64,000 nucleotides of DNA from an uncultured Coriobacteriaceae bacterium. Its GTDB lineage: Bacteria; Actinomycetota; Coriobacteriia; Coriobacteriales; Atopobiaceae. The DNA is taken from contig CACYWP010000016.1 in the NCBI GenBank assembly GCA_902778135.1, forward strand, positions 1 through 64,000. The letters are read 5' to 3'. Below the pieces are notes generated by a model. That model saw only the letters and a program-made list of their open reading frames with translations. It was not told the DNA's origin and searched no databases. The translations under genes and the position numbers were made by a program. The stretch's first letter is position 1. Each line of letters starts with the position of its first letter. This document shows positions 1 through 64,000 of this stretch, piece by piece.

Positions 1-755
<755 letters not shown>

Positions 756-756
756 G

Positions 757-2175
757 CTAGGCAAACAGGTCGTCTGCCGTCACGACCGACTGGAACGTCC
801 CCGCATGCGCGTTCTGCCTGAGCCCGTATGGCGTCACGAGGGTGACGTGCATCGCGCTTCTCGTGCTTGTAAGCACCTGGAAGTCGTGCACCTTGTGACG
901 TATGGCCTCCTCCCCCGCTTTGGACAACGCGTAGAGGTCTGTGGCGAACTTCATCTCGCAGACGTTAATGACCTGGTCCTTTCTGTCGATGAGCAGGTCG
1001 ATCTGGCTTCCGTTGATTCCGCGCTCATCGTCTGCTCGACAAGACCACGAGCACACGCTTGTCTGGACCCCCGCAATTCCCAGGGCCCTCTTGATCTGGG
1101 GAACGTGCTCGAGGCAGACCCGCTCGAACGCAAGCCCGCACCACGCGTTGCGGCGAGGGGAGTTCGTGAGGTTCGTCCAGAACCGCTCGTCGCCCTTCGC
1201 CTCCTGCACGAACTTACGGTGGAACAGCACGAAGTTATCCACGAGCTGATACAGGGCACCGTGGCTCTTCTTGCCGTACGCGGCGTATCTCCGCACAAAG
1301 CCGCAACTCTCGAGCTCGCCAAGCTGTTTGGTGAGGGTTCCCGAGTTTGCGACTCCGGCGGCCTGGGCCACCTCGTCGCGCGTCATTCCGCACCCTCGCC
1401 GGGCGAGTCCCTCGACAATGGAGAGGTGCGGCCCGGGGTTCCTGAAGAGAGACGCAAACAGGTAGTCATACTCCCAAGCGAGAGGGGCATCCCTCTCGAA
1501 GAACATGGCGTCGATGCTCTGCGGCAGGCTCTTGCCGCGCTGCAGCTGGTTCCAGTAGTACGGGACGCCCCCCAGGACCATGTAGCCCTCAAGGAGCTGG
1601 TGTCTGTTAAGCGCGACTCCCCGTGCCATGCATAGATGCTCGCACTCCGCCAGGGTGAAGGGCTCGAGGTGTATCTGGGCGGTCAGGCGGTTGTAGAGCC
1701 CTCCCTTGTTGTGAATCACGTTGTCAAGCATCCACGAGGTCGCCGACGCGCACACCACGAGGACCACGTCCCTGCGCGCGGACGCCCACCCGTTCCAGAA
1801 CGACTCAAGCGCGACGAGCATGTTGCTCCTCGGCGTGTCCATCCAGGAGAGCTCGTCGATGAAGATGACCTTTCGCTCGTCGCGAGACGCTCGGATGAGG
1901 CTCTTGAGGAGCGAGAACGCCTCGAGCCAGGACCGGGGAGTATCGAACCCTTCGAGCCCGGCGTCCCTCAGCGAGTCAGCGAAGGCGTACAGCTGGTCGC
2001 TCAGGCTCCCCTTGGCCAAGCCCGCGTGCTGGAAGGTGAACGAGTATCCGAACGACTCGCGGATGAGCATGGTCTTGCCGACCCTGCGTCGACCGTAGAC
2101 AGCGACAAACTGTGACCCCTCCTCGCAAGCGATGCTGTTGAGAAGCGCCTTCTCCCGGTCCCTTCCTACAAACAC
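757..2175 (-). CDS. DUF234-type ATPase with C-terminal nuclease-like domain
   Basis: This is a 472-residue P-loop ATPase of the archaeal-type ATPase/DUF234 family. Visible motifs are Walker A GRRRVGKT near residue 28, Walker B VIFIDELSW near residue 105, a winged-helix segment (GMTRDEVAQAAGV) near 265, and a C-terminal PD-(D/E)XK-like core (QIDLLIDRKD then CEMKFA). The GTG start at 2175 has a good AGGAGG Shine-Dalgarno. The physiological role of the family is unsettled; such genes often sit in accessory DNA. Here it lies immediately after the broken ABC gene's stop, and a copy of that gene's tail lies on its other side, which suggests insertion or rearrangement. The promoter sits in a 14-bp inverted repeat at 2221-2263. 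The family call is firm; the function is unknown. Confidence 0.85.
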   Translation of the reverse strand: MFVGRDREKALLNSIACEEGSQFVAVYGRRRVGKTMLIRESFGYSFTFQHAGLAKGSLSDQLYAFADSLRDAGLEGFDTPRSWLEAFSLLKSLIRASRDERKVIFIDELSWMDTPRSNMLVALESFWNGWASARRDVVLVVCASATSWMLDNVIHNKGGLYNRLTAQIHLEPFTLAECEHLCMARGVALNRHQLLEGYMVLGGVPYYWNQLQRGKSLPQSIDAMFFERDAPLAWEYDYLFASLFRNPGPHLSIVEGLARRGCGMTRDEVAQAAGVANSGTLTKQLGELESCGFVRRYAAYGKKSHGALYQLVDNFVLFHRKFVQEAKGDERFWTNLTNSPRRNAWCGLAFERVCLEHVPQIKRALGIAGVQTSVCSWSCRADDERGINGSQIDLLIDRKDQVINVCEMKFATDLYALSKAGEEAIRHKVHDFQVLTSTRSAMHVTLVTPYGLRQNAHAGTFQSVVTADDLFA

Positions 2176-2220
2176 GCGTCCTCCTGCAAACCATCGTAGT
2201 GCGCTTAAGATATCTTCTGT

Positions 2221-2263
2221 TGCTACTTTTAGCGGATTATAACATAGTTCGCTAAAAGTAGCA
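2221..2263 (-). promoter_or_regulatory. Perfect 14-bp inverted repeat carrying the ATPase promoter
   Basis: Arms at 2221-2234 and 2250-2263 are perfectly complementary (TGCTACTTTTAGCG and its complement) with a 15-base loop. Read on the minus strand, a consensus TATAAT (-10) sits in the loop at 2236-2241, about 55 bases upstream of the ATPase start. The half motif TAGCGGA-TATAA recurs at 2280-2290. The layout suggests an operator over the promoter; the binding protein is unknown. Confidence 0.6.
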
Positions 2264-2353
2264 TGACCGACTATGATTTAGCGGACTATAAGCTCAGTCA
2301 TAGCGACGGTAACGAACGGGCGAACCGGCAATTATTCATGCAGCGCAACGCTG

Positions 2354-2485
2354 TTCAAGCGTATCGTGGTGCTCGAGAACGGCGCCGTCGTGGAGGACGG
2401 CACCCACGCCGAGTTCAGCCGCGCGGGCGGCACCTACGAGAGCCTCTGGGACCGCCAGACCGGAGCCTTCCTCGAGGCGGAGTAA
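2354..2485 (+). pseudogene. Relic: C-terminal tail of the same ABC exporter
   Basis: In frame from 2354 this stretch encodes the last ~44 residues of an ABC exporter ([19 protein letters not shown] ... ending FLEAE-stop). It is nearly identical to the tail of the broken gene at 1-755, with only a few substitutions. Nothing upstream of base ~2354 matches an ABC domain. It is a fragment, probably left when the region between two exporter copies was rearranged or replaced by the ATPase gene. No start codon or ribosome site serves it. Confidence 0.75.
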
Positions 2486-2509
2486 AGAACCTGAGTAAGC
2501 AAAAATGAA

Positions 2510-3024
2510 CTAGCTTCCCAACGTGAACGCCGCGTAGAGGGGCAACCCTGCCAACGTGCAGCCGGTCCCCTCGATCACCGACTCCGAGTAGTTCTGCTCC
2601 GAGAGTCGGTGCTCCTTCGGCGCGCAGCCCTCCTCGACGAGCCTCCTCGGACTCCTCGCCCGCACGTTCCGCCCCGACTTCACCTCCACGGGGACCACCT
2701 CGGCACGCCCCGTCTGGTAGACGAAGTCCACCTCGCCGCTCCCCACCGTGGGCTTCGGCATCCAGTAGAACGTCTCGACCCCGTTTGCCGTAAGCGCCTG
2801 CATGACCGCGTTCTCGGCCAGGGCCCGCGGAAGTCGCTCGAGAGGACGTCCTGGAGCTCCGGGTCGAGGTAGATCTCCGCGCCCACGCGGAACTTCCGGA
2901 ACATCAGGCCCGTATCCGCGACGTAGGCCTTGAAGTAGCTACCCTCCTCGTCGTTGTACGGCGCGAAGGGGAAGCGCGTGTCACACGTGAGGTCGTTCAG
3001 CGTCACGATACTGCTGCCGCACAT
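2510..3024 (-). pseudogene. DUF4143 ATPase, C-terminal fragment with frameshift
   Basis: Two overlapping reading frames together give the C-terminal half of a DUF4143-type ATP-binding protein. The upstream frame has KAYVADTGLMFRKFRVGAE and ends its homology at SDFRG. The other frame resumes with ALAENAVMQAL, then GEVDFVYQTG and VVPVEVKSGRNVRARS, the nuclease-like core usual in the family, and runs to the natural C-terminus (LPLYAAF). The two join if one base is missing near 2825, in a GGGCCC run. The AAA N-terminal half is absent. It is read as a degraded gene; a base-call error at the frameshift is possible, but the missing N-terminus is real. Confidence 0.75.
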
Positions 3025-3110
3025 CTAGAGACGGATAGGCGTAATGGAGTTCGCCCGGCTTCCGAAGCCAGCCAAGTCCCTTGGCACGAACGCGACCTCT
3101 CCTACACCAA

Positions 3111-3290
3111 TCAACTCTTGCGATAGACCGTATAACAGACGCTTCCGAAGATGAACAGGGCTACGCCACCCGTCACGAGGGCGGACAGCATCCAAGAGCC
3201 TGCCTCGGGACCGTACAGGCCAAAGAGCACCAAGAAGACGCTCACCACCATGCAAGCCAGGCCTGCCATCTTCACCACGGTCTCGCTCAC
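3111..3290 (-). CDS. Small two-helix membrane protein (possible immunity or accessory protein)
   Basis: This is a 59-residue ORF starting with GTG at 3290 behind a strong AGGAGG. Its start overlaps the stop of the upstream ABC exporter frame (GTGA), so the two are translationally coupled. It has two hydrophobic segments, about residues 7-27 (ACMVVSVFLVLFGLYG) and 34-52 (MLSALVTGGVALFIFG), and a short basic tail (YTVYRKS). I recognise no family. Small two-helix proteins next to double-glycine peptides and exporters are often immunity or accessory factors, which is the inference here. It is the last gene of the minus-strand peptide/exporter cassette. Confidence 0.6.
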   Translation of the reverse strand: MSETVVKMAGLACMVVSVFLVLFGLYGPEAGSWMLSALVTGGVALFIFGSVCYTVYRKS

Positions 3291-4858
3291 GCTACCTCCT
3301 CTTCGCTTCGGATCCTGCGTGCGGCCAAGGCATCAACCATGCGCGCGTAGGTGTCGCCAGCCTCAAGCAGTCTTTCGTGGGTTCCCATCTCCACCACCGA
3401 GCCGGATGCAAGCACCACAATCTTGTCCGCGGAACGAATCGTCCTAACTTGTGGGCAATGACCAGCGTGGTCTTGTCCTGGCACAGCTCTGTCATGGCCG
3501 TCTGGATGGCGCTCTCGTTATCGGCATCAAGATTGGCCGTCGCCTCGTCCAAGATCACGACAGGCGCGTCCTTCAGAATGCAGCGTGCAATGGAAATCCG
3601 CTGGGCCTCGCCACCGGAAAGGCTCGCCCCACCCTCGCCGACGATGGTGTCAAACCCATACGGCAGCCGCTGGATGAAGTCGAAGCACTGCGCACGGCGT
3701 GCAGCCTCCTCCACCTCTTCCCGCGTGGCATCGCGCTTGCCAAACGCGATGTTGTTGAACACCGTGTCCTCAAAGAGGTACACCCGCTGAAACACCACGC
3801 TGAGCTGCTCCATGAGCACGGCAAGCGGAAGCTCGCGCACGTCAACACCGTTCAGCAGGATCTCCCCATCCCAAACGTCCCAAAAGCGGGCGAGCAGGTT
3901 GGCGATGGTCGTTTTGCCCGATCCGCTCTGGCCCACCAGGGCAACGGTCTGGCCCGCATCGGCCGCAAAGCTGATGCCATGCAGCACCTCCTCATCCGTA
4001 TAACCAAAGCGGACGTCCTTGAATTCCAGCACGGGGATACCTGCCGCCACGGGTGGCAGCCCCTTGGTCCCCTGATCCTCAAGCTGGGGCTCGTCGAGCA
4101 CCTCCTCCAGACGGTTGAGCGCCGTAGACATGATGGATATCTGGCTGCTGAACCCGTACAGGTGCTTCAACGGCCCAAAGAGGTTGAACGCAAAAAGCAA
4201 GACGCCCATGAACATCGCAAGCTGCAAGCTGCCTTGCTCAAAGAGCCGAATGGAGGCCGCCATGATGCCCGTCATACCCAGACCGTACACCACATTCAGG
4301 CGACGGTCCCACGGAGAGTGATTGCGCTCAAAGGCGAGGTTCGACTCAGTCATGTCAGAAAAGGCCTGCCTCAGTTCTGCCGCACCGTCACTCGTACGGT
4401 TGAAGCTCTTGATGACTCCGATGCCCTCGGTGTATTCGAGAATGGCAGCCGTAAGGTCTTCGATCGACTGCTGTCGCCGGTCAGAGTCATCCTCGCTTTC
4501 GCGATGCATGAACTGAGCCACCACAACAGCCAGCACGACCGTAGCCAGGCCGATGCCTCCCACCACGGGATGCAGCCAAAACAGAAACGCAATCATGAGC
4601 GCTTCCGAGAAGATGTCGCTCATCAACTCTGCGAGCACCTGCATGCTGTGCTCCTCGATGAAAACCATGTCATTCGAGAGCACCGAAGAGATTCTGCCTA
4701 TGTTCCCCTCGCTGAAGTATCCCATGGGCAAACGTCGCAGATGGTCAGCCAGCTTCAGACGCACGTCTGCAAAGAGCTCGTACCCGGCGCTTGACTGCAG
4801 GCGGTCCGCAATGTTCTGGAATACCGACTGAAGGGCGCCCGCGTTGCCCCGGGCGCCT
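3287..4858 (-). pseudogene. ABC exporter (permease-ATPase), N-terminally truncated and frameshifted
   Basis: This is an ABC half-exporter with a transmembrane domain (from GYELFADVRLKLADHLRRLP) followed by a nucleotide-binding domain with Walker A (GQSGSGKTT), signature LSGGEAQR, Walker B and LDEATANLD. The first one or two membrane helices and the start codon are missing. Homology begins about 4850 and runs back without a start into the stop region of the preceding peptide gene, so a deletion probably fused them. A second lesion near 3438 shifts the frame after AHKL; the tail resumes as RTIRSADKIVVL and ends EEEVA at 3287. An internal GTG at 4764 could start a shorter product lacking the first helices. 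It was probably the exporter for the peptides at 4880-5118. Confidence 0.8.
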
Positions 4859-4879
4859 GCCGCTGTACTCTGTTGGGGC

Positions 4880-5047
4880 TTAGAACTGGAGGGAGTTGTA
4901 GTACTGGATGACGTAGTCGTAGTACTCGTCGGCGTTCTCGTTCCCCTCGAGGAAGGAGAACTTGTCGAGGACCTGCTCGAGGCTCATGCCGGTCTTCTTC
5001 CAGATGTAGACGAACGAATCGATGTTGTACTTCTCCAGCTCGGTCAT
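4880..5047 (-). CDS. Small acidic peptide, second ORF of a possible split RiPP/bacteriocin precursor
   Basis: This is a 55-residue ORF beginning MTELEKYNIDSFVYIWKK and ending YYNSLQF. It is rich in acidic and aromatic residues and has no signal peptide. Its ATG overlaps the stop of the upstream 24-residue ORF (ATGA). If one base is missing in the run GGCGGGGCGGC at about 5050, both ORFs form one 79-residue precursor: a leader ending in GG followed by this segment as core. As it stands it could be translated by coupling. I recognise no family. Directly downstream lies the truncated ABC exporter. Confidence 0.5.
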   Translation of the reverse strand: MTELEKYNIDSFVYIWKKTGMSLEQVLDKFSFLEGNENADEYYDYVIQYYNSLQF

Positions 5048-5118
5048 GCCGCCCCGCCGGCGATGTCCTCGAGAAGGTCCTCGGGGATCTCGACGCCCTC
5101 GAACTCGCGCTCTGCCAT
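5044..5118 (-). CDS. Double-glycine-type leader peptide (24 residues)
   Basis: This ORF of 24 codons starts at 5118 behind AAAGGAAG and encodes an acidic peptide ending IPEDLLEDIAGGAA. The pattern of hydrophobic and acidic residues before Gly-Gly is that of leader peptides cut by C39 or related proteases during export of bacteriocins and RiPPs. The leader ends only two residues after GG, so either the core was lost to a frameshift or the core is the overlapping 55-residue ORF. It lies first in the minus-strand cassette with an ABC exporter. Confidence is high for the leader-like motif and low for the product. Confidence 0.5.
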   Translation of the reverse strand: MAEREFEGVEIPEDLLEDIAGGAA

Positions 5119-5164
5119 GATGGTCGCTTCCTTTCGTTGGTGGCTGCCCGCCCTTTGCTTATTA

Positions 5165-5225
5165 ATACGCGTCACAGGCCGTTCCGTCCCAGCAATGCCG
5201 GAGACACGCCACAGGCCGTTTCGTC
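5165..5225 (-). repeat. Two ~22-bp direct repeats upstream of the leader peptide
   Basis: The sequences at 5165-5188 and 5202-5225 share the core CACAGGCCGTT and flanking bases, with about three mismatches and a 37-bp period (between three and four helical turns). They lie roughly 50-110 bases upstream of the leader-peptide start. They could be tandem sites for a regulator; direct repeats are known for LytTR-type regulators of peptide operons. No such regulator gene is in the window. Confidence 0.4.
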
Positions 5226-5311
5226 TTTGGACACTGGGGACGGAGGCTTTCGTCCACGAAGGCACCTTGGGGTGCGGCAAAGGCCCCCACCATGATTTCG
5301 GTGTTGTCCTT

Positions 5312-5560
5312 GGATAGGTCGACGATACCGCCGCTGAGGGCGTCTACGCATTCAACATGCTAGACCTGCGCGCACCCGCAGGCCAACGTGTGCCCGATGT
5401 GGCACTGACGCCCCCGTGGGGCAGGTGTGACCGCGTGGGATTGTGACAGCGGGCCACATGAGCATTGCCCGTACAATCCTCGCCGTCTGCTCGTTCCTGG
5501 CGCTCGACGAGGCGACCCCTACGCCAGGCCCCGAGACCGAGCCCTCGTTGGTTCGCGCAG
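5312..5560 (+). pseudogene. Relic of an ABC exporter ATP-binding domain
   Basis: Two short segments resemble the exporter domain at 1-755. The part at 5317-5385 encodes AAEGVYAFNMLDLRAPAGQRV, the stretch just before Walker A. The part at about 5455-5545 in another frame encodes SIARTILAVCSFLALDEAT, matching the region from after the signature to Walker B. Walker A, the Q-loop and the signature are gone between them. It has no intact frame and cannot be functional. It is the third remnant of this exporter type within 5.6 kb and marks the right edge of the decayed island, abutting the mechanosensitive channel gene. Confidence 0.6.
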
Positions 5561-5561
5561 C

Positions 5562-6305
5562 CTACCAGCGGGCCAGCCAGCTCCTGCCCGAGCATGCCCT
5601 GACGATGGCGCTGCGTGCAGCCAGGGCGTCGGACATGTCACGCAGACCCACCTTCACGTCCAGACGAAAGCCGAACGACCCATATCCCTGCTGGATGAGC
5701 AGCACGCCAAGGTCTGGGTCGACCCACTCGACCACAGCGGCCTCCACCGACTCGCGCACGTCACGCTCCACCTCGGCGATGTCCGCCTCGGGATGGATGT
5801 CCAGCGGGACGATCACCGACCGCGCGGAAAACGGCGAGAGCTTGCGCAGCATGGTGGTGTTAAGCACCGAGTTGGGAATCACGATGACGTCGCCGACCAG
5901 CGTTCGTATGGTCGTCGCGCGCCAGGTGATGTCGGTCACCACCCCCTGGTAGCTGCCCACCTCGATCCAGTCCCCCACCTCGATGACATGCGCGATCATG
6001 AGCCCCAGGCCAGAGATGATGTTCGCGATCGTATTCTGCAGGCCGAACGACACCGCAATCGACGTGACGCCCAAGGCTGCCACGAATGCCGTGGGCTGGA
6101 CCCCGAAGACCGGCTCCAGCACCGACAGCAGCGCCATGAACCAGATGAGCGCACGCACGAGATTGATGAAGATGGAGCCCTTCGGCACGTTGCCCACGGT
6201 AAAGGCGTGCCGAATCGCCTTCGATGCCACCATCTGGACCGCAGCTGCGACGACGCAGGTCACGACCATGATCAGGGCCTTTGTGACTAACTCGTTCTGG
6301 AGCAT
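5562..6305 (-). CDS. MscS-family small-conductance mechanosensitive channel
   Basis: This 247-residue membrane protein of the MscS family opens on membrane tension to release solutes during hypo-osmotic shock. The N-terminus has hydrophobic segments (about residues 8-30 and 45-65). The pore-lining helix and the following beta domain are recognisable from AVSFGLQNTIANIISGLGLMI, then VGDWIEV and WRATTIRTLVGDVIVIPNS. The start at 6305 was chosen because the longer frame adds a non-hydrophobic, GC-biased extension. The last residues (SGRSWLARW) abut the ABC relic, so the natural C-terminus may have been trimmed by the rearrangement. It is transcribed alone. Confidence 0.85.
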   Translation of the reverse strand: MLQNELVTKALIMVVTCVVAAAVQMVASKAIRHAFTVGNVPKGSIFINLVRALIWFMALLSVLEPVFGVQPTAFVAALGVTSIAVSFGLQNTIANIISGLGLMIAHVIEVGDWIEVGSYQGVVTDITWRATTIRTLVGDVIVIPNSVLNTTMLRKLSPFSARSVIVPLDIHPEADIAEVERDVRESVEAAVVEWVDPDLGVLLIQQGYGSFGFRLDVKVGLRDMSDALAARSAIVRACSGRSWLARW

Positions 6306-6456
6306 GGCACGTCCCCTCGTACTCGATGCAGGTATGGGGTCATGGTAGCCCAAGGACGACCTGGCTGTGCCCGGACGCACGAGACGCCGCCACCCACGAA
6401 GATGGCGGCGTCATCCGAAGCCATCATGAGGTCAGATGCGAGAACACCACGCGACC

Positions 6457-7293
6457 CTACTCCCCTGTCTCCAGGAACCGCTCGAGGCGGGCGTTGAACT
6501 CGTCAGGGTACTGCGCGGCCATCAGATGGCCACCCATCACGTGCGTGGGCGTCTCGGGACACAGGGCGTTGAACCAAGGCTCGGCGACGTCCGCCCAATG
6601 CCGGGCGATGAACATCAGGGTCGGGACCCTCTTCGCCGCCTCCTGCGCGATGGCACGGTAATCCGACAGGATCGCATCGCCGAACAGCTCGTGCGCGACC
6701 CAGCACGGCGTGCGGGCACCCATGTCCATGAAGAAGTCGTACTGGTCGTCGCTGATGGGACCCTCCCACATGACCTCGCGCAGGTACTCGTCCCAGAACG
6801 CACGGCTGCTCTCGGGGCTGACGAGCACGCGCGTCATGACCTCTGAGAGCTCTGCGGGGCTGCCCTCGGTCCAGGCGGTGGGGTCCTCGCTGTGCGGCAG
6901 TGGTGACATGTCCACGGTGACCACACCTGCCACGCTCTCGACGCCCGCCTGCTCGAGATAGCTCCACGCCTCGAGGTTTCCGCAGCTCCACCCTATCAGC
7001 GTGGGCCTCTCGATGCCCAACGCGGCAACCACCTTGACGAGGTCGGCGCCGTGGGTCTGGTAGTCGTTCCCCATGGGAGCCTTGGTGGAAAGGCCCTGGC
7101 CACGCGGGTCGACGAGCACCACGCGATAGCGGTCGCGGAAGTGCTCGAGCTGGGCCATGAACACCTCGCCCGAGAAGGTGAGACCGGGAATGAAGACCAG
7201 GGCAGGCGCATCGGCCGCTCCGGCATCCCATACGTGAATCTGGACCCCTTCGGCAACGGTGACGAACTTGGACTCGGTACGCTCTGCTGACAT
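6457..7293 (-). CDS. Alpha/beta-hydrolase fold protein
   Basis: This 278-residue single-domain alpha/beta hydrolase has the oxyanion region FIPGLTFSGE, the turn DPRGQGLS, the nucleophile elbow GWSCG with Ser at about residue 99, and a likely catalytic His in VMGGHLMA near the C-terminus. There is no signal peptide, so it is cytoplasmic. The substrate cannot be told from sequence; the fold is shared by esterases, lactonases and peroxidase-type hydrolases. It appears monocistronic with its own promoter: TATACT on the minus strand at 7332-7337, overlapping a perfect 12-bp palindrome. Confidence 0.85.
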   Translation of the reverse strand: MSAERTESKFVTVAEGVQIHVWDAGAADAPALVFIPGLTFSGEVFMAQLEHFRDRYRVVLVDPRGQGLSTKAPMGNDYQTHGADLVKVVAALGIERPTLIGWSCGNLEAWSYLEQAGVESVAGVVTVDMSPLPHSEDPTAWTEGSPAELSEVMTRVLVSPESSRAFWDEYLREVMWEGPISDDQYDFFMDMGARTPCWVAHELFGDAILSDYRAIAQEAAKRVPTLMFIARHWADVAEPWFNALCPETPTHVMGGHLMAAQYPDEFNARLERFLETGE

Positions 7294-7321
7294 GGCAGCC
7301 CTCCCTCTGTGCCGGCTCGAT

Positions 7322-7337
7322 CTCTGTACAGAGTATA
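7322..7337 (-). promoter_or_regulatory. Promoter -10 with overlapping 12-bp palindrome
   Basis: CTCTGTACAGAG at 7322-7333 is a perfect palindrome. Read on the minus strand, TATACT (7332-7337) overlaps its edge, about 35 bases upstream of the hydrolase start. This is the arrangement of an operator next to a -10 box. No -35 match is obvious. Confidence 0.4.
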
Positions 7338-7380
7338 GGGACGGCGGGAGGAGGGCCTGCCCGCCCGGCGGGCGAGCGTG

Positions 7381-7815
7381 CTAGAAGAACAGCGAACGCG
7401 TGCCACCCAACAGCAGCACCACGGTGATGGCCAGGTAGAATGCCAGCTTCATCAGGGGAAACGCGTTGACCTTGCCCTTCAGCTTGAAAGCCACCGAGCA
7501 GATGGAGAAGAGCGTGAACCCCAGGGCCAGCCAATAGCTCGCCGGGCTGCCGGCCCTCAGCATCGCGTACGAGGTCATTCCCTGCACGATGCCGACGACG
7601 AAGGTGACCAAGCCCATCTTCCGGGCAAACGCGGTGCGCCTGGCTGGGTCGGAGAGGCTCTCGACGAAGGAGTCAGGCAGCTCCAACGGGTTCAGCTCGC
7701 GCCTGCCACCCATGTAGATGGCTCCTGTCACCAGACTGAAGACACACAGCACGGCATAGAACGCCGCACACAGGAGAAGTGGGACGTTACGGGATTCGAT
7801 GGCAGTCCACATCAT
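7381..7815 (-). CDS. Uncharacterised integral membrane protein
   Basis: This 144-residue protein has about four predicted helices: near residues 10-33 (VPLLLCAAFYAVLCVFSLVTG), 68-85 (VTFVVGIVQGMTSY), 93-110 (SYWLALGFTLFSICSVAF) and 120-138 (LMKLAFYLAITVVLLL). It has a short cytosolic loop with basic residues (PARRTAFARK). It resembles small DUF3784-like bacterial membrane proteins in layout but I cannot assign a family. It lies between the hydrolase and the histidine phosphatase on the same strand, without obvious shared function. Confidence 0.7.
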   Translation of the reverse strand: MMWTAIESRNVPLLLCAAFYAVLCVFSLVTGAIYMGGRRELNPLELPDSFVESLSDPARRTAFARKMGLVTFVVGIVQGMTSYAMLRAGSPASYWLALGFTLFSICSVAFKLKGKVNAFPLMKLAFYLAITVVLLLGGTRSLFF

Positions 7816-7880
7816 CAGGGCATCCTCTCACATGTTCGCACCAGACGGCCGTCTGGTGGGCACCGTCGGCCTGCACGTCC

Positions 7881-8459
7881 TCACAGGACCAGCTCCCGTG
7901 GCACGCCGATGCGCCCGTCGCACACGTCGGCGGTGTAGACCGCACAGTTTCCGATGTTCTTCGACCAGTAGAAACCGCCCGAATCGGGCGTCAGGTATTC
8001 GAGGATGCCCTTCATGGCAATGGCATGGGTGGAGACGAGGACGTCTTCCTCCTCCGCAAGCTCCTTGACCTCCTCGACGAACTGGCCCGTTCGCGATACC
8101 ACCTGGGCCAGCTGCTCCATCCCCTCGGGAGCCGGGTTGTGGACGAAGTCGCTGAAGAAGGTGATGATCTCCGGTGCGGGATGCCGCAGGTCGGTACCCT
8201 CGTAGGGGCCATAGTCCATCTCGATCAGCCGCTCGTCGGTCGCCACCGGCACCCCAGGCGCCACCAGCTCTGCCGTCCGCACGGCCCTTTGCAGCGGGCT
8301 CGACCACACGTGCGCGAAGACGACGCCCCGCTCGGCAAGACGGCGTCCCGTCTCACGCGCCTGCTCGACACCGGTCGCATTGAGCGGGTGGTCGCTGCGT
8401 CCCTGCAGGGCATGCGCACTGTTCAGCTCCGTCTGGCCGTGGCGGATGACATAGATCAT
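7881..8459 (-). CDS. Histidine phosphatase (phosphoglycerate mutase-like) family protein
   Basis: This 192-residue protein has the family signature RHGQTELN at residues 6-13, where His7 is the phosphate-accepting residue, and the second catalytic His in STHAIAMKG. A conserved acidic residue follows in LIEMDYGPYEG. It is probably a cytoplasmic phosphatase acting on a small phosphometabolite. Enzymes of this family range from phosphoglycerate mutase to alpha-ribazole phosphatase; no cobalamin genes are nearby, so the substrate stays open. The gene ends 40 bases before the amidohydrolase, and the two may share a transcript. Confidence 0.85.
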   Translation of the reverse strand: MIYVIRHGQTELNSAHALQGRSDHPLNATGVEQARETGRRLAERGVVFAHVWSSPLQRAVRTAELVAPGVPVATDERLIEMDYGPYEGTDLRHPAPEIITFFSDFVHNPAPEGMEQLAQVVSRTGQFVEEVKELAEEEDVLVSTHAIAMKGILEYLTPDSGGFYWSKNIGNCAVYTADVCDGRIGVPRELVL

Positions 8460-8498
8460 GCAACCATCTCCTCTCTGCCCGCATCGACTGTGACACTC

Positions 8499-9452
8499 TC
8501 AGTCGCCCAACCCCAGCAGACGCCCAGCGTTGCGCGAGAAGACGTCCTCAATCATACCTGCCAACAGCGGGTCCCGCTCCAGCGCCTGCTTGGTCTGGGC
8601 GATCATGGGCACCGGCGTGTAGGGATAGTCGGAACCATAGAGCACATGGGTTGGGTCCGCCACCTTCAGCAACGCGTCCAGCATCACGGGTTGCGCGGTG
8701 CCGGCGATGTCGAAGTAGAGGCTGCGCACCCCACGCATCACGTCCACCTCGGGCATCTTGTGCTGGGGCACGAGGATGCGGGAGATGCCCACCATGCGAT
8801 GGGCGATCTCGGGCAGGAAGGAGCCGCAGTGCGGCACCACCCAACGGATGTGCGGATAGCGCTCGACCATGCCCGTCATCAGCAGGTCGATGACCGAGCG
8901 CGTCGTGTCCGCAAGGAACTCGTACATGGGCTTGAGTTGGCTGGCAAAGGTTCCCGCAGGCGTTGCCGACGGACCCGTCGGATGGATGATGGCGACGGCG
9001 GCCCGCCGGTCCAACTCCTCGTAGAGCGGGGTGAGTGCGGGGTCGCCCAGGTACATGCCCCATGCGTTGGAGGGAACCTTCACACCCAAGGCTCCCAGCT
9101 CGTCGTATCCACGCACGGCCTCGGCCACGGAACCCTCCACGTTCGGCAGGGGCAGGTACGTGCAGAAGCCCAGTCGCGTGGGGTGACGATGGCAGAGTGC
9201 GGCCATATCGTCGTTCATCAGGCGCGCCTGGGCCAGCGCCAGCCCGTCGTCCCCCCGATGCGGATGCGGCGACGAGATGGTGACCAGCTGGAAGGCCTGG
9301 TTGGTCTCGTCCATGAAGGCCAGGTGTCCCTCCTCGCTCCAGTCGGGCTCGGGGAAGCCGTCCTCGGCCTCGGTCTGGATGCCCAGGTCGCCGAGCGCCT
9401 GCAGATAGCTGGCGGGTAGCACGTGCGTGTGCATGTCGATGGTGGGCAGCAT
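8499..9452 (-). CDS. Amidohydrolase family protein (ACMSD-like metal-dependent hydrolase/decarboxylase)
   Basis: This 317-residue TIM-barrel amidohydrolase starts MLPTIDMHTHVLP, giving the metal-binding HxH at residues 8-10. Other landmarks are AIIHPTGPSATPAGTF, VVPHCGSFLPEIAHRM and the late Asp in LYGSDYPYTP. The pattern is that of the amidohydrolase_2 subgroup that includes ACMSD and gamma-resorcylate decarboxylase, so it may be a decarboxylase or hydrolase of a carboxylated ring. No pathway partners are adjacent. It is the first gene of a possible two-gene unit with the histidine phosphatase and is divergent from the aldo/keto reductase. Confidence 0.8.
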   Translation of the reverse strand: MLPTIDMHTHVLPASYLQALGDLGIQTEAEDGFPEPDWSEEGHLAFMDETNQAFQLVTISSPHPHRGDDGLALAQARLMNDDMAALCHRHPTRLGFCTYLPLPNVEGSVAEAVRGYDELGALGVKVPSNAWGMYLGDPALTPLYEELDRRAAVAIIHPTGPSATPAGTFASQLKPMYEFLADTTRSVIDLLMTGMVERYPHIRWVVPHCGSFLPEIAHRMVGISRILVPQHKMPEVDVMRGVRSLYFDIAGTAQPVMLDALLKVADPTHVLYGSDYPYTPVPMIAQTKQALERDPLLAGMIEDVFSRNAGRLLGLGD

Positions 9453-9622
9453 GGCACTCCCCTCTCACGAGACGCCGTCCACGATGGGCTAATGCCGCAT
9501 CGCCACAACACATCATAGCAACCGGCAGGAAGAACCTCTCCCGGGGAGGCGGTCAAAGACCTCGCGCCAATCGGTCCTCTTCTATACTGGAGGCATCATC
9601 CGCACCATCCTTGGGGGTTGCC

Positions 9623-10657
9623 ATGAACACCGTCACCCTTGGCTCCACTGGCATCACCGTCCCGCAGAACGCATTTGGCGCCTTGCCCATCCAGCGCACA
9701 CCTGTCGACGAGGCCGTCCGCATCCTGCGGCGTGCCTATGAGGGCGGCATCCGCTACTTCGACACGGCGCGCGCCTATTCGGACAGCGAGGAGAAGCTGG
9801 GCCTCGCCTTTGGTGACGGATGGCTGCGTCGCGAGGATGTCTACCTTGCCACCAAGACCACGGCCAAGACGCCCGAGCAGTTCCACAAGGACCTGGAGAC
9901 CTCGCTTTCGAAGCTGCGCACCAGCTACATCGATGTGTACCAGTTCCACATGGCCGGGCAGGTATGGGCCCCGGGCGACGGCACCGGCATGTACGAGGCC
10001 ATGCTCGAGGCCAAGGAGGCGGGCCGGATCCGTCACATCTCGATCACCGCGCACAAGATCGGCGTGGCGGAGGAGGCCGTCAGGAGCGGCTTGTACGAGA
10101 CGTTGCAGTTCCCCTTCTCCTACCTTGCCGGACAGCGCGAGCTGGACCTCGTGCGCCTCTGCGAGGAGCGCAACGTGGGCTTCGTCTGCATGAAGGGCCT
10201 GGCAGGAGGCCTCATCACCAACTCGCGCGCCGCCATGGCCTTCATGACCCAGCACCCCTGGGCATTGCCCATCTGGGGCATCCAACGCATGGGCGAGCTG
10301 GAGGAATGGCTGTCGTACATGGACGAGACGCCCGCCTACGACGACGAGATCGCGGCCTTCGTCGAGGGCGAGCGCTCCGAGCTGATGGGCGAGTTCTGCC
10401 GCGGCTGCGGCTACTGCATGCCGTGCCCCATGGGCATCGAGATCAACAACTGCGCCCGCATGTCGCTGATGCTGCGCCGCGCCCCCTCGGCCAACTGGCT
10501 GAACGAGCACTGGCAGGCAGAGATGGCCAAGATCCCCAGCTGCCTGCACTGCGGGCGCTGCGCGCGGCACTGCCCCTACGAGCTGGACACGCCTGCGCTG
10601 CTGGAGAAGAACTATGAGGACTACCAGCGCGTCCTTGCAGGAGAGGTGACGGTCTAG
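9623..10657 (+). CDS. Aldo/keto reductase with C-terminal [4Fe-4S] domain
   Basis: This 344-residue protein has an aldo/keto reductase barrel (MNTVTLGSTGITVPQNAFG; Tyr/Asp motif RYFDTARAYSDSE; FHKDLETSLSKL) followed from about residue 255 by ferredoxin-like Cys clusters, CRGCGYCMPCPMG and CLHCGRCARHCPY. Such fusions are common in strict anaerobes and probably draw electrons from ferredoxin rather than NADPH alone. The start at 9623 has GGGGG five bases upstream; the in-frame TTG at 9611 lacks a site. A -10 like TATACT lies at 9583-9588. A paralogue lies at 30207-31337. The substrate is unknown. Confidence 0.85.
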   Translation: MNTVTLGSTGITVPQNAFGALPIQRTPVDEAVRILRRAYEGGIRYFDTARAYSDSEEKLGLAFGDGWLRREDVYLATKTTAKTPEQFHKDLETSLSKLRTSYIDVYQFHMAGQVWAPGDGTGMYEAMLEAKEAGRIRHISITAHKIGVAEEAVRSGLYETLQFPFSYLAGQRELDLVRLCEERNVGFVCMKGLAGGLITNSRAAMAFMTQHPWALPIWGIQRMGELEEWLSYMDETPAYDDEIAAFVEGERSELMGEFCRGCGYCMPCPMGIEINNCARMSLMLRRAPSANWLNEHWQAEMAKIPSCLHCGRCARHCPYELDTPALLEKNYEDYQRVLAGEVTV

Positions 10658-11191
10658 CGACCCGAGGCCCGCGCCTACGGCCGCGGGGCAATGAGGCGCG
10701 CCACCGACGGCAGGATCCCGCGTACCGGACCCTGACAGGCTCTCCCCCCGCCATCACCTCATGTCGCTGGGAATCGATCCTCTGGCAGTCTTCGTTTGTC
10801 TGTGTTTTTACAAGCGACTCGTTCTTCCCTGCGCAGATTACGGCGTTGTCTGCGCAGGGAAGAACGCAAACAACGCAAACTGCTTCTAGATGTGGCCATA
10901 AAGCGCAAACAACAAGGCTCTGAGGCGTATCAGAGCAAAGAAAAGCGCAAACAACTGGTTAGGGATTTCCGCCAGCGCTCAGCAAGCAGCGCTGCAAATT
11001 GTCTGCGTTTCTATTAGCACGAAACGAATCCTCGAGGGGTTTGTCTGCGTTTTTGGGAATGCCTACGGGCCAGGTCACGTTGTCTGCGCTCTCGGCTGCG
11101 CAGACTACAGCGTGTTCTGCGTAGCGGTTCGCAGGACGACCCGCGAAACGCAGACAACGCGGGCAGCCCCCATGGGATGCCATCGCTCGCC
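10658..11191. repeat. Intergenic repeat cluster (TTGTYTGCG motifs and hairpins)
   Basis: I support no gene in this 534-base gap. It holds at least eight exact copies of the nonamer TTGTCTGCG or TTGTTTGCG in both orientations between 10845 and 11165. It also has a perfect 17-bp inverted repeat at 10821-10837/10849-10865 with an 11-base loop. An ORF at 10796-11017 is low-complexity Arg/Lys/Gln and reflects the repeats. The region lies between two convergent transcripts, the reductase (+) and the iron operon (-). Confidence 0.6.
10821..10865. repeat. Perfect 17-bp inverted repeat
   Basis: Arms GTTCTTCCCTGCGCAGA (10821-10837) and its exact complement (10849-10865) flank an 11-base loop. There is no T-run on either side, so it is not a standard intrinsic terminator. 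It sits downstream of both flanking transcripts. Confidence 0.6.
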
Positions 11192-11557
11192 CTATCTGGG
11201 CGACGTGACCACGTATCCTGCCTCGCGCACCACAGCCCTGAGAGTGTCCATGTCAGGCCGCTCCTTCGTACGCACGCGCGCCGAGCGGGACCCTATGCTG
11301 ACGCTAGCCCACGTTCCCGGCAGCCCATTGAGTGCATTCTCGACCTTGATGGCACAGTTTTCGCAGGTCATCCCCCCTATTGTCAGCTCGGTCTCATAGG
11401 GATAGTGCGACTTGTCACGGTCGTGCACACGCGCTCGGACGGGTGCCTCGTCATGCTCGCCGCAACAGGCGCTACCCCTCCTTGCCCGACGGCGTGCCAC
11501 CATCGCGGCGACAACCACCGCAACCGCAATCGCGAGGACCAGCAACGCGTCAACCAT
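11192..11557 (-). CDS. Membrane-anchored HMA (heavy-metal-associated) domain protein
   Basis: This 121-residue protein has an N-terminal transmembrane segment (residues 2-20, VDALLVLAIAVAVVVAAMV), an Arg-rich stop and a CCGEH patch. A C-terminal HMA fold follows with the metal-binding GGMTCENC motif and the usual ending in VVREAGYVV. HMA domains bind soft metals such as Cu(I) through the CxxC pair. The start at 11557 overlaps the stop of the upstream FeoB-associated gene (ATGGTTGA), so it is the third gene of the feo operon. A copper-type domain in an iron operon is notable; the substrate metal is not proven. Confidence 0.8.
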   Translation of the reverse strand: MVDALLVLAIAVAVVVAAMVARRRARRGSACCGEHDEAPVRARVHDRDKSHYPYETELTIGGMTCENCAIKVENALNGLPGTWASVSIGSRSARVRTKERPDMDTLRAVVREAGYVVTSPR

Positions 11558-11714
11558 GGCGCACCTCGCAGTCCGTAGGGCCACGATGCCCACAGGTTCC
11601 CGCATAGGGGCAGGCGGCACACCCTCCCCGACGTCGGGCGCGCACCATCGAGCGAACGGCCAGACCAACAGCCCCGCCAACTGCGACGAGCAGGGTCACA
11701 TCCAGGAATCCCAT
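11550..11714 (-). CDS. FeoB-associated Cys-rich small membrane protein
   Basis: This 54-residue protein begins MGFLDVTLLVAVGGAVGLA (one membrane helix), then a basic stretch RARRRGG and four Cys in CAACPYAGTC...DCEV. This is the layout of the FeoB-associated Cys-rich membrane protein family (PF12669 type), found beside feoB in many Gram-positive anaerobes. Its start follows the FeoB stop within five bases and its own stop overlaps the next start, so the three genes are coupled. It may assist iron delivery or FeoB assembly, but its biochemistry is unsettled. Confidence 0.8.
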   Translation of the reverse strand: MGFLDVTLLVAVGGAVGLAVRSMVRARRRGGCAACPYAGTCGHRGPTDCEVRHG

Positions 11715-11718
11715 CTCA

Positions 11719-14100
11719 TCACCCCAAGCCCATGGCCAAACCGACCAAGCGCACCAACAGGGCGGTCAGCCATGCCACGAAACACTGCCACACCACGACA
11801 CTGACGGCCCAGCTGCCACCCAGCTCGCGCTTGATCGAGGCAACGGCGGCGACGCAGGGAGTGTACAGCAGGCTGAACACCAGAAGCGATGCGGCGGCAA
11901 GCGGCGTCATGACCGCACGCACCCCACCCTGGGTGCCAAAGAGCACCTCCAACACCGACACGACGCTCTCCTTGGCCATGAACCCGCTGATGAGGGAGGT
12001 TGCGATGCGCCAGTCACCCAACCCTGCCGGGGCCAGGACCGGCACCAGCCAACCAGATATGGCCGCGAGGATGCTCTGCGACGAGTCATCCACCAGGTTG
12101 AACCGCATGTCGAAGCTCTGCAGGAACCACACCACCACCGTTGCGACCAAGATGACCGAGAACGCCTTCTGCAGGAAGTCCTTCGCCTTCTCCCACAGCA
12201 GCTGGGCGACGCTGCGTGGGCTGGGCATGCGGTAGTTGGGAAGCTCCATGACAAAGGGAACCGCCTCCCCCGTGAAGAAGGTCCGCTTGAACAGCAGCGC
12301 GCACAGGATGCCGCACAGGATGCCCGTCAGGTACAACGCCAGCATGACCAGCCATCCGCGGTCGGGAAAGAACACGCTGACGAAGAAGGCATAGATGGGC
12401 AGCTTTGCAGTGCAGCTCATGAAGGGCGTGAGCAGAATGGTCATCTTGCGGTCGCGATCGGAGGGCAGCGTGCGCGTGGCCATGACCGCCGGCACCGTGC
12501 AGCCGAAGCCGATGAGCATGGGCACGATGCTACGACCGGAGAGACCGATGCGTCGCAGCAGGCGATCCATGAAGAAGGCCACGCGAGCCAGGTATCCCGA
12601 GTCCTCCAGGAGGGACAGGAAGAAGAACATGGTCACGATGATGGGAAGGAAGGAGAGGACCGAGCCGACGCCCTCGAATATGCCGTCGATGATCAGCCCA
12701 TGGACGGCCTCGTTGACCCCGCCGGCCGTCAGCGCCGCGTCCGCGGCGTCGGTCAGTATGCCGATGCCCGTCTCCAGCAGCCCCTGCAGCCAGGCGCCCA
12801 CCACGCTGAAGGTCAGGTAGAACACCAGCCCCATGATGGCGACGAACATCGGGATGGCGGTCCAACGGCCGGTGAGAATGTGGTCGATGCGCTCGCTGCG
12901 CGTGCGCTCGCGGCTCTCGAGGGGCTTGGTGACGCACGCCTCGCACACGCCGGTGATGAACGAGAAGCGCATGTCGGCCATCGCCGCGTTACGGTCCAAA
13001 CCACGCTCGCGCTCGAGCTGGAGACAGATGTGCTCGAGCGTCTCACGCTCGTTCTCGTCGAGCTCCAGCTGCGCGGCTATCAGCTCGTCCCCCTCAATCA
13101 GCTTCGAGGCCGCGAACCGCAGGGGCAGACCCGTGCGCTCGGCATGGTCCTCGATGAGGTGCTGCACCGCATGCAGGCACCGATGCAGCGCGCCGCCATG
13201 CTCGCTGGCATCACAGAAGTCCTGGCGCAGCGGCCGCTCCTGGTAGCGCGCGATGTGCAGCGCGTGGCGTACCAGCTCGTCGACGCCCTGGTTCTTTGCG
13301 GCGGAGATCGGGACCACCGGCACACCAAGCATCCGCTCCATCAGGTTGACGTCCACCGAGCCGCCGTTGCCCGTCACCTCGTCCATCATGTTCAGGGCGA
13401 CGACCATCGGTATGCCCATCTCCAGCAGCTGCATCGTCAGGTAGAGGTTGCGCTCGATGTTGGTGGCATCGACGATGTTGATGATCGCCTTGGGATGCTC
13501 GTTCACCACGAAGTTGCGCGAGACCACCTCCTCGCTGGAGTATGGCGACATGCTGTAGATGCCCGGCAGGTCGGTGATCGAGGTGTGGGCATGCCCGCGG
13601 ATGGCGCCATCCTTGCGGTCCACCGTGACGCCCGGAAAGTTGCCGACGTGCTGATTGGCACCGGTCAGCTGGTTGAAGAGGGTCGTCTTGCCACTGTTCT
13701 GGTTGCCGACTAACGCGAAGGTCAGCAGCGTATCGTCAGGCAGGGGCGTTCCGCTTCCCTTGGGATGGAACTTCCCTCCCTCACCCAGACCGGGATGGGC
13801 CGTATGGCGCACCGCGCGCGTCGCTCCCGCATGGGACGGCGACCCGCCGTCGGCTATGGAGACCTTGCCCGCATCCGCCAGGCGCAGCGTCAGCTTGTAG
13901 TCGTGTATCTCAAGCTCGACGGGGTCCCCCATGGGTGCGAACTTGACGACGGTCACATCCGCGCCTGGTATCACGCCCATGTCTAGCAGATGCTGGCGCA
14001 GTGCCCCCTCGCCACCGACCGCCGTGATGGTCGCGCTCTGACCCTCCTGCAGGTCGGCGATGGTTCGCATGCCCTCGACCCGATTGTTGCTCTCGCTCAT
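11719..14100 (-). CDS. feoB: FeoA-FeoB fusion, ferrous iron transporter
   Basis: This 793-residue protein fuses a FeoA (SH3-like) domain, residues ~10-85 (HLLDMGVIPGADV ... VELEIHDYKLTLR), to a full FeoB. The G-protein domain has G1 GNQNSGKTT, a GVTVD switch, G3 DLPG and G4 NMMD. The membrane domain has two Gate regions (VPMLIGFGCTVPAVMATRTL; MAKESVVSVLEVLFG). FeoB imports Fe(II) across the cytoplasmic membrane. The start at 14100 follows GGAGAGGG; the longer frame only adds that ribosome site. It heads a three-gene operon and is probably controlled by the MarR-type gene just upstream and by the AGAACCTTT repeats at 14142-14189. Confidence 0.93.
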   Translation of the reverse strand: MSESNNRVEGMRTIADLQEGQSATITAVGGEGALRQHLLDMGVIPGADVTVVKFAPMGDPVELEIHDYKLTLRLADAGKVSIADGGSPSHAGATRAVRHTAHPGLGEGGKFHPKGSGTPLPDDTLLTFALVGNQNSGKTTLFNQLTGANQHVGNFPGVTVDRKDGAIRGHAHTSITDLPGIYSMSPYSSEEVVSRNFVVNEHPKAIINIVDATNIERNLYLTMQLLEMGIPMVVALNMMDEVTGNGGSVDVNLMERMLGVPVVPISAAKNQGVDELVRHALHIARYQERPLRQDFCDASEHGGALHRCLHAVQHLIEDHAERTGLPLRFAASKLIEGDELIAAQLELDENERETLEHICLQLERERGLDRNAAMADMRFSFITGVCEACVTKPLESRERTRSERIDHILTGRWTAIPMFVAIMGLVFYLTFSVVGAWLQGLLETGIGILTDAADAALTAGGVNEAVHGLIIDGIFEGVGSVLSFLPIIVTMFFFLSLLEDSGYLARVAFFMDRLLRRIGLSGRSIVPMLIGFGCTVPAVMATRTLPSDRDRKMTILLTPFMSCTAKLPIYAFFVSVFFPDRGWLVMLALYLTGILCGILCALLFKRTFFTGEAVPFVMELPNYRMPSPRSVAQLLWEKAKDFLQKAFSVILVATVVVWFLQSFDMRFNLVDDSSQSILAAISGWLVPVLAPAGLGDWRIATSLISGFMAKESVVSVLEVLFGTQGGVRAVMTPLAAASLLVFSLLYTPCVAAVASIKRELGGSWAVSVVVWQCFVAWLTALLVRLVGLAMGLG

Positions 14101-14141
14101 GGCGTTTCCCTCTCCAATACCTTCCACCAGTGCCTTCTGGC

Positions 14142-14189
14142 AGAACCTTTGACTAGAACCTTTTGTCAGAACCTTTTCCTAGAAGATGT
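14142..14189 (-). promoter_or_regulatory. 13-bp-spaced direct repeats upstream of feoAB
   Basis: AGAACCTTT occurs at 14142, 14155 and 14168, with a weaker copy (AGAAGATG) at 14181, all with a 13-base period. They lie 40-90 bases upstream of the FeoA-FeoB start, in the gap to the MarR gene. The spacing suggests an ordered operator or an internal duplication in the 5' leader. The binding partner is unknown. Confidence 0.45.
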
Positions 14190-14232
14190 TTATGCAGAGT
14201 AGATGCTCGGCTCCAATCGCTGAGAATGTGGG

Positions 14233-14661
14233 TCAGGCCGCCGCCATGGAACAGAAGTCCAGACAGCGCTCCAACAGGCGCACGAACTCGTTCGCGTCGC
14301 CCTCCCCGAGATAGGACAGCAGCGCCTTGCGCCTCGAGACAATCCTCTCCTGCTGGCGCCGGGCCTCCATGTATCCCGCCTCGGTCAGCGAGACGTAGAT
14401 CTTGCGACGGTCCTCCTCGTCGCCACGACGCACAACCAGGCCCTTGCCCTCCAGCTGGCGCAGGAGGTTGGCTACGCGCCCCGTGGAAAGGCCGCACTGC
14501 TCGGTCAGCTCCCCGGACAGCAGCGCCTCGTCGGCACGGGCCAGGCACAGCAGGATGGCTGGCTCTCCACGCAGGGAGAACAGTCCGCCCGCCCGCGTCA
14601 CCTCGTCCAACCGGGTGCCACACAGCGTGCCCATGCGCTCTGTCAACTCGTCCAGGTCCAT
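14233..14661 (-). CDS. MarR-family transcriptional regulator, likely iron/metal-responsive
   Basis: This 142-residue winged-helix protein of the MarR type has a recognition region ELTEQCGLSTGRVANLLRQLEGKGLV and the wing RRGDEEDRRKIYVSLTEAG. It lies directly upstream of feoAB on the same strand. MarR-type repressors next to feoAB or metal genes are known in Firmicutes and Actinobacteria, so it likely senses iron or a redox cue. Its C-terminus has a Cys pair (RCLDFC) that could matter for sensing. Its own promoter carries a 10-bp palindrome at 14683-14710, consistent with autoregulation. Confidence 0.85.
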   Translation of the reverse strand: MDLDELTERMGTLCGTRLDEVTRAGGLFSLRGEPAILLCLARADEALLSGELTEQCGLSTGRVANLLRQLEGKGLVVRRGDEEDRRKIYVSLTEAGYMEARRQQERIVSRRKALLSYLGEGDANEFVRLLERCLDFCSMAAA

Positions 14662-14682
14662 CGGCCCCTCGGATTGCTTCGA

Positions 14683-14710
14683 ATAGAAGTTAACCTATCA
14701 TAACTTCTAT
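14683..14710 (-). promoter_or_regulatory. Operator-like 10-bp inverted repeat upstream of the MarR gene
   Basis: ATAGAAGTTA at 14683-14692 and its exact complement at 14701-14710, with an 8-base spacer, lie 22 bases upstream of the marR-type start. Size and AT-rich character fit a MarR dimer site overlapping the promoter. Confidence 0.55.
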
Positions 14711-14764
14711 ACTCGCATGAGTCAACCACGGAAAACACCAAGCGACAGGAGGCGGTTCCCTGCG

Positions 14765-14863
14765 TTCGACCATCGGGGACGGTTCTCCACGGTCGAAAAC
14801 GCAGTCGCAAGTAACCGTACCGACCTGCTTTTCGACCGTGGAGAACCGTCCCCGATGGTCGAA
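14765..14863. repeat. Perfect 35-bp inverted repeat
   Basis: Arms at 14765-14799 and 14829-14863 are exact complements over 35 bases (core GGGACGGTTCTCCACGG), with a 29-base loop that itself has a GCAG/CTGC pair. The element lies in the divergent gap between the MarR gene and the phosphatase gene. It has no transposase and no T-run. It could be a small non-autonomous mobile element (MITE or REP-like) or a structured RNA. Confidence 0.7.
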
Positions 14864-14955
14864 ACGCGGGGTTGGTCTCGGGAATCTGGCGCATTCGGCG
14901 GCGCTGTTGCCCCATCATGGTGTCGTGGCTCCATCGCGAATCTGGGAGACCGATC

Positions 14956-15732
14956 ATGTCCGAGCACCCATCACCGCCCAACCCGAGGGACGAGGGCCTT
15001 CTCGACGAGGGCCGCTTCCTGCGCTTACGTTCCTGCCCAAACGCCCGTGAGCTGGGCGGATACGACACGCCCCAAGGCCGGACCGCCTACCATCGGTTCC
15101 TGCGCGCCGGAGGGACGCGCGCCCTGACGTCCGAAGACCTCCAGCGGCTGCGCCAATGGGGCGTGACGCGCGTGATGGACCTGCGCAGCGTCGGCGAATC
15201 CCCGCGCGTCACCTGCCGCCTTTCCAACCAGGATTGGGTGGCATGGGAGAACGTGCCCTTCTATGACTATGACCTGTCGGCACCCACGATGGCGCCGGTC
15301 CATCCCAGCGACAACTACCTCGTGACGGGCTATCTGCACATGCTTTCGTCAGCCACGTCCATCCGACGCATCCTCGCCTTCTTCGCCGCCTCGCGGCCCA
15401 CCGACTGCATCCTGTTCCACTGCGCTGCGGGCATCGACCGAACGGGCGTCGTCGCCATGCTGCTGCTGGGACTGGTGGGTGTGGCCCGGCGACAGGTCAT
15501 CGCAGACTACGCCTACTCGTTCGGGTCCGTTGCCGAGGTAGAGTCCCTCGTCTCGGGTGCAACCGGGACCCCGCCAGCCCGCATCTCATCGATGCTGAGG
15601 ATCCGTCTGGACACGATCGCGACGGTCTACGACACCGTCATCCACGAGCACGGGACCTTCCGCGCCTTTCTGACCAGCTGCGGTGTCGATGAGCCGACCC
15701 TTGACGGCGTGACCGCCCACCTGATTGGGTGA
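14956..15732 (+). CDS. Tyrosine-protein phosphatase-like protein
   Basis: This 258-residue protein has the Cys-based phosphatase loop HCAAGIDRTG (Cx5R) and an upstream Asp/Arg region (RVMDLRSVGE), matching the bacterial DUF/tyrosine-phosphatase family related to IphP. The opening FLRLRSCPNARELGGYDTPQGR is the usual start of that family. There is no signal peptide in the chosen start (14956, preceded by GGGAGA); the longer frame is not supported by a ribosome site. It may dephosphorylate proteins or phosphoinositide-type substrates. It converges with the lipoprotein gene. Confidence 0.85.
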   Translation: MSEHPSPPNPRDEGLLDEGRFLRLRSCPNARELGGYDTPQGRTAYHRFLRAGGTRALTSEDLQRLRQWGVTRVMDLRSVGESPRVTCRLSNQDWVAWENVPFYDYDLSAPTMAPVHPSDNYLVTGYLHMLSSATSIRRILAFFAASRPTDCILFHCAAGIDRTGVVAMLLLGLVGVARRQVIADYAYSFGSVAEVESLVSGATGTPPARISSMLRIRLDTIATVYDTVIHEHGTFRAFLTSCGVDEPTLDGVTAHLIG

Positions 15733-15778
15733 CAAGGCGCGTTGGCCAAGTGGCGAACCCGTCCGTGTGGAGGTCCGG

Positions 15779-16669
15779 CTACTCTCCCGGCCAATGCCCA
15801 GACATCGACTCGAAGACCTCCGAGGGGGTCGAACCGTACTCGCCCTCGGACGCCACGTCGAACAGCCCCGCCTCGATGGCGGCCTTCGGGAAGACGAACA
15901 CCGACAAGCCTGCGTCATCGGTCACCATCTCGACGAGAAGCTCCCTCATGGAGGGTCCGTAGGCAACGCCGAAGGAGGCGGTGAAGTTCTCGTCAAAGAC
16001 CACGTCCTTGCTGACCATGACGTTGCTCACCAGCTCCTCGTATGCAGAGCTGCACGTCGGGTAGTTGGGCGTGTTGATGACGTAGAGCACGACCTGGTCG
16101 CTGGAGCCCCTGTCCAGTTGGCCAATCGCCTCGTCGTCCAGCGGATAGAGGTCGGCGTCGAAGACCCGCACCGTGGTGTGGCCATCGAACCAGCAGAGGT
16201 CGTCCTTGTGCCAGGTGTAGCCCCTCTGCTGGAGCAGCGTCTCCAGCTGCCAGCCCCTCAGCTCGGAGATCGCGTAGACCGTCGGGTCGTTGTAGGAGTC
16301 CATGCACTCCTCGGCCCACGTGTCGAACTGCTCGTCGCTGGAATCCTCGTCCTTTCCATCGTCCGTCTCACCCAGCGTCTTGGCCCCATTCTGGATGTCG
16401 TCCACCGCCTTGCCGGCGTCCTCCTTGGCCTTCTCGTCCGCAGCGGCATCGTCTTCCTTCTCAGGGGTGGTGTCGTCCTTCTTCTCCGCCGCCTCGTCTG
16501 CCTTCTGCTCCTGGACGGCCTCGTCCTTGGTGCCGCCATCCGAGCATCCGGCAAGCATCACGGCCCCACCGCTTGCCAGCGCGACGCAGAGCACCCCCGT
16601 CAAAAGACGGGCCGCGACCCTTGTCGGAAGGAACGGAATCATGTCATGGCGCAGGTCGGAGTTGGACAT
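15779..16669 (-). CDS. Putative lipoprotein with acidic linker
   Basis: This 296-residue protein has an N-terminal signal with a lipobox (VALASGGAVMLAGC), so it is likely anchored to the outer face of the membrane. Residues ~45-115 form a Lys/Glu/Asp-rich low-complexity linker (EKKDDTTPEKEDDAAADEKA). The C-terminal ~170 residues look folded, with Cys (EECMDSY, DLCWFDGH, YPTCSS) and aromatic residues, but match no family I know. The start at 16669 has GGGAG; an internal Met at residue 10 could also serve. It stands alone. Confidence 0.7.
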   Translation of the reverse strand: MSNSDLRHDMIPFLPTRVAARLLTGVLCVALASGGAVMLAGCSDGGTKDEAVQEQKADEAAEKKDDTTPEKEDDAAADEKAKEDAGKAVDDIQNGAKTLGETDDGKDEDSSDEQFDTWAEECMDSYNDPTVYAISELRGWQLETLLQQRGYTWHKDDLCWFDGHTTVRVFDADLYPLDDEAIGQLDRGSSDQVVLYVINTPNYPTCSSAYEELVSNVMVSKDVVFDENFTASFGVAYGPSMRELLVEMVTDDAGLSVFVFPKAAIEAGLFDVASEGEYGSTPSEVFESMSGHWPGE

Positions 16670-16853
16670 CGCAGGCTCCCTTGCATCGTCGGTATGGCTC
16701 GCCCCAACGATATCGCACGACCCGCATTTGCCCGTCGTTCTGCCATGTCAGGCAATGACAGGCATGGCGCGACAAGGCGACGCCGCATGACCAGACACCC
16801 TGTCATGGCCATGCGGCGCAGTCCTCGTCGCGCGTTGGATTCCCCGACTCCCC

Positions 16854-17975
16854 CTACAGCATCTCGCCCCGCAGGAAGATGGCGTGGATGTCCAGGTCAT
16901 CATCCACCAGCACAAGGTTGGCCACCTTGCCCTGCTCTATCGAGCCGTACGCGTCATCCACGCCGATGGCGCGCGCCGGTGCGATGGTACTGGCCTCCAA
17001 CGCCTGCTCCAACGGCACCCGCGCCTCGCGCACGGCGTAGCGCAGGCAATCGAAGAGGTTGGTGGCCGAGCCCGCAATGGTTCCGCTCTCCAGCGTCGCG
17101 AGGTTGCCCTTCACGAAGACCTGCTGGCCGCCCAGAGAATAGGTGCCATCCGCCAGCCCCGTCGCCTCCATGCTGTCGGCAATCATGACGACGCGGCCCG
17201 CGAACAGGGCAAATGTCAGACGGATCGCCGCCGGGTGAATATGGACCCCGTCGCAGATCAGCTCGACGCGCACGTCGTCGCGGTCGGCTGCGGCACCGAT
17301 GACGCCGGGGTCGCGATGGTGCAGCGGGGGCATCGCGTTCCACAGGTGCGTGCACTGGCGCGCGCCGGCGGCAAAGGCTGCGGCGGCCTGGTCAAAGCTC
17401 GCACAGGTGTGTGCCACCGACACGGTCACCTCGTCGGACACCGCGGCGATGAACTCCAGCGCCCCGGGTTCCTCCGGTGCGACGTCCACCAGCTTGAACA
17501 GGCCACCCGAGCGCTCCTGCAACCGTCGGTACATGCCCAGGTTGCACGGTTGCACATAGGCGGGATTCTGGGCACCCACCCTGTTCGGGGAGATGAACGG
17601 CCCCTCCATGTTAATGCCCACCAGGTCGGCGCAGCCCTCATGGGCCCCACCCGCGACCCAGGCGGCAGCCGCGTCGGCGATGCCCGCCAGCTTCTCCTCC
17701 GGATAGGTCATCGTTGCCGGACAGATGGCGAGCACGCCCTGCGATGCCTCGTAGCTGGCGATGGTGCGGATGGCCTCGTCCGTCCCGTTGCAGAAGTCCT
17801 GCCCCATGGCCCCATGGAAGTGCACGTCCACCAGGCCGGGAATGGCCATCAGCCCCGCCGCGTCATAGGTCGCCCCGTCGGCGCTCGCTTCGGCAAAGCG
17901 TCCGTCAGCCATGCAGACGTCACGCCGCTCGAAGCGCCCCTCGGGCGTGAAGACCCGTGCTCCCACGATGCGCAT
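16854..17975 (-). CDS. nagA: N-acetylglucosamine-6-phosphate deacetylase
   Basis: This 373-residue NagA converts GlcNAc-6-P to glucosamine-6-P and acetate. Family marks include the metal-site region VDVHFHGAMGQDF, INMEGPFISPNR, the HTCASFDQ region, HLWNAMPPLHHRDPG and the catalytic Asp in MIADSMEATG. It is the last gene of the ten-gene sialic-acid operon, four bases after nagB. With NagB it feeds the amino sugar into glycolysis. Confidence 0.93.
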   Translation of the reverse strand: MRIVGARVFTPEGRFERRDVCMADGRFAEASADGATYDAAGLMAIPGLVDVHFHGAMGQDFCNGTDEAIRTIASYEASQGVLAICPATMTYPEEKLAGIADAAAAWVAGGAHEGCADLVGINMEGPFISPNRVGAQNPAYVQPCNLGMYRRLQERSGGLFKLVDVAPEEPGALEFIAAVSDEVTVSVAHTCASFDQAAAAFAAGARQCTHLWNAMPPLHHRDPGVIGAAADRDDVRVELICDGVHIHPAAIRLTFALFAGRVVMIADSMEATGLADGTYSLGGQQVFVKGNLATLESGTIAGSATNLFDCLRYAVREARVPLEQALEASTIAPARAIGVDDAYGSIEQGKVANLVLVDDDLDIHAIFLRGEML

Positions 17976-17979
17976 CGCG

Positions 17980-18714
17980 CTACCTCCTCGGGCACAGCGA
18001 CAGCGCGGCCTCGTCGGCGATGACGGTGCAGTTGCTGTGCAGCTGCAGGATCGAGGCCGGAACGCGCGGGGTCACGGGACCATAGCACATGTCGTAGACC
18101 GCCTGGGCCTTGGCCTCGCCATTGGCGATGACCAGGATGGAGCGCGCGTGCATGATGTTCTGCACGCCCATCGTGTACGCCTGGCGCGGCACGTCCTCGA
18201 TACGGTCGAACAGGCGGCTGTTGGCCTTGATGGTGCTCTCCGTCAGGTCGACGCAGTGGGTGCCCTTGGAGAACACGTCGTCGGGCTCGTTGAAGCCGAT
18301 GTGGCCGTTGTTGCCGATGCCCAGCAGCTGCAAGTCTATCCCACCCGCCGCGCTGACCATGGCATCGTAGGTCGAACAGGCCTCGTCGGCGTCGAGGTTC
18401 GACCCGTCGGGCACATGCGTGTTGGCAAGGTCGATGTTGACGTGGTCGAAGAGGTTCTCACGCATGAAGTAGTGGTAGCTCTGCGGGTCGTCATGGGAGA
18501 GGCCCCGGTACTCGTCCAGGTTGTAGGTGATGACCTCGGAAAAGTCGACGTCGTCCTTCTCGTACCAATCGATGAGCTGGCGGTAGGCGCCGATGGGGGT
18601 GCTGCCGGTGGCCAATCCCAGCACCGAGCAGGGCTTGAGGATGATCTGGGCCGAAATGATGTTGGCCGCCTTGCGGCTCATGTCGTCATAGTCCTTCGCA
18701 TGCCTGATCTTCAT
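17980..18714 (-). CDS. nagB: Glucosamine-6-phosphate deaminase
   Basis: This 244-residue NagB has the usual motifs: LGLATGSTPIGAYRQL at residues ~33-48, YNLDEYRGLS, LLGIGNNGHIGFNEP, and the His in the TKGxH-like segment SKGTHCVDLTE. It converts glucosamine-6-P to fructose-6-P and ammonia. The start at 18714 (MKIRHAKDYDDM) follows AAAGGAG; the much longer frame upstream is a shadow. It is followed closely by nagA and preceded by nanE, with a perfect hairpin (18750-18777) in the gap. Confidence 0.94.
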   Translation of the reverse strand: MKIRHAKDYDDMSRKAANIISAQIILKPCSVLGLATGSTPIGAYRQLIDWYEKDDVDFSEVITYNLDEYRGLSHDDPQSYHYFMRENLFDHVNIDLANTHVPDGSNLDADEACSTYDAMVSAAGGIDLQLLGIGNNGHIGFNEPDDVFSKGTHCVDLTESTIKANSRLFDRIEDVPRQAYTMGVQNIMHARSILVIANGEAKAQAVYDMCYGPVTPRVPASILQLHSNCTVIADEAALSLCPRR

Positions 18715-18749
18715 GGGCGAGCTCCTTTCTGATGAGTCGTTGGTGGGGA

Positions 18750-18777
18750 TGGCTTCCCGCAGGATGGCGGGAAGCCA
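18750..18777 (-). other. Intra-operon hairpin between nanE and nagB
   Basis: TGGCTTCCCGC (18750-18760) and its exact complement (18767-18777) with a 6-base loop form an 11-bp stem. No T-run follows on the minus strand, so it looks like an mRNA processing or stability element rather than a terminator. Confidence 0.55.
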
Positions 18778-18788
18778 AGGTGTCGTTC

Positions 18789-19472
18789 CTATCCCTCGAT
18801 GGCTGCCACGAACCAGCTGGTCAGGCTCGTGGGATGGGTGATGCCCGTGCCCACGACGACCGCCCAGGCCCCGGCCTCGATGGCCGCGGCGGCATCGGCC
18901 GGCGTATGCACGTGCCCCTCGCAGATGATGGGGACGTCGGGAAACTCCGACGTCGCCTGGCGCAGCAGATCGACGTCGGGACCCTCGTCCAGCGTCGTCT
19001 CGATGGCCGGCTTGTTGTGCGAGAGGGTCGTGGACACCAAGTCGCAACCGCATGCCACGGCCCCGCGGATGTCATCGATGGTCATGCAATCGGCCATCAC
19101 CAGCGTCTCGGCCCGCTCGCGGATCGCCGCGACCGTCTCGGCAAAGGTTCGACCGTCCGGGCGAGGCCGGTCCGTCGCGTCGAGGGCAACCACATCGGCA
19201 CCCGCGTTGACCACGGCCAGCGCATGGCGCAGCGTCGGGGTGATGTAGACCCCCTCGTGGCCCTCCTTCCACAGGCCGATGACCGGGATGTCCACCCGAC
19301 CCTTGATGGCCGCGATGTCGGAGAGCCCCTGGCAGCGGATGGCCGCCGCGCCGCCCAGCTCGCAGGCGCGCGCCATCTGCGCCATGGTCTCGGGATGGCG
19401 CAGCGGCTCGCCGGGATATGCCTGCACGCTGACGATGAGCTTGCCCCTTATGGCTTCGATGACGGGATGCAT
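18789..19472 (-). CDS. nanE: N-acetylmannosamine-6-phosphate 2-epimerase
   Basis: This 227-residue TIM-barrel NanE converts ManNAc-6-P to GlcNAc-6-P. Visible family features are KLIVSVQAYPGEPLRHPE at the N-terminus, IPVIGLWK, DVVALDATDRPRPDG, LVMADCMTIDD and VVVGTGITHPTSLT at the phosphate-binding end. The start at 19472 is placed by AAGGAGGA upstream. It lies between the ROK kinase and NagB in the sialic-acid operon, exactly where the pathway order requires it. Confidence 0.93.
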   Translation of the reverse strand: MHPVIEAIRGKLIVSVQAYPGEPLRHPETMAQMARACELGGAAAIRCQGLSDIAAIKGRVDIPVIGLWKEGHEGVYITPTLRHALAVVNAGADVVALDATDRPRPDGRTFAETVAAIRERAETLVMADCMTIDDIRGAVACGCDLVSTTLSHNKPAIETTLDEGPDVDLLRQATSEFPDVPIICEGHVHTPADAAAAIEAGAWAVVVGTGITHPTSLTSWFVAAIEG

Positions 19473-19491
19473 GTCGTCCTCCTTCGATGGT

Positions 19492-20445
19492 CTACGCCAG
19501 TTCGCGATATGCGGATGCGACCACGTTCTCGGCGGCACCGATGAGCGGCGCATCGCCTCCCAGCTCGCCCGACACCACCGGGGTCTGGGCCACTGGCGGC
19601 ATCACCGCCTCGCTCCAGCCACGGTCCATCGCCTCGTGCCAGGCGGCCCCGCACTGAGCCACCGAGCCTGACAGAATGACGCGGTCGGGGTCGAGCATGT
19701 TGACCAGGCTGCCGAGCACCTCGCCTATCGCATGGCCCGAGCGGGCCTCTGCCGCGATGGCCGCCTCGTCGCCGTCAGCGGCGCGCCGGTCGATCTCGGC
19801 ACCGTCGATGGGGGTGCCATCCGCGAGCGTGGCGTCGCCACCCAGCTCGACGTAGCGCTCGATGATGCCCGGACCTGCCGCGATGGGCTCGAGGTGGCCG
19901 GTAGCGCCGCACGAGCAGGGTACGCCCGCAGCATCGGTGCAGCTCACGTGCCCGATATGGCCCGCCTCGTTGTGGGCGCCCAGCATGATGTGGCCATCCT
20001 CCACGAAGGCCCCGCCGATGCCGGTGCCCACCGCCACCACCAGGCAGCTCGTCGCCTCGCGGCCACCGCCCCAGCGCGCCTCGCCCAGCGCGTGGGCGTG
20101 CACGTCGTTGAGCACACGCGCCGGCACACCGAAGGCGGCTTCCAGCTCGGCACCCAGATGCGTGCCACCCCATCCGGGCATGATCTCGTTGGCGTAGGTG
20201 ACGTCACCCGTCGCAGGGTCGATGACGCCGGCACTCGACACGCCGATGCCGTCCACCTTGCCGCCAGCCGCCTCGATGACGCGACGCGCCGACGCGCAAG
20301 CCGTCTCGAGCACGTGCCTCCCGCCAAGCTTCGCCTCGGTGGGCACCTTGCCCAGGTGCTCCACCAGCGGTGTCCCCTCGCCCAGCGTCACGAGCGCCGA
20401 GGCGATCTTCGTTCCTCCGATGTCCAATGCCACGATACGTGCCAT
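19492..20445 (-). CDS. nanK: ROK-family kinase, predicted N-acetylmannosamine kinase
   Basis: This 317-residue ROK sugar kinase has an N-terminal ATP site (IVALDIGGTKIASALV), SSAGVID, the catalytic Asp in VLNDVHAHALGEA (about residue 114), VGTGIGGAFV, and a zinc-type patch H163...CSCGATGH in which the last usual Cys is His. Position between NanA and NanE argues for ManNAc phosphorylation to ManNAc-6-P. Sequence alone would also allow a glucokinase. The start at 20445 follows AAGGAGG. Confidence 0.88.
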   Translation of the reverse strand: MARIVALDIGGTKIASALVTLGEGTPLVEHLGKVPTEAKLGGRHVLETACASARRVIEAAGGKVDGIGVSSAGVIDPATGDVTYANEIMPGWGGTHLGAELEAAFGVPARVLNDVHAHALGEARWGGGREATSCLVVAVGTGIGGAFVEDGHIMLGAHNEAGHIGHVSCTDAAGVPCSCGATGHLEPIAAGPGIIERYVELGGDATLADGTPIDGAEIDRRAADGDEAAIAAEARSGHAIGEVLGSLVNMLDPDRVILSGSVAQCGAAWHEAMDRGWSEAVMPPVAQTPVVSGELGGDAPLIGAAENVVASAYRELA

Positions 20446-20465
20446 GCGAGCCTCCTTGCTAGACG

Positions 20466-20490
20466 GTCCCGGGCGATGCGCGCCCGGGAC
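20466..20490 (-). other. Intra-operon hairpin between nanA and nanK
   Basis: GTCCCGGGCG (20466-20475) and its exact complement (20481-20490) enclose a 5-base loop, giving a very stable 10-bp stem in the 55-base gap between the lyase and kinase genes. No T-run follows. Confidence 0.55.
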
Positions 20491-20500
20491 GGGCATGTCC

Positions 20501-21421
20501 CTACAGCAGGCCATTGGCGCGCAGGACCTGCGCGATGGCCTCTACGTTCTCGCCTTCCATCGCCTTGACGGGACGGGGCATCTGGTTGGAGTCGAAGATG
20601 CCCATGAGCCAGAGGGCGGTCTTGAAGGCACCGACACCCCCAGCATATCCCGTGAGGCCACTCGTCACATCAAAGATGTGACTGATCTCGTTCAGGCGGT
20701 CCTGCTCCGCCTTGACCGTCGCCCAATCGCCCTCCTGGGCGGCCTTCCACATGCGCACATAGCCCTCGGGCTCGACGTTGGCCAGACCCGGCACGCTGCC
20801 GTCGGCACCCGACAGGTAGGCGCCGTCGACCACGATCTCATGCCCGGTCAGCACGCTCATGGGATGGCCGAGCCTCTCATTCTCCTGGCAGAGGTAGCGG
20901 AAGCCGATGTCGTCGCCGGACGAGTCCTTCACGCCGGCCAGCACGCCCTCGGCACCCAGCTTCGCAAGCAGCTTCCAGCCCAGTTTGGCATGCACGCAGA
21001 CAGGGATGTCATAGGCGAAGATCGGCAGCTCGAGCTCGTCGTGCAGGATGCGGAAGTGCTCCTCGTGCTCGACTGGGCCACCCAGCGCGTAGAACGGCAC
21101 GGTGGCCACCAGGGCATCCACGCCCAGGGCCTGCGCGCGCTTGCCCTGCTCGATGACGCGCTCGGTCTCTGTGTCGATGATGCCCGCCAGGACCGGCACG
21201 CGTCCGTCGATGATGCGCACGGACTCGCGTATGACCTGCTCGCGACGCTCGTCGGTGGAGAAGACGACCTCGCCGGAGGACCCCAGGACGAACAGGCCGT
21301 CGACGCCGGCCTCGATCATGCGGTTGAGGCTGCGCTCGTAGGAGGCGACGTCGAGGGCGCCATCCGGGGTGTCCGGAACGACGACGGGTGGGATGACGCC
21401 ACGGAACTTGCTGGTAGACAT
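20501..21421 (-). CDS. nanA: DapA-family aldolase, predicted N-acetylneuraminate lyase
   Basis: This 306-residue class I aldolase of the dihydrodipicolinate synthase superfamily has the Schiff-base Lys at about residue 165 (LAGVKDSSGD), Tyr137 in the FAYDIP motif, and the phosphate/carboxylate loop LGSSGE at 46-51. Bona fide NanA often has GSTGE there. Genome context (sialic-acid ABC transporter, ManNAc kinase, NanE) makes Neu5Ac cleavage to ManNAc and pyruvate the best call. The start at 21421 follows GAAGGAAACC. A 2-keto-3-deoxy sugar-acid aldolase is the main alternative. Confidence 0.85.
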   Translation of the reverse strand: MSTSKFRGVIPPVVVPDTPDGALDVASYERSLNRMIEAGVDGLFVLGSSGEVVFSTDERREQVIRESVRIIDGRVPVLAGIIDTETERVIEQGKRAQALGVDALVATVPFYALGGPVEHEEHFRILHDELELPIFAYDIPVCVHAKLGWKLLAKLGAEGVLAGVKDSSGDDIGFRYLCQENERLGHPMSVLTGHEIVVDGAYLSGADGSVPGLANVEPEGYVRMWKAAQEGDWATVKAEQDRLNEISHIFDVTSGLTGYAGGVGAFKTALWLMGIFDSNQMPRPVKAMEGENVEAIAQVLRANGLL

Positions 21422-21437
21422 ATGGTTTCCTTCTTCG

Positions 21438-22991
21438 TTAGCCGTTGATGAATGACAGGAACTCGTTCTCGAACGCATTGATGCGCTCGTGAGCATACTT
21501 GGGGTAGCGCTTGTGGACGACGTCGGGCAGCCTACGGGCCAGCTCCTCCTGCAGACGGGGGTCTGCCAGCTCGTCCATGCATCCGGTGCCCAACAGCACA
21601 GGGCAGTCGATGGACGGGGCAGCGCCAAGGATGCCGGACAGCGGATAGGGGTTCAGCGCGACGGCACGCGACACGGGTCGCGCTGCCGCGACCGCCAGGG
21701 CCAGCGCCCCGCCGACGCCCTCCCCGTAGGTGACGATGCGCGTGGCGTCCACCCCGGGCAGGCCGACCGCCTCGTCATAGGCGGCCAAGGCATCGTCGCG
21801 CATCCGTGCGAAGCCGTCCGCACACGCGCCGTCGCGGTTCTCCAGCTGCAGCACCGCATGGCCCGTCGCCACGTAGCGCGTCATGTGATGCCAGCCACGC
21901 GGGTCGCGGTCGACGTCGCCGAACAGCAGCACCAGCGGATGGGAACCCTCGCCAGCAGGCGCCACCAGGCGTGCCGTCAGCGTGACGCCATCGTCCGCAT
22001 TGATGGAAAGGCGCTGGTAGGATGCCTTCCTCCCATCGAAGAAGCAAATGATGCGGTCGTCGAAGTCCTCTATCTCCTCATGGCCGCGCCCCTCGTAGCA
22101 GAAGCGCTCGCGCTCGCAGGTGAGGCCGTTGTAGGTGGCGCACTGGGTCGCGGGCGGGACGATCGTGTCGGCCAGGCCGGTGCCGAACATCACCGGACAG
22201 CGCACGAGATGGGAGAAGTGGTTGGTCTCGTAGTACGCCAGCTTCGCGAACCACTCGTCCTCGCGCGTCCCGTCGGGGTCGAACCAACGGCTGTAGTAGC
22301 GCAGGCCCTCGTAGGCGATCTCGTCGAGGCCCAGGTCGTAGACCTTGCGCATGTCCGAGAGGAACGGGTAGAGGATGGCGGCGCGGGACACGAGGTCGGG
22401 GTTCAGCGCGGCACAGGCGATCCCCATGCCGCCGCCCTGCGAGGCGCCGTTGACATAGACGCGCGAGAGGTCCACCTGACCTTGCCCTCCCAGCTCGCGC
22501 ACGATGCGGCAGAGGATGCGGATGTCCTGGTAGAGGCGCACGTAGTAGAGGTCGCGCGGGTCTCCGTCGAGGCCCGCCACCAGGTGTCCGGAAACCGTCG
22601 TCCCCACAAAGCCGCCCGCGTCCTGGGAGCGGCCGCCCTGGCCAGGGTTGTCCAGCGCAATCAGCGCGCAGCCCATTCCCGCGAACGACGACTGCTCGAA
22701 CCAGGAGCGCGAGGCGCCCGGATAGCCATGAAACTGCAGGACCAGCGGGAGCGGCCCGTCGGATGCGGGCCGGAGGTACTTGGCGTACAGGCGTGCCCCT
22801 CCCATGCCGACGAACCACAGGTCAAGGTACTGGCACGTGTCACAGGGCACGATCTCGGAAGGCTCCGTGTGCCACTGCAGGGGCACCTCGTCGGCCTCGG
22901 CCATGCGCGCCGCCCAAAACTCGTCAAAGTCCTCCGGACACGGTGTCATGCCCTCGTAGTCAGACCAGCCCTCGAGCTCCTCGTACGTCAC
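21438..22991 (-). CDS. Acetyl-xylan-esterase-like deacetylase with a degenerate second hydrolase domain
   Basis: This 517-residue protein comprises two alpha/beta-hydrolase units. The first (~1-310) matches the AXE1/cephalosporin C deacetylase family: oxyanion region QFHGYPG, nucleophile GASQGG (Ser184), Asp275 in GLADTIVPP and His304 in GRGHEE. The second (~325-517) keeps the fold (LLFGDVDRDPRGWHH, TYGEGVGG) but carries Glu where the nucleophile Ser should be, so it is probably inactive. The start GTG at 22991 follows GGAAGGGGG. Within the sialic-acid operon it probably removes O-acetyl groups from sialic acids or related sugars. Confidence 0.82.
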   Translation of the reverse strand: MTYEELEGWSDYEGMTPCPEDFDEFWAARMAEADEVPLQWHTEPSEIVPCDTCQYLDLWFVGMGGARLYAKYLRPASDGPLPLVLQFHGYPGASRSWFEQSSFAGMGCALIALDNPGQGGRSQDAGGFVGTTVSGHLVAGLDGDPRDLYYVRLYQDIRILCRIVRELGGQGQVDLSRVYVNGASQGGGMGIACAALNPDLVSRAAILYPFLSDMRKVYDLGLDEIAYEGLRYYSRWFDPDGTREDEWFAKLAYYETNHFSHLVRCPVMFGTGLADTIVPPATQCATYNGLTCERERFCYEGRGHEEIEDFDDRIICFFDGRKASYQRLSINADDGVTLTARLVAPAGEGSHPLVLLFGDVDRDPRGWHHMTRYVATGHAVLQLENRDGACADGFARMRDDALAAYDEAVGLPGVDATRIVTYGEGVGGALALAVAAARPVSRAVALNPYPLSGILGAAPSIDCPVLLGTGCMDELADPRLQEELARRLPDVVHKRYPKYAHERINAFENEFLSFING

Positions 22992-23022
22992 GACGTGCCC
23001 CCTTCCTCGCAACCAACCGTCT

Positions 23023-23086
23023 GCCTGGCATGCTTGCCCGCCAGGCGAGGGGTAGGGCCATGGCCGCCTTCGTGGCAGCCATGGCC
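23023..23086 (-). other. Two hairpins in the gap between the ATPase and esterase genes
   Basis: GCCTGGC/GCCAGGC (23023-23029/23040-23046) and GGCCATGGC/GCCATGGCC (23056-23064/23078-23086) are inverted repeats in the 114-base intergenic gap. Neither has a T-run. They may tune decay or translation along the operon. Confidence 0.45.
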
Positions 23087-23105
23087 GCTTCCCCCGGGAG
23101 AGAAC

Positions 23106-23918
23106 CTATGCGCCCAGCTTGGGATGCAGCAGCGATGGCGCCGCACCCAGCAGCAGCTTGGTGTAGTCGTCATGCGGGTCGTTGAAGACCTGCTCGGCCG
23201 GGCCCTCCTCCATGATCTGGCCGTGATTCATGACCACGATGCGGTCGGAGATGTAGCGCTCGGTCTGGATGTCGTGGCTGATGAACACCATCGCCAGTCC
23301 CAGCTCGGCCTTCAGGTCGGTAAGCAGGTTGAGGATCTGGGCGCGTACCGACACGTCGAGGGCCGACGTCGGCTCGTCGGCGATGATGACGTCAGGGTTC
23401 AGCGACAGGGCGCGGGCGATGGCGACGCGCTGGCGCTGGCCGCCGGATAGCTGGCCGGGCAGCACGTACATGGCGCTGCTGGGCAGGCCCACCAGGCCGA
23501 ACAGCTCGCGGACGCGGGCCTCGCGCTCGTCCTCGCTGCCGACCTTGTGCACCACCAGTGGGTCGAGCAGCTGGTCATGGACGGCCATGCGCGGGTTCAG
23601 CGCGGTGGCGGGGTTCTGGAACACGACCGACACGACGCGGCCGATCTTCTTGCGCAGCTCGGCGGTGCGCTTGGTGACGTCCTCGCCCTTGAAGTACACG
23701 CTGCCCTCGGTCGGCGACTGCAGGCCGCACATGACGTTGGCCGTCGTCGACTTGCCGCAGCCCGACTCGCCCACGATGCCGATGGTCTCGCCCGGCATGA
23801 GCTTCAGCGTCAGGTGGTTGACGGCCGTCACCAGGTTGGGATGGAACATGGAACCGGTTCGGGTGCGGAAGATGACGGAGATGTCATCGAGGTGGATGAT
23901 GGGGGTGACCTCTGCCAT
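23106..23918 (-). CDS. Peptide/sialic-acid ABC transporter ATP-binding protein (DppF-type)
   Basis: This 270-residue ATPase has Walker A GESGCGKSTT, Q-loop VVFQNPATALNPR, signature LSGGQRQRVAIARAL, Walker B VIIADEPTSALD and the H-loop ISHD. It ends without the oligopeptide C-terminal extension that DppF/OppF often carry. It pairs with the ATPase half of the upstream fusion protein to make the asymmetric ATPase pair of a Dpp/Opp-type importer. Its start overlaps the fusion's stop by one base (TAATG). In this operon the imported compound is most likely sialic acid. Confidence 0.88.
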   Translation of the reverse strand: MAEVTPIIHLDDISVIFRTRTGSMFHPNLVTAVNHLTLKLMPGETIGIVGESGCGKSTTANVMCGLQSPTEGSVYFKGEDVTKRTAELRKKIGRVVSVVFQNPATALNPRMAVHDQLLDPLVVHKVGSEDEREARVRELFGLVGLPSSAMYVLPGQLSGGQRQRVAIARALSLNPDVIIADEPTSALDVSVRAQILNLLTDLKAELGLAMVFISHDIQTERYISDRIVVMNHGQIMEEGPAEQVFNDPHDDYTKLLLGAAPSLLHPKLGA

Positions 23919-26110
23919 TACTGGTCGCCTCCTTCCTGGATGATGCCCTCGGCAAGCTGGACCAGCTCCTCCAGGGCGTCGGCCTTGCTTGCGGGCTCGC
24001 CGGTCACCGTCTTCAGGGCGTCCTGGATGAGGGAGGCGACCTCGTCGACCTTCTCCTCGACGATCTCGGACACGGCATCGACCGCACCGGGGTCGTCATA
24101 GTCCGCGCGCGACGTGATGCCATTTGCGGCAAGCACGTCGTCGGGCAGCTCGGAGACGTAGTGGTCGGTGGTGCCCGCGACCAGCTTCATGATGGGCTTG
24201 ACGTCCAGGCCCACCGTCGGGTGGCTGGAGCGCGGCGCGAAGCGGTCGCCCTTGGGGAAGTCCGCAGGGCTGGGAACGCTGCCCGGCACCTGGTGCAGAC
24301 GCTTTCCGTCGTGCGCCTCGATGGACAGGACCGAGCCCAGCAGGCCCTGGGTGTACTCGTGACGCGGGTTGGTCAGCAGCTCCTTGGTCGGGGCGCTCTC
24401 GACGACCTGGCCGGCGTACATGACGGTGATCTCGCTGGCGACCTCGGCGACCAGCGCCAGGTCGTGACTGACGAAGATCATGGCGAAGCCGAGCTTCTTC
24501 TGCAGGTCGTTGAGCAGCTTGATGACCTGCTTCTGGACGGTCACGTCCAAGGCGGTCGTCGGCTCGTCGCAGATGACCAGCGACGGGTCGCGGGTCAGGG
24601 CCATGGCGATGACGACGCGCTGGCACTGGCCGCCGGACAGCTCGTGCGGGTAGCTCTCGAGGGTGCGCTTGGGGTCGAGGCCCACCAGCTCCAGCAGCTC
24701 CTCGGCGCTGCGGGTGCCACCGCGACTGGTCAGCTGCTTCATCTGCGCGGAGATGAGCATGGAGGGGTTCAGGGCCGACAGGGAGTCCTGGTAGACCATC
24801 GCGATCTCGCGGCCCAGCAGCTGGCGATGCTGCTCCTCGGTCAGCTTCAGCAGGTCGGTGCCCTTGTAGAGCACCTCGCCCGTGATACGCTCGCCGGGGT
24901 CGGTCAGGTTCATGATGACCTTGGTGGTGATGGACTTGCCGCAGCCAGACTCGCCCACCAGCGCCATGCACTGGCCGGGGCGGACGTCGAAGCTGACGTT
25001 CTCCACGACGTTGACGTCGCCGTGGTTGGGGAAGCCGATGCAGAGGTTCTTCACCTGCAGTAGCGGTTCGACCGTGTAGTCGGGCACGCGACGGTCGGTG
25101 CGGGCCAGCTCCACCTTGCGCAGGGCGCCTAGACGCTCGGCCAGGGTGTCGGCCTGCGCGGCGTAGGCGCGCACGGGGTCGGCGACCAGCAGGTCGGCCT
25201 CGCGACGGCTCTCGGAGTTCTCGGCATCGACGGGCGCGGAGGGCGCAGCGGCCATGGCGTCGGTGATGCCCTCGGACAGGATGTTCAGCGCCAGGCAGGT
25301 GAACATGATCGCCATGCCAGGGAACAGCGCCTGCCACCAGCGGCCCGACAGGACGCCGTTGCGCGCGTCGGCCAAGATGTTGCCCCAGGTGGCCGTCGGC
25401 TCGGAGATGCCGGCGTTGAGGAAGGTCAGCGAGGCCTCGAAGATGATGGCGTCTGCCACCAGCGTGACCGTGAAGACCAGGATGGGGGCCGCGCAGTTGC
25501 GCAGGACATGCTTGAGCAGGATCCACGGGGCGCGTGCGCCGCTGACGATGACGGCACGGACGTAGTCCTCGCCATACTCGCTGACGATGTTCGCACGCAC
25601 GATGCGGGCGATCTGGGGCATGTACATGAAGCCGATCGAGAAGATGATGGCCGGGATGGACTTGCCCAGGATCGTGACGAGCACGGCGGCCAGGGCGATG
25701 CCGGGCACCGACATGATGATGTCGAGGATGCGCATGATGACCTCGGAGATCGACTTGCGCGAGACCGCGGCGGCGGCACCGACGATAGAACCGGTGACCA
25801 GCGCGAAGGCCGTGGCGCCAAAGCCGATGACCAGGGAGATGCGTCCGCCGTAGAGCATGCGGGACAGAATGTCGCGACCCTTGTCGTCGGTACCGAACAG
25901 GTGGGCTCCGTCGGGCGCCATGCGGGCCATGCCGATGGCGTAGGGGTCGTCCGGCGCGATGATGGGCGCCAGGATGGACAGCGTCGCGACGACGACCAGG
26001 ATGGCCAGGGCGATCTTGGAGCTGATGGACATGTTCTTGATGCCGCTGAGCTTCAGGCCCTTGGCGGCTGCGCCCTCCAGGCGCTCTGCGTTCTCTTTTC
26101 TCGTCGCCAT
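23918..26110 (-). CDS. ABC importer permease-ATPase fusion (DppC-DppD type)
   Basis: This 730-residue fusion joins a DppC-type permease (residues ~30-285, with the N-terminal IAPDDPY/GTDDKGRDILSRMLYGGR signature and the EAA-like loop) to a DppD-type ATPase (~340-600: Walker A GESGCGKSITT, signature ELSGGQCQRV, Walker B VICDEPTTALD). An Asp/Glu-rich C-terminal tail of ~70 residues follows (SEIVEEKVDEVASLIQDAL). Normal Dpp systems encode these separately. The start at 26110 (MATRKENAERLEG) is preceded closely by the permease B stop; longer frames upstream are shadows. Confidence 0.9.
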   Translation of the reverse strand: MATRKENAERLEGAAAKGLKLSGIKNMSISSKIALAILVVVATLSILAPIIAPDDPYAIGMARMAPDGAHLFGTDDKGRDILSRMLYGGRISLVIGFGATAFALVTGSIVGAAAAVSRKSISEVIMRILDIIMSVPGIALAAVLVTILGKSIPAIIFSIGFMYMPQIARIVRANIVSEYGEDYVRAVIVSGARAPWILLKHVLRNCAAPILVFTVTLVADAIIFEASLTFLNAGISEPTATWGNILADARNGVLSGRWWQALFPGMAIMFTCLALNILSEGITDAMAAAPSAPVDAENSESRREADLLVADPVRAYAAQADTLAERLGALRKVELARTDRRVPDYTVEPLLQVKNLCIGFPNHGDVNVVENVSFDVRPGQCMALVGESGCGKSITTKVIMNLTDPGERITGEVLYKGTDLLKLTEEQHRQLLGREIAMVYQDSLSALNPSMLISAQMKQLTSRGGTRSAEELLELVGLDPKRTLESYPHELSGGQCQRVVIAMALTRDPSLVICDEPTTALDVTVQKQVIKLLNDLQKKLGFAMIFVSHDLALVAEVASEITVMYAGQVVESAPTKELLTNPRHEYTQGLLGSVLSIEAHDGKRLHQVPGSVPSPADFPKGDRFAPRSSHPTVGLDVKPIMKLVAGTTDHYVSELPDDVLAANGITSRADYDDPGAVDAVSEIVEEKVDEVASLIQDALKTVTGEPASKADALEELVQLAEGIIQEGGDQ

Positions 26111-26112
26111 GG

Positions 26113-27069
26113 CTACACGCTCCTGATCCTGGGGTTGATGAGCAGGTACAGCATGTCCACCACGATGTTGATGACGATGAACGACAGGGCGACGACGATG
26201 ACGACGCCCATGACCAGCATCGGCTCGTTTCCGGACACGCCGTCGAGGATGGCCATGCCCATGCCGGGCAGGTTGAAGATGACCTCGATGACGACGGCGC
26301 CGCCCATGAGGTAGCCGATTTTCATGCCCAGCGTGGTGACGGGGGTGATGAGGGCGTTGCGCAGGACGTTGCGTGCGATGATGACGCCCTTGGGCAGGCC
26401 GGAGCCCTTGGCGGTGCGCACGTAGTCGCGGTCCAGCTCCTCGACCATGGCGGTGCGGACGATGCGCGTCATCTGGCCAGTGAGGGGCACGGCCAGCGAG
26501 ACGGCCGGCATGATCATGCGGGCCATGTAGCCTCCGAAGTTGGTGGAGGGGTTGGGCAGGGGCCCGGATGCGGGCAGCATCTTGAGATACGACGAGAAGA
26601 TGAGGATGAGCAGGACCGCCAGCCAGAAGGAGGGCGTCGCCAGCCCCGCGATGGATAGCAGTCGTATCAGCTGGTCCGGCCAGCCGTCTCGGTAGAGCGC
26701 CGCGATGACGCCCAGGGTGAACGAGACGATCGTCCCCAGCAACAGGCCGAAGAAGGTCAGCTGCATGGTCACGGGCAGGGCTGTGGCAATGCGGTCGGCC
26801 ACGGGGCGGCGCTGCGCGCTGTAGGTGCCCAGGTTGCCGTGCAGCAGGTCGCCCATGTAGCGGACGTAGCGCACGGGCCACGGGTCGTCGAGGCCGAAGT
26901 CCTCGTGGTACTTCTGGATGGCCTCGGGAGTTGCCGCCTCGCCGAGGGCTTTGTAGGCCGGGTCGATCGGCGAGAAGGACATGAGGAAGAAGATCAGGAA
27001 CGTGACGCCCAGCGCCATGATCGGCAGGGCGACAAGGCGGCGGCCCACTAGTCGCATCAAGTTATGCAT
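26113..27069 (-). CDS. ABC importer permease (DppB-type)
   Basis: This 318-residue inner-membrane permease of the dipeptide/oligopeptide type has an N-terminal helix RLVALPIMALGVTFLIFFLMSF, five further helices, the GTYSAQRRPVADRI loop typical of DppB, and the EAA motif region (DYVRTAKGSGLPKGVIIARNVLRN). The start at 27069 follows GGGGAG. It would form the channel together with the permease half of the downstream fusion. It is separated from the solute-binding-protein gene by 239 bases that contain a large inverted repeat. Confidence 0.9.
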   Translation of the reverse strand: MHNLMRLVGRRLVALPIMALGVTFLIFFLMSFSPIDPAYKALGEAATPEAIQKYHEDFGLDDPWPVRYVRYMGDLLHGNLGTYSAQRRPVADRIATALPVTMQLTFFGLLLGTIVSFTLGVIAALYRDGWPDQLIRLLSIAGLATPSFWLAVLLILIFSSYLKMLPASGPLPNPSTNFGGYMARMIMPAVSLAVPLTGQMTRIVRTAMVEELDRDYVRTAKGSGLPKGVIIARNVLRNALITPVTTLGMKIGYLMGGAVVIEVIFNLPGMGMAILDGVSGNEPMLVMGVVIVVALSFIVINIVVDMLYLLINPRIRSV

Positions 27070-27109
27070 GGGCACTCTCCCCTCTTTCGGACGCAGTACG
27101 AACAGGGTT

Positions 27110-27220
27110 GCTGGTGCACTGTGGGACACTTCCCTGACACGCCATGCAAGGGGAGGCCCCAGCTTCTGCGAAGGGTTCGTCCGCATGGTGCAACCGGGAA
27201 GTGTCACCCAGTGCACCAGC
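27110..27220 (-). repeat. 25-bp imperfect inverted repeat between SBP and permease genes
   Basis: Arms at 27110-27134 and 27196-27220 match as inverted repeats at 22 of 25 positions (ends GCTGGTGCACTG and GACACTTCCC), with a 61-base spacer. The position, after a highly expressed binding-protein gene and before its permeases, is where stem-loops often protect the upstream mRNA. The size and the large spacer also fit a small mobile element. Confidence 0.6.
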
Positions 27221-27308
27221 AGGCTGGCCATACGATGGGGCCTGGGCGAGTCGCAACCCAGGCCCCAATGGCAAAGAGCTACAAGCTAGGCGATCGCGCC
27301 GGCTTCTG

Positions 27309-28907
27309 CTACGCGTTGACGGTCGCGACGTCGGCCAGGGCAACGCCGGTGGTGCCGATGCCGGAGAAGTTCTGGACGGCGGAGCCGGCGGGGCTCATGT
27401 TCTCGGACCAGGAGGCCGTCGGGGTGACAACCTGCAGGATCGGGTACAGGACGCAGTTGTCGGCGATGATGTCGAAGCACTGGTTCCAGCAGTCCTGCTG
27501 CTCGTCGCCACTCTTCTCCAGGGCGTCAGCCATCAGGCCGTTCAGCTGCTTCCACTCGTCGGAGCCGTTCCAGGCGCAACGGGTCTGCATCCAGATGTTG
27601 TCGCCGAACCACCAGTTGAGCAGCAGGTCGGTGTCGCCGCCGAAGCAGGACGGGTCGCCCGGGGCGATGAGGATGTCCCAGGAGTCGTCGGCCTGGTCGA
27701 TGGCCGCGTACGTCGCGGGGCTCTGGTCGGAGGTCAGGTTGACGGTGAAGCCGAGGGCCTGGATGTCCTGCTGGGCCTGGGTGCCCATGGCCACGACCTG
27801 GGCGTTGTCGGTGGTGCGCAGCTCGATGGTGCCGGGCTTCACGCCGGCGTCGGCCAGCAGAGACTGGGCCTTGTCGAGGTCGTAGTCGTAGATCGTGGAG
27901 GCCTGATGGTAGTTGGTGAAGGACTCGGGCAGGTAGCACGTCGGCTTGCCAGCCAGGCCGGAGAAGGCGTTCTGGATCATCTGGTCGGTGTTCAGGCTGT
28001 ACATGATGGCCTGGCGGACGCGCACGTCATCCCACGGGGCCTTCTTGACGTTGAACATGATGAAGCGGGTGCCGAAGCCCTGCACCTGGTCGATGCGGCA
28101 GCCGGCGGCCTCGACCTGGGCGATGGACTCGGGCGGCACTGACTCGGAGATCAGGGTCGTGCCCTCCTGCTGGGCCGTCACGCGGGCGGTCGGGTCGGTC
28201 AGCGAGTCGATGCGAATCTCGTTGTCCTGCGCGGGATGGGAGCCGTTGTAGGAGGGGTTGGGCTCGAGGACGACGTAGGTGTCGGACACCTCGCTGTACA
28301 TCCAGGGACCGGTGCCGATGGGCTGGGCCGCGGCGTCGTCGTCGGAGAGGCTGGCCGGCGTGACCTTGATGATGCCCAGGCGCTCCTTGATCAGCGAGAA
28401 GTTGGGGATGGTGACCTTGACGGTCAGGGTGGTGTCGTCCTTCTTCTCGATCGACTCGAACATGGTGAGGAAGGAGACGTACATCATGCCGTCGGCCTTG
28501 GCGCGCTCGAAGGAGTGGATGACGTCCTCGGGGGTGACGGGGTCGCCGGTGGAGAAGGTGGCACCCTCGCGCAGGGTGATCTCGCAGGTGTTGTCGTCAA
28601 CCCAGACGGGATCGCCGACGCACAGGCCGTCAGAGGTGCTGTAGTCGTGGAAGTCGATGTCGTACAGGCCCTCCATGACGTTCATGTTGGCGCTGAGGCA
28701 GAATGCCGAGGAGCAGTTCTGCGGGTCGAAGGAGGACGGGCCGTAGGCGGAACCGACGGTCAGGGTGCCACCACCGACGGTGCCCTCGGTGGTGCCACCG
28801 GCGGCGCCCTCGGACGAGCCGCCACCGCAGGCGGCCAGGCTCAGCGCGGCCATGCCGCCGGCTGCACCAAGGAATGTGCGACGTGACAGGTTGGTGTTCT
28901 CTAGCAT
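27309..28907 (-). CDS. Solute-binding lipoprotein of a family 5 ABC importer (predicted sialic-acid binding)
   Basis: This 532-residue extracellular solute-binding protein of family 5 has an N-terminal twin-arginine-like signal with lipobox (NLSRRTFLGAAGGMAALSLAAC), so it is probably exported folded and lipid-anchored. A Gly/Ser/Thr linker follows. Family features include YDIDFHDYSTSDG, ATFSTGDPVTPEDVIHSFERA and VRQAIMYSLNTDQM. It is the first gene of the operon, with its start at 28907. Known sialic-acid importers of the SatABCD/SiaEFGI type belong to this family. The ligand is inferred from the downstream nan/nag genes. Confidence 0.88.
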   Translation of the reverse strand: MLENTNLSRRTFLGAAGGMAALSLAACGGGSSEGAAGGTTEGTVGGGTLTVGSAYGPSSFDPQNCSSAFCLSANMNVMEGLYDIDFHDYSTSDGLCVGDPVWVDDNTCEITLREGATFSTGDPVTPEDVIHSFERAKADGMMYVSFLTMFESIEKKDDTTLTVKVTIPNFSLIKERLGIIKVTPASLSDDDAAAQPIGTGPWMYSEVSDTYVVLEPNPSYNGSHPAQDNEIRIDSLTDPTARVTAQQEGTTLISESVPPESIAQVEAAGCRIDQVQGFGTRFIMFNVKKAPWDDVRVRQAIMYSLNTDQMIQNAFSGLAGKPTCYLPESFTNYHQASTIYDYDLDKAQSLLADAGVKPGTIELRTTDNAQVVAMGTQAQQDIQALGFTVNLTSDQSPATYAAIDQADDSWDILIAPGDPSCFGGDTDLLLNWWFGDNIWMQTRCAWNGSDEWKQLNGLMADALEKSGDEQQDCWNQCFDIIADNCVLYPILQVVTPTASWSENMSPAGSAVQNFSGIGTTGVALADVATVNA

Positions 28908-29316
28908 GTTCTCTCCCTTTCTGTTGCTACCTGGGTGGCAACGACTCGCTACCAGCCCCGATGTCCCAATCGTATTGTCCAAGCCCACGCACGTGCCTGG
29001 ACGACTCGCGAACGGCCGCACTTGGGTCGCATGCGGCATAACATGCTTGCTCAACTCGTAACAAATCATAACATGATTTTACTCAAAATGTCGCTTTGTT
29101 GTTGTCACTAGTTGTGACTTTTCGCGTGAACGGTCGTGTTAAGGGGTGTTTCGGTATGCCACTTCCTGAGGAACCTTGTTTGATTGTGCACAATCACCCG
29201 TCTGGCTAACGCCATTCGCCGTCTTCGTCGCTCACCGATGGTCATCATGGCTTGTTAATCTTTGTTACAATCGTTGCGATTGCGAGTGATGACAGAAACA
29301 GGGAGGCGCAGCCGGC
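28908..29316. promoter_or_regulatory. Divergent control region between the sialic-acid operon and its DeoR regulator
   Basis: This 409-base gene-free, AT-richer stretch carries promoter-like TATGAT on the minus strand at 29065-29070 for the operon and an inverted repeat GTCAC-5-GTGAC at 29104-29118. It also has a perfect 16-bp palindrome TGATTGTGCACAATCA at 29181-29196 and a TACAAT near 29266-29271 on the plus strand before the DeoR start. The palindrome is the best candidate regulator-binding site; a second could be the TGTTACAATCGTTGCG region. Confidence 0.55.
29181..29196. promoter_or_regulatory. Perfect 16-bp palindrome, candidate operator
   Basis: TGATTGTGCACAATCA reads the same on both strands. 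It sits 136 bases before the DeoR start and about 290 bases from the first gene of the sialic-acid operon. It is a plausible dimer-binding site for the DeoR protein. Confidence 0.5.
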
Positions 29317-30081
29317 ATGAACCCGATCGAGCGACGCGCATTCATCTATGAGCGGCTGCAGCGCGACGGCAAGGTCGGCCTGGGAGAGCTCGCCCAGGAA
29401 CTGGGCGTCTCGACCATGACCATCCGACGGGACCTGCGCCTGTTCATCGACCAGGGGCTGGCTACCATCAGCATCGGCACCGCATACCTCACGGGCTCGG
29501 GAGAGGGCGTCCTGGCCATGCAGCCCGAGGTCAGCATCGACAGCCGCTCCGCCCAGAAGCAGGCCATCGGCCGTGCCGCCGCCCAGCAGGTCGAGGACGG
29601 TGACACCATCATCATCGATTGCGGCACGACGACCCTGCAGGTGCTGCGCTACATCGGGGCCAAGCACCTCACCATCATCACCAACTCCATCCCCGTCGCC
29701 AGCATGGTCGGGACCAACCCCAACGTCAAGCTGATCTACGCCCCCGGCGAGTACAGCGCCGACTCGTCCGGCATGGTGGGGCCGCTCGCGGTGGACTTCT
29801 TCCACACGCTGCGTGTGGACAAGGCGTTCCTGGGCGCCCATGGCTTCGATGCCGTCGGCGGCGCCAACGAGCCAGTCCTGGGCGATGCCACCGCAAAGCG
29901 CGCCATGCTCGAGGCGTCAGCGCGCTCGTACCTGCTGGTCGACTCCAGCAAGTACGGAAACGTCCACTTCATGGCCCTCTCCAAGCTCTCCGACTTCTCC
30001 TGCGTCATCACCGACGACCAGTTCGCGCCCGAGAGGCGCGCCGAGCTGGAGTCCGCCTGCGCCGAGGTCATATACGCATAG
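29317..30081 (+). CDS. DeoR-family transcriptional regulator
   Basis: This 254-residue DeoR-type regulator has an N-terminal helix-turn-helix (ERRAFIYERLQRDGKVGLGELAQELGVSTMTIRRDL) and a C-terminal sugar-phosphate sensing domain with DGDTIIIDCGTTT, ITNSIPVA, KAFLGAHGFD and LLVDSSKYG. Such proteins sense phosphorylated sugars. It is divergent from the sialic-acid operon and so probably controls it, perhaps through ManNAc-6-P or GlcN-6-P. It could instead act on the next gene, the Fe-S aldo/keto reductase. Confidence 0.9.
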   Translation: MNPIERRAFIYERLQRDGKVGLGELAQELGVSTMTIRRDLRLFIDQGLATISIGTAYLTGSGEGVLAMQPEVSIDSRSAQKQAIGRAAAQQVEDGDTIIIDCGTTTLQVLRYIGAKHLTIITNSIPVASMVGTNPNVKLIYAPGEYSADSSGMVGPLAVDFFHTLRVDKAFLGAHGFDAVGGANEPVLGDATAKRAMLEASARSYLLVDSSKYGNVHFMALSKLSDFSCVITDDQFAPERRAELESACAEVIYA

Positions 30082-30206
30082 AACCCGCAGGTCAACCACC
30101 CCTTTCGCCTGCCAGGGCAGTCCGGCGGCACATCGCCTCTGATAAGATGGGGGATGTCGCCCTGGGGAGGCGACGCGCATCTGGTGCAGAGCGGAGAGGA
30201 GCCACC

Positions 30207-31337
30207 ATGGCATACGCGGCGAACTATCTGGGTCACGACACTCCCAAGCTGGGCTTTGGCCTCATGCGCCTGCCCAAGCTGGAGGACGGCTCCATGGACC
30301 TCGACCAGATCTGCCAGATGGTCGACGTCTTCCTGGACGCGGGCCTCACCTACTTCGACACCGCCTATGTCTACACGGGCAGCGAGGAGGCGACGCGCAA
30401 GGCGCTGGTCGAGCGTCACCCGCGCGACAGCTACACCATCACCACCAAGGCCAACGCCTGGCTGGGCAACCCCACGGCCGAGCAGACCAAGCGGCAGCTG
30501 CAGGAGTCCATGACTCGCCTGGGCGTCGATTACCTCGACTACTACCTGCTCCATGCCATCCAGGACAACAACGTGGACATCTACGACAGCTTCGGCCTGT
30601 GGGACTGGGCGCGCAGCCTCAAGGAGCAGGGCGTCGTGCGGCACTGGGGCTTCTCGTTCCACGCCACGGCCGATATGCTCGACCGCGTGCTCACTGCCCA
30701 CCCCGACGTCGACTTCATCCAGCTGCAGGTCAACTATGCCGACTGGGACGACCCCGTCAACCAGTCTCGCGCCTGCGTCGAGGTCGCGACCGCGCACGGC
30801 GTGCCCTTCACGGTGATGGAACCGGTCAAGGGCGGCACGTTGGCCAATCCCCCGCGCGTGGTGCGCGAGGTGTTCGACGCCACCGGCTCGACGCTGTCGT
30901 ACCCCAGCTGGGCCATCCGCTTCGCCGCCAGCATCCCGGGATGCCTGACGGTGCTCAGCGGCATGTCCACGCTGGAACAGGTGCGGGACAACGTCAGCTA
31001 CATGCGAGACTTCCAACCGCTCGACGCCGACGAGCGGCAGACGATCGAGGCGGCGCGCGCCGCGCTCGGCCAGGTGTACCAGTACAAGTGCACCGCCTGC
31101 CACTATTGCTGCGACGGCTGCCCGATGGGCATCCCCATCCCCGACTTCTTCGCCGCGATGAACCGGAAGCTGGTCTTCGAGAACGAACAGGACGCCAAGC
31201 GGCGCTATGCGCGTGCCGCAGAGAAGGCCGGCGTCAACGCCAGCGACTGCATCGGGTGCGGCCAGTGCGAGGGCGCCTGCCCCCAGCGCCTGCCCATCAT
31301 CGAGTACCTGGCCGAGATCGCGGACCAGCTGGAGTAG
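30207..31337 (+). CDS. Aldo/keto reductase with C-terminal ferredoxin domain
   Basis: This 376-residue protein has an aldo/keto reductase barrel (LGFGLMRLP; YFDTAYVYTGSEE; LDYYLLHAIQ) and two Cys clusters from ~285, CTACHYCCDGCPMGIPIPDF and CIGCGQCEGACPQR, the layout of the anaerobe Fe-S AKR group. It is probably ferredoxin-linked. The start at 30207 has GGAGAGGAG. It follows the DeoR gene by 125 bases; a co-regulated sugar reductase role is possible but not shown. It converges with the ribokinase-like gene. Confidence 0.88.
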   Translation: MAYAANYLGHDTPKLGFGLMRLPKLEDGSMDLDQICQMVDVFLDAGLTYFDTAYVYTGSEEATRKALVERHPRDSYTITTKANAWLGNPTAEQTKRQLQESMTRLGVDYLDYYLLHAIQDNNVDIYDSFGLWDWARSLKEQGVVRHWGFSFHATADMLDRVLTAHPDVDFIQLQVNYADWDDPVNQSRACVEVATAHGVPFTVMEPVKGGTLANPPRVVREVFDATGSTLSYPSWAIRFAASIPGCLTVLSGMSTLEQVRDNVSYMRDFQPLDADERQTIEAARAALGQVYQYKCTACHYCCDGCPMGIPIPDFFAAMNRKLVFENEQDAKRRYARAAEKAGVNASDCIGCGQCEGACPQRLPIIEYLAEIADQLE

Positions 31338-31442
31338 CGGGCCCACGAGCCTTGCCGACAGGTGGCATCGGGGGGTGTGGACGAGCCATCGTTCGTCCGC
31401 GCCCCTTCCCTACGCCATGTGGCCAATGGCCCCACGCGCCTG

Positions 31443-32321
31443 CTATCCGGCGTGCAGCTCGCTGGCCCAGGGGATTGATGGCGCCGCGCCGTGGCGCGTG
31501 ACCGTCACCGAGGCCGCAAGCGAGGCTTGGTGCAGGCACGTCGCCAACGGCAGGCCATCGGCCAGCCCCGCAACGAAGTAGCCTATGAAGGTGTCTCCCG
31601 CTGCTGTCGTGTCGACCGCATCCACCGCGAATGCCGGTTGGACGATGCGACGGTCGCCGGAGAAGGCCACCGAACCCTGTTCGCCCAGCGTCACCACCAG
31701 GCCCATCTCGGGCCACCGGGCATGCAGCTGGGACCATGCGGCATCGGGATCCGCGGTCCCCGTCAATCCCTCGACCTCGATCTCGTTGACGACCAGCCAA
31801 GCCACCGCACCGAAGTCCATCGTCGACACCTCGTCGGTGTAGGGGGCGGGGTTGAACACCACCCTCAGGCCCCGCTCGGCACAACCGGACAGGATCTGGG
31901 CGACGCAGCTCGTCTCGTTCTGCAGGACGACATAGTCCCCCGCCCCTGCCGTGTCCAGGATCTCGGCCACCTGTCGCTCGGTGAGGGAATGGTTGGATCC
32001 GGGATACAGGACGATGCAGTTCTCCCCCGCCTCGCTCACCTGGATGAACGCCGTCCCCTGCGGCTCGGAGACCTGGCGCACGAGCGACACGTCCACGCCG
32101 TCCTCGCGCAGCATCCCGCGCAGCCACAGGCCGTCCGAGCCGACGCAGCCCGCATGGCGCACCGACACGCCGGCACGCGCCATGGCCAGGCTCTGGTTGA
32201 GGCCCTTGCCGCCTGCCTTCGTCTCGCAGGACGTCGCCGTCAGCGTCTCCCCCGGTTGCACGAAGCGCGGCACCCGAAACACGCGATCGATGTTGATGGA
32301 CCCCATGCTCAGCACGCTCAC
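31443..32321 (-). CDS. PfkB-family kinase, ribokinase-like
   Basis: This 292-residue PfkB kinase starts at GTG 32321 behind GGGGAGG. It has the N-terminal SMGSINIDRVFRVP, the double-Gly substrate motif AGGKGLNQSLAMAR, and the catalytic signature DTTAAGDTFIGYFVAGL with Asp as base. The motif set is that of ribokinase (RbsK). No ribose transporter is beside it, so ribose is the likely but unproven substrate. TspO lies 20 bases upstream on the same strand. Confidence 0.87.
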   Translation of the reverse strand: MSVLSMGSINIDRVFRVPRFVQPGETLTATSCETKAGGKGLNQSLAMARAGVSVRHAGCVGSDGLWLRGMLREDGVDVSLVRQVSEPQGTAFIQVSEAGENCIVLYPGSNHSLTERQVAEILDTAGAGDYVVLQNETSCVAQILSGCAERGLRVVFNPAPYTDEVSTMDFGAVAWLVVNEIEVEGLTGTADPDAAWSQLHARWPEMGLVVTLGEQGSVAFSGDRRIVQPAFAVDAVDTTAAGDTFIGYFVAGLADGLPLATCLHQASLAASVTVTRHGAAPSIPWASELHAG

Positions 32322-32341
32322 GGGAACACCTCCCCTGCTGG

Positions 32342-32848
32342 TCAGTTGAGAAGGGCGACGCCCAGGTTGAGGTACCCGGCAAAGGCGACCCACAGCAGGT
32401 AGGGAACGAACAGGGCCCCCGCCCGCATGCTGACCACGCGTGCCTGGACGATGGTTGCGGCGATCAGGCCCCACAGCACCAGCAGCACCGCGAATGCCAG
32501 GTAGTGCCAGCCAAGGCGGAAGAACAGGATCGGCCACAGGAGGCTGGCGGCCAGCTGTCCCGCATAGAGCGAGATGGCACGCCGCTTGGCCCGTCGCATC
32601 CGCTGGTCAGGACCCTGCCAGAGGTAGACCAGGTAGCTAGCCGTACCGATCATCAGGTAGAGGATGGTCCACACCACCGGGAACATCCACCACGCTGGAG
32701 TCAGGGGAGGATGCTCCAGCGAGGGGAACGCACGTATCTGCCCAGCCGATATCAGGGTGGCGACGCTGCCCAACGCCAGCGGGATTGCCATCGCCGTCAC
32801 CAGTCCCTGCACGCTGCCGCGCTCGCGGTAGCCCCTGCGTCCGTTCAT
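32342..32848 (-). CDS. TspO/MBR-family membrane protein
   Basis: This 168-residue protein has five transmembrane helices and the Trp/Pro-rich marks of the family: PPLTPAWWMFPVVWTILYLMIGTASYLVYL, SLLWPILFF, and a C-terminal PYLLWVAFAGYLNLGVALLN. Bacterial TspO proteins bind porphyrins and may handle tetrapyrroles or stress. The start at 32848 (MNGRRGYRERG) follows AGGAGG. It may be cotranscribed with the ribokinase gene. Confidence 0.9.
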   Translation of the reverse strand: MNGRRGYRERGSVQGLVTAMAIPLALGSVATLISAGQIRAFPSLEHPPLTPAWWMFPVVWTILYLMIGTASYLVYLWQGPDQRMRRAKRRAISLYAGQLAASLLWPILFFRLGWHYLAFAVLLVLWGLIAATIVQARVVSMRAGALFVPYLLWVAFAGYLNLGVALLN

Positions 32849-33076
32849 GCAGGCCTCCTCCCTCGCGAAGGTATGGGAGAAGTGTAGCAAGCCCTGCCAC
32901 CTCTCGGACGGACACGCATGTTAACCTGCTGTTACGATAGTCCGCGGGATGATTTGCACCCATAGGCAGCAATAGTGGCCCAGGCCCGTCCCCCGGCTCC
33001 CGAGGGCAGGCGTCGGTCGCCCGAAGCCTCTTGCGCGTGTTAGCATAGGGTCACTGGGAAAGGGAAGGAGACCTGC

Positions 33077-33910
33077 ATGAGCAAGATCGTTTTTCTGGAC
33101 GTCGACGGCACCCTCATCGACTACGAGGCCAAGTGCCCCGAATCGGCAATGGAGGCCGTGCGCCTCGCACGCGCCAACGGCCACAAGGTGTACATCTGCA
33201 CCGGTTGCTCCAAGGCGGAGATCGAGCAGCGCGACCTGCCCGAGCTTGACGGCATGATCGGCGCGAACGGCGGGTACGTCGAGGACGATGGCAAGGTCGT
33301 CATGCACCAGGCCCTCACCGTGGAGCAGGTGAAGCATATCGTGGACTGGTGCAACGGGCGTCAGCTGGGCTTCTACCTCGAGGCCAACAGCGGCATGTAC
33401 ATCAACCACTGGTTCACCGTCCAGGCGCCGGCCACCATGCGCAAGTACGCACTGGGCAAGGGCGCCACCGAGGAGCAGGCCGCCGCAAGCGCAGACAGCT
33501 TCGTCAACTCGATGATCCGCACCGACGACCTCTACCGTGACGACGTCAACAAGGTCAGCTTCATCCTCTCGTCCTACCAGGACCACCTTGACAGCAAGGT
33601 GGAGTTCCCCGACATGGAGGCCAACACCTGGGGCGGCAAGGGGGAGATTGCCCTGTTCGGCGACCTCGGCCCCAAGGGCATCACCAAGAAGCACGCCATC
33701 GAGGTGCTGCTGGACTACCTCGGTGCCGACCAGGCCGACACCATCAGCTTCGGCGACGCGAAGATCGACCTGTCGATGTTCGAGCTGTGCGCCTACAACG
33801 TCGCCATGGGCAACGGTGGTCCCGAGATCAAGGAGGCCGCCGACTACATCACCGATGACGTCAACGAGGACGGCCTGTACAACGCCTTCAAGCATCTCGG
33901 CCTGATCTAG
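33077..33910 (+). CDS. HAD-family (Cof-type) phosphatase
   Basis: This 277-residue Cof-type HAD hydrolase has motif I DVDGTLIDYEAK with the nucleophile Asp at residue 8, the motif II CTG region, a C2B-type cap in the middle, and a C-terminal motif SFGDAKIDLSMFE that supplies the Mg-binding acidic residues. It acts in the cytoplasm on a small phosphorylated compound; the substrate is not predictable. The start follows GGGAAAGGGAAGGAG. A strong terminator follows at 33937-33996. Confidence 0.88.
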   Translation: MSKIVFLDVDGTLIDYEAKCPESAMEAVRLARANGHKVYICTGCSKAEIEQRDLPELDGMIGANGGYVEDDGKVVMHQALTVEQVKHIVDWCNGRQLGFYLEANSGMYINHWFTVQAPATMRKYALGKGATEEQAAASADSFVNSMIRTDDLYRDDVNKVSFILSSYQDHLDSKVEFPDMEANTWGGKGEIALFGDLGPKGITKKHAIEVLLDYLGADQADTISFGDAKIDLSMFELCAYNVAMGNGGPEIKEAADYITDDVNEDGLYNAFKHLGLI

Positions 33911-33936
33911 CGCAACCACCAGAAACGCAGGATGGC

Positions 33937-33996
33937 AAGGGGCCACGAACGGGGGACGCACCAGCGCGTCCGATCGGTTCGCGGCCCCTTTGTCTG
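33937..33996 (+). terminator. Intrinsic terminator after the HAD gene
   Basis: AAGGGGCC (33937-33944) pairs with GGCCCCTT (33983-33990). The stem extends inwards through CGAAC/GTTCG and GACGC/GCGTC and is followed by TTTGTCTGT. It lies 26 bases after the HAD stop. Confidence 0.75.
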
Positions 33997-34015
33997 TCCG
34001 TAGGCCTTCCGCACA

Positions 34016-34060
34016 GAAAAGGGCGCCGGGCAGCGATTGTCACGCTGGCACCGGCGCCCT
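34016..34060 (-). terminator. Intrinsic terminator of the GNAT gene
   Basis: AGGGCGCCGG (34020-34029) and its exact complement (34051-34060) form a GC-rich stem. Read on the minus strand it is followed by TTTTC. It lies about 155 bases beyond the acetyltransferase stop and back-to-back with the HAD terminator. The remaining 34061-34215 stretch shows no gene; it has a TCGGAGA/TCTCCGA palindrome at about 34065-34086. Confidence 0.65.
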
Positions 34061-34215
34061 CTACTCGGAGAACCGGGATCTCCGATGGCACGGGAAAATA
34101 CGGTTGACACGTATACTACACACGGAAATTCACCTGCGCAAGGACAAGCCGTCGCACCACAATTTACGCATTTCATGATTTGCCGGAATTGCTCGCATTT
34201 GCGAGCACACCGTCG

Positions 34216-34713
34216 CTATGCGAGCTTCTCGAAGGCCAGGCGCGGGAACCTGTCCTCGTACACGTAGATGGTGCCGCAATGCACAAACCCCAGCTTGCGC
34301 AGGAGGTTCTGCATGACGACGTTGTCGGCGTGCGTGTCGATGCGCAGGTGCCCGCACTGGTCGAAGGCCCACTGGATGCAGCAGGCGCCGACGCCGCGCA
34401 CGCTGCCGTCGCTGGCGATGCGGTGCACGACACCGTAGGGGCCATCGTCCAGCCAGGCCCCGTCATCGATCTGTGCGTAGGTGGGCTCGATGTCCCTGCC
34501 CATGTCGAAGAAGAATGCGCCAACGACGCGGCCCCCGTGCTCGCACACATGGCCCTTGCCGCAGGCGATGTCCTGATGGATCAGGTCCGCAGGCGGCCAG
34601 TTGGTCGGGCCCCACTGGTTGGGGTTGCCGTGCTCGGCCATGAACGTACGCGCATGGGCGTAGATCTCCATGACGCGGTCGAAGTCCGCCTCGGTCGTCT
34701 TCCGGATGCGCAT
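34216..34713 (-). CDS. GNAT-family N-acetyltransferase
   Basis: This 165-residue GNAT protein starts MRIRKTTEADFDRVMEIY, the usual first strand-helix. It has a central GRVVGAFFFD strand, a Cys-rich variant of the CoA loop (RGVGACCIQWAFDQ) and the C-terminal HADNVVMQNLLRKLGFVHCGTIYV. It transfers an acetyl group from acetyl-CoA to an amine on a small molecule or protein; the substrate is unknown. It is monocistronic, divergent from the CcdA-thioredoxin gene, with a terminator at 34016-34060. Confidence 0.88.
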   Translation of the reverse strand: MRIRKTTEADFDRVMEIYAHARTFMAEHGNPNQWGPTNWPPADLIHQDIACGKGHVCEHGGRVVGAFFFDMGRDIEPTYAQIDDGAWLDDGPYGVVHRIASDGSVRGVGACCIQWAFDQCGHLRIDTHADNVVMQNLLRKLGFVHCGTIYVYEDRFPRLAFEKLA

Positions 34714-34821
34714 GGGCTCCCCTCCCCCTCGCATGTCGCGCTGCCTCGCCCTATGGTATAACGTCCGACGACTGGCGTGCTTTCCGCACGACGGACCGCA
34801 AGTGACGGAACGGGGCAGACC

Positions 34822-35976
34822 ATGGAAGAACTGGGCATCGCAAGCGTCTTCGCCACCCTCTGCGCGGGGCTGCTGTCGTTCCTCTCTCCCTGCACGCTAC
34901 CCGTGCTGCCCGTCTACGTGGCCTTCCTCGCGGGAAGCGCGGACGACGCCAGGCGCGGCGTGGCACGGACCGTCGAGCGGTCGCTCGCCTTCGTCGCAGG
35001 CATCTCGGTCGTCTACGTGGCCCTGGGCCTTGGGGCGGGCGCCTTGGGCCAACTGGTTCGCAGCGCGACCCTCACCGCCGCCTGTGGCGTCATCGTCACC
35101 TTCTTCGGCATCTACCTGACTGGCATCATCCGCATCCCCGCATTGGAGCGCGAGAGCCACCCGCTCTCGCCAACAGGAGGGACGGGGCTGCTGGGTGCCT
35201 TCGTCCTGGGCCTTTCGATGTCGCTCTCCTGGACCCCCTGCGTGGGACCGGTGCTGGCCGCGGTGATTGCACTGGCCGCGAGCAGCCAGGGTGCGGCAGC
35301 CGGTGCCGTGCTGCTGGCCATCTACGCACTGGGGTTGGGGATGCCCTTCGTCGCGCTGGCCTTGGGTTCCAACCTACTGGTCGACCGCGTTCGCGGGCTC
35401 GCTGCCCAGTCGGCGCGCCTGCGCGTCACAGGAGGCGTCGTCATCGCCTGCCTGGGCGTCGCAATGACGTTCGGCGCCTTCCGGCAGGCCATCGACATCC
35501 CGGCCGGGGAGACGCATTCCGTCACCGAGGCGACCGGGGACGCAGCCGCCGAGCGACCCTTCGACTTCGACCTGCGTTCCATGACGGGCGAGCAGGTGTC
35601 CCTGGACACCTACGCAGGCAGGCCGCTGCTGGTCAAGTTCTGGGCCACCTGGTGCGGACCCTGCACGGCAGACATCGACCAGTTCGATGCACTGGCTGCG
35701 GAAGGCGAACGGACCGGCGACTTTGCCGTCGCCACCATCGTCGCGCCAGGCATGGGCAGGGAGCTTTCCGTCGACGGGTTCGAGCTGTGGTATCTGGAGC
35801 ATGGGCTGTCGTTCACCGTGCTCTACGACGTCGCGGGCGGCGTCAATGCACGGTTTGGCATCGATGCCTATCCGACCTACGTCTTCTATGACGCGGACGG
35901 CCAGGTCTTCGACGCGCGGGTGGGGGCCATCGAGGCCGACAGGCTGCGCGACATGCTGCTGTCTGACGACACGTAG
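34822..35976 (+). CDS. CcdA-type thiol transporter fused to a thioredoxin (TlpA-like) domain
   Basis: This 384-residue protein has an N-terminal six-helix CcdA/DsbD membrane domain (residues ~1-225) with the paired motifs LSFLSPCTLPVLPVYVAFL and LGLSMSLSWTPCVGPVL, whose Cys carry electrons across the membrane. After a linker the C-terminus (~250-384) is a TlpA-like thioredoxin with WATWCGPCTADI and a cis-Pro (IDAYPTYVF). It would move reducing power outwards and use it in the same chain. The start at 34822 follows CGGGGCAG; the upstream Met has no site. Confidence 0.9.
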   Translation: MEELGIASVFATLCAGLLSFLSPCTLPVLPVYVAFLAGSADDARRGVARTVERSLAFVAGISVVYVALGLGAGALGQLVRSATLTAACGVIVTFFGIYLTGIIRIPALERESHPLSPTGGTGLLGAFVLGLSMSLSWTPCVGPVLAAVIALAASSQGAAAGAVLLAIYALGLGMPFVALALGSNLLVDRVRGLAAQSARLRVTGGVVIACLGVAMTFGAFRQAIDIPAGETHSVTEATGDAAAERPFDFDLRSMTGEQVSLDTYAGRPLLVKFWATWCGPCTADIDQFDALAAEGERTGDFAVATIVAPGMGRELSVDGFELWYLEHGLSFTVLYDVAGGVNARFGIDAYPTYVFYDADGQVFDARVGAIEADRLRDMLLSDDT

Positions 35977-36130
35977 GGAGCCGCGTCCGCGACAGGCACG
36001 ACTCGCCGCCCCCAGGTCTGTGCGCCGTTCGCCCGAGCCGGGCGGCAGCGACAGTCGGACCACACGTGCGAACGGCCTGTTCATAGTATTCTGATTTGAC
36101 GTGGCATCCATATCACGGGGAGGGGCCTGT

Positions 36131-37324
36131 ATGGAACGATTGCTCGCCAAATACACGAACAGCTACCTGAGCTATGTCATCCTGTTCTTCTTCTACGACC
36201 TGGCGTTCGCGTTCTTCTCTGCGCTGATATCGGTCTACCTCATCGGCAAAGGATATTCCGCCAGCCAGGTGTCCCTGCTCGTCTCGGTCGCGGCGCTGGC
36301 CAACATGGTCACCCAGCCCGTCATCGGATCGCTCACCGACAGGTACGGCATGCGCCCAGTCAACATGGTCATGTTCGCCGCGACCTGCGTTGCCGCCGCA
36401 CTGTTCGTGATCGCCCCCAACTTCCTCATCATCGTGGGCACCTACGCCGCGATGAACCTGCTGATGAACGGCGTGAACCCCACCGTCGAGCGCATGGCCA
36501 CCTCGAGCCCCTACAGCTATGGCTCCATCCGCGTGTGGGGCTCCATCGGATTTGCCGTAGGCACCCAGCTGACGGGCATCATCTACGACGTCATCGCACC
36601 GGTCGCACCCTATGTCGGGGTCATCATCGCCATGCTCATCGCCATCTTCGGCTTCTGGGGCACCAACCCCCGCCTGGCCGAAACCGAGGCGGCGAACATA
36701 GAGGCGCAGGAGTCGGACGACGTGGAGCCCGTCTCGACCAAGACCCTGCTCTCCAACAAGAAGTTCCTCTATTACCTCGTGCTGCAGATCCTCTTCGCCG
36801 CCGTTACAGGCGCAGCGTATTCCTTCTGTCCGGCCTTCCTCACCTCCAAGGGCCTCGAGGCGTCCACCGCCTCCACCATCCTGGCCGTGGCGACGCTCCT
36901 CGAGATTCCCCTGCTGCTGTTCTCGTCCAAGTTCATGGACAAGATCGCCAACAAGACCCTGCTCATGGGGCTGTTCGTCCTCGTGGTCATCGAGATGGTG
37001 GTCTACGGCCTCAATCTGCCCCTGCCGCTGGTAATCGTGGCAACCTTCCTCGGCCGCCATCCGCCCGCGATCCTCAACATCATGACCAACATGAAGGTGG
37101 TCAACACCATCGTGGACGCGCGCCAGCAGATTGCCGGTCTGGCGCTGGTCAAGACCTGCCAGAGCTTTGGCACCATCATCTCCAACAACATCGGTGGACG
37201 CATCGCCGATGCCGCCGGTTATCCCGCCATGTTCCTGTTCCTGCTGGCCATGATCGCCGTCGGCCTCGCAGGCGTCGTATTCTTCCAGGTTCCCAGCGGC
37301 AACGACAAGAAACTCTTCAGCTAG
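36131..37324 (+). CDS. MFS transporter (MFS_1-like)
   Basis: This 397-residue, 12-helix major-facilitator transporter starts MERLLAKYTNSYLSYVILFFFYDLAFAFFSAL. It has the loop 2-3 motif GSLTDRYGMRP and WGSIGFAVGTQL typical of the LacY/NupG-like subgroup. It probably imports a sugar or nucleoside with protons. It begins a three-gene plus-strand unit with a KGPDC-type enzyme (45 bases later) and a PTS IIB-ROK fusion, which suggests sugar or sugar-acid uptake. The start at 36131 follows GGGGAGGGG. Confidence 0.88.
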   Translation: MERLLAKYTNSYLSYVILFFFYDLAFAFFSALISVYLIGKGYSASQVSLLVSVAALANMVTQPVIGSLTDRYGMRPVNMVMFAATCVAAALFVIAPNFLIIVGTYAAMNLLMNGVNPTVERMATSSPYSYGSIRVWGSIGFAVGTQLTGIIYDVIAPVAPYVGVIIAMLIAIFGFWGTNPRLAETEAANIEAQESDDVEPVSTKTLLSNKKFLYYLVLQILFAAVTGAAYSFCPAFLTSKGLEASTASTILAVATLLEIPLLLFSSKFMDKIANKTLLMGLFVLVVIEMVVYGLNLPLPLVIVATFLGRHPPAILNIMTNMKVVNTIVDARQQIAGLALVKTCQSFGTIISNNIGGRIADAAGYPAMFLFLLAMIAVGLAGVVFFQVPSGNDKKLFS

Positions 37325-37369
37325 GAGCACTACCAGGGCTTCGCGCACGTTGCCCAGAAAGGACCCACC

Positions 37370-38068
37370 ATGGCACTGCTGCAACTCACCCTCGACCATG
37401 GCAAGCGCCACGAGCTCATCCGCATGGCGGACCTCATGGACGGCCACGTCGACATCCTCGAGATCGGCTATCCCGAGCTCATCACCTTTGGTCTCGAGCT
37501 GGTGAAGGAGATCCACGACGCTCACCCCGACCTGCAGATCTGCGTGGATGCCAAGGTCTTCCATGGCGGCTCCGGCGTCACGCGCCGCTGCTTCGAGGCC
37601 GGGGCATCCATCGTCACCGTGCTCGGCTACGCGCCGGATCCCGTCATCAGGCAGATGGTGCACCATGCCCACGAGTACGACGGCGCGATCATGTGCGACC
37701 TCGACGGCATCAAGCGCGTGGGCAAGCGCACGGCCGAGGTCGACCAGCTGGGCGTCAGGTACTGCCAGATTTCGACGGGCTACCTCATGGAGCACGAGTA
37801 CGACCTGCTCAAGCCCCATCACGGATCCATCTTCCAGCTGAGGCCGCTGGAGAAGGCCGCCGCCGTCAAGCGCAACATCATCCATTCGGGTCTCGCCATC
37901 GGCACGGGCATCAACGAGGGCAACCTCGACGAGGTGCTCAAGCTCAAGCCCGAGGTGGTCATGATCGGCCGCGGCATCTATTCCGCCGATGGTGCCTACA
38001 AGACCTCGCCCGAGCGTCAGACCGAGGTGGCGGACCGTATCCGCGCCAAGCTGAGCGCGCAGGCGTAA
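37370..38068 (+). CDS. Orotidine-decarboxylase-superfamily protein (HPS/KGPDC-like) with altered active site
   Basis: This 232-residue beta/alpha barrel resembles 3-hexulose-6-phosphate synthase and 3-keto-L-gulonate-6-phosphate decarboxylase (LQLTLDH, DILEIGYPELI, MIGRGIYSADGAYK). The family catalytic motif is DxKxxD. Here residues 60-65 read D-A-K-V-F-H, so the second Asp is replaced by His65, and the later family His region also differs. It may therefore catalyse a different aldol or isomerisation step on a phosphorylated sugar. It lies between the MFS transporter and the PTS IIB-ROK fusion. Confidence 0.8.
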   Translation: MALLQLTLDHGKRHELIRMADLMDGHVDILEIGYPELITFGLELVKEIHDAHPDLQICVDAKVFHGGSGVTRRCFEAGASIVTVLGYAPDPVIRQMVHHAHEYDGAIMCDLDGIKRVGKRTAEVDQLGVRYCQISTGYLMEHEYDLLKPHHGSIFQLRPLEKAAAVKRNIIHSGLAIGTGINEGNLDEVLKLKPEVVMIGRGIYSADGAYKTSPERQTEVADRIRAKLSAQA

Positions 38069-38107
38069 GGCATGTGTCACCCAGCGGCATGACGTGAGGT
38101 GTCGTCG

Positions 38108-39598
38108 ATGAACCAAGTCAGCAGGTCCTTCCGTACATGGCTCGGCAGCCAGCGCGTCCGCGACGTGGCCCCCGTTGCCGTCAGCGGGGACCGCTACCGC
38201 ATCGACGCAGGATCGGCCATTGCCGAGGTCAACCTCTGGCCTTATCAGGGTGACGTCGAGATCGCCGAGTACCAGATCACACGCGCCTCGGACGGCGAGG
38301 TCATCTTCTTCCTTCACGTGCTGCTGGACGACCTGAGCCGTGCGCAGGAGCTCTTCGCCGAGATGGCCGAGGCCCTCGAGGACGAGCGTCATCACACGAC
38401 CACCCACGTGCTGCTCTGCTGTACCTCGGCCATCACGACCACGCTCTTCGCGCACAAGATGAACGAGGTCGCCGAGGGGCTCTCGCTCGACTACGACTTC
38501 ACGGCGACGTCGCTCGACCGCGCCATGCGGGAAGGCAATGACTACCAGGCAATCCTGCTGGCCCCGCAGGCAAGCCACATGCGTAGGCGCATGGCCGAGG
38601 AGTACCCCGACGCCCTGGTCTTCGAGATTCCGGGCAAGATCTTTGGCTCCTATGACGCCGCCGGCGCCGTCAGGCTGCTGATACATGCCTTCCGTGACGC
38701 CCAGATGCCCGCATCCCATGGGAGCGTGCGCGTGGTGCGCGACCTCTCCAACGACAAGCGCATCCTCGTCATCACGCTGTTCGCGCTGCGTACATCATCG
38801 CGACTGGGCTACCGCCTCTACGACCATGGAAGACTGACCGTCCAGGGAGCCGTGCAGAAGCAGAAGCTCGACTATCGCGACATCGAGGACCTGCTCGAGA
38901 CCATGGACGCGCGCGACGTGCGCGTGAAGGACCTCGACATCATCGGAATCGCCGTCCCCGGCGTGGCCTATCACGGCGTGGTGAGCCTCCCGAGCATCGT
39001 GCACGAGGACTACGACCTGGGCAGCCACATCCAGAACCGCTTTGGCATAAAGACCTCGGTGGACAACAACTGCAACGCCGCTGCCGTCGGCTGCTATGTG
39101 GGCCAGGACACCTACGAGAGCGTCATGTTCTACCGGCACGAGTTCGGGCACGTCGCAGGGGGTCTGGGCACCGTCATCGACGGAACCCTGCTCAAGGGCC
39201 GGCACAACCTGGCCGGGGAACCAAAGTACTTTGAGAGCATGTTCTCGTACAGCTCGAGCTACACGGACATGCTTTGGAGCGACGAGGGCATGCTGCAGAT
39301 CGCTCGCAACGTGGCGCTCGCAGGCATCTCGCTCGTTTCGCCCGAGGCCTTCTACTTTGCCGTGGACACCGTCGACGACATGGACGAGCTGCGCGTTGCC
39401 CTCACCAGCACCGCCACGAACCCGAATGGCGAATGCCTGCTCGCGCCAAATGGCAGGCCACTGCTCGGGCTACCCGAAGAGCTGGTACCGTCCCTCTACG
39501 TGGTCGACGACTACATAGAGCGCGTCTACCTGGGCGAGATGGCCCTCTGCCTGCAGAAGCTGCGCGACCCCAACTACCGCTCGCTCGGCATCGCGTAG
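38108..39598 (+). CDS. PTS IIB-like domain fused to a degenerate ROK domain
   Basis: This 496-residue protein starts at 38108 (GAGGTG six bases upstream). Residues ~1-95 are of unknown fold. Residues ~98-200 look like a lactose/cellobiose-type PTS IIB domain: THVLLCCTSAITTTLFAHKM with the phospho-acceptor position at Cys105, then ILLAPQASHMRRRM. Residues ~215-496 are ROK-like (IIGIAVPGVAYHG, AGGLGTVIDGTLL), but the kinase motif ENDANAAA reads DNNCNAAA, so the catalytic Asp is Asn321, and the zinc Cys motif is absent. It is probably a phosphorylation-dependent sugar sensor, not a kinase. No DNA-binding domain is visible. Confidence 0.75.
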   Translation: MNQVSRSFRTWLGSQRVRDVAPVAVSGDRYRIDAGSAIAEVNLWPYQGDVEIAEYQITRASDGEVIFFLHVLLDDLSRAQELFAEMAEALEDERHHTTTHVLLCCTSAITTTLFAHKMNEVAEGLSLDYDFTATSLDRAMREGNDYQAILLAPQASHMRRRMAEEYPDALVFEIPGKIFGSYDAAGAVRLLIHAFRDAQMPASHGSVRVVRDLSNDKRILVITLFALRTSSRLGYRLYDHGRLTVQGAVQKQKLDYRDIEDLLETMDARDVRVKDLDIIGIAVPGVAYHGVVSLPSIVHEDYDLGSHIQNRFGIKTSVDNNCNAAAVGCYVGQDTYESVMFYRHEFGHVAGGLGTVIDGTLLKGRHNLAGEPKYFESMFSYSSSYTDMLWSDEGMLQIARNVALAGISLVSPEAFYFAVDTVDDMDELRVALTSTATNPNGECLLAPNGRPLLGLPEELVPSLYVVDDYIERVYLGEMALCLQKLRDPNYRSLGIA

Positions 39599-39602
39599 GA
39601 CG

Positions 39603-40096
39603 CTACGGCATGACGCCGAGCAGCTGCACCATCTTTGCCGGCGTCACCGCCGCAACCGGCGCGTGTCGCAGAAGGCTCTCGTCATTGGTCACCAGATAGT
39701 CTGCCTTGATGCGCATGCATGCGGCAACGATGAGGTTGTCCTCGATCTCGGCATGCTGGTCGCGTAGCTTGCCAGCCAGCCAGAGGTCAGCCGTCGCCGA
39801 ACCGACCGCCGTCGCCTGCTCCTGCATACTCTCCATGAAGTCCCAGGCATGCGAGGCTATGGCCTTGGCATACGCATCTGGCAGCGAGCCCTTGTCCTGG
39901 CGCACCCAACGCTTTGCCTCATGCGAGACGATGCGATACACCGCACGGGCGATGTCTACCGTAAAGGTCAGCTCGACATCGTCGCGTTGTGCAACCTCGA
40001 AGAAGGAGAGCGAGGCCTCACGCAGGGCCTGCCAGGAACGTAGAGGTCAACCCACACATTCGTGTCAACCATGATGATCTTGACGCGTTCGGTCAT
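39603..40096 (-). pseudogene. PIN-domain toxin, frameshifted
   Basis: The start at 40096 (MTERVKIIMVDTNVWVDLYVPG) gives the PIN nuclease opening with its first acidic residue, but the frame is lost near 40045 and stops after about 42 residues. One missing base there would join it to QALREASLSFFEVAQRDDVELTFT and the rest, which runs to 39603 with HAEIEDNLIVAACMRIKADYLVTNDESLL, the family's acidic C-terminal motif. The start overlaps the antitoxin stop (ATGA). The lesion may be a real inactivation that leaves the antitoxin, or a base-call error. Confidence 0.75.
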
Positions 40097-40455
40097 GCCA
40101 GCCCCCGCTCCTCGAACAGCTCCCATTCGATGTCTTCGAGCACCTCCGAGGTTGGCCTGGTGTCGGGGACAAAGCTTGCGGGATCGAGCCCCAGAGTGGT
40201 GCCCAACTCCTCGAAGAGGGTCGACGCCTGGAGCAACGACGTGTCTGCGGCATCCGCCTCCTCAGCCACATCGGCTTTGGCCAGTGCGCGCATGATGCGT
40301 TGGTATGCCTCGCCACCCTCTGCCAGCGCCTGCCAGAGCTGGCGAATGATGACCGCCGGTGAGCTGCCCACGAGAGCAAGTGTCGCATCGCCACGCTCCT
40401 TGAGATCGCGCTGCATGCGAACGTTGACCTGTGCCATTGCCGCAGAAGTCGACAT
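40093..40455 (-). CDS. RelB/DinJ-type antitoxin
   Basis: This 120-residue protein has an N-terminal ribbon-helix-helix segment (MAQVNVRMQRDLKERGDATLALVGSS) typical of RelB/DinJ-type antitoxins and an acidic C-terminal tail (SEVLEDIEWELFEERG) that would wrap the toxin. It precedes and overlaps a PIN-domain gene, giving a type II toxin-antitoxin pair with an unusual combination (RHH antitoxin with PIN toxin). The start at 40455 has AAGGAGG; an internal Met at residue 7 is possible. It probably autoregulates its operon. Confidence 0.78.
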   Translation of the reverse strand: MSTSAAMAQVNVRMQRDLKERGDATLALVGSSPAVIIRQLWQALAEGGEAYQRIMRALAKADVAEEADAADTSLLQASTLFEELGTTLGLDPASFVPDTRPTSEVLEDIEWELFEERGLA

Positions 40456-40513
40456 GTGGGCCTCCTTGCCAGCACTGTTAGCAATGTGCGGTCATTATAT
40501 GCTAGCCGCCTCC

Positions 40514-41368
40514 TTATACCAGGGATTCGATGGGCTGTAGCGGCTGCGGATGCCCCCAGGCACCGTGCATGGTGCAGGTGATGGCAGCGCGCTTGGCAGC
40601 AAAAGAGAGCGCGGCCTCTGCGTCATGACTCTCGAACCAGCGCACCAAGAAGGCTGCCGCAAACGAGTCGCCCGCGCCCATGGTGTCGGCAACCTCGACA
40701 GGCACGATGCCGGTGTGGCTCAGGTCGCCTGCATAGAAGCAAAGGCTACCCCGCGAGCCGAGCGTACACACCACCAGCTGCGGACCCAGCTCGTGCAGGC
40801 GCCGTGCAAAGGCGCAGATGTCCTTCTCGTCAAGGAGCGTCCCGTCCTCTCGCTCGCCCGAGAGAAAGGCGATGTCGATGTGAGGGGCCGTCGCAGTTAC
40901 CCAAGACTCGTCGTCCCACGCATAGACCGAGTAGTCGTAGCTCACGGGCAGCGTCTTGTGCAGCCGCTCCAGAGAGGCGTCCACACCAGCCTCGTTGGTG
41001 GTGTGGCACACGTCGAAGCACCCGAGCCACGTGCGATCGGCACCAGAGATGCGCAGACCATAGAGCTCGTCGAGGCACTCCTCAGAGCGGTCCTCAAACT
41101 GGCGGTCGCCGTCGACGATGCGCACGCCCCAGTACGACGTGGGCTCTTGCACCACGCGACAGCGCGAGAGGTCGACACCCTCCCCCGCCGCAAGCTCGCG
41201 CAGCGCCTGGCCACGCTGGTCGGCTCCCACGATGCCAAGAAACCCAGCCGCCTCCGCCCCGTCATGCAGGGCGTTCACCGCCACGTTGAGCGCCTGGCCA
41301 CCCGGATACCATACGCCCTCGTCCAGGTAGCAGTCACAGCAGGCGTCGCCCACAGTTGCGATTCTCAT
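40514..41368 (-). CDS. PfkB-family kinase, fructoselysine 6-kinase-like
   Basis: This 284-residue PfkB kinase starts at 41368 (MRIATVGDACCDCYLDEGVWYPGG), with substrate motif PGGQALNVAVNALHDGAEAAGFLG and the catalytic signature VADTMGAGDSFAAAFLVRWF. Overall length and opening resemble FrlD-type kinases, which phosphorylate Amadori compounds. It ends the minus-strand island with PTS and deglycase genes, so it may phosphorylate a second ligand or a non-PTS imported form. An MFS transporter gene lies just upstream. Confidence 0.82.
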   Translation of the reverse strand: MRIATVGDACCDCYLDEGVWYPGGQALNVAVNALHDGAEAAGFLGIVGADQRGQALRELAAGEGVDLSRCRVVQEPTSYWGVRIVDGDRQFEDRSEECLDELYGLRISGADRTWLGCFDVCHTTNEAGVDASLERLHKTLPVSYDYSVYAWDDESWVTATAPHIDIAFLSGEREDGTLLDEKDICAFARRLHELGPQLVVCTLGSRGSLCFYAGDLSHTGIVPVEVADTMGAGDSFAAAFLVRWFESHDAEAALSFAAKRAAITCTMHGAWGHPQPLQPIESLV

Positions 41369-41396
41369 GGCATGTCCCCTTCGGTCAATGTCGCAA

Positions 41397-42626
41397 TCAG
41401 TCCTTGAGCAGGCAGTCCCGCGCCACAAACAGGGCCCCCACGCCCGCGATGACGCATGCGGCGCCAACGAGCACCGCCTGCGGGCCAACCATCTCGGCAA
41501 GGAACGGAGCTGCCAGGAGTGGCACCACGCCAGCCATCATGAGGCCAAAGCGCTGGAAGCCCATGATGCGTCCCAAGTGGCTTATGGGGGCCTCCTCCTG
41601 CACGAGAGTCACTTCGATCGGCTCGAAGAAGCCCCAGCACAGGCCGTTTGTCGCCTGCCCCAGGCAGGCGCATGCAAGCCATGGCGTGCCCACGTAGAGC
41701 AGCGACGAGAGGCCGACAAGCAGCAGCGTGACCAGCAGCACGCGCAGGTTGATGCGCTCGGCCGGCCATTTGGTCACGATGAACGACCCCAAGACACCGG
41801 TGAATCCCGCCACGGCCGAGAGCCACCCCATCCAGTCCGGGCTCACCCGCAGCACATCGCGATAGTACAGGCTCTCAAGCGAGTCGAAGGCCCCAAAGGC
41901 GCAGAAGCCCAAAAAGCCCGCCACAAAGATGGTGCGCAGCGTCCTGTTGGCAAAGGTGAGGCGCGCGCCTTCGGCCATGCCACTCATCACGCCACCAGAT
42001 GCGTCCAAATCCTTGTCGTCATCCTTCTGCGGGCTAAGCCGCTCGTGTGCGCCGAGGGCTGCGGGAATGGCCGTCGCCGTGACCGCTGCCATAAAGAGGA
42101 ACGTGGCGCGCGAGGGGGCATGCTGCACGATAATCCCGCCAAAGACCGGGCCCATCGCATAGGCAATGTTGGAGTAGAACACCAGCTGACTGTTGAGACG
42201 GATGAGGCCCTCGTGATCATTGCGCAGGTAGGCCGGCCAGGCGCGCGTGGAGGTGTTGACGAACCCGCCCGTCAGCCCAAGCATCGCAGAGGCAAAGAAC
42301 AGCAGGGGTGCCGTGGTGGAGGCAAATCCCACCACCAACGCGCCCGCCACCGTGACCGCAAGCGCCCACATGGCGGTCACACGGGGCCCGAGCCGGTCCA
42401 CCACCGGGCCAGAGACGGCGTTGCCCAGCGAGGTCGTCAGGTTGTGCACAAGCGTGATGCCCGCCACCAGAAAGGCGCTGCCTCCCAGGTCATAGGTCGC
42501 GGCACCGATCAGCCCCAAGAAGTAGACGGCATTGTGCGCCATCCACTGGAGGGACTCGACCAGGATGAGGCAAATCTCGGCCCGGCTCAGGCCCGCATAT
42601 CGTTTCCACCAGCGCAGCAGCTGCAT
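41397..42626 (-). CDS. MFS transporter
   Basis: This 409-residue, 12-helix major-facilitator protein starts at 42626 (MQLLRWWKRYAGLSRAE). The helix 2-3 loop reads VDRLGPRVTAMWAL, and the central loop is charged (ERLSPQKDDDKDLD). It resembles efflux-type MFS permeases (DHA-like) more than sugar symporters, but its place next to the FrlD-like kinase suggests transport of a sugar amine. The substrate is not predictable from sequence. It lies 28 bases upstream of the kinase gene. Confidence 0.82.
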   Translation of the reverse strand: MQLLRWWKRYAGLSRAEICLILVESLQWMAHNAVYFLGLIGAATYDLGGSAFLVAGITLVHNLTTSLGNAVSGPVVDRLGPRVTAMWALAVTVAGALVVGFASTTAPLLFFASAMLGLTGGFVNTSTRAWPAYLRNDHEGLIRLNSQLVFYSNIAYAMGPVFGGIIVQHAPSRATFLFMAAVTATAIPAALGAHERLSPQKDDDKDLDASGGVMSGMAEGARLTFANRTLRTIFVAGFLGFCAFGAFDSLESLYYRDVLRVSPDWMGWLSAVAGFTGVLGSFIVTKWPAERINLRVLLVTLLLVGLSSLLYVGTPWLACACLGQATNGLCWGFFEPIEVTLVQEEAPISHLGRIMGFQRFGLMMAGVVPLLAAPFLAEMVGPQAVLVGAACVIAGVGALFVARDCLLKD

Positions 42627-42722
42627 AGAGCTATCAGTGTCCCTTCCCGAGCAGGCAGCGATGGGCCCATCCCCCACTCCCAGACACGCAGGCGGGAGAT
42701 GGGCCCGTGCGAGCCATCGTAG

Positions 42723-43829
42723 CTACTCCACCACCGTCACAACAACCTCGGCCGTCTCGCCGCCCTGCGTCACGGTAATGGTAGCCTCGCCAGGGGCCAC
42801 GGCCCAGATTTTGCCGTCGTCCGAGACGGTCGCCACACCCTCGTCGGAGGAGGCGTAGTCGGCATCCACCCAGGGGTTCTCCACCGTCAGCTGATACTCG
42901 CCATCGCTGCGTATGGTGAGTGCGTCCACATATACGTTGAGACCTGCGTCAGAGGGCTCAAGCTCCGATGCGCTGAACCAGTAGGGTTCGCCCGCATCGC
43001 CCGCGATCTCGTACGTGAAGCTCACCGGCTCTTCGGCATCGGTGTACCAGTTAAGCATGTAGCTGTTTGCGGCATCAAACTCGTAGGTGAAGGAGCCGTC
43101 GACCTCCAGCTCGTCCTCGGCCACCACGGCGCCGTCGTGGATGGTCGCCATGTAGAGGCAGACGGGACCCTCGGTCTCCGCAGCATCGGACAGCTTCACC
43201 TCGAAGGTGCCCGTCTTGTCGGTCGCAAAGGCAACGACGTCTCCCTCGGTGGTCGTACCCTCAGGGTCGAGCACGACGCCGTGGGCCTTGTTGGCCTCGA
43301 CGTACTCCGGCATGGCCGAGAGGCAGAACCAGATGGACGAAATGTTGGAACGGCTGCCGTAGGAGAGGTCGGTCGCATCGGCGGGGAACATCGCCAGCAG
43401 GTACTCGAGCTCGTCGTTGTCGTAGAGGTTCGCCTCGGTCACGCGGTCGATGGTGTAGCTTAGGCCGTTGGCCCCCTCGATGGGTACGTAGACGATCTCG
43501 CCCGTCTCGGCGATGTGCTGGCAGTAGTACCACTGGAACGCAAACTGCGAGAGGTCGACGTCTGCTGGCGTGACATTCTCCTCACCGGCATCGCCGATGG
43601 CCTCGGCCTCGAGATACTCAATGACCTTGGCCTCGAAGGTCACCGTGTCGCCCAGGTGGCACCAGCGGTCGCCATGCGCGCGATACAGGTCGTAGACGAC
43701 ATCTTCTGGGGTGGAAGCCGTCGCCTCGGCACCACCCTCGGTGCTCGCCGACGTCGCCGCGGTACCGCAGCTGGCCAGGCCCAGTGACAGAACCAGTGCC
43801 AGGGTGGTGGCAACGCTCTTGCTATGCAT
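42723..43829 (-). CDS. Lipoprotein with C-terminal Ig-like (Big_2) domain
   Basis: This 368-residue exported protein has a signal peptide and lipobox (TLALVLSLGLASC), a Ser/Thr/Ala linker, and a ~250-residue region of beta-rich repeats (GTFEVKLSDAAETEGPVCLYMA; DGSFTYEFDAANSYMLNWY). A bacterial Ig-like fold closes it (DEGVATVSDDGKIWAVAPGEATITVT). It is probably a surface protein that binds a glycan or glycated protein. A terminator (43846-43883) separates it from the PTS operon upstream. No enzymatic motif is seen. Confidence 0.75.
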   Translation of the reverse strand: MHSKSVATTLALVLSLGLASCGTAATSASTEGGAEATASTPEDVVYDLYRAHGDRWCHLGDTVTFEAKVIEYLEAEAIGDAGEENVTPADVDLSQFAFQWYYCQHIAETGEIVYVPIEGANGLSYTIDRVTEANLYDNDELEYLLAMFPADATDLSYGSRSNISSIWFCLSAMPEYVEANKAHGVVLDPEGTTTEGDVVAFATDKTGTFEVKLSDAAETEGPVCLYMATIHDGAVVAEDELEVDGSFTYEFDAANSYMLNWYTDAEEPVSFTYEIAGDAGEPYWFSASELEPSDAGLNVYVDALTIRSDGEYQLTVENPWVDADYASSDEGVATVSDDGKIWAVAPGEATITVTQGGETAEVVVTVVE

Positions 43830-43845
43830 ACGAGTTTCCTTTCAT

Positions 43846-43883
43846 CAAAATGGCGGCAGACGCCCACGCAGCGCCTGCCGCCA
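43846..43883 (-). terminator. Intrinsic terminator after the PTS IID gene
   Basis: On the minus strand TGGCGGCAG pairs with CTGCCGCCA (43851-43859/43875-43883) and is followed by TTTT. It lies 20 bases beyond the IID stop and before the lipoprotein gene, so the PTS transcript likely ends here. Confidence 0.7.
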
Positions 43884-43902
43884 CCCTTTGGGAGGGCAGC
43901 CT

Positions 43903-44748
43903 CTAGCCCAAGAAGCCGAAGAAGGCGCCTATCACACCGAGCACCATGGTGCCCAGCACCAGGTACGACGGGTTGATCTTCTTGGACAGCAGCCAGTAGT
44001 ACGCCCAGAAGGCACCAAGGCCCAGGATGCCCGGCATGATCTCGTTGAGGATGTCCTGGATGGTGGCGGCATCCTCGGCGGCAGACAGGGCAACGGGGAT
44101 CTCGGCCCAGAACATGTCGACCGTCATGGCGCCGATGACCATGGCGCCGATGATGGCCGCCGCGCTCATGACCTTGGCCATAAGGCCCGTGCGCTGCGCC
44201 TGCTCGAGGAAGTTGACACCCAGGTCGTAGCCCTTCTGCGCACCCCAGATGCGCAGCCAGAAGCCGGGAAGGTTGTAGATGAGCAGGAAGGCGATGGGGC
44301 CAAAGGGGTTGCCGGCCTGCATGAGCGAGATACCCACGGCAGCAGCGATGACGCGGATGGTGGCCAGGAAGATGGAGTCGCCCAGACCCGACAGCGGACC
44401 CATGAGGGCAGCCTTGACGTCGTTGACCGCCTCGGGCTCGATCTCGCCGCGCTTGATGCGCTCCTCCATGGAGAGCGCGATGCCGCCCACGAACGGCGCA
44501 AACTGCACCGTGATGTTAAAGAACGCGGCGTGGCGGCCAAGGGCTGCGGCATAGCCCTCGGGATCGTCGTGGTAGACCTTCTTGAGGACCTTGCCCATCA
44601 TGACGGCAAAGGCGAGGTTCATCTGCTTGTAGTAGGTCCAGGAGAACTCCATGCCCAGCGAGCCGTCGTTGAGGGCCATCTCCGTAAGGTCCTTCTTGGT
44701 GATCGCGTACTGGTCGCCCGCGACCGGGGCCTGGACATCAGAAGTCAT
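43903..44748 (-). CDS. Mannose-family PTS IID component
   Basis: This 281-residue membrane subunit has the IID pattern: ALNDGSLGMEFSWTYYKQMNLAFAVMMGKVL near the N-terminus, then ALMGPLSGLGDSIFLATIRVIAAA, and C-terminal helices. With IIC it forms the membrane channel of a mannose-type PTS. The start at 44748 follows GAGGAGG and overlaps the IIC stop. Context suggests a glucoselysine/fructoselysine-type substrate, as in Gfr systems. It is the last gene of the PTS/deglycase operon. Confidence 0.9.
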   Translation of the reverse strand: MTSDVQAPVAGDQYAITKKDLTEMALNDGSLGMEFSWTYYKQMNLAFAVMMGKVLKKVYHDDPEGYAAALGRHAAFFNITVQFAPFVGGIALSMEERIKRGEIEPEAVNDVKAALMGPLSGLGDSIFLATIRVIAAAVGISLMQAGNPFGPIAFLLIYNLPGFWLRIWGAQKGYDLGVNFLEQAQRTGLMAKVMSAAAIIGAMVIGAMTVDMFWAEIPVALSAAEDAATIQDILNEIMPGILGLGAFWAYYWLLSKKINPSYLVLGTMVLGVIGAFFGFLG

Positions 44749-45505
44749 CGTCATCCTCCTCAAGGGCGAGCTGGGCGTCCATGCCACCGCCAAGCAGGTT
44801 GAACTTCTCGATCACGATGATGATGGCAAGCAGGGCCACACCAAGAACCGGCATCCCCACGTAGCTGCACAGCAGGAAGCCGAGGAAGAAGAAGGGCATG
44901 GACTCCTTGTTGAGAATCATGCGGCCGAGCATGGCAAAGCCCATGGCAGGCAGCATGTTGGCGGCAATGCCAAAGCCATCGAGCACGAAGGAGGGAATCC
45001 AGTCGAGGATGCCCTGAACGGCATCGGCTCCCAGGAGGAACGCCCCGCCACAGAGCAGGAAGTACTCCAGGCAACCCCAAAGGCCAATGCCCCAGTGGGC
45101 GATGCGGGTACTCCGAAGGTCGCCCTCGCCAGCCTTCTTCTCGCCCCAGTCGACGATGAGCGGCCAGATGGGCTGCAGCAGGTTGCCGATGGCCTGCGAG
45201 AGGATGGCGATGGGCATGGCCAGCGCGATGGCAGCCTCGGTGCCCTGACCCAGGCTGATGGCAAAGGCACAGGCCAACACGCCGCCAACCGTCTCGTTTG
45301 GCGGAACGTAGGCTCCGATGGAGATGGAGCCCATGAAGAGCAGCTCGAGGCTCGCACCAACGGCGAGGCCGGTCTGCAGATCGCCGAGCGCGATGCCCAC
45401 GAGCGGGCAGAGCACGATCGGCCGGAACGCATAGAGGGTACCCAGCTGATAGTCGAAGCAACCGAACGCTGCAACGAGGCCTACCAGGATGGCTTGCATG
45501 ACCAT
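44738..45505 (-). CDS. Mannose-family PTS IIC component
   Basis: This 255-residue membrane permease of the mannose PTS family has the LSLELLFMGSISIGAYVPPNETVGG-type substrate region and GTLYAFRPIVLCPLVGIALGDLQTG at the N-terminus. An acidic C-terminal tail (LEEDDDDF) overlaps the IID start. The start at 45505 has AGGAGG. The sugar passes through this channel and is phosphorylated by the IIB at 45631. A hairpin at 45583-45622 lies between the IIB and IIC genes. Confidence 0.9.
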   Translation of the reverse strand: MVMQAILVGLVAAFGCFDYQLGTLYAFRPIVLCPLVGIALGDLQTGLAVGASLELLFMGSISIGAYVPPNETVGGVLACAFAISLGQGTEAAIALAMPIAILSQAIGNLLQPIWPLIVDWGEKKAGEGDLRSTRIAHWGIGLWGCLEYFLLCGGAFLLGADAVQGILDWIPSFVLDGFGIAANMLPAMGFAMLGRMILNKESMPFFFLGFLLCSYVGMPVLGVALLAIIIVIEKFNLLGGGMDAQLALEEDDDDF

Positions 45506-45582
45506 GTGTTCCTCCTTCCTTTCCTTGTCTGTAGCGATTGGCTACGATGAGTTCAGCCGTCGGACAGGCGCCGACGGGCAGA

Positions 45583-45622
45583 TGCGGGCGGGACGTACCG
45601 GACCAGGGAGTGCCCGCCCGCA
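45583..45622 (-). other. Intra-operon hairpin between PTS IIB and IIC
   Basis: TGCGGGCGGG (45583-45592) and CCCGCCCGCA (45613-45622) are perfect complements around a 20-base loop. A second GC-rich stem at 47447-47472 lies between the epimerase and SIS genes. No T-run follows either. Confidence 0.5.
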
Positions 45623-45630
45623 GCGATGCC

Positions 45631-46101
45631 TTACAAAACGCTTGCCGCGTCGATCTTGGGATCGTCGGCCAGCGGGCGAATCTCGACCTCGATGCCACGG
45701 TCGATCAGCTCGCGAATCATCTGCTCCTCCTCGGGCTCCAGGAAGACCTGGCGCGCCACGGTGCGTGTGGTGGGGCTGCTCTTGGTGTTGCCGAGGTTGA
45801 TGGACGTGACGGCCGGGCAGTTGTCGGCCAACTGCTTGGCCTCGGCGATGGTCTGCACGCTGATGAGCATGCGGTACTTGTCGGTCACGCCAGAATTGAT
45901 GGCCTCGATGGCGTGAGCCATGTCCTTGATGACAAGCTTGCAACCTGCAGGCTTGCCCATCTTGAGGGTGGTCTTCCACACCGGGTCGTTGGCAATGTGG
46001 TCGCCCACACAGAAGATGCAGTTGGCCTTGAGGCCCTGGGCCCAGGAGACGGCCACCTGGCCGTGCAGCAGGCGATGGTCAACGCGAAGCAACAAGATCA
46101 T
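45631..46101 (-). CDS. Mannose-family PTS IIB component
   Basis: This 156-residue IIB of the mannose family has the phospho-acceptor His in the conserved RVDHRLLHGQVAVSWAQ (second His, about residue 14) and the family strand NLGNTKSSPTTRTVARQVFL. It takes phosphate from the IIA at 46160 and passes it to the sugar at the IIC/IID channel. It is a soluble protein. The start at 46101 (MILLLRVDHRLLHG) follows GGGAGGG. It is the second PTS gene in the minus-strand operon. Confidence 0.92.
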   Translation of the reverse strand: MILLLRVDHRLLHGQVAVSWAQGLKANCIFCVGDHIANDPVWKTTLKMGKPAGCKLVIKDMAHAIEAINSGVTDKYRMLISVQTIAEAKQLADNCPAVTSINLGNTKSSPTTRTVARQVFLEPEEEQMIRELIDRGIEVEIRPLADDPKIDAASVL

Positions 46102-46159
46102 GATTTCCCTCCCAAAGGAATCGGTGGTACGTGCGTCGGGCCGAGTGACCCGTTAGTGC

Positions 46160-46579
46160 CTAGAACTCGTCGTCGTCATCGACACCTTCGGTCAAAAGGT
46201 CGTTGACGAACTTGACGCGCGCGTCGTCGGAAGATGCCAGCTCGCGCAGCAGGTCTGCCGTAGGCTGGTCGTCATCGGCAAACACCAGCTGCAAGAGCAG
46301 CGGCAGGTTCATGTTGGTGATTAGGTACACGTTGTCGTGGAGCTGCATCTGCTTGGTGAACTCGTTGTTGACCGAGCCGCCAAACAGGTCGGTGCAGACG
46401 ATCACGTCGCCCTCGCCGGCCTCCTCGACTGCCGTGGCACAGATGGTCTCGACGTCGTCGTTGCCGTCCACAAACAGGCATATGACACGGACGTTCTCAT
46501 GGGGACCGGTCAAGAGCTCCAAAGCCTCGTTGATGCCGGCGGCAAAGTGCGCATGGCTTGCGATGATGATGTTTCTCAT
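46160..46579 (-). CDS. Mannose-family PTS IIA component
   Basis: This 139-residue IIA domain has the family opening MRNIIIASHAHFAAGI, with the phospho-His at residue 9, and the conserved DVIVCTDLFGGSVNNEF. It accepts phosphate from HPr. The C-terminus is acidic (EGVDDDDEF). The start at 46579 is just two bases after the epimerase stop, so the genes are cotranscribed. No HPr or enzyme I gene is in this window. Confidence 0.92.
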   Translation of the reverse strand: MRNIIIASHAHFAAGINEALELLTGPHENVRVICLFVDGNDDVETICATAVEEAGEGDVIVCTDLFGGSVNNEFTKQMQLHDNVYLITNMNLPLLLQLVFADDDQPTADLLRELASSDDARVKFVNDLLTEGVDDDDEF

Positions 46580-46581
46580 AG

Positions 46582-47415
46582 CTATCTCACCTCCGTCGCA
46601 TGCTGGTAGATGCTCATCGTGCGGGCATCGGCTGCGGCGGGATCGGCCAGATAGCGCTCGCTGTACGTCTCGACCGAGCAGATGCCCTGGTACCTGTGGG
46701 CGACAAGCGCGTCGAGATCGGCGCGCATCGAGCGGTGGCCGTCGCCCCATGCCACATGGCTCACGTCCGCATAGTCGGTAAAGTGGCAGTGGACGATGCG
46801 GTCGCCCAGCTCGTCGAAGTAGCCATCGATGGTCTCACCGGCGCGCTCCATGGCCCCGATGTCCAGGCACGCCAGAAGCGCAGGGTTGGCAACCTCGTCG
46901 ATCAGCTGCGCGATATCGGCCGCCGTGTTGGCGAGAACCGACTCCTCGGGCTGCAGCGCCTCGAGCACCAGCCGGACGCCTCGCCTGCCGGCTTGCTCTG
47001 ACAGCGAGCGCAGCATCTCGACGGATCGACCCCAAGCCTCCTCGCGCGGCTCGTCGAGAAACGCCCAGCCGGGCGTGACCACAACCTGCGGCGCGTCCAG
47101 TCCGGCCGCCACCTCGATGGCATTGCAGAAGTACGCATGGGTGCGTGCCTGGGCGCGCAACCCCCGCGCCGCGACATTGTGCGGCTTGGGGTTGTTCTGC
47201 TCGGGGCAAAGGCCCACAAGCGCAAGCCCGTGACGCGCAAGGCCATCGCGCAGCTCATTTAGCGGGTCATACCCGAACGTGCTAAGGAAGAAGTGCATGG
47301 GGCCTGTCCACAGCTCCACATGGCGATAGCCTGCGGCTTCCGAGCTGGCCAAGAACTCTTGTAGCGGGTAGAAGCTGTGGATGATGTTCATTGCAGCGAG
47401 CTGTGGATAGCGCAT
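46582..47415 (-). CDS. Sugar-phosphate isomerase/epimerase (FrlC-like TIM barrel)
   Basis: This 277-residue xylose-isomerase-like TIM barrel has metal-ligand motifs VVVTPGWAFLDEP, RLVLEALQPEES, LLACLDIGAMERAG, VHCHFTDY and GICSVETYSERYL. Its arrangement resembles FrlC, the fructoselysine 3-epimerase, which converts psicoselysine to fructoselysine. It sits between the PTS IIA and the deglycase, consistent with that role. The start at 47415 follows AAAGGAGGGGG. A different keto-sugar epimerase activity is possible. Confidence 0.82.
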   Translation of the reverse strand: MRYPQLAAMNIIHSFYPLQEFLASSEAAGYRHVELWTGPMHFFLSTFGYDPLNELRDGLARHGLALVGLCPEQNNPKPHNVAARGLRAQARTHAYFCNAIEVAAGLDAPQVVVTPGWAFLDEPREEAWGRSVEMLRSLSEQAGRRGVRLVLEALQPEESVLANTAADIAQLIDEVANPALLACLDIGAMERAGETIDGYFDELGDRIVHCHFTDYADVSHVAWGDGHRSMRADLDALVAHRYQGICSVETYSERYLADPAAADARTMSIYQHATEVR

Positions 47416-47480
47416 GTCCCCCTCCTTTCGCGCGTCTCGAAGCGACGCCGGGCGGACGCGTGCCCGCCCGGCACCGAAGC

Positions 47481-48542
47481 CTAGTAGTCGAACTGGTGGT
47501 AGTAGCGGCGGTAGGCGAGGTTGTGCTTGGTGTTGAGCTCGTAGTACGCAGACAGGCGGTCGGTCACGAGCGAAGAGAGGATCCACACCGAGGTGATGGG
47601 ACGGAACTCGGGATCGACGCCAGGCAGCGCATACTCAGCGGTGTCGATGACCACGATGTCCTGGTCGCCGGTGCGGCCGCTCTTTAGGAAGGCGTCAACG
47701 CGCTCGTCGAGCTTGCGGCACTCGTCCTCGCCCTTGAACAGGATCACAGGCACGCCAGGCTCCACCAGCTCGAGGGTGCCATGGAAGAAGTCGGCCGAGG
47801 TGATGTAGCGGGTGCGCTTCCACTGCATCTCCTCGAGGATGCACATGGCAAACAGGATGGTCTCGCCCCACAGCGCGCCAGAGCCCACGAACATGGTGTA
47901 GGGGGCCAGAGCGTACTTCTTGGCGATCTGCTCGGCCTTGGGCTCGAACTGCTTGCGAATGTCGAGGAGGCTCGCCCAGACATCCTTGGTCTGATCGACG
48001 AACTCACGGTACTTGGGGAAGCAGCCGCGACGCTCCAGGATCTTGAGACCAAAGCGATCGGCCAGGTAGTAACCCATCTCGCAACCGCCCTCACCATGGC
48101 TGGAGGCCATCTTGATGCAGTTGTCGGCACCCACGGCCTGGCCGATGGGCCCCTCGGGCTTGGTCATGGCAAAGACGCGGACGCCCATCTCCTTGAGCTT
48201 GCCGATGGCCTCGAGCACCTCGGGGGTGGTGCCGCTCTCGGAGGCGGTGAGCACGACGGACTTGCTCGTCATGCGCTTGTGGCCGGCCACGTTCCACTCG
48301 GCGGCGTGGATGAGATAGACCTCAAGATCCTTGTCGCCGTACTTGTTCATGAGGTACTCGAGCTGCATGAACTCGTCCCAGGTGCCGCCCACGCCCATCA
48401 GGAAGATGGCGTCATAACCCTCGTCGGCAACGCGGTCGGCCAAGGCCTCCATCTTGTCGCCGGCCTCGACGGCTGCCTTTCCGTCTGCCAGATAGCCCTC
48501 CTGGTCGAAATGCATGATCTCGACCTTCTCCGTCTCCTTCAT
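47481..48542 (-). CDS. SIS-domain sugar-phosphate deglycase (FrlB/GfrF-like)
   Basis: This 353-residue SIS-domain protein has AIFLMGVGGTWDEFMQLEYLM, the phosphate-binding Ser/Thr loop TASESGTTPEVLEAIGKL, and a second SIS domain (MFVGSGALWGETILFAMCILEEMQ). The pattern matches FrlB and GfrF deglycases, which split fructoselysine-6-P or glucoselysine-6-P into a sugar 6-phosphate and lysine. The start at 48542 follows GAAAGGAGC. The adjacent paralogue at 48623 is the second SIS protein; Gfr systems carry two deglycases. Confidence 0.83.
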   Translation of the reverse strand: MKETEKVEIMHFDQEGYLADGKAAVEAGDKMEALADRVADEGYDAIFLMGVGGTWDEFMQLEYLMNKYGDKDLEVYLIHAAEWNVAGHKRMTSKSVVLTASESGTTPEVLEAIGKLKEMGVRVFAMTKPEGPIGQAVGADNCIKMASSHGEGGCEMGYYLADRFGLKILERRGCFPKYREFVDQTKDVWASLLDIRKQFEPKAEQIAKKYALAPYTMFVGSGALWGETILFAMCILEEMQWKRTRYITSADFFHGTLELVEPGVPVILFKGEDECRKLDERVDAFLKSGRTGDQDIVVIDTAEYALPGVDPEFRPITSVWILSSLVTDRLSAYYELNTKHNLAYRRYYHQFDY

Positions 48543-48622
48543 GGGTACGCTCCTTTCGTCTGTCCTCTTCGGACCATGTACTGCGTGCTATCAACGAGCG
48601 ATGCTGTTCGCTGCGTTTGCGT

Positions 48623-49744
48623 TTAGGCGCCGTAGCGCTCCGCTGCCTGGGCCTCCAGCGCATGGATGGCATCGGCGTAGCCAACCGCCTTCGTGTTCAT
48701 GCGGTCCGCCTGCGCCTCGAGAAGCGGGTGCACGTCCTCACAGCGCAGTTCGTCCATCAGCTGGGCGCACATCCACTGGAAGGGCACCAGCGCAGGAATC
48801 GCCGCCATGAGCGGATTTCGGACCGATGGGAGGAGGAGGGAAGGGCCCTCCCCCTCCCGATTGGGAAGGAAGGTGACCAGGGTGGTTGCGCAGACCCGGG
48901 AGAAGCTATCGGCCAGAGTCGCCGTACGCTCGTCACCCTGGGCATCTTCGAGCAAGAAGAGCTGGTAGCGTGGGTCGATCTGCATCTCGGGACCATGGAC
49001 GAACTCCTCGGGCTCGTGCATCATGGCGGGACGCTTGAGACATTCGTTGAGCTTGAGGCAGGCCTCCATGGCCACTCCGTAGAGCGGGCCGGCGCCCACG
49101 ACCATCGTGGGAGCGCTCCGAACCAGCTCACGCCGCTGGGCAGCCATGAAGGACTCGGTCGCATCCAGCGCGCCGGCATGAGCATCGATGGCCGCCCCAA
49201 GGTCGGCGAGTCCTACGGCAAGCGCCTCGTCGTCCAGACGCCCGACCGCGTGTGCCGCATGCAGGGCAAAGAGCATTAGGAACTCGACGAGCGTCTGCAC
49301 GCCCATGGTGACGAAGTCCACCGACTCCACGCCCACGCCCCAATCGATCACGAGGTCGGCATGCTCGCTCACCGGAGCCGCCGGGTTACCGGTAAGGGCG
49401 ACGGCCGTACGCCCCAGCGAACGGGCGAAGTCGAGCGCGGCCAACGTGTTGGTGGAATAACCGCTCTGGCTGACAAACACCTCGAAGGCGTCGGACGGCC
49501 GAGCATGATCGAACTTGACGTAGGACTCCGGCGTGACGATCACGACGGGCACCTCGAGGACCTCCTGCATGAGGTCGCGCGCACAGAAGCTGGCGTTGCG
49601 CGAAGATCCGCATGCCACGATGCGCACGGAGGGAGCGCCGGCATGGGCATACGCGTCAACCAGCGAGGAGATCAGCTCTTTGCCACGGGCGACGTTCTCG
49701 CGCATGCGCGGGTTTGCCAACTTGACGTAGTCGAGCATCCTCAT
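48623..49744 (-). CDS. SIS-domain protein (AgaS/GfrE-like)
   Basis: This 373-residue protein has two SIS domains: VRIVACGSSRNASFCARDLMQ and FVSQSGYSTNTLAALDFARSLG in the first, and VVGAGPLYGVAMEACLKLNECLKRPAMMHEPEEFVHGPE in the second, the last being the GlmS/AgaS-like catalytic region. It may act on a glucoselysine-6-P or other 2-amino-sugar phosphate. It heads the minus-strand operon of two SIS genes, the epimerase and PTS IIA/B/C/D. The upstream gap carries operator-like repeats (49785-49884). Confidence 0.82.
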   Translation of the reverse strand: MRMLDYVKLANPRMRENVARGKELISSLVDAYAHAGAPSVRIVACGSSRNASFCARDLMQEVLEVPVVIVTPESYVKFDHARPSDAFEVFVSQSGYSTNTLAALDFARSLGRTAVALTGNPAAPVSEHADLVIDWGVGVESVDFVTMGVQTLVEFLMLFALHAAHAVGRLDDEALAVGLADLGAAIDAHAGALDATESFMAAQRRELVRSAPTMVVGAGPLYGVAMEACLKLNECLKRPAMMHEPEEFVHGPEMQIDPRYQLFLLEDAQGDERTATLADSFSRVCATTLVTFLPNREGEGPSLLLPSVRNPLMAAIPALVPFQWMCAQLMDELRCEDVHPLLEAQADRMNTKAVGYADAIHALEAQAAERYGA

Positions 49745-49784
49745 GTCCTGTCCCTCCCCTGCAATACCTGTTAGTTACTTTTCG

Positions 49785-49884
49785 ATACCAATTTGTTGAT
49801 AGACAAATTATCAGGTTTTTAAAACCAATTGTTCGCGAACAGCCGTCTGCGGGCGAGTGGTATCAAAACGTCGCTGAGTGGTAT
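49785..49884 (-). promoter_or_regulatory. Operator-like repeats upstream of the PTS/deglycase operon
   Basis: The 218-base gap 49745-49962 has no gene. It carries ATACCAATT at 49785-49793, overlapping an inverted repeat AATTTGT-6-ACAAATT (49790-49796/49803-49809). Two direct copies of GAGTGGTAT lie at 49855-49863 and 49876-49884, the first followed by CA to give TGGTATCA, the complement of the TGATACCA type. The ATACCAATT motif recurs upstream of the regulator operon at 51973. GntR-UTRA regulators are the likely binders. Confidence 0.5.
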
Positions 49885-49962
49885 TTATTTCTAGCTTAGT
49901 TGTCTATGTTTGGCGATGGCTCGCGCGCAAGGGGTGCTCCCCTTTGCGCGAAGGACCTGGTT

Positions 49963-50685
49963 TTAGAACTTGAAGGTATAGCCGGCAAAGTCCGCGCGGC
50001 TGATGTTGCGGGCATACTCGATCGCATTGCCCGAAATGTCGTAGCTCACGCCCTCCGAGACCATAGCCACGTCTCCCGCATCCACGTGCAAAAGGCCCGC
50101 CTCACGCGCCGTGAGCGCCAGCACGTCGAGCTTCTCCTGCACGCGCGCCACCTTGTGGCCCAGCAGTTCATATGTCTCGTACAGGCTGAACACCTGGATG
50201 TCGACGTCTTCGATCGTCGGCAAGAGGCTCAGCGGGATCAGCGTGTTCTCAAGCGCCACCGGTTGGCCGTCAAGGCTGTTCAGGCGGCGCAACGAGTAGA
50301 GCAGGTCGTCCTCCGGAATGCCAAAGAGCCAGCCATAGTAGGCACCCGCCTTGCGCCTCCCGCTCGCAAGTAGGCGCACGGACGGCTCCATGCCGAGGGC
50401 CTCCGCCACCTTGCGGAAGCCACCCTGCGGGACGGATGTGCGGCTGATGTTATGGGAGGAGACGAACGCCCCCTTGCCCTGCACGCGCCGTATGCACCCC
50501 CGCTCGACCAGCGCATCCATGGCATTGCGCACGGTGAGGCGCGTCGTCCCAAACTCGTCCGCAAGCTCGTTCTCCGAGGGCAGGACCGAGCCGGCAGGAT
50601 ACTCGCCGCGATCGATGCGCTCTTCAATCTTGCGGCGTATGCGCAGGTATATGGGCTGTTCGTGCGAGCTTACGATCTGAGCCAC
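49963..50685 (-). CDS. GntR-family regulator with UTRA domain (second of two)
   Basis: This 240-residue regulator has an N-terminal winged helix (YLRIRRKIEERIDRGEYPAGSVLPSENELADEFGTTRLTVRNAMDALVERGCI) and a C-terminal UTRA ligand domain that ends ISRADFAGYTFKF. UTRA-type GntR proteins sense phosphorylated sugars or amines, as FrlR and NagR do. The GTG start at 50685 follows GGAGGTGAG and overlaps the stop of the preceding GntR gene by 16 bases. It probably controls the downstream PTS/deglycase operon. Confidence 0.88.
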   Translation of the reverse strand: MAQIVSSHEQPIYLRIRRKIEERIDRGEYPAGSVLPSENELADEFGTTRLTVRNAMDALVERGCIRRVQGKGAFVSSHNISRTSVPQGGFRKVAEALGMEPSVRLLASGRRKAGAYYGWLFGIPEDDLLYSLRRLNSLDGQPVALENTLIPLSLLPTIEDVDIQVFSLYETYELLGHKVARVQEKLDVLALTAREAGLLHVDAGDVAMVSEGVSYDISGNAIEYARNISRADFAGYTFKF

Positions 50686-51434
50686 GCGTCGCTCACCTCC
50701 GCTGCACCCGTGTCCCACACCTCGTCGCTGGCAAAGCGGAAGTGTGCCGGCAAGGTGACCGACTTAAAGTACTCGACCGGCTCCATCTGCTCCGTCCACT
50801 CCTGGCCGCACTCGTAGAAGGCGGGCTCCCCCTCCTCGACACCCAGGATCTCGGACTCCCACTCGTTGACGCGTGTGATGGAGATACGCTCGATGCTGTG
50901 CGCGATCGAGATGCCGTACTTTTGCTTGAGCACCTCGTACAGACTCTCGACCGCGAAGTCGTGACTCTCGATACCCGGGCAGATCTCACTGTTGGCGTAC
51001 GTGGTCTCGATGGCGACGGGCACGCCGTCTGCCATGCGCAGGCGCCTGAGCTCCAGGACCGTGGCACCCACCTCAACACCCAGCTTTGCCGCAAGCGCTT
51101 CCCCCGCAGGGAGAAAGCCCTGTGAGAGCACGCGCGCAGAGGGAACGAGCCCCGCGTCGCGCACCGCCGCCGAAAAGGCTCCGGCGCTCTGAAACACGCT
51201 GAGAGGCTTGGGTGCGCACACATACGTACCCGACCCAACCCTGCTTTCGAGCACGTGCGCGCTCGTAAGCTGGGCGATTGCTCCACGCAGGGCAGTACGA
51301 GAGACGCCCAACCGCTCGCAGAGAATGCGCTCTGCCGGAAGGCGGTCGCCGGCAGCAAGCCCCTCGCTCTGGATGAGCCACAGGATCCCCTCGGCCGCCT
51401 TATCGCGTGGAGGTATGTCAAACGTCTCGGTCAT
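50670..51434 (-). CDS. GntR-family regulator with UTRA domain (first of two)
   Basis: This 254-residue GntR-UTRA protein has the winged helix (EGILWLIQSEGLAAGDRLPAERILCERLGVSRTALRGAIAQL) and a UTRA domain (VGATVLELRRLRMADGVPVAIETTYAN). It shows no close similarity in the DNA-contact region to its neighbour, so the two may bind different sites or form mixed complexes. Its stop overlaps the next gene's start. It follows an unknown 169-residue gene whose end overlaps its start by 17 bases, suggesting one three-gene regulatory transcript. Confidence 0.88.
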   Translation of the reverse strand: MTETFDIPPRDKAAEGILWLIQSEGLAAGDRLPAERILCERLGVSRTALRGAIAQLTSAHVLESRVGSGTYVCAPKPLSVFQSAGAFSAAVRDAGLVPSARVLSQGFLPAGEALAAKLGVEVGATVLELRRLRMADGVPVAIETTYANSEICPGIESHDFAVESLYEVLKQKYGISIAHSIERISITRVNEWESEILGVEEGEPAFYECGQEWTEQMEPVEYFKSVTLPAHFRFASDEVWDTGAAEVSDAWLRS

Positions 51435-51927
51435 CTGGTGATATGTGCTCTCTCATGGCATCAAAGGTGGCCTTTAGCCGTTCTGCGTATTCTACCATGC
51501 GCCTAAACGGCACAGAGTCGCGCTTGGTCGCACGAGTGATGACGGGAAGCTGCAGATGCCCGACGCCACCCTCTGCATCATCCGAACGCACGGCAACCAC
51601 GACGCCCATACCCAGACAATACCCATGCCTCGCAGCATTGTCCTGTGTAGCCCGCGCGGGATTCTTGAGCAGTTCCTTGAGACGGTCTGCGTTGGTGCCC
51701 ACGTCTTCCTGCGGCTTGGCCTCCACGATTTCGCAGGCAAGCACGTCATCGTATGAGAAGATGCGCGGACTCGCCCCTGGATACCGCACTGCCCAGCGCC
51801 GCAGCGGCTCATCGAGGCAGACGGTCGGTTCGAGCGCAAGCGGAGCTGCCTCGTAGACGACCTTGGTCACTGTGAAGCCCGTCCCCTCAAAGAGCTTCTG
51901 AAGCCTTCGTGTCTTCCTGTCCGTCAC
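51418..51927 (-). CDS. Conserved-looking protein of unknown function
   Basis: This ~169-residue protein starts most likely at GTG 51927 (GGGAGG seven bases upstream), giving VTDRKTRRLQKLFEGTGFTV. It has no signal peptide or membrane helix. Notable segments are RIFSYDDVLACEIVEAKPQEDV, a basic middle and GMGVVVAVRSDDAEGGVGHLQLPVITRATKRDSVPFRRMVEYAERLKATFD, whose final helix is amphipathic. I recognise no family. It heads the operon with two GntR genes, so it may be an accessory sensor. The upstream gap has an ATACCAATT motif and a 17-base palindrome. Confidence 0.6.
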   Translation of the reverse strand: MTDRKTRRLQKLFEGTGFTVTKVVYEAAPLALEPTVCLDEPLRRWAVRYPGASPRIFSYDDVLACEIVEAKPQEDVGTNADRLKELLKNPARATQDNAARHGYCLGMGVVVAVRSDDAEGGVGHLQLPVITRATKRDSVPFRRMVEYAERLKATFDAMREHISPDDRDV

Positions 51928-51972
51928 CGTGATCCTCCCGCTGTCCTTAAGATACAACTATGCTAGTTTCTA

Positions 51973-51998
51973 ATACCAATTAAAACAAGTCTTGTTTT
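51973..51998. promoter_or_regulatory. Operator-like site between the regulator operon and the HAD gene
   Basis: ATACCAATT at 51973-51981 repeats the motif found upstream of the PTS operon. It is followed directly by the palindrome AAAACAAG-T-CTTGTTTT (51982-51998). The site lies between divergent genes and could serve both. Confidence 0.5.
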
Positions 51999-52023
51999 CC
52001 AAATAGCGAACGAGGGAGGACCA

Positions 52024-52695
52024 ATGGCTCCAAAGGCAGTCATCTTCGACATGGACGGTGTGCTCGTGGACACCGAGCCAGAAAACCAGCGCCACATTCA
52101 GGAGTTCTTTGCCGACCGCGGACTCGAGTTGCCCAAGGCCGCTACCGACGACCTCGTAGGCTGCACAGGTGCCTACTTTCTCGAGCGCATCAACGAGTGG
52201 TGGGCCGCAACGCCGCGCAAGCATGTCGACGAGCTCGCTATGAGCGCTGGCGAGGCCATGGACCGCCACTTTGCCAACATCCTCTACGACTATCCCTCGC
52301 TGCTCAACCCTGGGGTGCCCCAGACGCTCGACGGCCTTCGCGAGCGCGGCATACGCTGCGCCGTAGCCTCTTCAACCGAGCGGACGGGCATCGTGCGGGC
52401 GCTCGAGCCCTGCGGCATTCTCGACAAGTTTGCCTTCGTCCTGTCTGGCGAGGACTTTGAGCACGGCAAGCCGGCTCCCGACATCTACCTGGCAGCCGCC
52501 GCAAAGCTCGGACTCGATCCTACCGACTGCATCGCCATCGAGGACTCCGACCGCGGCATTTTGGCTGCTCGGCGCGCCGGCATGCGAGTGGCCGTCAAGC
52601 GCGAGAAGCGCTTTGGCTTTGCTCAGGAGGGCGGCAGCTGGTACCTCGACCGCATCGACGAGCTGCTGGGGATCGTGGACGGCGAGCTGCAGTGA
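52024..52695 (+). CDS. HAD-family sugar-phosphatase/beta-phosphoglucomutase-like protein
   Basis: This 223-residue HAD protein has motif I FDMDGVLVDTEPENQ (Asp nucleophile and Asp+2), a helical cap with PRKHVDELA, motif II VASSTER, the Lys in GKPAPDIYL, and a C-terminal acidic motif IEDSDRGILAARRAGM. The set is typical of beta-phosphoglucomutase or 2-deoxyglucose-6-phosphatase-like enzymes. The divergent site it shares with the GntR operon suggests it acts on a product of the sugar-amine pathway. The start at 52024 follows GAGGGAGG. Confidence 0.85.
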   Translation: MAPKAVIFDMDGVLVDTEPENQRHIQEFFADRGLELPKAATDDLVGCTGAYFLERINEWWAATPRKHVDELAMSAGEAMDRHFANILYDYPSLLNPGVPQTLDGLRERGIRCAVASSTERTGIVRALEPCGILDKFAFVLSGEDFEHGKPAPDIYLAAAAKLGLDPTDCIAIEDSDRGILAARRAGMRVAVKREKRFGFAQEGGSWYLDRIDELLGIVDGELQ

Positions 52696-52779
52696 CCAGG
52701 GCCACGCCCCAGTCGTCACGCACCCAAACCCACGATACAATCTTGGGGTGAGACTGGTCGTCCGGCACAAGGAGCGCTT

Positions 52780-53277
52780 ATGGCAGCATCCGACTACCCG
52801 ATGGGCATCAAAGAGGTTGGGTCGTCCCTTTCCGTTGCCACCCACATGATCCGCCACGAGGACATCAACGGATTCAACCGTCTGTTTGGCGGGCGCCTCA
52901 TGGAGTGGATCGACGACGTGGCCGGCATCGCCGCGCGTCGGCATGCGGGCATCGACATCACGACCGCGGCCATCGACACATTGGAATTCAAGAGCGCCGC
53001 ATGGCTCAACGACATCGTGGTCATCGAGGCATGGGTGACCCATGTGGGCCGCACGTCCATGGAGGTGCGCGCCGACAGCTACGTGGAGGATCCAGCCACC
53101 GGCGAGCGCACCATGATCAATCACGCATACCTCACCGAGGTCTGCGTAGACGCCGACGGACATCCCGTTCCCGTGCCGTGGGGACTGGTAGCCACCACCG
53201 ACGAGCAGCACGCTGAGTGCATCGCCGCCCGCAGGCGTGCCGAGATGCGCAGAGTCCGCCGCATGCAGGGCTTCTAG
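52780..53277 (+). CDS. Acyl-CoA thioesterase (hotdog fold)
   Basis: This 165-residue cytosolic acyl-CoA hydrolase-type protein shows the hotdog signature: NRLFGGRLMEWIDDVAGIAARRH with the catalytic Asp, TAAIDTLEFKSAAWLNDIVVIEAWVTHVGRTSMEVRAD, and the C-terminal basic tail. It would release free fatty acids from acyl-CoA. It follows the HAD gene by 84 bases and may share its transcript. The 257 bases after it (53278-53534) hold no gene I can support, only a CCCCCTCG/CGAGGGG-type inverted repeat. Confidence 0.85.
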   Translation: MAASDYPMGIKEVGSSLSVATHMIRHEDINGFNRLFGGRLMEWIDDVAGIAARRHAGIDITTAAIDTLEFKSAAWLNDIVVIEAWVTHVGRTSMEVRADSYVEDPATGERTMINHAYLTEVCVDADGHPVPVPWGLVATTDEQHAECIAARRRAEMRRVRRMQGF

Positions 53278-53534
53278 GAAACGGAGTCGCATTACGTCGC
53301 ATGCACAACGCGTACGGCGAGATCGCTCTGTGCAGGACAAGCCCCCTCGGTCGCATCTTCGACCCGGACGAGGTGGCCGGCGTCGCCATCGACGGAACGA
53401 CAACCGTGCTGCGAGGGGCTTCGGGCCCGCCATTCGTGCGGGCGTGCGGTGCGGTGTCGCCAAGGCGGCAAGAATCGGCCTGAGACAACCTGTCAGGTAT
53501 GCCTTCCTCCGCGCTGCTAGGGCTCCATGCGGGC

Positions 53535-55130
53535 TCAGCAGTGCACGATGAAGGGCAGTGCGGGAATCTCGGCACCGTTGTAGAGGTTGGTGCGGAACCA
53601 GTTGGCCCAGGCGAAGCGCACCTCGAGCGGGCCAGACGGGTTCCCATCGAGCATGATGACTAGGGTGTCGCCCCGTGCCGCAGCTCGGAAGGGCAGGGCC
53701 TCGCCATTGCAGAGCACCTCGAGCGCATTGCACTCGGCACCCTCCAACAGCATGCCGCCGGCGGCATTGTCGAAGTGCAGGACGACGAACGAGCCCTTGC
53801 GCTCCGCACCGATGCAGCGAGGGGCGTCCGCTGGCACGGGCATCCCCAGCAGGTGGCGCATCACAAGCAGCGCCAACCGCTCACCGATGGGCTTCTTCTC
53901 CTTGGGGTGGATGTCGTGCCTGTCGCCCATGTCGCTTGCCGAGCAGAGCCACACGTGCTCGTCGGTGTCGGCAACCTCCTGCTGACAGGCGCGGATGGTC
54001 ACGTAGTCATTCGGACCGAGCCCCATCCAGTCGCCGAAGCCCGGCAGCTGCACCACCAGGAAGGGCAGGTCGGGGCGCTGCCAGGCGTCGCGCCAGTCGG
54101 CGATGACGGTGCGCAGGGCCTCCTCGTGGCGCCACTGGGTCCCGTCGATCTCGTCGTCGCTCTCGCCCTGGTACCACAGCACGCCGCGCGTGGCAAAGCC
54201 GGCTATCGGCAGAACCATGTAGGTGAAGAGGGCGCCCGGGGCCTCCTTGGTGGGGGTCATCACGCCCGGATGGACCCGCGCAGCATCTTCCTCACCCGAT
54301 TGCGCGCCACCGATCTCGAGCCCGCCCACGTCGGCCGGTCCGGATGCCTTTTGCGCCTCGGCCTCCATGAAGGCCTTGACCTCGTCCATGGTTGGCGTCC
54401 GAGGCAGGAAGAACTCGTTCCAGGCCGGCCAGGCGGCGTAGCCCTTGTCGTTCTTGGCGGCATTGACGCGACCGTTGGCCAGCAGCTCCTCGTAGGGAAG
54501 GCCCTGGAGCTTTGCGTCGTAGGCGGCCGCCAGCTCGGGCTGCACGGCGCGCGCGTGCTCGGGCGTCACCCATGCCGCGGAGGTGGTCCCGCCGTAGTTG
54601 CACCCTACGATGCCCACGGGCACGTCGAGGACCATCTCGAGGCCTCGTGCCATGTAATACCCCACGGCAGAGAAGTAGTCCAGGTCCTCGGGCGTGGCCT
54701 TGCGCCAGATGCCCACCTTGGAGTAGTCGAAGTCGTCCGTCTGGCCGGGATAGGAGCACTTGGGCTGGTCGTAGAAGCGGATGCGCGGGTTGGCGCAGGT
54801 GGGACGGTAGTCCTCCACCTCCTTGTCGTAGCGCATCCAGAACTCCATGTTGGACTGGCCGCCCGCGATGAAGACCTCGCCCACGGCCACGTCGGTGAGG
54901 GTGATGCGGGCGTCGCTGGAGGCCACCTCGAGCGTCTCGGCATCGGAAGAGGTAAGTGGCGCGAGTTCGCAGCGCCAGTTGCCATCCGCATTGGCCGCGC
55001 AGGAGGCAGCCTGTCCCTGAATGCGTACTTCGACAGAGGCGTTAGGTTCAGCAGTACCCCACACGCTCACCGGCAGCCCGCGCTGCAGGACCATGTTGCT
55101 GGCAAAGATGGGGGCAAGGGTGAGATGCAT
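53535..55130 (-). CDS. Sialate O-acetylesterase
   Basis: This 531-residue SGNH-hydrolase family protein of the sialate 9-O-acetylesterase type has an N-terminal beta-sandwich opening LAPIFASNMVLQRGLPVSVWGTAEP. Block I is GGQSNMEFW with the nucleophile Ser near residue 92, then WYQGESD and a late SASDMGDRHDIHPKEK carrying Asp/His. There is no signal peptide, so it appears cytoplasmic and would act on imported acetylated sialic acid. That fits the sialic-acid operon at 16.8-28.9 kb, 25 kb away. The start at 55130 follows AGGAGCC. Confidence 0.88.
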   Translation of the reverse strand: MHLTLAPIFASNMVLQRGLPVSVWGTAEPNASVEVRIQGQAASCAANADGNWRCELAPLTSSDAETLEVASSDARITLTDVAVGEVFIAGGQSNMEFWMRYDKEVEDYRPTCANPRIRFYDQPKCSYPGQTDDFDYSKVGIWRKATPEDLDYFSAVGYYMARGLEMVLDVPVGIVGCNYGGTTSAAWVTPEHARAVQPELAAAYDAKLQGLPYEELLANGRVNAAKNDKGYAAWPAWNEFFLPRTPTMDEVKAFMEAEAQKASGPADVGGLEIGGAQSGEEDAARVHPGVMTPTKEAPGALFTYMVLPIAGFATRGVLWYQGESDDEIDGTQWRHEEALRTVIADWRDAWQRPDLPFLVVQLPGFGDWMGLGPNDYVTIRACQQEVADTDEHVWLCSASDMGDRHDIHPKEKKPIGERLALLVMRHLLGMPVPADAPRCIGAERKGSFVVLHFDNAAGGMLLEGAECNALEVLCNGEALPFRAAARGDTLVIMLDGNPSGPLEVRFAWANWFRTNLYNGAEIPALPFIVHC

Positions 55131-55279
55131 GACGGCTCCTCTTCCGACGTCGCGCTGACCCCCCTATCCTAGCTAAGAATTCGGCTAGGGGTCGGATGCG
55201 ATGCGGCAGACGGAGCAATCGGAAAGAATCCCTCGGGAAAAATCCCCGGCGACACCATTCCCAGCAATCGTCAGTCCCG

Positions 55280-56251
55280 TCATCCTTCCTTCGTTGGCAC
55301 ATAGCTGCAGATAAGGGTCATCTCGCCGCTCAGCCTCAGGTCCCCACAGCCGCACGGTGCCACCAGATGGTTGCCCTTTGCCAGCTGCCATCGGCCCGCC
55401 TCGGTCTCCACCGCACCGGATCCCTCGATGACGGAGAGGTTCATGAACGGATGCGGCTGGGGCAGCACCACCGGCGCGTCCCGGTGCACGCGCACGCGCA
55501 GCACGTCAAAGTACTCGCAGCTCATCAGCTGGGTGATGCCGTCCACCTCCGGTGCAGTGACCTCCCCCGTCACCGGTGCGGTCGCCGCGTAGTCGATGAC
55601 ATCCATCGCCTGCTGCAGGTGCAGCTCGCGCAGGCTGCCGTCGGCCTGACGGCGCTCGTAGTCATAGACGCGATAGGTCACGTCGCTCGACTGCTGGGTC
55701 TCCAGAATCATCGTCCCGCCCAGGATTGCATGGACCGTGCCGGGCTTGATGTCAAAGAAGTCGCCCGCCTTGATGGGCACGAGGTTTTCCATGTCATGCC
55801 AGCGGTTCTCCTCGACGAGCAGGGCAAAGTCCTCGCGGCTCTTGGCGCGCTGTCCCACGATGATCTGACCGTGGCTATGGGCGTCCAGAACATACCAGCA
55901 CTCGTGCTTCCCCAGCGACCCTCCCTCATGCTCGGCCGCATAGGCGTCATCGGGGTGCACCTGTATCGACAGGTCGTCGCAGGCATCGAGAACCTTCACC
56001 AGCAGCGGGAACCGGTCGCCCTCGGCACCTGCAAACAGCTCGTGATGCTCGCTCCACAGCTGGGAGAGGGTCATCCCCGCATACGGCCCCGCCGCCACCA
56101 CGCAGTCCCCGTGAGGATGGGCCGAGATTCCCCAGCACTCCCCCACCGGCCCGTCGGGCAGCTCGTAGCCGAACTCCGCCAGACGCCGCCCACCCCAGAT
56201 GTTGTTGTGCAGCACCGGCTGCAAGACGATCAGCCCCGGACAATCGCCCAT
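55280..56251 (-). CDS. manA: Mannose-6-phosphate isomerase
   Basis: This 323-residue type I phosphomannose isomerase opens LQPVLHNNIWGGRRLAEFGYELP. The zinc site segments are LSIQVHPDD and GKHECWYVLDA, followed by PGTVHAILGGTMILETQQSSDVTYRVYDY with the catalytic region. It interconverts mannose-6-P and fructose-6-P. It follows the GH1 gene in the same direction by 90 bases, so mannose-6-P could come from phospho-mannosides. The start at 56251 follows GGGAAGGGAACG. Confidence 0.88.
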   Translation of the reverse strand: MGDCPGLIVLQPVLHNNIWGGRRLAEFGYELPDGPVGECWGISAHPHGDCVVAAGPYAGMTLSQLWSEHHELFAGAEGDRFPLLVKVLDACDDLSIQVHPDDAYAAEHEGGSLGKHECWYVLDAHSHGQIIVGQRAKSREDFALLVEENRWHDMENLVPIKAGDFFDIKPGTVHAILGGTMILETQQSSDVTYRVYDYERRQADGSLRELHLQQAMDVIDYAATAPVTGEVTAPEVDGITQLMSCEYFDVLRVRVHRDAPVVLPQPHPFMNLSVIEGSGAVETEAGRWQLAKGNHLVAPCGCGDLRLSGEMTLICSYVPTKEG

Positions 56252-56341
56252 CTTCGTCGTTCCCTTCCCATTCGCCCGCTCTCCTGCACCAGCTTAGCGC
56301 ATTGTCGTCCTCCTGGCGTGGAGACGAGCAAGGCCACGGCG

Positions 56342-57751
56342 CTAGGCAACCACATGCGTCGTGGCCACCTGGCGCAGCCACGCGGCCGAAGCCTTCAGTC
56401 GCCGGTCATAGCCATGCATGAGGTCGACCTCCACAAACCCATAGCGGTTCTTGTACGCGTTGACCCAGCTCCAACAGTCGATGACGCCCCAGTAGTGGTA
56501 GCCGCGGCAGCGCGCGCCCTCGTCGATGGCCCGTGCGACCCAGCGCAGGTGATTGCGCACGAACGAGACGCGATACGCCAGGTCGTCGACTTCCCCGTCC
56601 GCCGTGCGGGCTGCGCGGTCCTCTTCGATGCCTATGCCGTTCTCGGAGACGAACCAGTCGAGCTCCGGGTAGTCGCGAGTCATCGTCATCGCAAAGTCGT
56701 AGATGCCCCGCGGGTAGATCTCCCAGCCGCGGCTCTGGTTCATGACGGCATCAGGCCACACGTAGCGGTCGGCAAACACCGGGTTGCCCCACTCGTCGAA
56801 GCCACGCGCCGGCGCCTGCACGCGAGCGGGCTGGTAGTAGTTGAAGCCCAGCCAGTCCACCACGCCCCGGGAGAGGATGGCCTCGTCACCGGCGCGGACC
56901 GGCAGCGTGACCCCGCGCTCGGCCAGCGTCTCGATGACGTCCGCAGGCAGCGTCCCCTTGGTCACCAGGTCCAGCCACCAGCGATTGTGCAGGCCATCGA
57001 CCATGCGGACAGCCTCGAGGTCTGCCTCGCTGGGGTCATCGCGCGTGTAGGGCGGCGTGAAGCAGTTGATGAGTCCGATGCGCGCGTCAGGACGCATGGC
57101 ACCAGCCGCCTGCAGCTCGCGGAAGGCATCGACCGCCAGCGCGTGCGCCAGGCTGATGCCATACTGCACGCGTCGTGCCTGCGCGAAGTCGTGATGGAAG
57201 GGGTACCAGCCACCATGCTCGTAGCGCTGCTCGGGCTCGACGATCGGTTCGTTGAACGTGAACCAGTGGACGATCTCCTGGCCGAACTCGGCGAACGCGG
57301 TGCGGGCATAGGTTGCGTAGGCCTCCACCACCTCGCGACTCTCCCATCCGCCGCGACGGAAGAGGTAGGACGGCATGTCAAAGTGGCAGAGGTTGACGAA
57401 GACCTCGATGTCCGCCTCCCGGGCGGCCGCGAACAGGTCGTGATAGAAGGCGGCCCCTGCGGGGTTGAGGCGCCCGTCGGCATCCATCAGGCGACTCCAC
57501 TGAATCGAGGTACGGCACGAGGACAGACCAAGGTCGGCAAGGATGCGGAAGTCCTCGGCGTAGCGCGTGCCCATGTCGTTGCCCGCATAGGAGCCGACGC
57601 GATTGTGGAAGGCGCGCAGGTCCCGGTTGCTCCATAGGTCCCAGAGGTTCTCCAGCTTGCCGTGCGCCTGCCACATGCCCTCGGTCTGGGGGCCGGACAT
57701 CGCGGCGCCAAAGAAGAAGTCGTCGGGCAAGGTGATGGGCTGGTCGGTCAT
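56342..57751 (-). CDS. Glycoside hydrolase family 1, 6-phospho-beta-glycosidase-like
   Basis: This 469-residue GH1 enzyme has the acid/base Glu in WFTFNEP (about E168) and the nucleophile Glu in FVSENGIG (about E370), with the N-terminal LPDDFFFGAAMSGPQTEG. Its C-terminal region (GVIDCWSWVNAYKNRYGFVEVDL) is of the type that binds phosphate in 6-phospho-beta-glucosidases. It would hydrolyse a PTS-imported phospho-beta-glycoside, giving glucose-6-P or mannose-6-P. The start at 57751 follows GGGGGAG. It is followed by manA. Confidence 0.88.
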   Translation of the reverse strand: MTDQPITLPDDFFFGAAMSGPQTEGMWQAHGKLENLWDLWSNRDLRAFHNRVGSYAGNDMGTRYAEDFRILADLGLSSCRTSIQWSRLMDADGRLNPAGAAFYHDLFAAAREADIEVFVNLCHFDMPSYLFRRGGWESREVVEAYATYARTAFAEFGQEIVHWFTFNEPIVEPEQRYEHGGWYPFHHDFAQARRVQYGISLAHALAVDAFRELQAAGAMRPDARIGLINCFTPPYTRDDPSEADLEAVRMVDGLHNRWWLDLVTKGTLPADVIETLAERGVTLPVRAGDEAILSRGVVDWLGFNYYQPARVQAPARGFDEWGNPVFADRYVWPDAVMNQSRGWEIYPRGIYDFAMTMTRDYPELDWFVSENGIGIEEDRAARTADGEVDDLAYRVSFVRNHLRWVARAIDEGARCRGYHYWGVIDCWSWVNAYKNRYGFVEVDLMHGYDRRLKASAAWLRQVATTHVVA

Positions 57752-57791
57752 TGGTCTCCCCCTCGATAGCGGCTCCGGCTGCGCTCGCATC

Positions 57792-57797
57792 TATAAT
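57792..57797 (+). promoter_or_regulatory. -10 box upstream of the second esterase
   Basis: A consensus TATAAT lies at 57792-57797, about 58 bases before the esterase start, in the divergent gap to the GH1 gene. No good -35 match is seen. Confidence 0.35.
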
Positions 57798-57854
57798 GGC
57801 ACGTGTGCCTTGGTGGCACGCCAATCGTTTTCGTTCTCTTGGCAGGTGATGGGA

Positions 57855-58559
57855 ATGGCGGACCGGCAGATGGACGCGACGAGGATGCAAGTCCTGGCGG
57901 GAACGGGCGGTGCCACGGCACCGTGCATCTGCCTGGTGGACGCGCCGGAGCACCCGACGTCCCTGGAGGGGCTTGCTGGATTGCTGACCTGCAACGTCGT
58001 GACCATACCCGTCGCAGGCTGGGGTGCGCGACTGACACCCTGGCCGGCTCCGGCGCTCTACCGTGGCGAGGAGGACTACGCAGGCCAGGCTGCCCAGACG
58101 CTGGAATGGCTGGTTGCCGAGGCGCTGCCCGCAGCCGAGGCGAAGGCGGGCCTCTCGCCTCGGGCGCGCGCCATTGCCGGCTACTCCCTCGCCGGACTGT
58201 TCTCGCTCTATGCGTTCGTGCACGATTCCCGCTTTGCGGCCGTTGGGTGTCTGTCGGGGTCGCTGTGGTACGACGGGTGGACGGAGCACCTGGAGGGGCT
58301 CGCGTTTCCGGTGGCGGGACGCTATGCGTTCTTCTCCCTGGGTACCAAGGAGCGTCGTGGACCCCAACCACGCCTGAAGCAGGTGCAGGTACGCACCGAG
58401 ACGTGCGTGAGGCTGCTGCGCCAACGCGGCGTACGGGTCGACCTGACCATGAATCCCGGAGGCCACCTGTCACACATCGACGAGCGCATACGGGCAGGCC
58501 TTACGGCACTCGATGCACACCTGGCCGCCAATCTCCCTCGCCTCGGGCCACTTGCGTGA
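57855..58559 (+). CDS. Alpha/beta-hydrolase fold esterase
   Basis: This ~234-residue esterase-like protein has the nucleophile elbow GYSLAG (Ser) followed by LFSLYAFVHDSRFAAVGCLSGSLWY, and a C-terminal His in MNPGGHLSHID. The layout resembles esterase D/Fes-type hydrolases. The start is set at 57855 (57849 is an alternative) because AGGTGAT lies five bases upstream; the longer frame is a shadow of the GH1 gene. It may deacylate glycosides or siderophore-like esters. A large inverted repeat follows at 58576-58728. Confidence 0.72.
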   Translation: MADRQMDATRMQVLAGTGGATAPCICLVDAPEHPTSLEGLAGLLTCNVVTIPVAGWGARLTPWPAPALYRGEEDYAGQAAQTLEWLVAEALPAAEAKAGLSPRARAIAGYSLAGLFSLYAFVHDSRFAAVGCLSGSLWYDGWTEHLEGLAFPVAGRYAFFSLGTKERRGPQPRLKQVQVRTETCVRLLRQRGVRVDLTMNPGGHLSHIDERIRAGLTALDAHLAANLPRLGPLA

Positions 58560-58575
58560 GCCCAAGGCCAAAAGT

Positions 58576-58728
58576 GTTCAAGAAACTCCGTTAGTCAGTA
58601 CGCATCCCTCGGGACTACCAGCCGCACGGTTTCCGGGGGTCACATAACCGCAGCTACAAGAAACATGAACTTCTTTAGTATCTACGCTGGCGCGCCAATA
58701 CCACTGACTAACGGAATTCCTTGAACGC
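58576..58728. repeat. 24-bp imperfect inverted repeat
   Basis: Arms at 58576-58599 and 58705-58728 match as inverted repeats at 22 of 24 positions (GTTCAAG, then CCGTTAGTCAGT), with a 105-base spacer. It lies between the convergent esterase (+) and AI-2E-family (-) genes. The 58560-58811 gap has no other feature. It could be a MITE-like element or a structured transcript. Confidence 0.6.
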
Positions 58729-58811
58729 TTTCGCCCCAATCGCCCCGCACGCGACGCCACGACAGGAATCGCGAGCAGGCGTTATGGCGGGCATTCGTCT
58801 AGGGCAGACCG

Positions 58812-59945
58812 CTACCCCTCCTCGACAGCCTCCACCGAGGTGCTACGGGCACGGATGTCGTTGCCCACCAGCTGGTAGATCGACGCGGCCACGGGCACCG
58901 AAAGCAGCACGAACGGCACGCCGCCCAGTCCGCCGCCCACGGCCACGGCCACCAGCACCCAGATGCCGGGCAGGCCGGTGCTCGACCCCACCACGCGCGG
59001 AAAGACCACGTTGGCATCGAGCTGCTGCAATATCAGCACCAGCACCAAGAACACCAGCGCATCGATCGTAGAGGTGCTGAAGATGAGCAGCGTACCGATG
59101 ATGCCTCCAAAGAAGGGGCCCACCACCGGCACGATGTTGGTGACACCGACCACCGTCCCGATGGTCATGGCGTAGGGAAGCCTGAGGACAAGCATGCTCA
59201 CCGTGCACACTGCGCCTAGGATCAGCGACGAGATGCAGCGTCCGATGATGAAGCTGCTGAACGAGTGGTCGAGGACCTTGCCCACATAGATCGCACGCTC
59301 CAGCAGTTCGGAGCCACCATACGTCTTGAGAAGCCTGCCCAGCTGCGCACCCAGCTGCTCCTTGCTCATGAGGATGTAGATGGCCAGGATGACGCTCAGC
59401 ACGACCTCGAAGGTCGAGGAGAGGACCGACGAGACGCCCGTCACCACCGAGCCCATGAAGCCACCGGCACCGCTCATGAGGTAGCTCGAGACCTGCATCT
59501 GGATCTTGTCCCAGTCGCTCAGCTGGTTGAGCTGCTCGTCCACCATGACCTCGAGATCGAAGTCGCGGAAGACCGCACGGACGGCCTCGACCGCCTGGGG
59601 CACCTTCTGGCTCATCATGCGAATGCTCTGCATGAGCTCGGGCATGATGAAGCGCAGCAGGACCGCTGCCATGAGGAACCCGATGGCGATGCTTATCAGC
59701 AGGGCTATGGGACGGCGTACCTTTGCGAGGCGGGGCTTGCCCGCCATCCAGGCCAGCCGCTGCTCGAAGAAGCTCATGGGCACGTTCACGATATAGGCGA
59801 TCACGCATCCCAGAATGACCGGCGTGAACGCCGCAAGCAGGGTCATGAGCATGCGGGAGATGCCGCCCCAGTAGTAGATGCCCAGGTAGACCAGAAACGC
59901 CGTCAGGCCGATACGGACAAGCTCTTCTCTATTCGGATACCGCAT
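58812..59945 (-). CDS. AI-2E/PerM-family membrane protein
   Basis: This 377-residue protein has about eight helices in the AI-2E family arrangement: LYLGIYYWGGISRMLMTLLAAFTPVILGCVIAYIVNVP at the N-terminus, a long soluble segment (~110-175, QSIRMMSQKVPQAVEAVRAVFRDFD), then MTIGTVVGVTNIVPVVGPFFGGIIG and VVGSSTGLPGIWVLVAVAVGGGLGG. Members are reported as transporters or Na+/H+ antiporters; the substrate here is unknown. The start at 59945 (MRYPNREELVRIG) is followed by the first helix. It is monocistronic. Confidence 0.85.
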   Translation of the reverse strand: MRYPNREELVRIGLTAFLVYLGIYYWGGISRMLMTLLAAFTPVILGCVIAYIVNVPMSFFEQRLAWMAGKPRLAKVRRPIALLISIAIGFLMAAVLLRFIMPELMQSIRMMSQKVPQAVEAVRAVFRDFDLEVMVDEQLNQLSDWDKIQMQVSSYLMSGAGGFMGSVVTGVSSVLSSTFEVVLSVILAIYILMSKEQLGAQLGRLLKTYGGSELLERAIYVGKVLDHSFSSFIIGRCISSLILGAVCTVSMLVLRLPYAMTIGTVVGVTNIVPVVGPFFGGIIGTLLIFSTSTIDALVFLVLVLILQQLDANVVFPRVVGSSTGLPGIWVLVAVAVGGGLGGVPFVLLSVPVAASIYQLVGNDIRARSTSVEAVEEG

Positions 59946-60048
59946 TGAGTCACCACCGCACAATCGTCAGATTGCCTGACGTCTCCCAAGCATACCATGC
60001 GACAAAGTGGCAATCGTAATCGTCGCGTAAGAAGCCGCCCACACGGCA

Positions 60049-60558
60049 CTATCCCAAGTCTGCCAGGCTGTCGAAGCTGATGTGGCAGTACCCGCCGGGA
60101 TTCTTCTTCAGGTAGTCCTGATGGTATTCCTCGGCGGGATGGAAGCTGGCCAGAGGCTCCAGCTCCACCGCCATCGGCTCGTGATGGCGCAGCTGCTGGC
60201 GGGCAAAGACCTCCCGTGCCACCTCGAATGACGCATCGTCGACGTAATAGACGCCCGTCCGGTACTGGGTGCCGCGGTCGTTGCCCTGCCGGTTGACCGA
60301 CAGGGGGTCGATGATCTTGAAGTACTGGTCAAGGATGGTGCGCAGGCCGACCAACGTGGGGTCGTAGGTGACGCAGACGGTCTCGGCATAGCCCGTGGTG
60401 TCGGTGCAGACGTCCTGGTAGGTGGGATCGTCCGTATGACCGTTGGCATAGCCGACCTGCGTGTCCACGACGCCAGGGATGCGGGAGAAGTACTCCTCGA
60501 CACCCCAGAAGCAACCGCCTGCCAGATAGATCACGCCAACCTCGCGCGCCACGCCCAT
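60049..60558 (-). CDS. msrA: Peptide methionine-S-sulfoxide reductase A
   Basis: This 169-residue MsrA has the active-site Cys in GCFWGVEEYFSRIPGV (about residue 16), the QVGYANG loop, and DRGTQYRTGVYY. It reduces methionine-S-sulfoxide in oxidised proteins. The C-terminal HQDYLKKNPGGYCHISFD contains a resolving Cys. There is no fused MsrB domain. It is monocistronic, with the start at 60558, and is divergent from the dipeptidase gene. Confidence 0.92.
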   Translation of the reverse strand: MGVAREVGVIYLAGGCFWGVEEYFSRIPGVVDTQVGYANGHTDDPTYQDVCTDTTGYAETVCVTYDPTLVGLRTILDQYFKIIDPLSVNRQGNDRGTQYRTGVYYVDDASFEVAREVFARQQLRHHEPMAVELEPLASFHPAEEYHQDYLKKNPGGYCHISFDSLADLG

Positions 60559-60719
60559 CGCCTCATCCTCCCATCGTCCTGTAAATACGTGTCATTCTAC
60601 TCTCCCCGAAGCTGCAGGAAAGCTCCCCAATGGCACGACCTAATGTATGAAAACGGTTGCATATGTCATATAGTTAGCCTGTTGAAACCACTGTCCGCCA
60701 CAACCCAAGGAGTTGCCCC

Positions 60720-62207
60720 ATGCCCTGCACCACCATCCTCGTCGGCAAGCGCGCCACGTACGACGGCTCGACCATCATCGCCCGCAACGAGGATTCCCCC
60801 AACGGCGAGTTCTGTCCCAAGCGGATGCAGGTCGTCCTGCCCGCCGACCAGCCCCGCCACTATCGCAGCGTCATCTCGCACCTCGAGATAGACCTGTCAG
60901 GGCTCGTGCCCGTGCGCTACAGCGCGGTGCCCAATGCCCTGACCGACGAGGGCGTCTGGGCCGCCTCGGGCATCAACGACCATGACGTCGCCATGAGCGC
61001 CACCGAGACCCTCACCACCAACGAGCGGGTTCTGGGAGCCGACCCCCTGGTCGAGCTGCGACCCGCCGTCGGCAAGCCCGGCGACCCCGACTACCAGCCC
61101 GAGGTTCCCGGCGGCATCGGCGAGGAGGACATCGTCACGCTCGTGTTGCCCTACGTGCGCTCCGCCCGCGAGGGCGTGCTGCGCCTGGGGTCGCTGCTCG
61201 AGCGCTACGGGACCTACGAGATGAACGGCATCGCCTTCTCGGACCTCGACGAGGTCTGGTGGCTGGAGACGGTGGGCGGCCACCATTGGATCGCGCGGCG
61301 CGTGCCAGACGACTGCTACGTCACGATGCCCAACCAGCTGGGGATCGACCGCTTCGACCTCTCCGATGCCGAAAGGCGCGGCAAGAGCTACCTTTGCAGC
61401 CCAGACCTGCGCACCTGGATAGCCGACAACCACCTCGACCTGACGGTGCGCACGACGGGCGAACCCGGCGACGTGTTCAACCCGCGCGAGGCCTTCGGCA
61501 GCGCCAGCGACGTCGACCACATCTACAACACCCCGCGCTCTTGGTCCATGCAACGCTGGCTGAATCCGCACGGGAGCGTCTGGGAGGGACCGAACGCCGA
61601 CTACACCCCCGAGAGCGACGACATCCCCTGGATGCGCCGTCCGGAGCACCTGATAACCATCGAGGACGTCAAGCACGTCCTGTCCCTGCACTACCAGGGG
61701 ACCGAGTTCGACTGCTATGGCGCGCGTGGGACCGAGGAGACCCGCAACCGCTATCGTCCCATCGGCATCAACCGCAACGACCAGCTGTCCGTGCTGCAGC
61801 TGAGGCCCTATGCGCCGGAAGGGCTGCGCGGCGTGCAGTGGATGGCCTTCGGGTCGAACCCCTTCAACGCGCTCGTCGCCCTGTTCGCCCAGGTGGACGA
61901 GATGCCGGAGTACCTCTCCAACACGTCCGCACAGGTCAGCACCGACAGCTTCTACTGGACGAATCGCCTGATAGGAGCCCTGGCGGATTCCTGCTTCAAC
62001 GGATGTGCCGCCGATATCGAGCGCTACCAGCAGAAGGTAGGCGCCCTTGGCCACCGCATGCTGACGCTGGGCGACGCCCATGAGGCGGCCAAGGCCAACG
62101 AGCGGCTGGTGCGGGAGCTACGCAGGCAGACCGGCGACCTGCTGGCAAAGGTGCTCCTCATCTCCAGCATGGGCATGCGCAACGGCTTCGCCCGCTCCGA
62201 CGGATAG
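60720..62207 (+). CDS. C69-family dipeptidase
   Basis: This 495-residue peptidase of the PepD/C69 family starts MPCTTILVGKRATYDGSTIIARNEDS. Cys3 becomes the N-terminal nucleophile after removal of the first residues, as in Ntn-hydrolases. Other marks are VWAASGINDHDVAMSATET and WLETVGGHHWIARRVPDDCY. It hydrolyses dipeptides in the cytoplasm. The start at 60720 follows AAGGAG. A large stem (62217-62262) after the stop could act as its terminator, though no T-run follows. Confidence 0.9.
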   Translation: MPCTTILVGKRATYDGSTIIARNEDSPNGEFCPKRMQVVLPADQPRHYRSVISHLEIDLSGLVPVRYSAVPNALTDEGVWAASGINDHDVAMSATETLTTNERVLGADPLVELRPAVGKPGDPDYQPEVPGGIGEEDIVTLVLPYVRSAREGVLRLGSLLERYGTYEMNGIAFSDLDEVWWLETVGGHHWIARRVPDDCYVTMPNQLGIDRFDLSDAERRGKSYLCSPDLRTWIADNHLDLTVRTTGEPGDVFNPREAFGSASDVDHIYNTPRSWSMQRWLNPHGSVWEGPNADYTPESDDIPWMRRPEHLITIEDVKHVLSLHYQGTEFDCYGARGTEETRNRYRPIGINRNDQLSVLQLRPYAPEGLRGVQWMAFGSNPFNALVALFAQVDEMPEYLSNTSAQVSTDSFYWTNRLIGALADSCFNGCAADIERYQQKVGALGHRMLTLGDAHEAAKANERLVRELRRQTGDLLAKVLLISSMGMRNGFARSDG

Positions 62208-62216
62208 GGGACGGCG

Positions 62217-62262
62217 CAGGCGCCTGGCGCAACGGACATGCCGTCCGAGGCGTCAGGCGCCC
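62217..62262 (+). other. Stem-loop after the dipeptidase gene
   Basis: GGCGCCTGGCGC and GCGTCAGGCGCC pair with one mismatch, with an inner CGGAC/GTCCG stem. The hairpin begins about 10 bases after the stop. There is no T-run, so it may be a factor-assisted terminator or a 3'-end stabiliser. Confidence 0.5.
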
Positions 62263-62272
62263 AAAGCTCACC

Positions 62273-62308
62273 CAAGATTAATCTTGTCCCAAGCTCCCAT
62301 TAATCTTG
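62273..62308 (+). promoter_or_regulatory. Palindromic operator pair before the DUF4342/winged-helix operon
   Basis: CAAGATTAATCTTG at 62273-62286 is a perfect 14-bp palindrome. A half-like copy ATTAATCTTG recurs at 62299-62308, about two helical turns on. CATACT at 62318-62323 may be the -10. The sites probably bind a regulator of the downstream operon, perhaps one of its own DNA-binding proteins. Confidence 0.5.
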
Positions 62309-62382
62309 CTCGCGCATCATACTAGCCAACGGACGGCGACAAGCGCCGCCCATCCTCAGTACACCAAGAAGGAGTGTTGATC

Positions 62383-62922
62383 ATGGAGATGCTCGAGAAG
62401 GTCGAACTGGTCCGCGAGAAGACCGGCGTTTCCTATCAGGAGGCGCGCGACGCGCTCGAGGCCACCGACTACGACGTCCTCGACGCCATCATCTGGCTCG
62501 AGAACCACGGCAAGACCGAGGCGCGCACCGCCAGCTTCGAGACGGCAGCCACCACCAAGATGGCGTCCCCCGAGATGCAGCAGGCCCAGGAGGAGTACCG
62601 CGCCTCCAGCAAGAAGACCAAGTTCGGCGAGGCCTGGGGCAGCTTCTGCCGCAACGTCAAGGACATCATCCGCAGCGGCCTGGACATGACGTTCATCGCC
62701 GAGCGCCACAACCAGCGCGTCGTCGCCATCCCGCTGCTGTTCGTCATCATCGGAATCCTGGCCTGGGGCGCCTCGATCTGGCTGCTCATCATCGGCCTGT
62801 TCTTCGACTTCCGCTATCACATCGAGGGTGCGAGCCCCGTGACCATCGACGTGAACGACGCGATGAGCAAGGCAGCCGACGCTGCCGAGAGCATCAAGGA
62901 CGACTTCGGCAAGGACGAGTAG
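62383..62922 (+). CDS. DUF4342-like membrane protein with N-terminal UBA-like helical domain
   Basis: This 179-residue protein has residues 1-45 (EMLEKVELVREKTGVSYQEARDALEATDYDVLDAIIWLE) resembling a UBA/TS-N three-helix domain, as in EF-Ts and DUF4342 proteins. A charged middle and one or two hydrophobic segments follow (VVAIPLLFVIIGILAWGASIWLLIIGLFFDF, about 118-148). An acidic C-terminal tail follows. The role of this family is unknown. The start at 62383 follows GGAG; the TTG nine bases earlier is less likely. The next gene starts eight bases after its stop. Confidence 0.75.
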   Translation: MEMLEKVELVREKTGVSYQEARDALEATDYDVLDAIIWLENHGKTEARTASFETAATTKMASPEMQQAQEEYRASSKKTKFGEAWGSFCRNVKDIIRSGLDMTFIAERHNQRVVAIPLLFVIIGILAWGASIWLLIIGLFFDFRYHIEGASPVTIDVNDAMSKAADAAESIKDDFGKDE

Positions 62923-62929
62923 GTTCCCC

Positions 62930-63280
62930 ATGCCGGCCCAAACGCCCTGGAACCTGCGGCTGGGACCGCTGACCATCAACCTCTGCACCGCCCGCGCCAC
63001 CAAGGGCGGGGCAGAGGTTGCCCTGTCCGCGGCGGAGTACCGGCTGCTCCTGCTCTTCGCCATCAATCCCGGCAGCCTCGTCACACGGGAGATGATGCGC
63101 GAGGCCCTGTGGGAGAGCGCCGACGCATATGTCGGAAACAACACCCTCTACGTCTACATGCGCCGCCTTCGTGAGAAGATAGAGGACGACCCGGCCAATC
63201 CCACCATCATCCAGACGGTACGCGGCTCGGGATACCGCAGCCTGCCCGAACCGGAGCAGGCAGAGCTCGCATCGGCATGA
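62930..63280 (+). CDS. Stand-alone OmpR-type winged-helix DNA-binding protein
   Basis: This 116-residue protein is only the C-terminal effector domain of an OmpR/PhoB-type regulator: LSAAEYRLLLLFAINPGSLVTREMMREALWESADAYVGNNTLYVYMRRLREKIEDDPANPTIIQTVRGSGYR. No receiver domain precedes it. It follows the DUF4342-like gene by 7 bases and is 16 bases before a complete response regulator. It may compete for, or help at, the same DNA sites. It is unlikely to be a broken gene, since it has its own start and a compact end. Confidence 0.85.
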   Translation: MPAQTPWNLRLGPLTINLCTARATKGGAEVALSAAEYRLLLLFAINPGSLVTREMMREALWESADAYVGNNTLYVYMRRLREKIEDDPANPTIIQTVRGSGYRSLPEPEQAELASA

Positions 63281-63296
63281 CGCAACGGGAGGAACC

Positions 63297-64000
63297 ATGG
63301 CACGCATTCTGATCGTGGAAGACGAGGCGAAGATCGCACGCTTCATCGAGCTCGAGCTGACCCACGAGGGCTACGAGGTCGAGAAGGTCGCGGACGGACG
63401 CTCCGGCGTCGAGGCGGCACTGGGCGGGGACTATGACCTCATACTGCTTGACGTGCTGTTGCCGCAGCTCAACGGCATGGAGGTCCTGCGTCGCATCCGC
63501 CGCGAGAGCGATGTCCCCGTCATCATGCTGACCGCGCGCGACGCGGTGATGGACAAGGTCGCCGGCCTGGACGCGGGTGCCGACGACTACATCACCAAGC
63601 CCTTCGCCATCGAGGAGCTGTTGGCGCGCATCCGCGTCACCCTCAAGCGGCGCGAGGCGATGGTGGGCACGCGCAGCGTCAACCCACCCGAGCCCGACCA
63701 TCACGTCATCACCATCAAGGGCGTCTCGCTGGACGTCGAGCGCCACGAGGTGCGGGTGGGCGACGACCCCATCGAGCTGACCAACCGCGAGTTCGAGGTG
63801 CTGAAGGCCCTGATGGAGAACCGCAACGTGGTCATGAGCCGCGACCGGCTGGTGCAACTGGCCTGCGGCTACGACTTCGTCGGGGAGACCAACATCATCG
63901 ACGTCTACGTGCGCCACCTGCGCTCCAAGATCGACGACCACCATGGCGTCAAGCTGATAACGACGGTTCGAGGGGTGGGATATGTCATCCGAGAGGACTA
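63297..64000 (+). CDS. OmpR-family response regulator (stop codon cut by window end)
   Basis: This 234-residue response regulator starts at 63297 (GGGAGGAACC before ATG). The receiver domain has acidic pocket VEDE, phospho-acceptor Asp52 in LILLDVLLP, Thr in MLTAR and Lys in ITKPF. The winged-helix domain spans ~135-232, with ELTNREFEVLKALMENRNVVMSRDRLVQLACGYDFVGETNIIDVYVRHLRSKID. The final codon begins TA at 63999, so a stop codon follows right after the window. A sensor kinase gene probably lies just beyond. The target is unknown; the operon's own promoter site is a candidate. Confidence 0.9.
   Translation, partial: MARILIVEDEAKIARFIELELTHEGYEVEKVADGRSGVEAALGGDYDLILLDVLLPQLNGMEVLRRIRRESDVPVIMLTARDAVMDKVAGLDAGADDYITKPFAIEELLARIRVTLKRREAMVGTRSVNPPEPDHHVITIKGVSLDVERHEVRVGDDPIELTNREFEVLKALMENRNVVMSRDRLVQLACGYDFVGETNIIDVYVRHLRSKIDDHHGVKLITTVRGVGYVIRED

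Follow-up and report, generated by a model that had tools for sequence, protein, structure and literature searches.

The apparent export cassette at this locus consists of two unrelated broken genes that were brought together by rearrangement. One is a single gene for a double-glycine (GG) leader peptide, split into open reading frames of 24 and 55 residues by a 5-bp duplication. The other comes from the 3′ terminus of an ECF(MptD)/ABC operon that has nothing to do with the peptide, and is represented by an exporter fragment and the gene for a 59-residue membrane protein. The window, by which we mean the whole 64,000-nucleotide stretch of DNA that was analysed (C16:1-64000), belongs to a host genome of 3.17 Mb that its relatives place in Coriobacteriia, and the features listed in the first-pass annotation, namely the frames, their ATGA and GTGA overlaps and a truncated, once-frameshifted exporter, are all present in its sequence. 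We hold with considerable confidence that the peptide has a GG-leader gene structure, that it is separate from the window's exporter, and that it is a member of a C39-exported family.

A peptide gene split by a 5-bp duplication

The 24-residue frame from the ORF list, MAEREFEGVEIPEDLLEDIAGGAA (5044..5118, minus strand), immediately follows an RBS-like GAAAGGAAG and is made up of the 22-residue double-glycine leader MAEREFEGVEIPEDLLEDIAGG, with the pattern I(-12) L(-7) I(-4) GG, an out-of-frame AA and a stop codon. The 55-residue frame (4880..5047, minus strand), which overlaps the first through ATGA, is identified from the ORF list and the alignment of relatives as the core of the GG peptide; it has a net charge of -6 and no Cys. 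Alignment of the window with two close relatives (L007 and L004) reveals a tandem duplication at the Gly codons, GGCGG-GGCGG on the minus strand (5049..5058; CCGCC CCGCC on the plus strand), of a 5-bp unit that occurs as a single copy in both relatives. What had been annotated as a one-base split is therefore a +5 shift between leader and core, after which the leader terminates at AGGAA and a stop, and the core is left on its own ATG, which is the first core codon in the close relatives.

The reading of the first frame as a GG leader is supported, and intact members with a fused leader and core exist elsewhere. Searching with the window core uncovered relatives in four genomes of the family besides the host. 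In two genomes other than the host, a core of 82-87% identity is preceded by the same leader. Both close relatives carry a single unbroken frame of 75-77 residues, composed of the 22-residue double-glycine leader and a core of about 55 residues. Specifically, the L003/L007 precursor reads MAENEFEGVEIPEDLLNSIAGG-MTAQEKYNIDSFVYIWKKTGMSLDQVLDKFSVLEGNENADEYYSYIIQYHNSLQF in one frame, with a core identity of 87%, and in L004, from the same genus, the leader is fused to the core likewise and an early TAG falls two codons short of the usual end. A strong hairpin is located 3′ of the peptide gene in the window, L007 and L004 (3/3). In the window this terminator-like hairpin spans 4834..4857 (minus strand), and the alignment shows that its U-tract, kept in the relatives, was removed by the exporter-fragment junction. 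Among the three closest cores, dN/dS ranges from 0.21 to 0.88, which is a weak sign of constraint.

Because the duplication leaves the leader without cargo and at best produces a leaderless core, the window copy should not be exported, and it is probably a young pseudogene. The earlier suspicion that this copy is probably dead, drawn from the N-terminal truncation and frameshift of the exporter, is thereby supported.

An exporter fragment from an ECF/MptD operon

The exporter frame (3287..4833, minus strand) is what remains of the 3′ part of a gene for an MsbA-like ABC half-transporter, the second ABC gene of an ECF/MptD operon, and is 84% identical to L078 1981-3732. It lacks the first 69-70 residues of the intact homologue and is frameshifted near 3442-3448, and its homology ends at 4833, within the tail of the peptide gene's terminator. 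The 59-residue two-helix membrane protein (3111..3290, minus strand), which starts at a GTG that shares the sequence GTGA with the stop codon of the exporter, is encoded by the conserved last gene of the same operon and shares 78-79% identity with its counterpart in a same-genus genome. An intact exporter homologue in same-genus genome G127 (L078; 584 aa, 84% identical) is an MsbA-like half-transporter that has no C39 peptidase. The operon there runs in the order TetR-like, MptD-type ECF S component (TIGR02185, 96 bits against a cut-off of 76.45), EcfT-like, EcfA-ABC half-transporter fusion, ABC half-transporter and 59-residue protein, where the EcfT-like call is based on position and sequence and NCBIfam gave no match. 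The two ABC genes and the 59-residue gene recur in this order in other genera (L081-L084). No GG peptide lies beside the intact exporter and 59-residue gene of L078. An MptD-family (TIGR02185) ECF operon with two ABC half-transporters is thus the source of both window genes, although the window holds just the last 1.7 kb of such an operon, truncated and frameshifted. The conserved position of the gene for the 59-residue membrane protein at the end of MptD-type ECF/ABC operons offers a hint at their subunit make-up.

The surroundings of the peptide gene in its relatives bear on how these parts came to be adjacent. A different ABC gene, convergent with the peptide gene, has its tail about 75-80 bp past the peptide stop both in L007 and in G129 (L004/L046). 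The window carries a copy of this same kind of exporter-gene tail at 2360..2485 (plus strand), and again at 630-755. Between 2486 and 4833 lies an insert that holds the remnant of a DUF4143-type ATPase gene (2510..3024, minus strand; weak Pfam match), the 59-residue gene and the exporter fragment. Since the peptide gene of the relatives adjoins another ABC gene, and the exporter and 59-residue genes have an operon of their own, the apparent cassette is a product of rearrangement. The initial proposal of a peptide-exporter-immunity cassette must be abandoned, given that close relatives have the different, convergent ABC gene beside the peptide, and that the peptide frames have proved unrelated to the exporter, the very outcome named beforehand as refuting it. 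Likewise, an immunity role for the 59-residue protein is unlikely because it belongs to the ECF/ABC operon; among the loci read, it neighbours a GG peptide solely in the host genome.

It seems appropriate to consider whether the window might nevertheless hold a working or formerly working unit. We judge it very improbable that the split frames still function, with ATGA coupling yielding a leaderless 55-residue core on purpose. A start codon does overlap the preceding stop, and the core does retain 82-87% identity to its relatives, but that ATG is merely the first core codon of the close relatives, in which leader and core are fused, and duplications of 5 bp are commonplace as mutations. The idea that the host genome contains a decayed, dedicated cassette of peptide, exporter and immunity genes draws on the shared strand, the tight spacing and the stop/start overlaps, yet it is scarcely credible given that this exporter adjoins the peptide in neither close relative, that the exporter and 59-residue pair sits in an ECF/MptD operon elsewhere with no GG peptide by the intact same-genus copy, that the intact homologue is MsbA-like and has no C39 peptidase, and that the junction falls within the peptide's terminator.

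Other irregularities are evident nearby. ATPase genes are flanked on one side by an ABC exporter gene and on the other by a duplicate, about 110-126 bp long, of that exporter gene's 3′ tail, both in the window (630-755, 757-2175, 2360-2485) and in L046 (8285-8400, 8796-10052, 10108-11913). The tail-flanked ATPases are of the ATPase_2 type by Pfam in the window and DUF4143-like by eye in L046, and the duplicates look as if single-gene insertions had copied the end of their target. Furthermore, an identical stretch, GGCGTTGACGTCCTTGTGAGGCAG, breaks the reading frame within two ABC genes of the host (window 431-463; L086 437-460). Both contigs begin at the same point of that ABC gene, so the stretch may stem from assembly or from a repeat.

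A peptide family with predicted three-helix cores

The window peptide is a member of a Coriobacteriia family that has no curated model and that combines a GG leader with an acidic core, predicted to form three helices. Three weak matches to the leaderless core (the host's own C1 paralogue, G083 and G080) all have a GG leader that ends where the core starts (3/3). Class-wide profile searches returned matches in 19 and then 41 genomes, many of the 41 being leader-only. The cores have in common K..G.(S/T) and a last helix rich in Y/W, and they are mostly net negative and free of Cys. When a core-only HMM was built with the window core left out, that core came top against a background of about 5265 ORFs, at E 8.7e-9, and the same model found two more GG-led members present in the background set. 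Several divergent members (L014, L031, L034, L035, L099 and L100) fell individually below significance in this leave-one-out test.

The first-pass annotation recognized no family for either the peptide or the 59-residue protein, and indeed no known family exists for either. Pfam, NCBIfam and PHROGs provided no family for the window core, and curated class II bacteriocin, NHLP and Nif11 models gave weak, mostly leader-type matches that did not reach cut-off. When a sample of the phylum beyond Coriobacteriia was searched with the core profile, no convincing match emerged, tblastn against plasmids and phages produced no match, and literature searches turned up no account of the family. A Herbaspirillum match (L008; 29 residues, 52%) was taken as chance. 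AlphaFold predicts the core, from a 15-row alignment, as three compact helices (pLDDT 96.4, pTM 0.80). Foldseek/VIA comparison with the PDB yielded no significant fold, the best Z of 5.2 being within the range of common helical arrangements. Sequence matches in the PDB were chiefly to designed helical proteins and were put down to composition, and the resemblance to DUF732 phage proteins, at E 0.6, was weak and was set aside. Two family members have a common neighbour (L056 5077-6459; L057 9443-10768; 70% identical) with KTLVVMRHGKA near its start, possibly a phosphohistidine phosphatase.

Proposed export and function

Residues -4, -7 and -12 of the leader are hydrophobic in 23/23 family leaders, including that of the window, although the leader search pattern itself required -4 and -7, such that the unbiased cases are the core-only matches L002, L005 and L006. 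The C39 protease LahT150 binds V-4, L-7 and L-12 of its leader and cuts a substrate that retains just the last 13 leader residues (PMC6363468). The family leader is in frame with its cargo core in L007, L004 and other relatives, and out of frame in the window. Judging from these leader sequences, intact members would be cleaved and exported by C39 exporters.

Candidate exporters are available in the same genomes. C39 exporters are encoded at three places in the host (C1, C2 and C7 of G000), all away from the window locus, and those scanned exceed the cut-offs of the NHLM_ABC1/ABC2 models. C39 is found in 72/398 genomes of the class. It occurs in 38/41 genomes matched by the family profile versus 34/357 others, and in 12/12 genomes with the strongest full-length members; these counts ignore kinship, and many of the 41 are leader-only matches. 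Within the read stretch of 16 family loci there was no C39 exporter (0/16), and we therefore infer export in trans for most members. In L125, L127 and L128, members of a divergent subfamily immediately precede NHLM HlyD-like (TIGR03794, below cut-off), ABC1 and ABC2 genes on their upstream side, and a fourth locus (L126) has a subfamily match at a matching distance from NHLM genes. This subfamily is joined to the core family by profile comparison alone (hhalign E 2e-4, probability 45%). In L129, a core member resembling L014 is separated by about 0.6 kb from a further NHLM gene cluster, to which it is divergent. Separately, GG-leader precursors with other, larger cores adjoin the NHLM exporters of the host (L042 13190-13621; L044 10510-10908).

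The family resembles the GG peptides of class II bacteriocin type in its short leader ending in GG, its hydrophobic -12/-7/-4 positions, its cargo of about 50 residues and the presence of a C39 exporter in the genome. It is unlike them in that its mostly acidic, three-helix core falls into no curated family, and in that an exporter or immunity gene is usually not adjacent. There is also a likeness to the NHLP/Nif11 precursors with NHLM exporters (TIGR03793-03797); such precursors have been described at sites far from their modification and export genes (Haft 2010, PMC2887384). The leader end is similar (the leader is matched by a Nif11 protein of the PDB at E 0.012), some members are linked to NHLM HlyD-like, ABC1 and ABC2 genes, and precursors are often away from export genes. 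However, the family leader has about 20 residues rather than 70-83, the core is mostly without Cys, and no modification enzyme was recognized at the family loci read. Nif11-like GG precursors with Cys-containing cores adjoin three-helix members in L013 (719-1449) and L005 (985-1383).

We propose that the intact members are served by an ABC exporter of the NHLM type that has a C39 peptidase and whose gene usually lies at a distant locus. The exporter would bind the amphipathic leader helix via hydrophobic -12, -7 and -4, cut after GG, and release a mostly acidic three-helix mini-protein of about 50-55 residues. Relatives do carry a genuine arrangement of GG peptide and C39 exporter, with an NHLM-type exporter in place of the window's own. 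Once secreted, the mini-protein probably affects nearby cells, and a role as a narrow, bacteriocin-like antagonist is likelier than one as a signal. We give antagonism about an even chance, arguing solely by analogy with the class, from the patchy distribution, from the presence of several divergent copies in a genome and from the weakness of purifying selection.

An entirely intracellular life for the family, in which the leader-like segment serves as an uncleaved docking helix of a three-helix domain, would suit a core predicted to be stable, acidic and soluble and the absence of an exporter next door to most members. We consider this unlikely in view of the C39-type leader positions in all members, the co-occurrence with C39 exporters, the NHLM operons linked to some members, and the weak matches of the leader to several bacteriocin/NHLP/pheromone models. 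A role for the exported protein in cell-cell signalling is a real if somewhat doubtful prospect. The GG peptides of C39 exporters have roles in cell-to-cell communication as well as competition (PMC7018657; PMC6363468), the cores are mostly acidic and soluble, and no immunity-like gene was seen beside members, but no regulator or sensor gene recurs beside them either, and several divergent paralogues are present per genome.

With the false peptide-exporter-immunity cassette removed, what takes its place is a testable family of small acidic three-helix proteins that have leaders of the C39 type, that no curated model covers, and for which the same genomes offer candidate exporters. It may be, and we put the matter no higher than evenly balanced, that Coriobacteriia living in gut communities deploy a dispersed repertoire of three-helix mini-proteins with GG leaders, that a few NHLM/C39 exporters serve this repertoire in trans, and that the proteins act as secreted effectors that are folded and unmodified. 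If true, these dispersed mini-proteins would represent an uncharacterised class of secreted effectors.

Follow-up and report, generated by a model that had tools for sequence, protein, structure and literature searches.

Why should a short non-coding stretch between two convergent genes of an uncultured Coriobacteriaceae bacterium be crowded with copies of a single nonamer? In the window, by which we mean the whole analysed stretch of 64 kb, TTGTYTGCG occurs at eight exact sites on both strands, all of them within 312 bp (10846-11157). A hundred dinucleotide-preserving shuffles yielded a mean of 0.73 and a maximum of three such sites, and the first-pass annotation, which had reported eight exact copies and held that chance would give far fewer, was right on both counts. 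It had also placed the cluster in a non-coding gap between convergent genes, and the gap is indeed bordered by an aldo/keto reductase gene with a 4Fe-4S domain on the left (9611-10657, + strand) and by an HMA-domain ORF (11192-11680, - strand), followed by FeoB (11719-14127, - strand), on the right.

Two copies of a six-box element

We found that the cluster is two tail-to-tail copies of an element of about 163 bp with six boxes. Element A (10795..10957, + strand) is full-length, with its tail, marked by box 5, to the right, and element B (10998..11160, - strand) is a full-length copy in the opposite orientation. Both are seen in the alignment of copies and are matched by the sequence-only model R1 (C16:10795-10956:+, E 2.5e-27, and C16:10998-11159:-, E 5.0e-27), whose own building alignment contains the two elements.

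Element A opens with box 1 (10797..10805, + strand), which has the variant sequence TTGTCTGTG with one mismatch and is offset by 69 from box 3; this ninth site had been overlooked before, as had the fixed spacing grid that all box sites of the window obey. An imperfect core palindrome follows (10829..10857, + strand), composed of box X (10832-10840, - strand) and box 2 (10846-10854, + strand), and then come box 3 (10865..10873, - strand), box 4 (10904..10912, - strand; 39 bp past box 3) and box 5 (10946..10954, - strand; 42 bp past box 4). In element B, box 5 (10999..11007), box 4 (11041..11049) and box 3 (11080..11088) lie on the + strand, followed on the - strand by boxes 2 and X in a degenerate core palindrome (11099..11121) and by box 1 (11149..11157). 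The inverted repeat described earlier as a perfect 17-bp one is real, with perfect arms that measure 18 bp (10820-10837 / 10849-10866) and form a potential hairpin around the core palindrome of element A (10820..10866, + strand); its full arms of 23 nt (10820-10842 / 10844-10866) are 91% complementary.

A dispersed array family and its positions in related species

The genome to which the window belongs (G000; 3,174,536 bases in 50 contigs) contains the extended site 123 times in 3.17 Mb, compared to five times for the reversed control, and box pairs at element spacing 59 times, compared to none for controls. The nonamer is therefore not similarly dense throughout the genome, and clusters recur, with many of the 100 listed sites among these 123 lying in clusters. 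Forty element copies align almost without gaps: box 1 lies 69 bp upstream of box 3 in opposite orientation, boxes 4 and 5 lie 39 bp and 81 bp downstream of box 3 in the same orientation, and the imperfect palindrome CTRCGCAGANNA-5-TNNTYTGCGYAG (boxes X and 2) is located between boxes 1 and 3. The 69/39/42 spacing is exact in 35 of the 40 copies and one base off in the other five. Column counts over 35 elements, from which the five off-by-one copies were excluded, reveal near-invariant boxes and almost random spacers, most of whose columns carry little information. Of the tags GTAG and CGTC that mark one end of a REP palindrome, GTAG is possible at the end of the core palindrome in at most nine of these 35 copies, as judged from the column counts.

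R1 detected at least 42 full-length elements in this genome, a lower bound, as 150 of 774 first-look candidates were scored, and one that includes by construction the 40 elements from which the model was built. Two shorter matches (C35:1061-1155 and C11:96124-96209) appear to be partial elements, and many weaker ones are the same elements read on the opposite strand. Seven tail-to-tail pairs account for 14 of the 42, and one of these pairs is that of the window. According to an in-house gene finder, which overlooks some genes and among them the HMA-domain ORF of the window, 39 of the 42 elements overlap predicted genes by no more than 60 bp; the flanking genes are convergent at 14 elements, co-directional at 19, divergent at seven and unassigned at two, and with these numbers we rejected a terminator-like orientation rule.

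Several of the spacings (21, 31 and 42 bp, and a 32-bp length variant described below) are near whole helical turns, which suggests that protein may assemble on one face of double-stranded array DNA, although other spacings (39, 69, 18 and 19 bp) fit this less simply. The first-pass annotation had compared the cluster to a protein-binding array or a decayed repeat element. The former reading fits the fixed spacing, the near-invariant boxes, the near-random spacers and a geometry that is retained from species to species although the boxes change, all of which may be read as traces of protein binding. The latter was half correct: the element is a dispersed repeat with at least 42 copies, but its boxes show conservation instead of decay, and some copies have counterparts in the matching intergenic gaps of other species.

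Among 140 genomes of the bacterial family, R1 matched ten at E <= 0.01, including the window's own genome, and several of the others had a single, weak match. The same geometry with other boxes was found in four members of the same genus: TTGTYTGCGG in G130, TTGTCTGTA/TTGTCGGTG in G123, TTGTCGGTG in G126, and TTTATTGCG beside TTGTCTGCG in G133. A looser box pattern, searched in all 140 genomes, was in clear excess over the control only in G000 (66 versus 1), G130 (25 versus 0) and G133 (6 versus 0). All 12 aligned loci in G130 are tail-to-tail pairs, eight of them 377-379 bp and four 346 bp long, and the two length classes differ by 32 bp in the middle of the pair, which is about three helical turns. 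The G130 copies have spacer sequence in common, so that some were probably copied fairly recently; none of the 12 is bounded by a target-site duplication of 3-10 bp, whether abutting or one base out. Beside two arrays of G130 (L116, L131) we also noticed another dispersed intergenic inverted repeat (CAAAGGGGCGACACCCTTTTGA and its mate).

Some arrays occupy the same place in more than one species. Three array loci of G000 have an array in the same gap elsewhere with both flanks matched (L056/L132; L102/L244; L088 with L231/L116 and L244), and two further positions are held in common with another species with one flank matched (L098/L245, L114/L134). Four of the nine distinct elements found in G133 occupy positions shared with G000. 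Two of the three doubly matched loci, L102 and L088, enclose the C8 gene introduced below and are thus not independent of the finding made there. A further candidate, L048/L140, was rejected as a shared position, since the array lies in a different gap, and at L109/L246 an array of G133 separates two genes that are adjacent in G000. Together, the conserved positions and these two differences suggest that arrays are partly passed on at fixed positions and now and then gained or lost, with boxes that change together.

The array locus of the window itself could not be accepted as orthologous to any other: within the roughly 700 bp that follow the aldo/keto reductase gene, no such array was seen in 19 loci (L141-L159, some of them shortened by contig ends) drawn from 80 loci around this gene. 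Only two isolated boxes were found in 20 aldo/keto reductase loci (L141-L159 and L170; 168,088 bases). As a separate observation, the genome G041 carries a different dispersed array (L121, L129, L135, L139) with a box of about 20 bp, CAGANTGCGCTTTTCCGTGA, mostly on a 31-bp grid and with a recurring 43/17 core spacing.

Nuclease-like genes between arrays

One gene of the window's genome stands between arrays of the same family. It encodes a protein of 365 amino acids on contig C8 (97833-98927), hereafter the C8 protein, and is flanked by arrays at 96902-97064 and 98967-99129; a DNA-glycosylase-like gene (L251:5103-5735) lies within the same interval, and the neighbours of the C8 gene are KsgA-, TatD-, glycosylase- and ComF-like, all names given by reading. 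Close orthologues of the C8 protein are found in G000, G123, G130, G133, G132 and G135. In G133 the orthologous gene is likewise enclosed by two arrays; in G130 it adjoins an array pair, and in G123 an array with changed boxes. In G126, a genome that is 76% complete, an array is present and no close orthologue was found. The glycosylase-like gene adjoins the nuclease-like gene in G133, G130 and G123, too. The C8 protein is 49% identical to its G130 and G133 orthologues, whereas three neighbouring genes reach 72-75% (ComF-like), 83% (glycosylase-like) and 66% (TatD-like), so that, judged by these alignments, it is fast-evolving. In each species, the boxes and their recognition seem to have shifted in step.

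The C8 protein has no Pfam or NCBIfam match, and its assignment as a putative nuclease comes from its relatives and from the family profile. PF04480 (DUF559) is matched by eight of 29 aligned family members at E <= 0.1 (best 7.8e-11), the MTES_1575 REase model by 13 of the 29 at the same threshold (best 0.00057), and an NCBIfam DUF559 model by one of the aligned members. Against the PDB, the family profile matched 3r3p, a 'Mobile intron protein' that we take to be I-Bth0305I, at E 0.0002, and 3hrl at E 0.031. The acidic and histidine core of the Vsr/EDxHD/DUF559 superfamily is present in the family alignment (D229 in 29/29, E244 in 27/29, H251 in 28/29 and D272 in 26/29 members), and the C8 protein has these residues. 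The C-terminal part of the family thus resembles DUF559/Vsr endonucleases in sequence, while the N-terminal region, more than 200 residues without a Pfam match in the five members listed singly, is taken as the putative DNA reader of the C8 protein. An AlphaFold model of one homologue (L148) has a mean pLDDT of 35.6, too low for the fold to be read.

Two of the close orthologues, those of G132 and G135, do not have the E..H core, and their genomes gave neither an R1 match nor an array in the flanks of the gene, although drifted boxes could escape the model. Arrays accompany four of four orthologues with the nuclease motif and none of the two without it, numbers that are too few for significance, so that the co-occurrence of motif and array among these sequences may be called suggestive.

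The protein family is widespread. Homologues at E <= 1e-5 occur in 132 of the 140 genomes, with up to at least 14 per genome. A relative in Collinsella aerofaciens, the one named record examined, adjoins a ComF-like gene and is annotated as 'hypothetical protein'. Relatives were absent from 38 pattern matches in viral contigs and from a phage search with the L148 homologue as query; among plasmids, they were found in one Collinsella record. Of 49 homologues (L255-L304), 31 escaped a gene finder that had been trained on the codon usage of the window, which hints at atypical codon usage.

Arrays also flank many of these homologues. For 16 of 48 homologues, both 500-bp flanks contain the same 10-mer, with one mismatch allowed, at least three times each. 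This holds for one of 59 control genes, and 32 of the 48 homologues fall short of three copies in both flanks. The 48 genes comprise 26 of the 30 loci listed by the search (L258-L283), two from named records (L148, L152) and, further down the ranking, 20 of the next 26 places; L254-L257, which are the query and three close orthologues whose arrays had been found before, were left out, and the Collinsella locus L284 was viewed separately. None of 144 block-shuffled pairs of homologue flanks reached three copies on both sides, and all four flank measures differ between homologues and controls (Mann-Whitney p 1.7e-7 to 1.3e-4), with composition matched in the shuffles only, since no account was taken of intergenic content in the choice of control genes. 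In one of two coarser comparisons with controls, the p value was 0.007 with 20 loci and, not significant, 0.11 with the 29 top-ranked loci; the other reached p = 0.01 with a Fisher value of 0.099, on a set in which the gene finder missed 31 of 49 loci. The two flanks of a gene are alike in 34 of 51 loci, some with uncertain start sites, versus two of 40 control segments. Of the 34 loci, 23 have the better score for direct repeats and ten for inverted ones, with one tie.

Individual genomes illustrate how such arrays differ. G065 and G077 each have a homologue that is flanked on either side by an array of AAGTCTGTA with a 21-bp grid, and exact pairs of this box occur 112 times in G077, 90 times in G065 and 17 times in G068, but not once in 15 other genomes or in controls. 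Three of four paralogues in G000 have their own, different boxes on both sides: TTGTYTGCG for C8, CGTGTACAC for C44 and CTACCCACA, with only two boxes on one side, for C5; no flank arrays were seen at the C17 paralogue. A CTACCCACA pair also occurs once on C19, and the window contains none of the boxes of the other G000 paralogues. The C44 paralogue is bordered on both sides by a second array family with the box CGTGTACACTT (L337, 288-364 and 1762-1871). Its two array sides are 97% identical over 87 bp. Of the five homologues in G041, two were examined, and neither has the dispersed 31-bp-grid array of that genome; both show other word clusters instead. Taken over the family, the pairing of arrays with nuclease-like genes is well supported.

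Array maintenance and comparison with known systems

What, then, keeps the pair of elements in the window? The geometry and dispersal of the arrays, their partly conserved positions and changed boxes, the array-flanked genes and the nuclease-like motif are all computational observations, and from them we infer that the C8 protein may bind and cleave its arrays and that repair may copy them. We consider it probable that the window pair belongs to the array family of this protein (97833-98927 on C8), which would bind its own arrays, so that the partnership of protein and array persists and spreads. The protein would assemble on the fixed boxes, and its nuclease part would introduce nicks or breaks into array DNA. 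Repair templated by a different copy of the array could then keep the arrays of a genome alike, and might occasionally insert an array, alone or with the gene, at an intergenic position that had none before. The other paralogues would act likewise on their own boxes. Cutting and repair would explain both the likeness of arrays within a genome and the layout of genes between arrays, whereas a plain binding protein would explain the former, without spread.

A broader version of this idea, which we advance more tentatively and hold to be somewhat less than an even prospect, is that self-maintaining pairs of array and nuclease are widespread in this bacterial family. Each Vsr-like paralogue would read and cut its own phased array, repair would copy arrays with or without the gene into other arrays or intergenic sites, and fast divergence would let several pairs coexist in one genome. 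A partnership of arrays with a dedicated nuclease, if real, would provide a testable role for a protein family present in 132 of 140 genomes, as well as many naturally diverged protein-array pairs in which the evolution of DNA recognition could be studied.

The arrays might instead be fixed chromosomal binding sites of a host nucleoid or regulatory protein, kept by selection and without spread of their own, with a nuclease domain that is inactive or used elsewhere. The fixed spacing, partly near whole helical turns, the almost random spacers and the positions common to several species speak for such sites, and an autoregulated gene would be flanked by arrays as the C8 gene is. However, up to at least 14 homologues per genome and boxes that are patchy between species would be unusual for a host architectural protein, and the common spacers of the G130 copies, some of them copied fairly recently, the G133 array between two genes adjacent in G000 and the conserved catalytic-like residues also speak against this reading, which we judge to be rather unlikely.

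A MITE-like non-autonomous transposon, with the outer boxes as terminal inverted repeats and a transposase encoded elsewhere, would account for the dispersed copies and for the sharp edges at the outer boxes and the inverted symmetry in the 12 G130 loci. This we regard as very unlikely, because target-site duplications are absent there, the G000 boxes are kept while the spacers are random, and the gene flanked by arrays repeatedly belongs to the nuclease-like family and to no known transposase. Highly improbable in our view is a defence nuclease that is held by the arrays as self-marking or decoy sites and released by phage infection; the nuclease-like domain and the many fast-evolving homologues per genome would suit such a system, but PADLOC gave no convincing match for the three proteins scanned (best mREase_II, E 0.058), and no defence gene was recognized beside the C8 gene. 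Hardly credible is a transcript of the array region that acts as a structured RNA or terminator, for which the hairpin, whose stem is longer in some copies, and a tail-side gene pointing at the element in 26 of 41 cases might be cited, but the window has no Rfam match, palindrome positions -26/-18 avoid pairing (A/A 13 and T/T 11 versus A/T 4 and T/A 2; n = 35), any box can pair with several others, and the box-1-side gene points toward the element in 22 and away from it in 19 of 41 cases.

The proposed partnership of the C8 protein with its arrays shares features with several known systems. Our literature search, from whose coverage most subscription journals and bioRxiv were absent, found no published report of this system, and we count it as new for this reason, although lumping all repeat-nuclease pairs together would place it among them. 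BIME/REP clusters, described in PMC2817692 as regularly spaced intergenic repeats of alternating orientation that serve as binding sites, are similar in spacing, orientation and intergenic location, whereas the arrays studied here differ from these clusters in sequence and size and have a dedicated neighbouring protein family. MITEs resemble the arrays in having inverted ends, but the short duplications are missing from all 12 G130 copies. The similarity to DUF559 proteins lies in the PF04480 matches, the differences in the long N-terminal region and the flanking arrays. EDxHD/Vsr-like homing endonucleases are related through the match of the C-terminal domain profile to 3r3p. I-Bth0305I forms a dimer on its target, which spans nearly 60 bp (PMC3943268); unlike it, the C8 gene is free-standing between multi-copy intergenic arrays, and neither an intron nor an intein was noticed.

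Among known partnerships between dispersed bacterial repeats and a nuclease of their own, REPIN-RAYT comes closest. It comprises, according to PMC3116915 and PMC8049555, dispersed inverted extragenic repeats and a single-copy chromosomal nuclease-type gene near repeats, with long vertical inheritance; the REP unit is palindromic and 20-40 bp in size, as given in PMC3733652. Common to both are arrays beside the cognate gene and dispersed across the genome, as well as solo and paired copies. In contrast to REPIN-RAYT, the C8 protein is no Y1/HUH enzyme, the conserved unit is 163 bp long with six boxes at fixed spacing, and several homologues with boxes of their own occur in one genome. The Y1 family does not track the arrays: G000 has a single Y1 match in a 164-aa frame (IS200 type by reading), the array-bearing G133 and G126 have none, and longer Y1 frames are present in array-bearing as well as array-free members of the genus. 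We thus rejected identity with REPIN-RAYT, as there is neither Y1 pairing nor a short palindromic unit. If our reading is true, the arrays and the C8 protein family would be a second partnership of this kind, with an unrelated nuclease and rigid multi-box arrays, and such partnerships would have arisen more than once.
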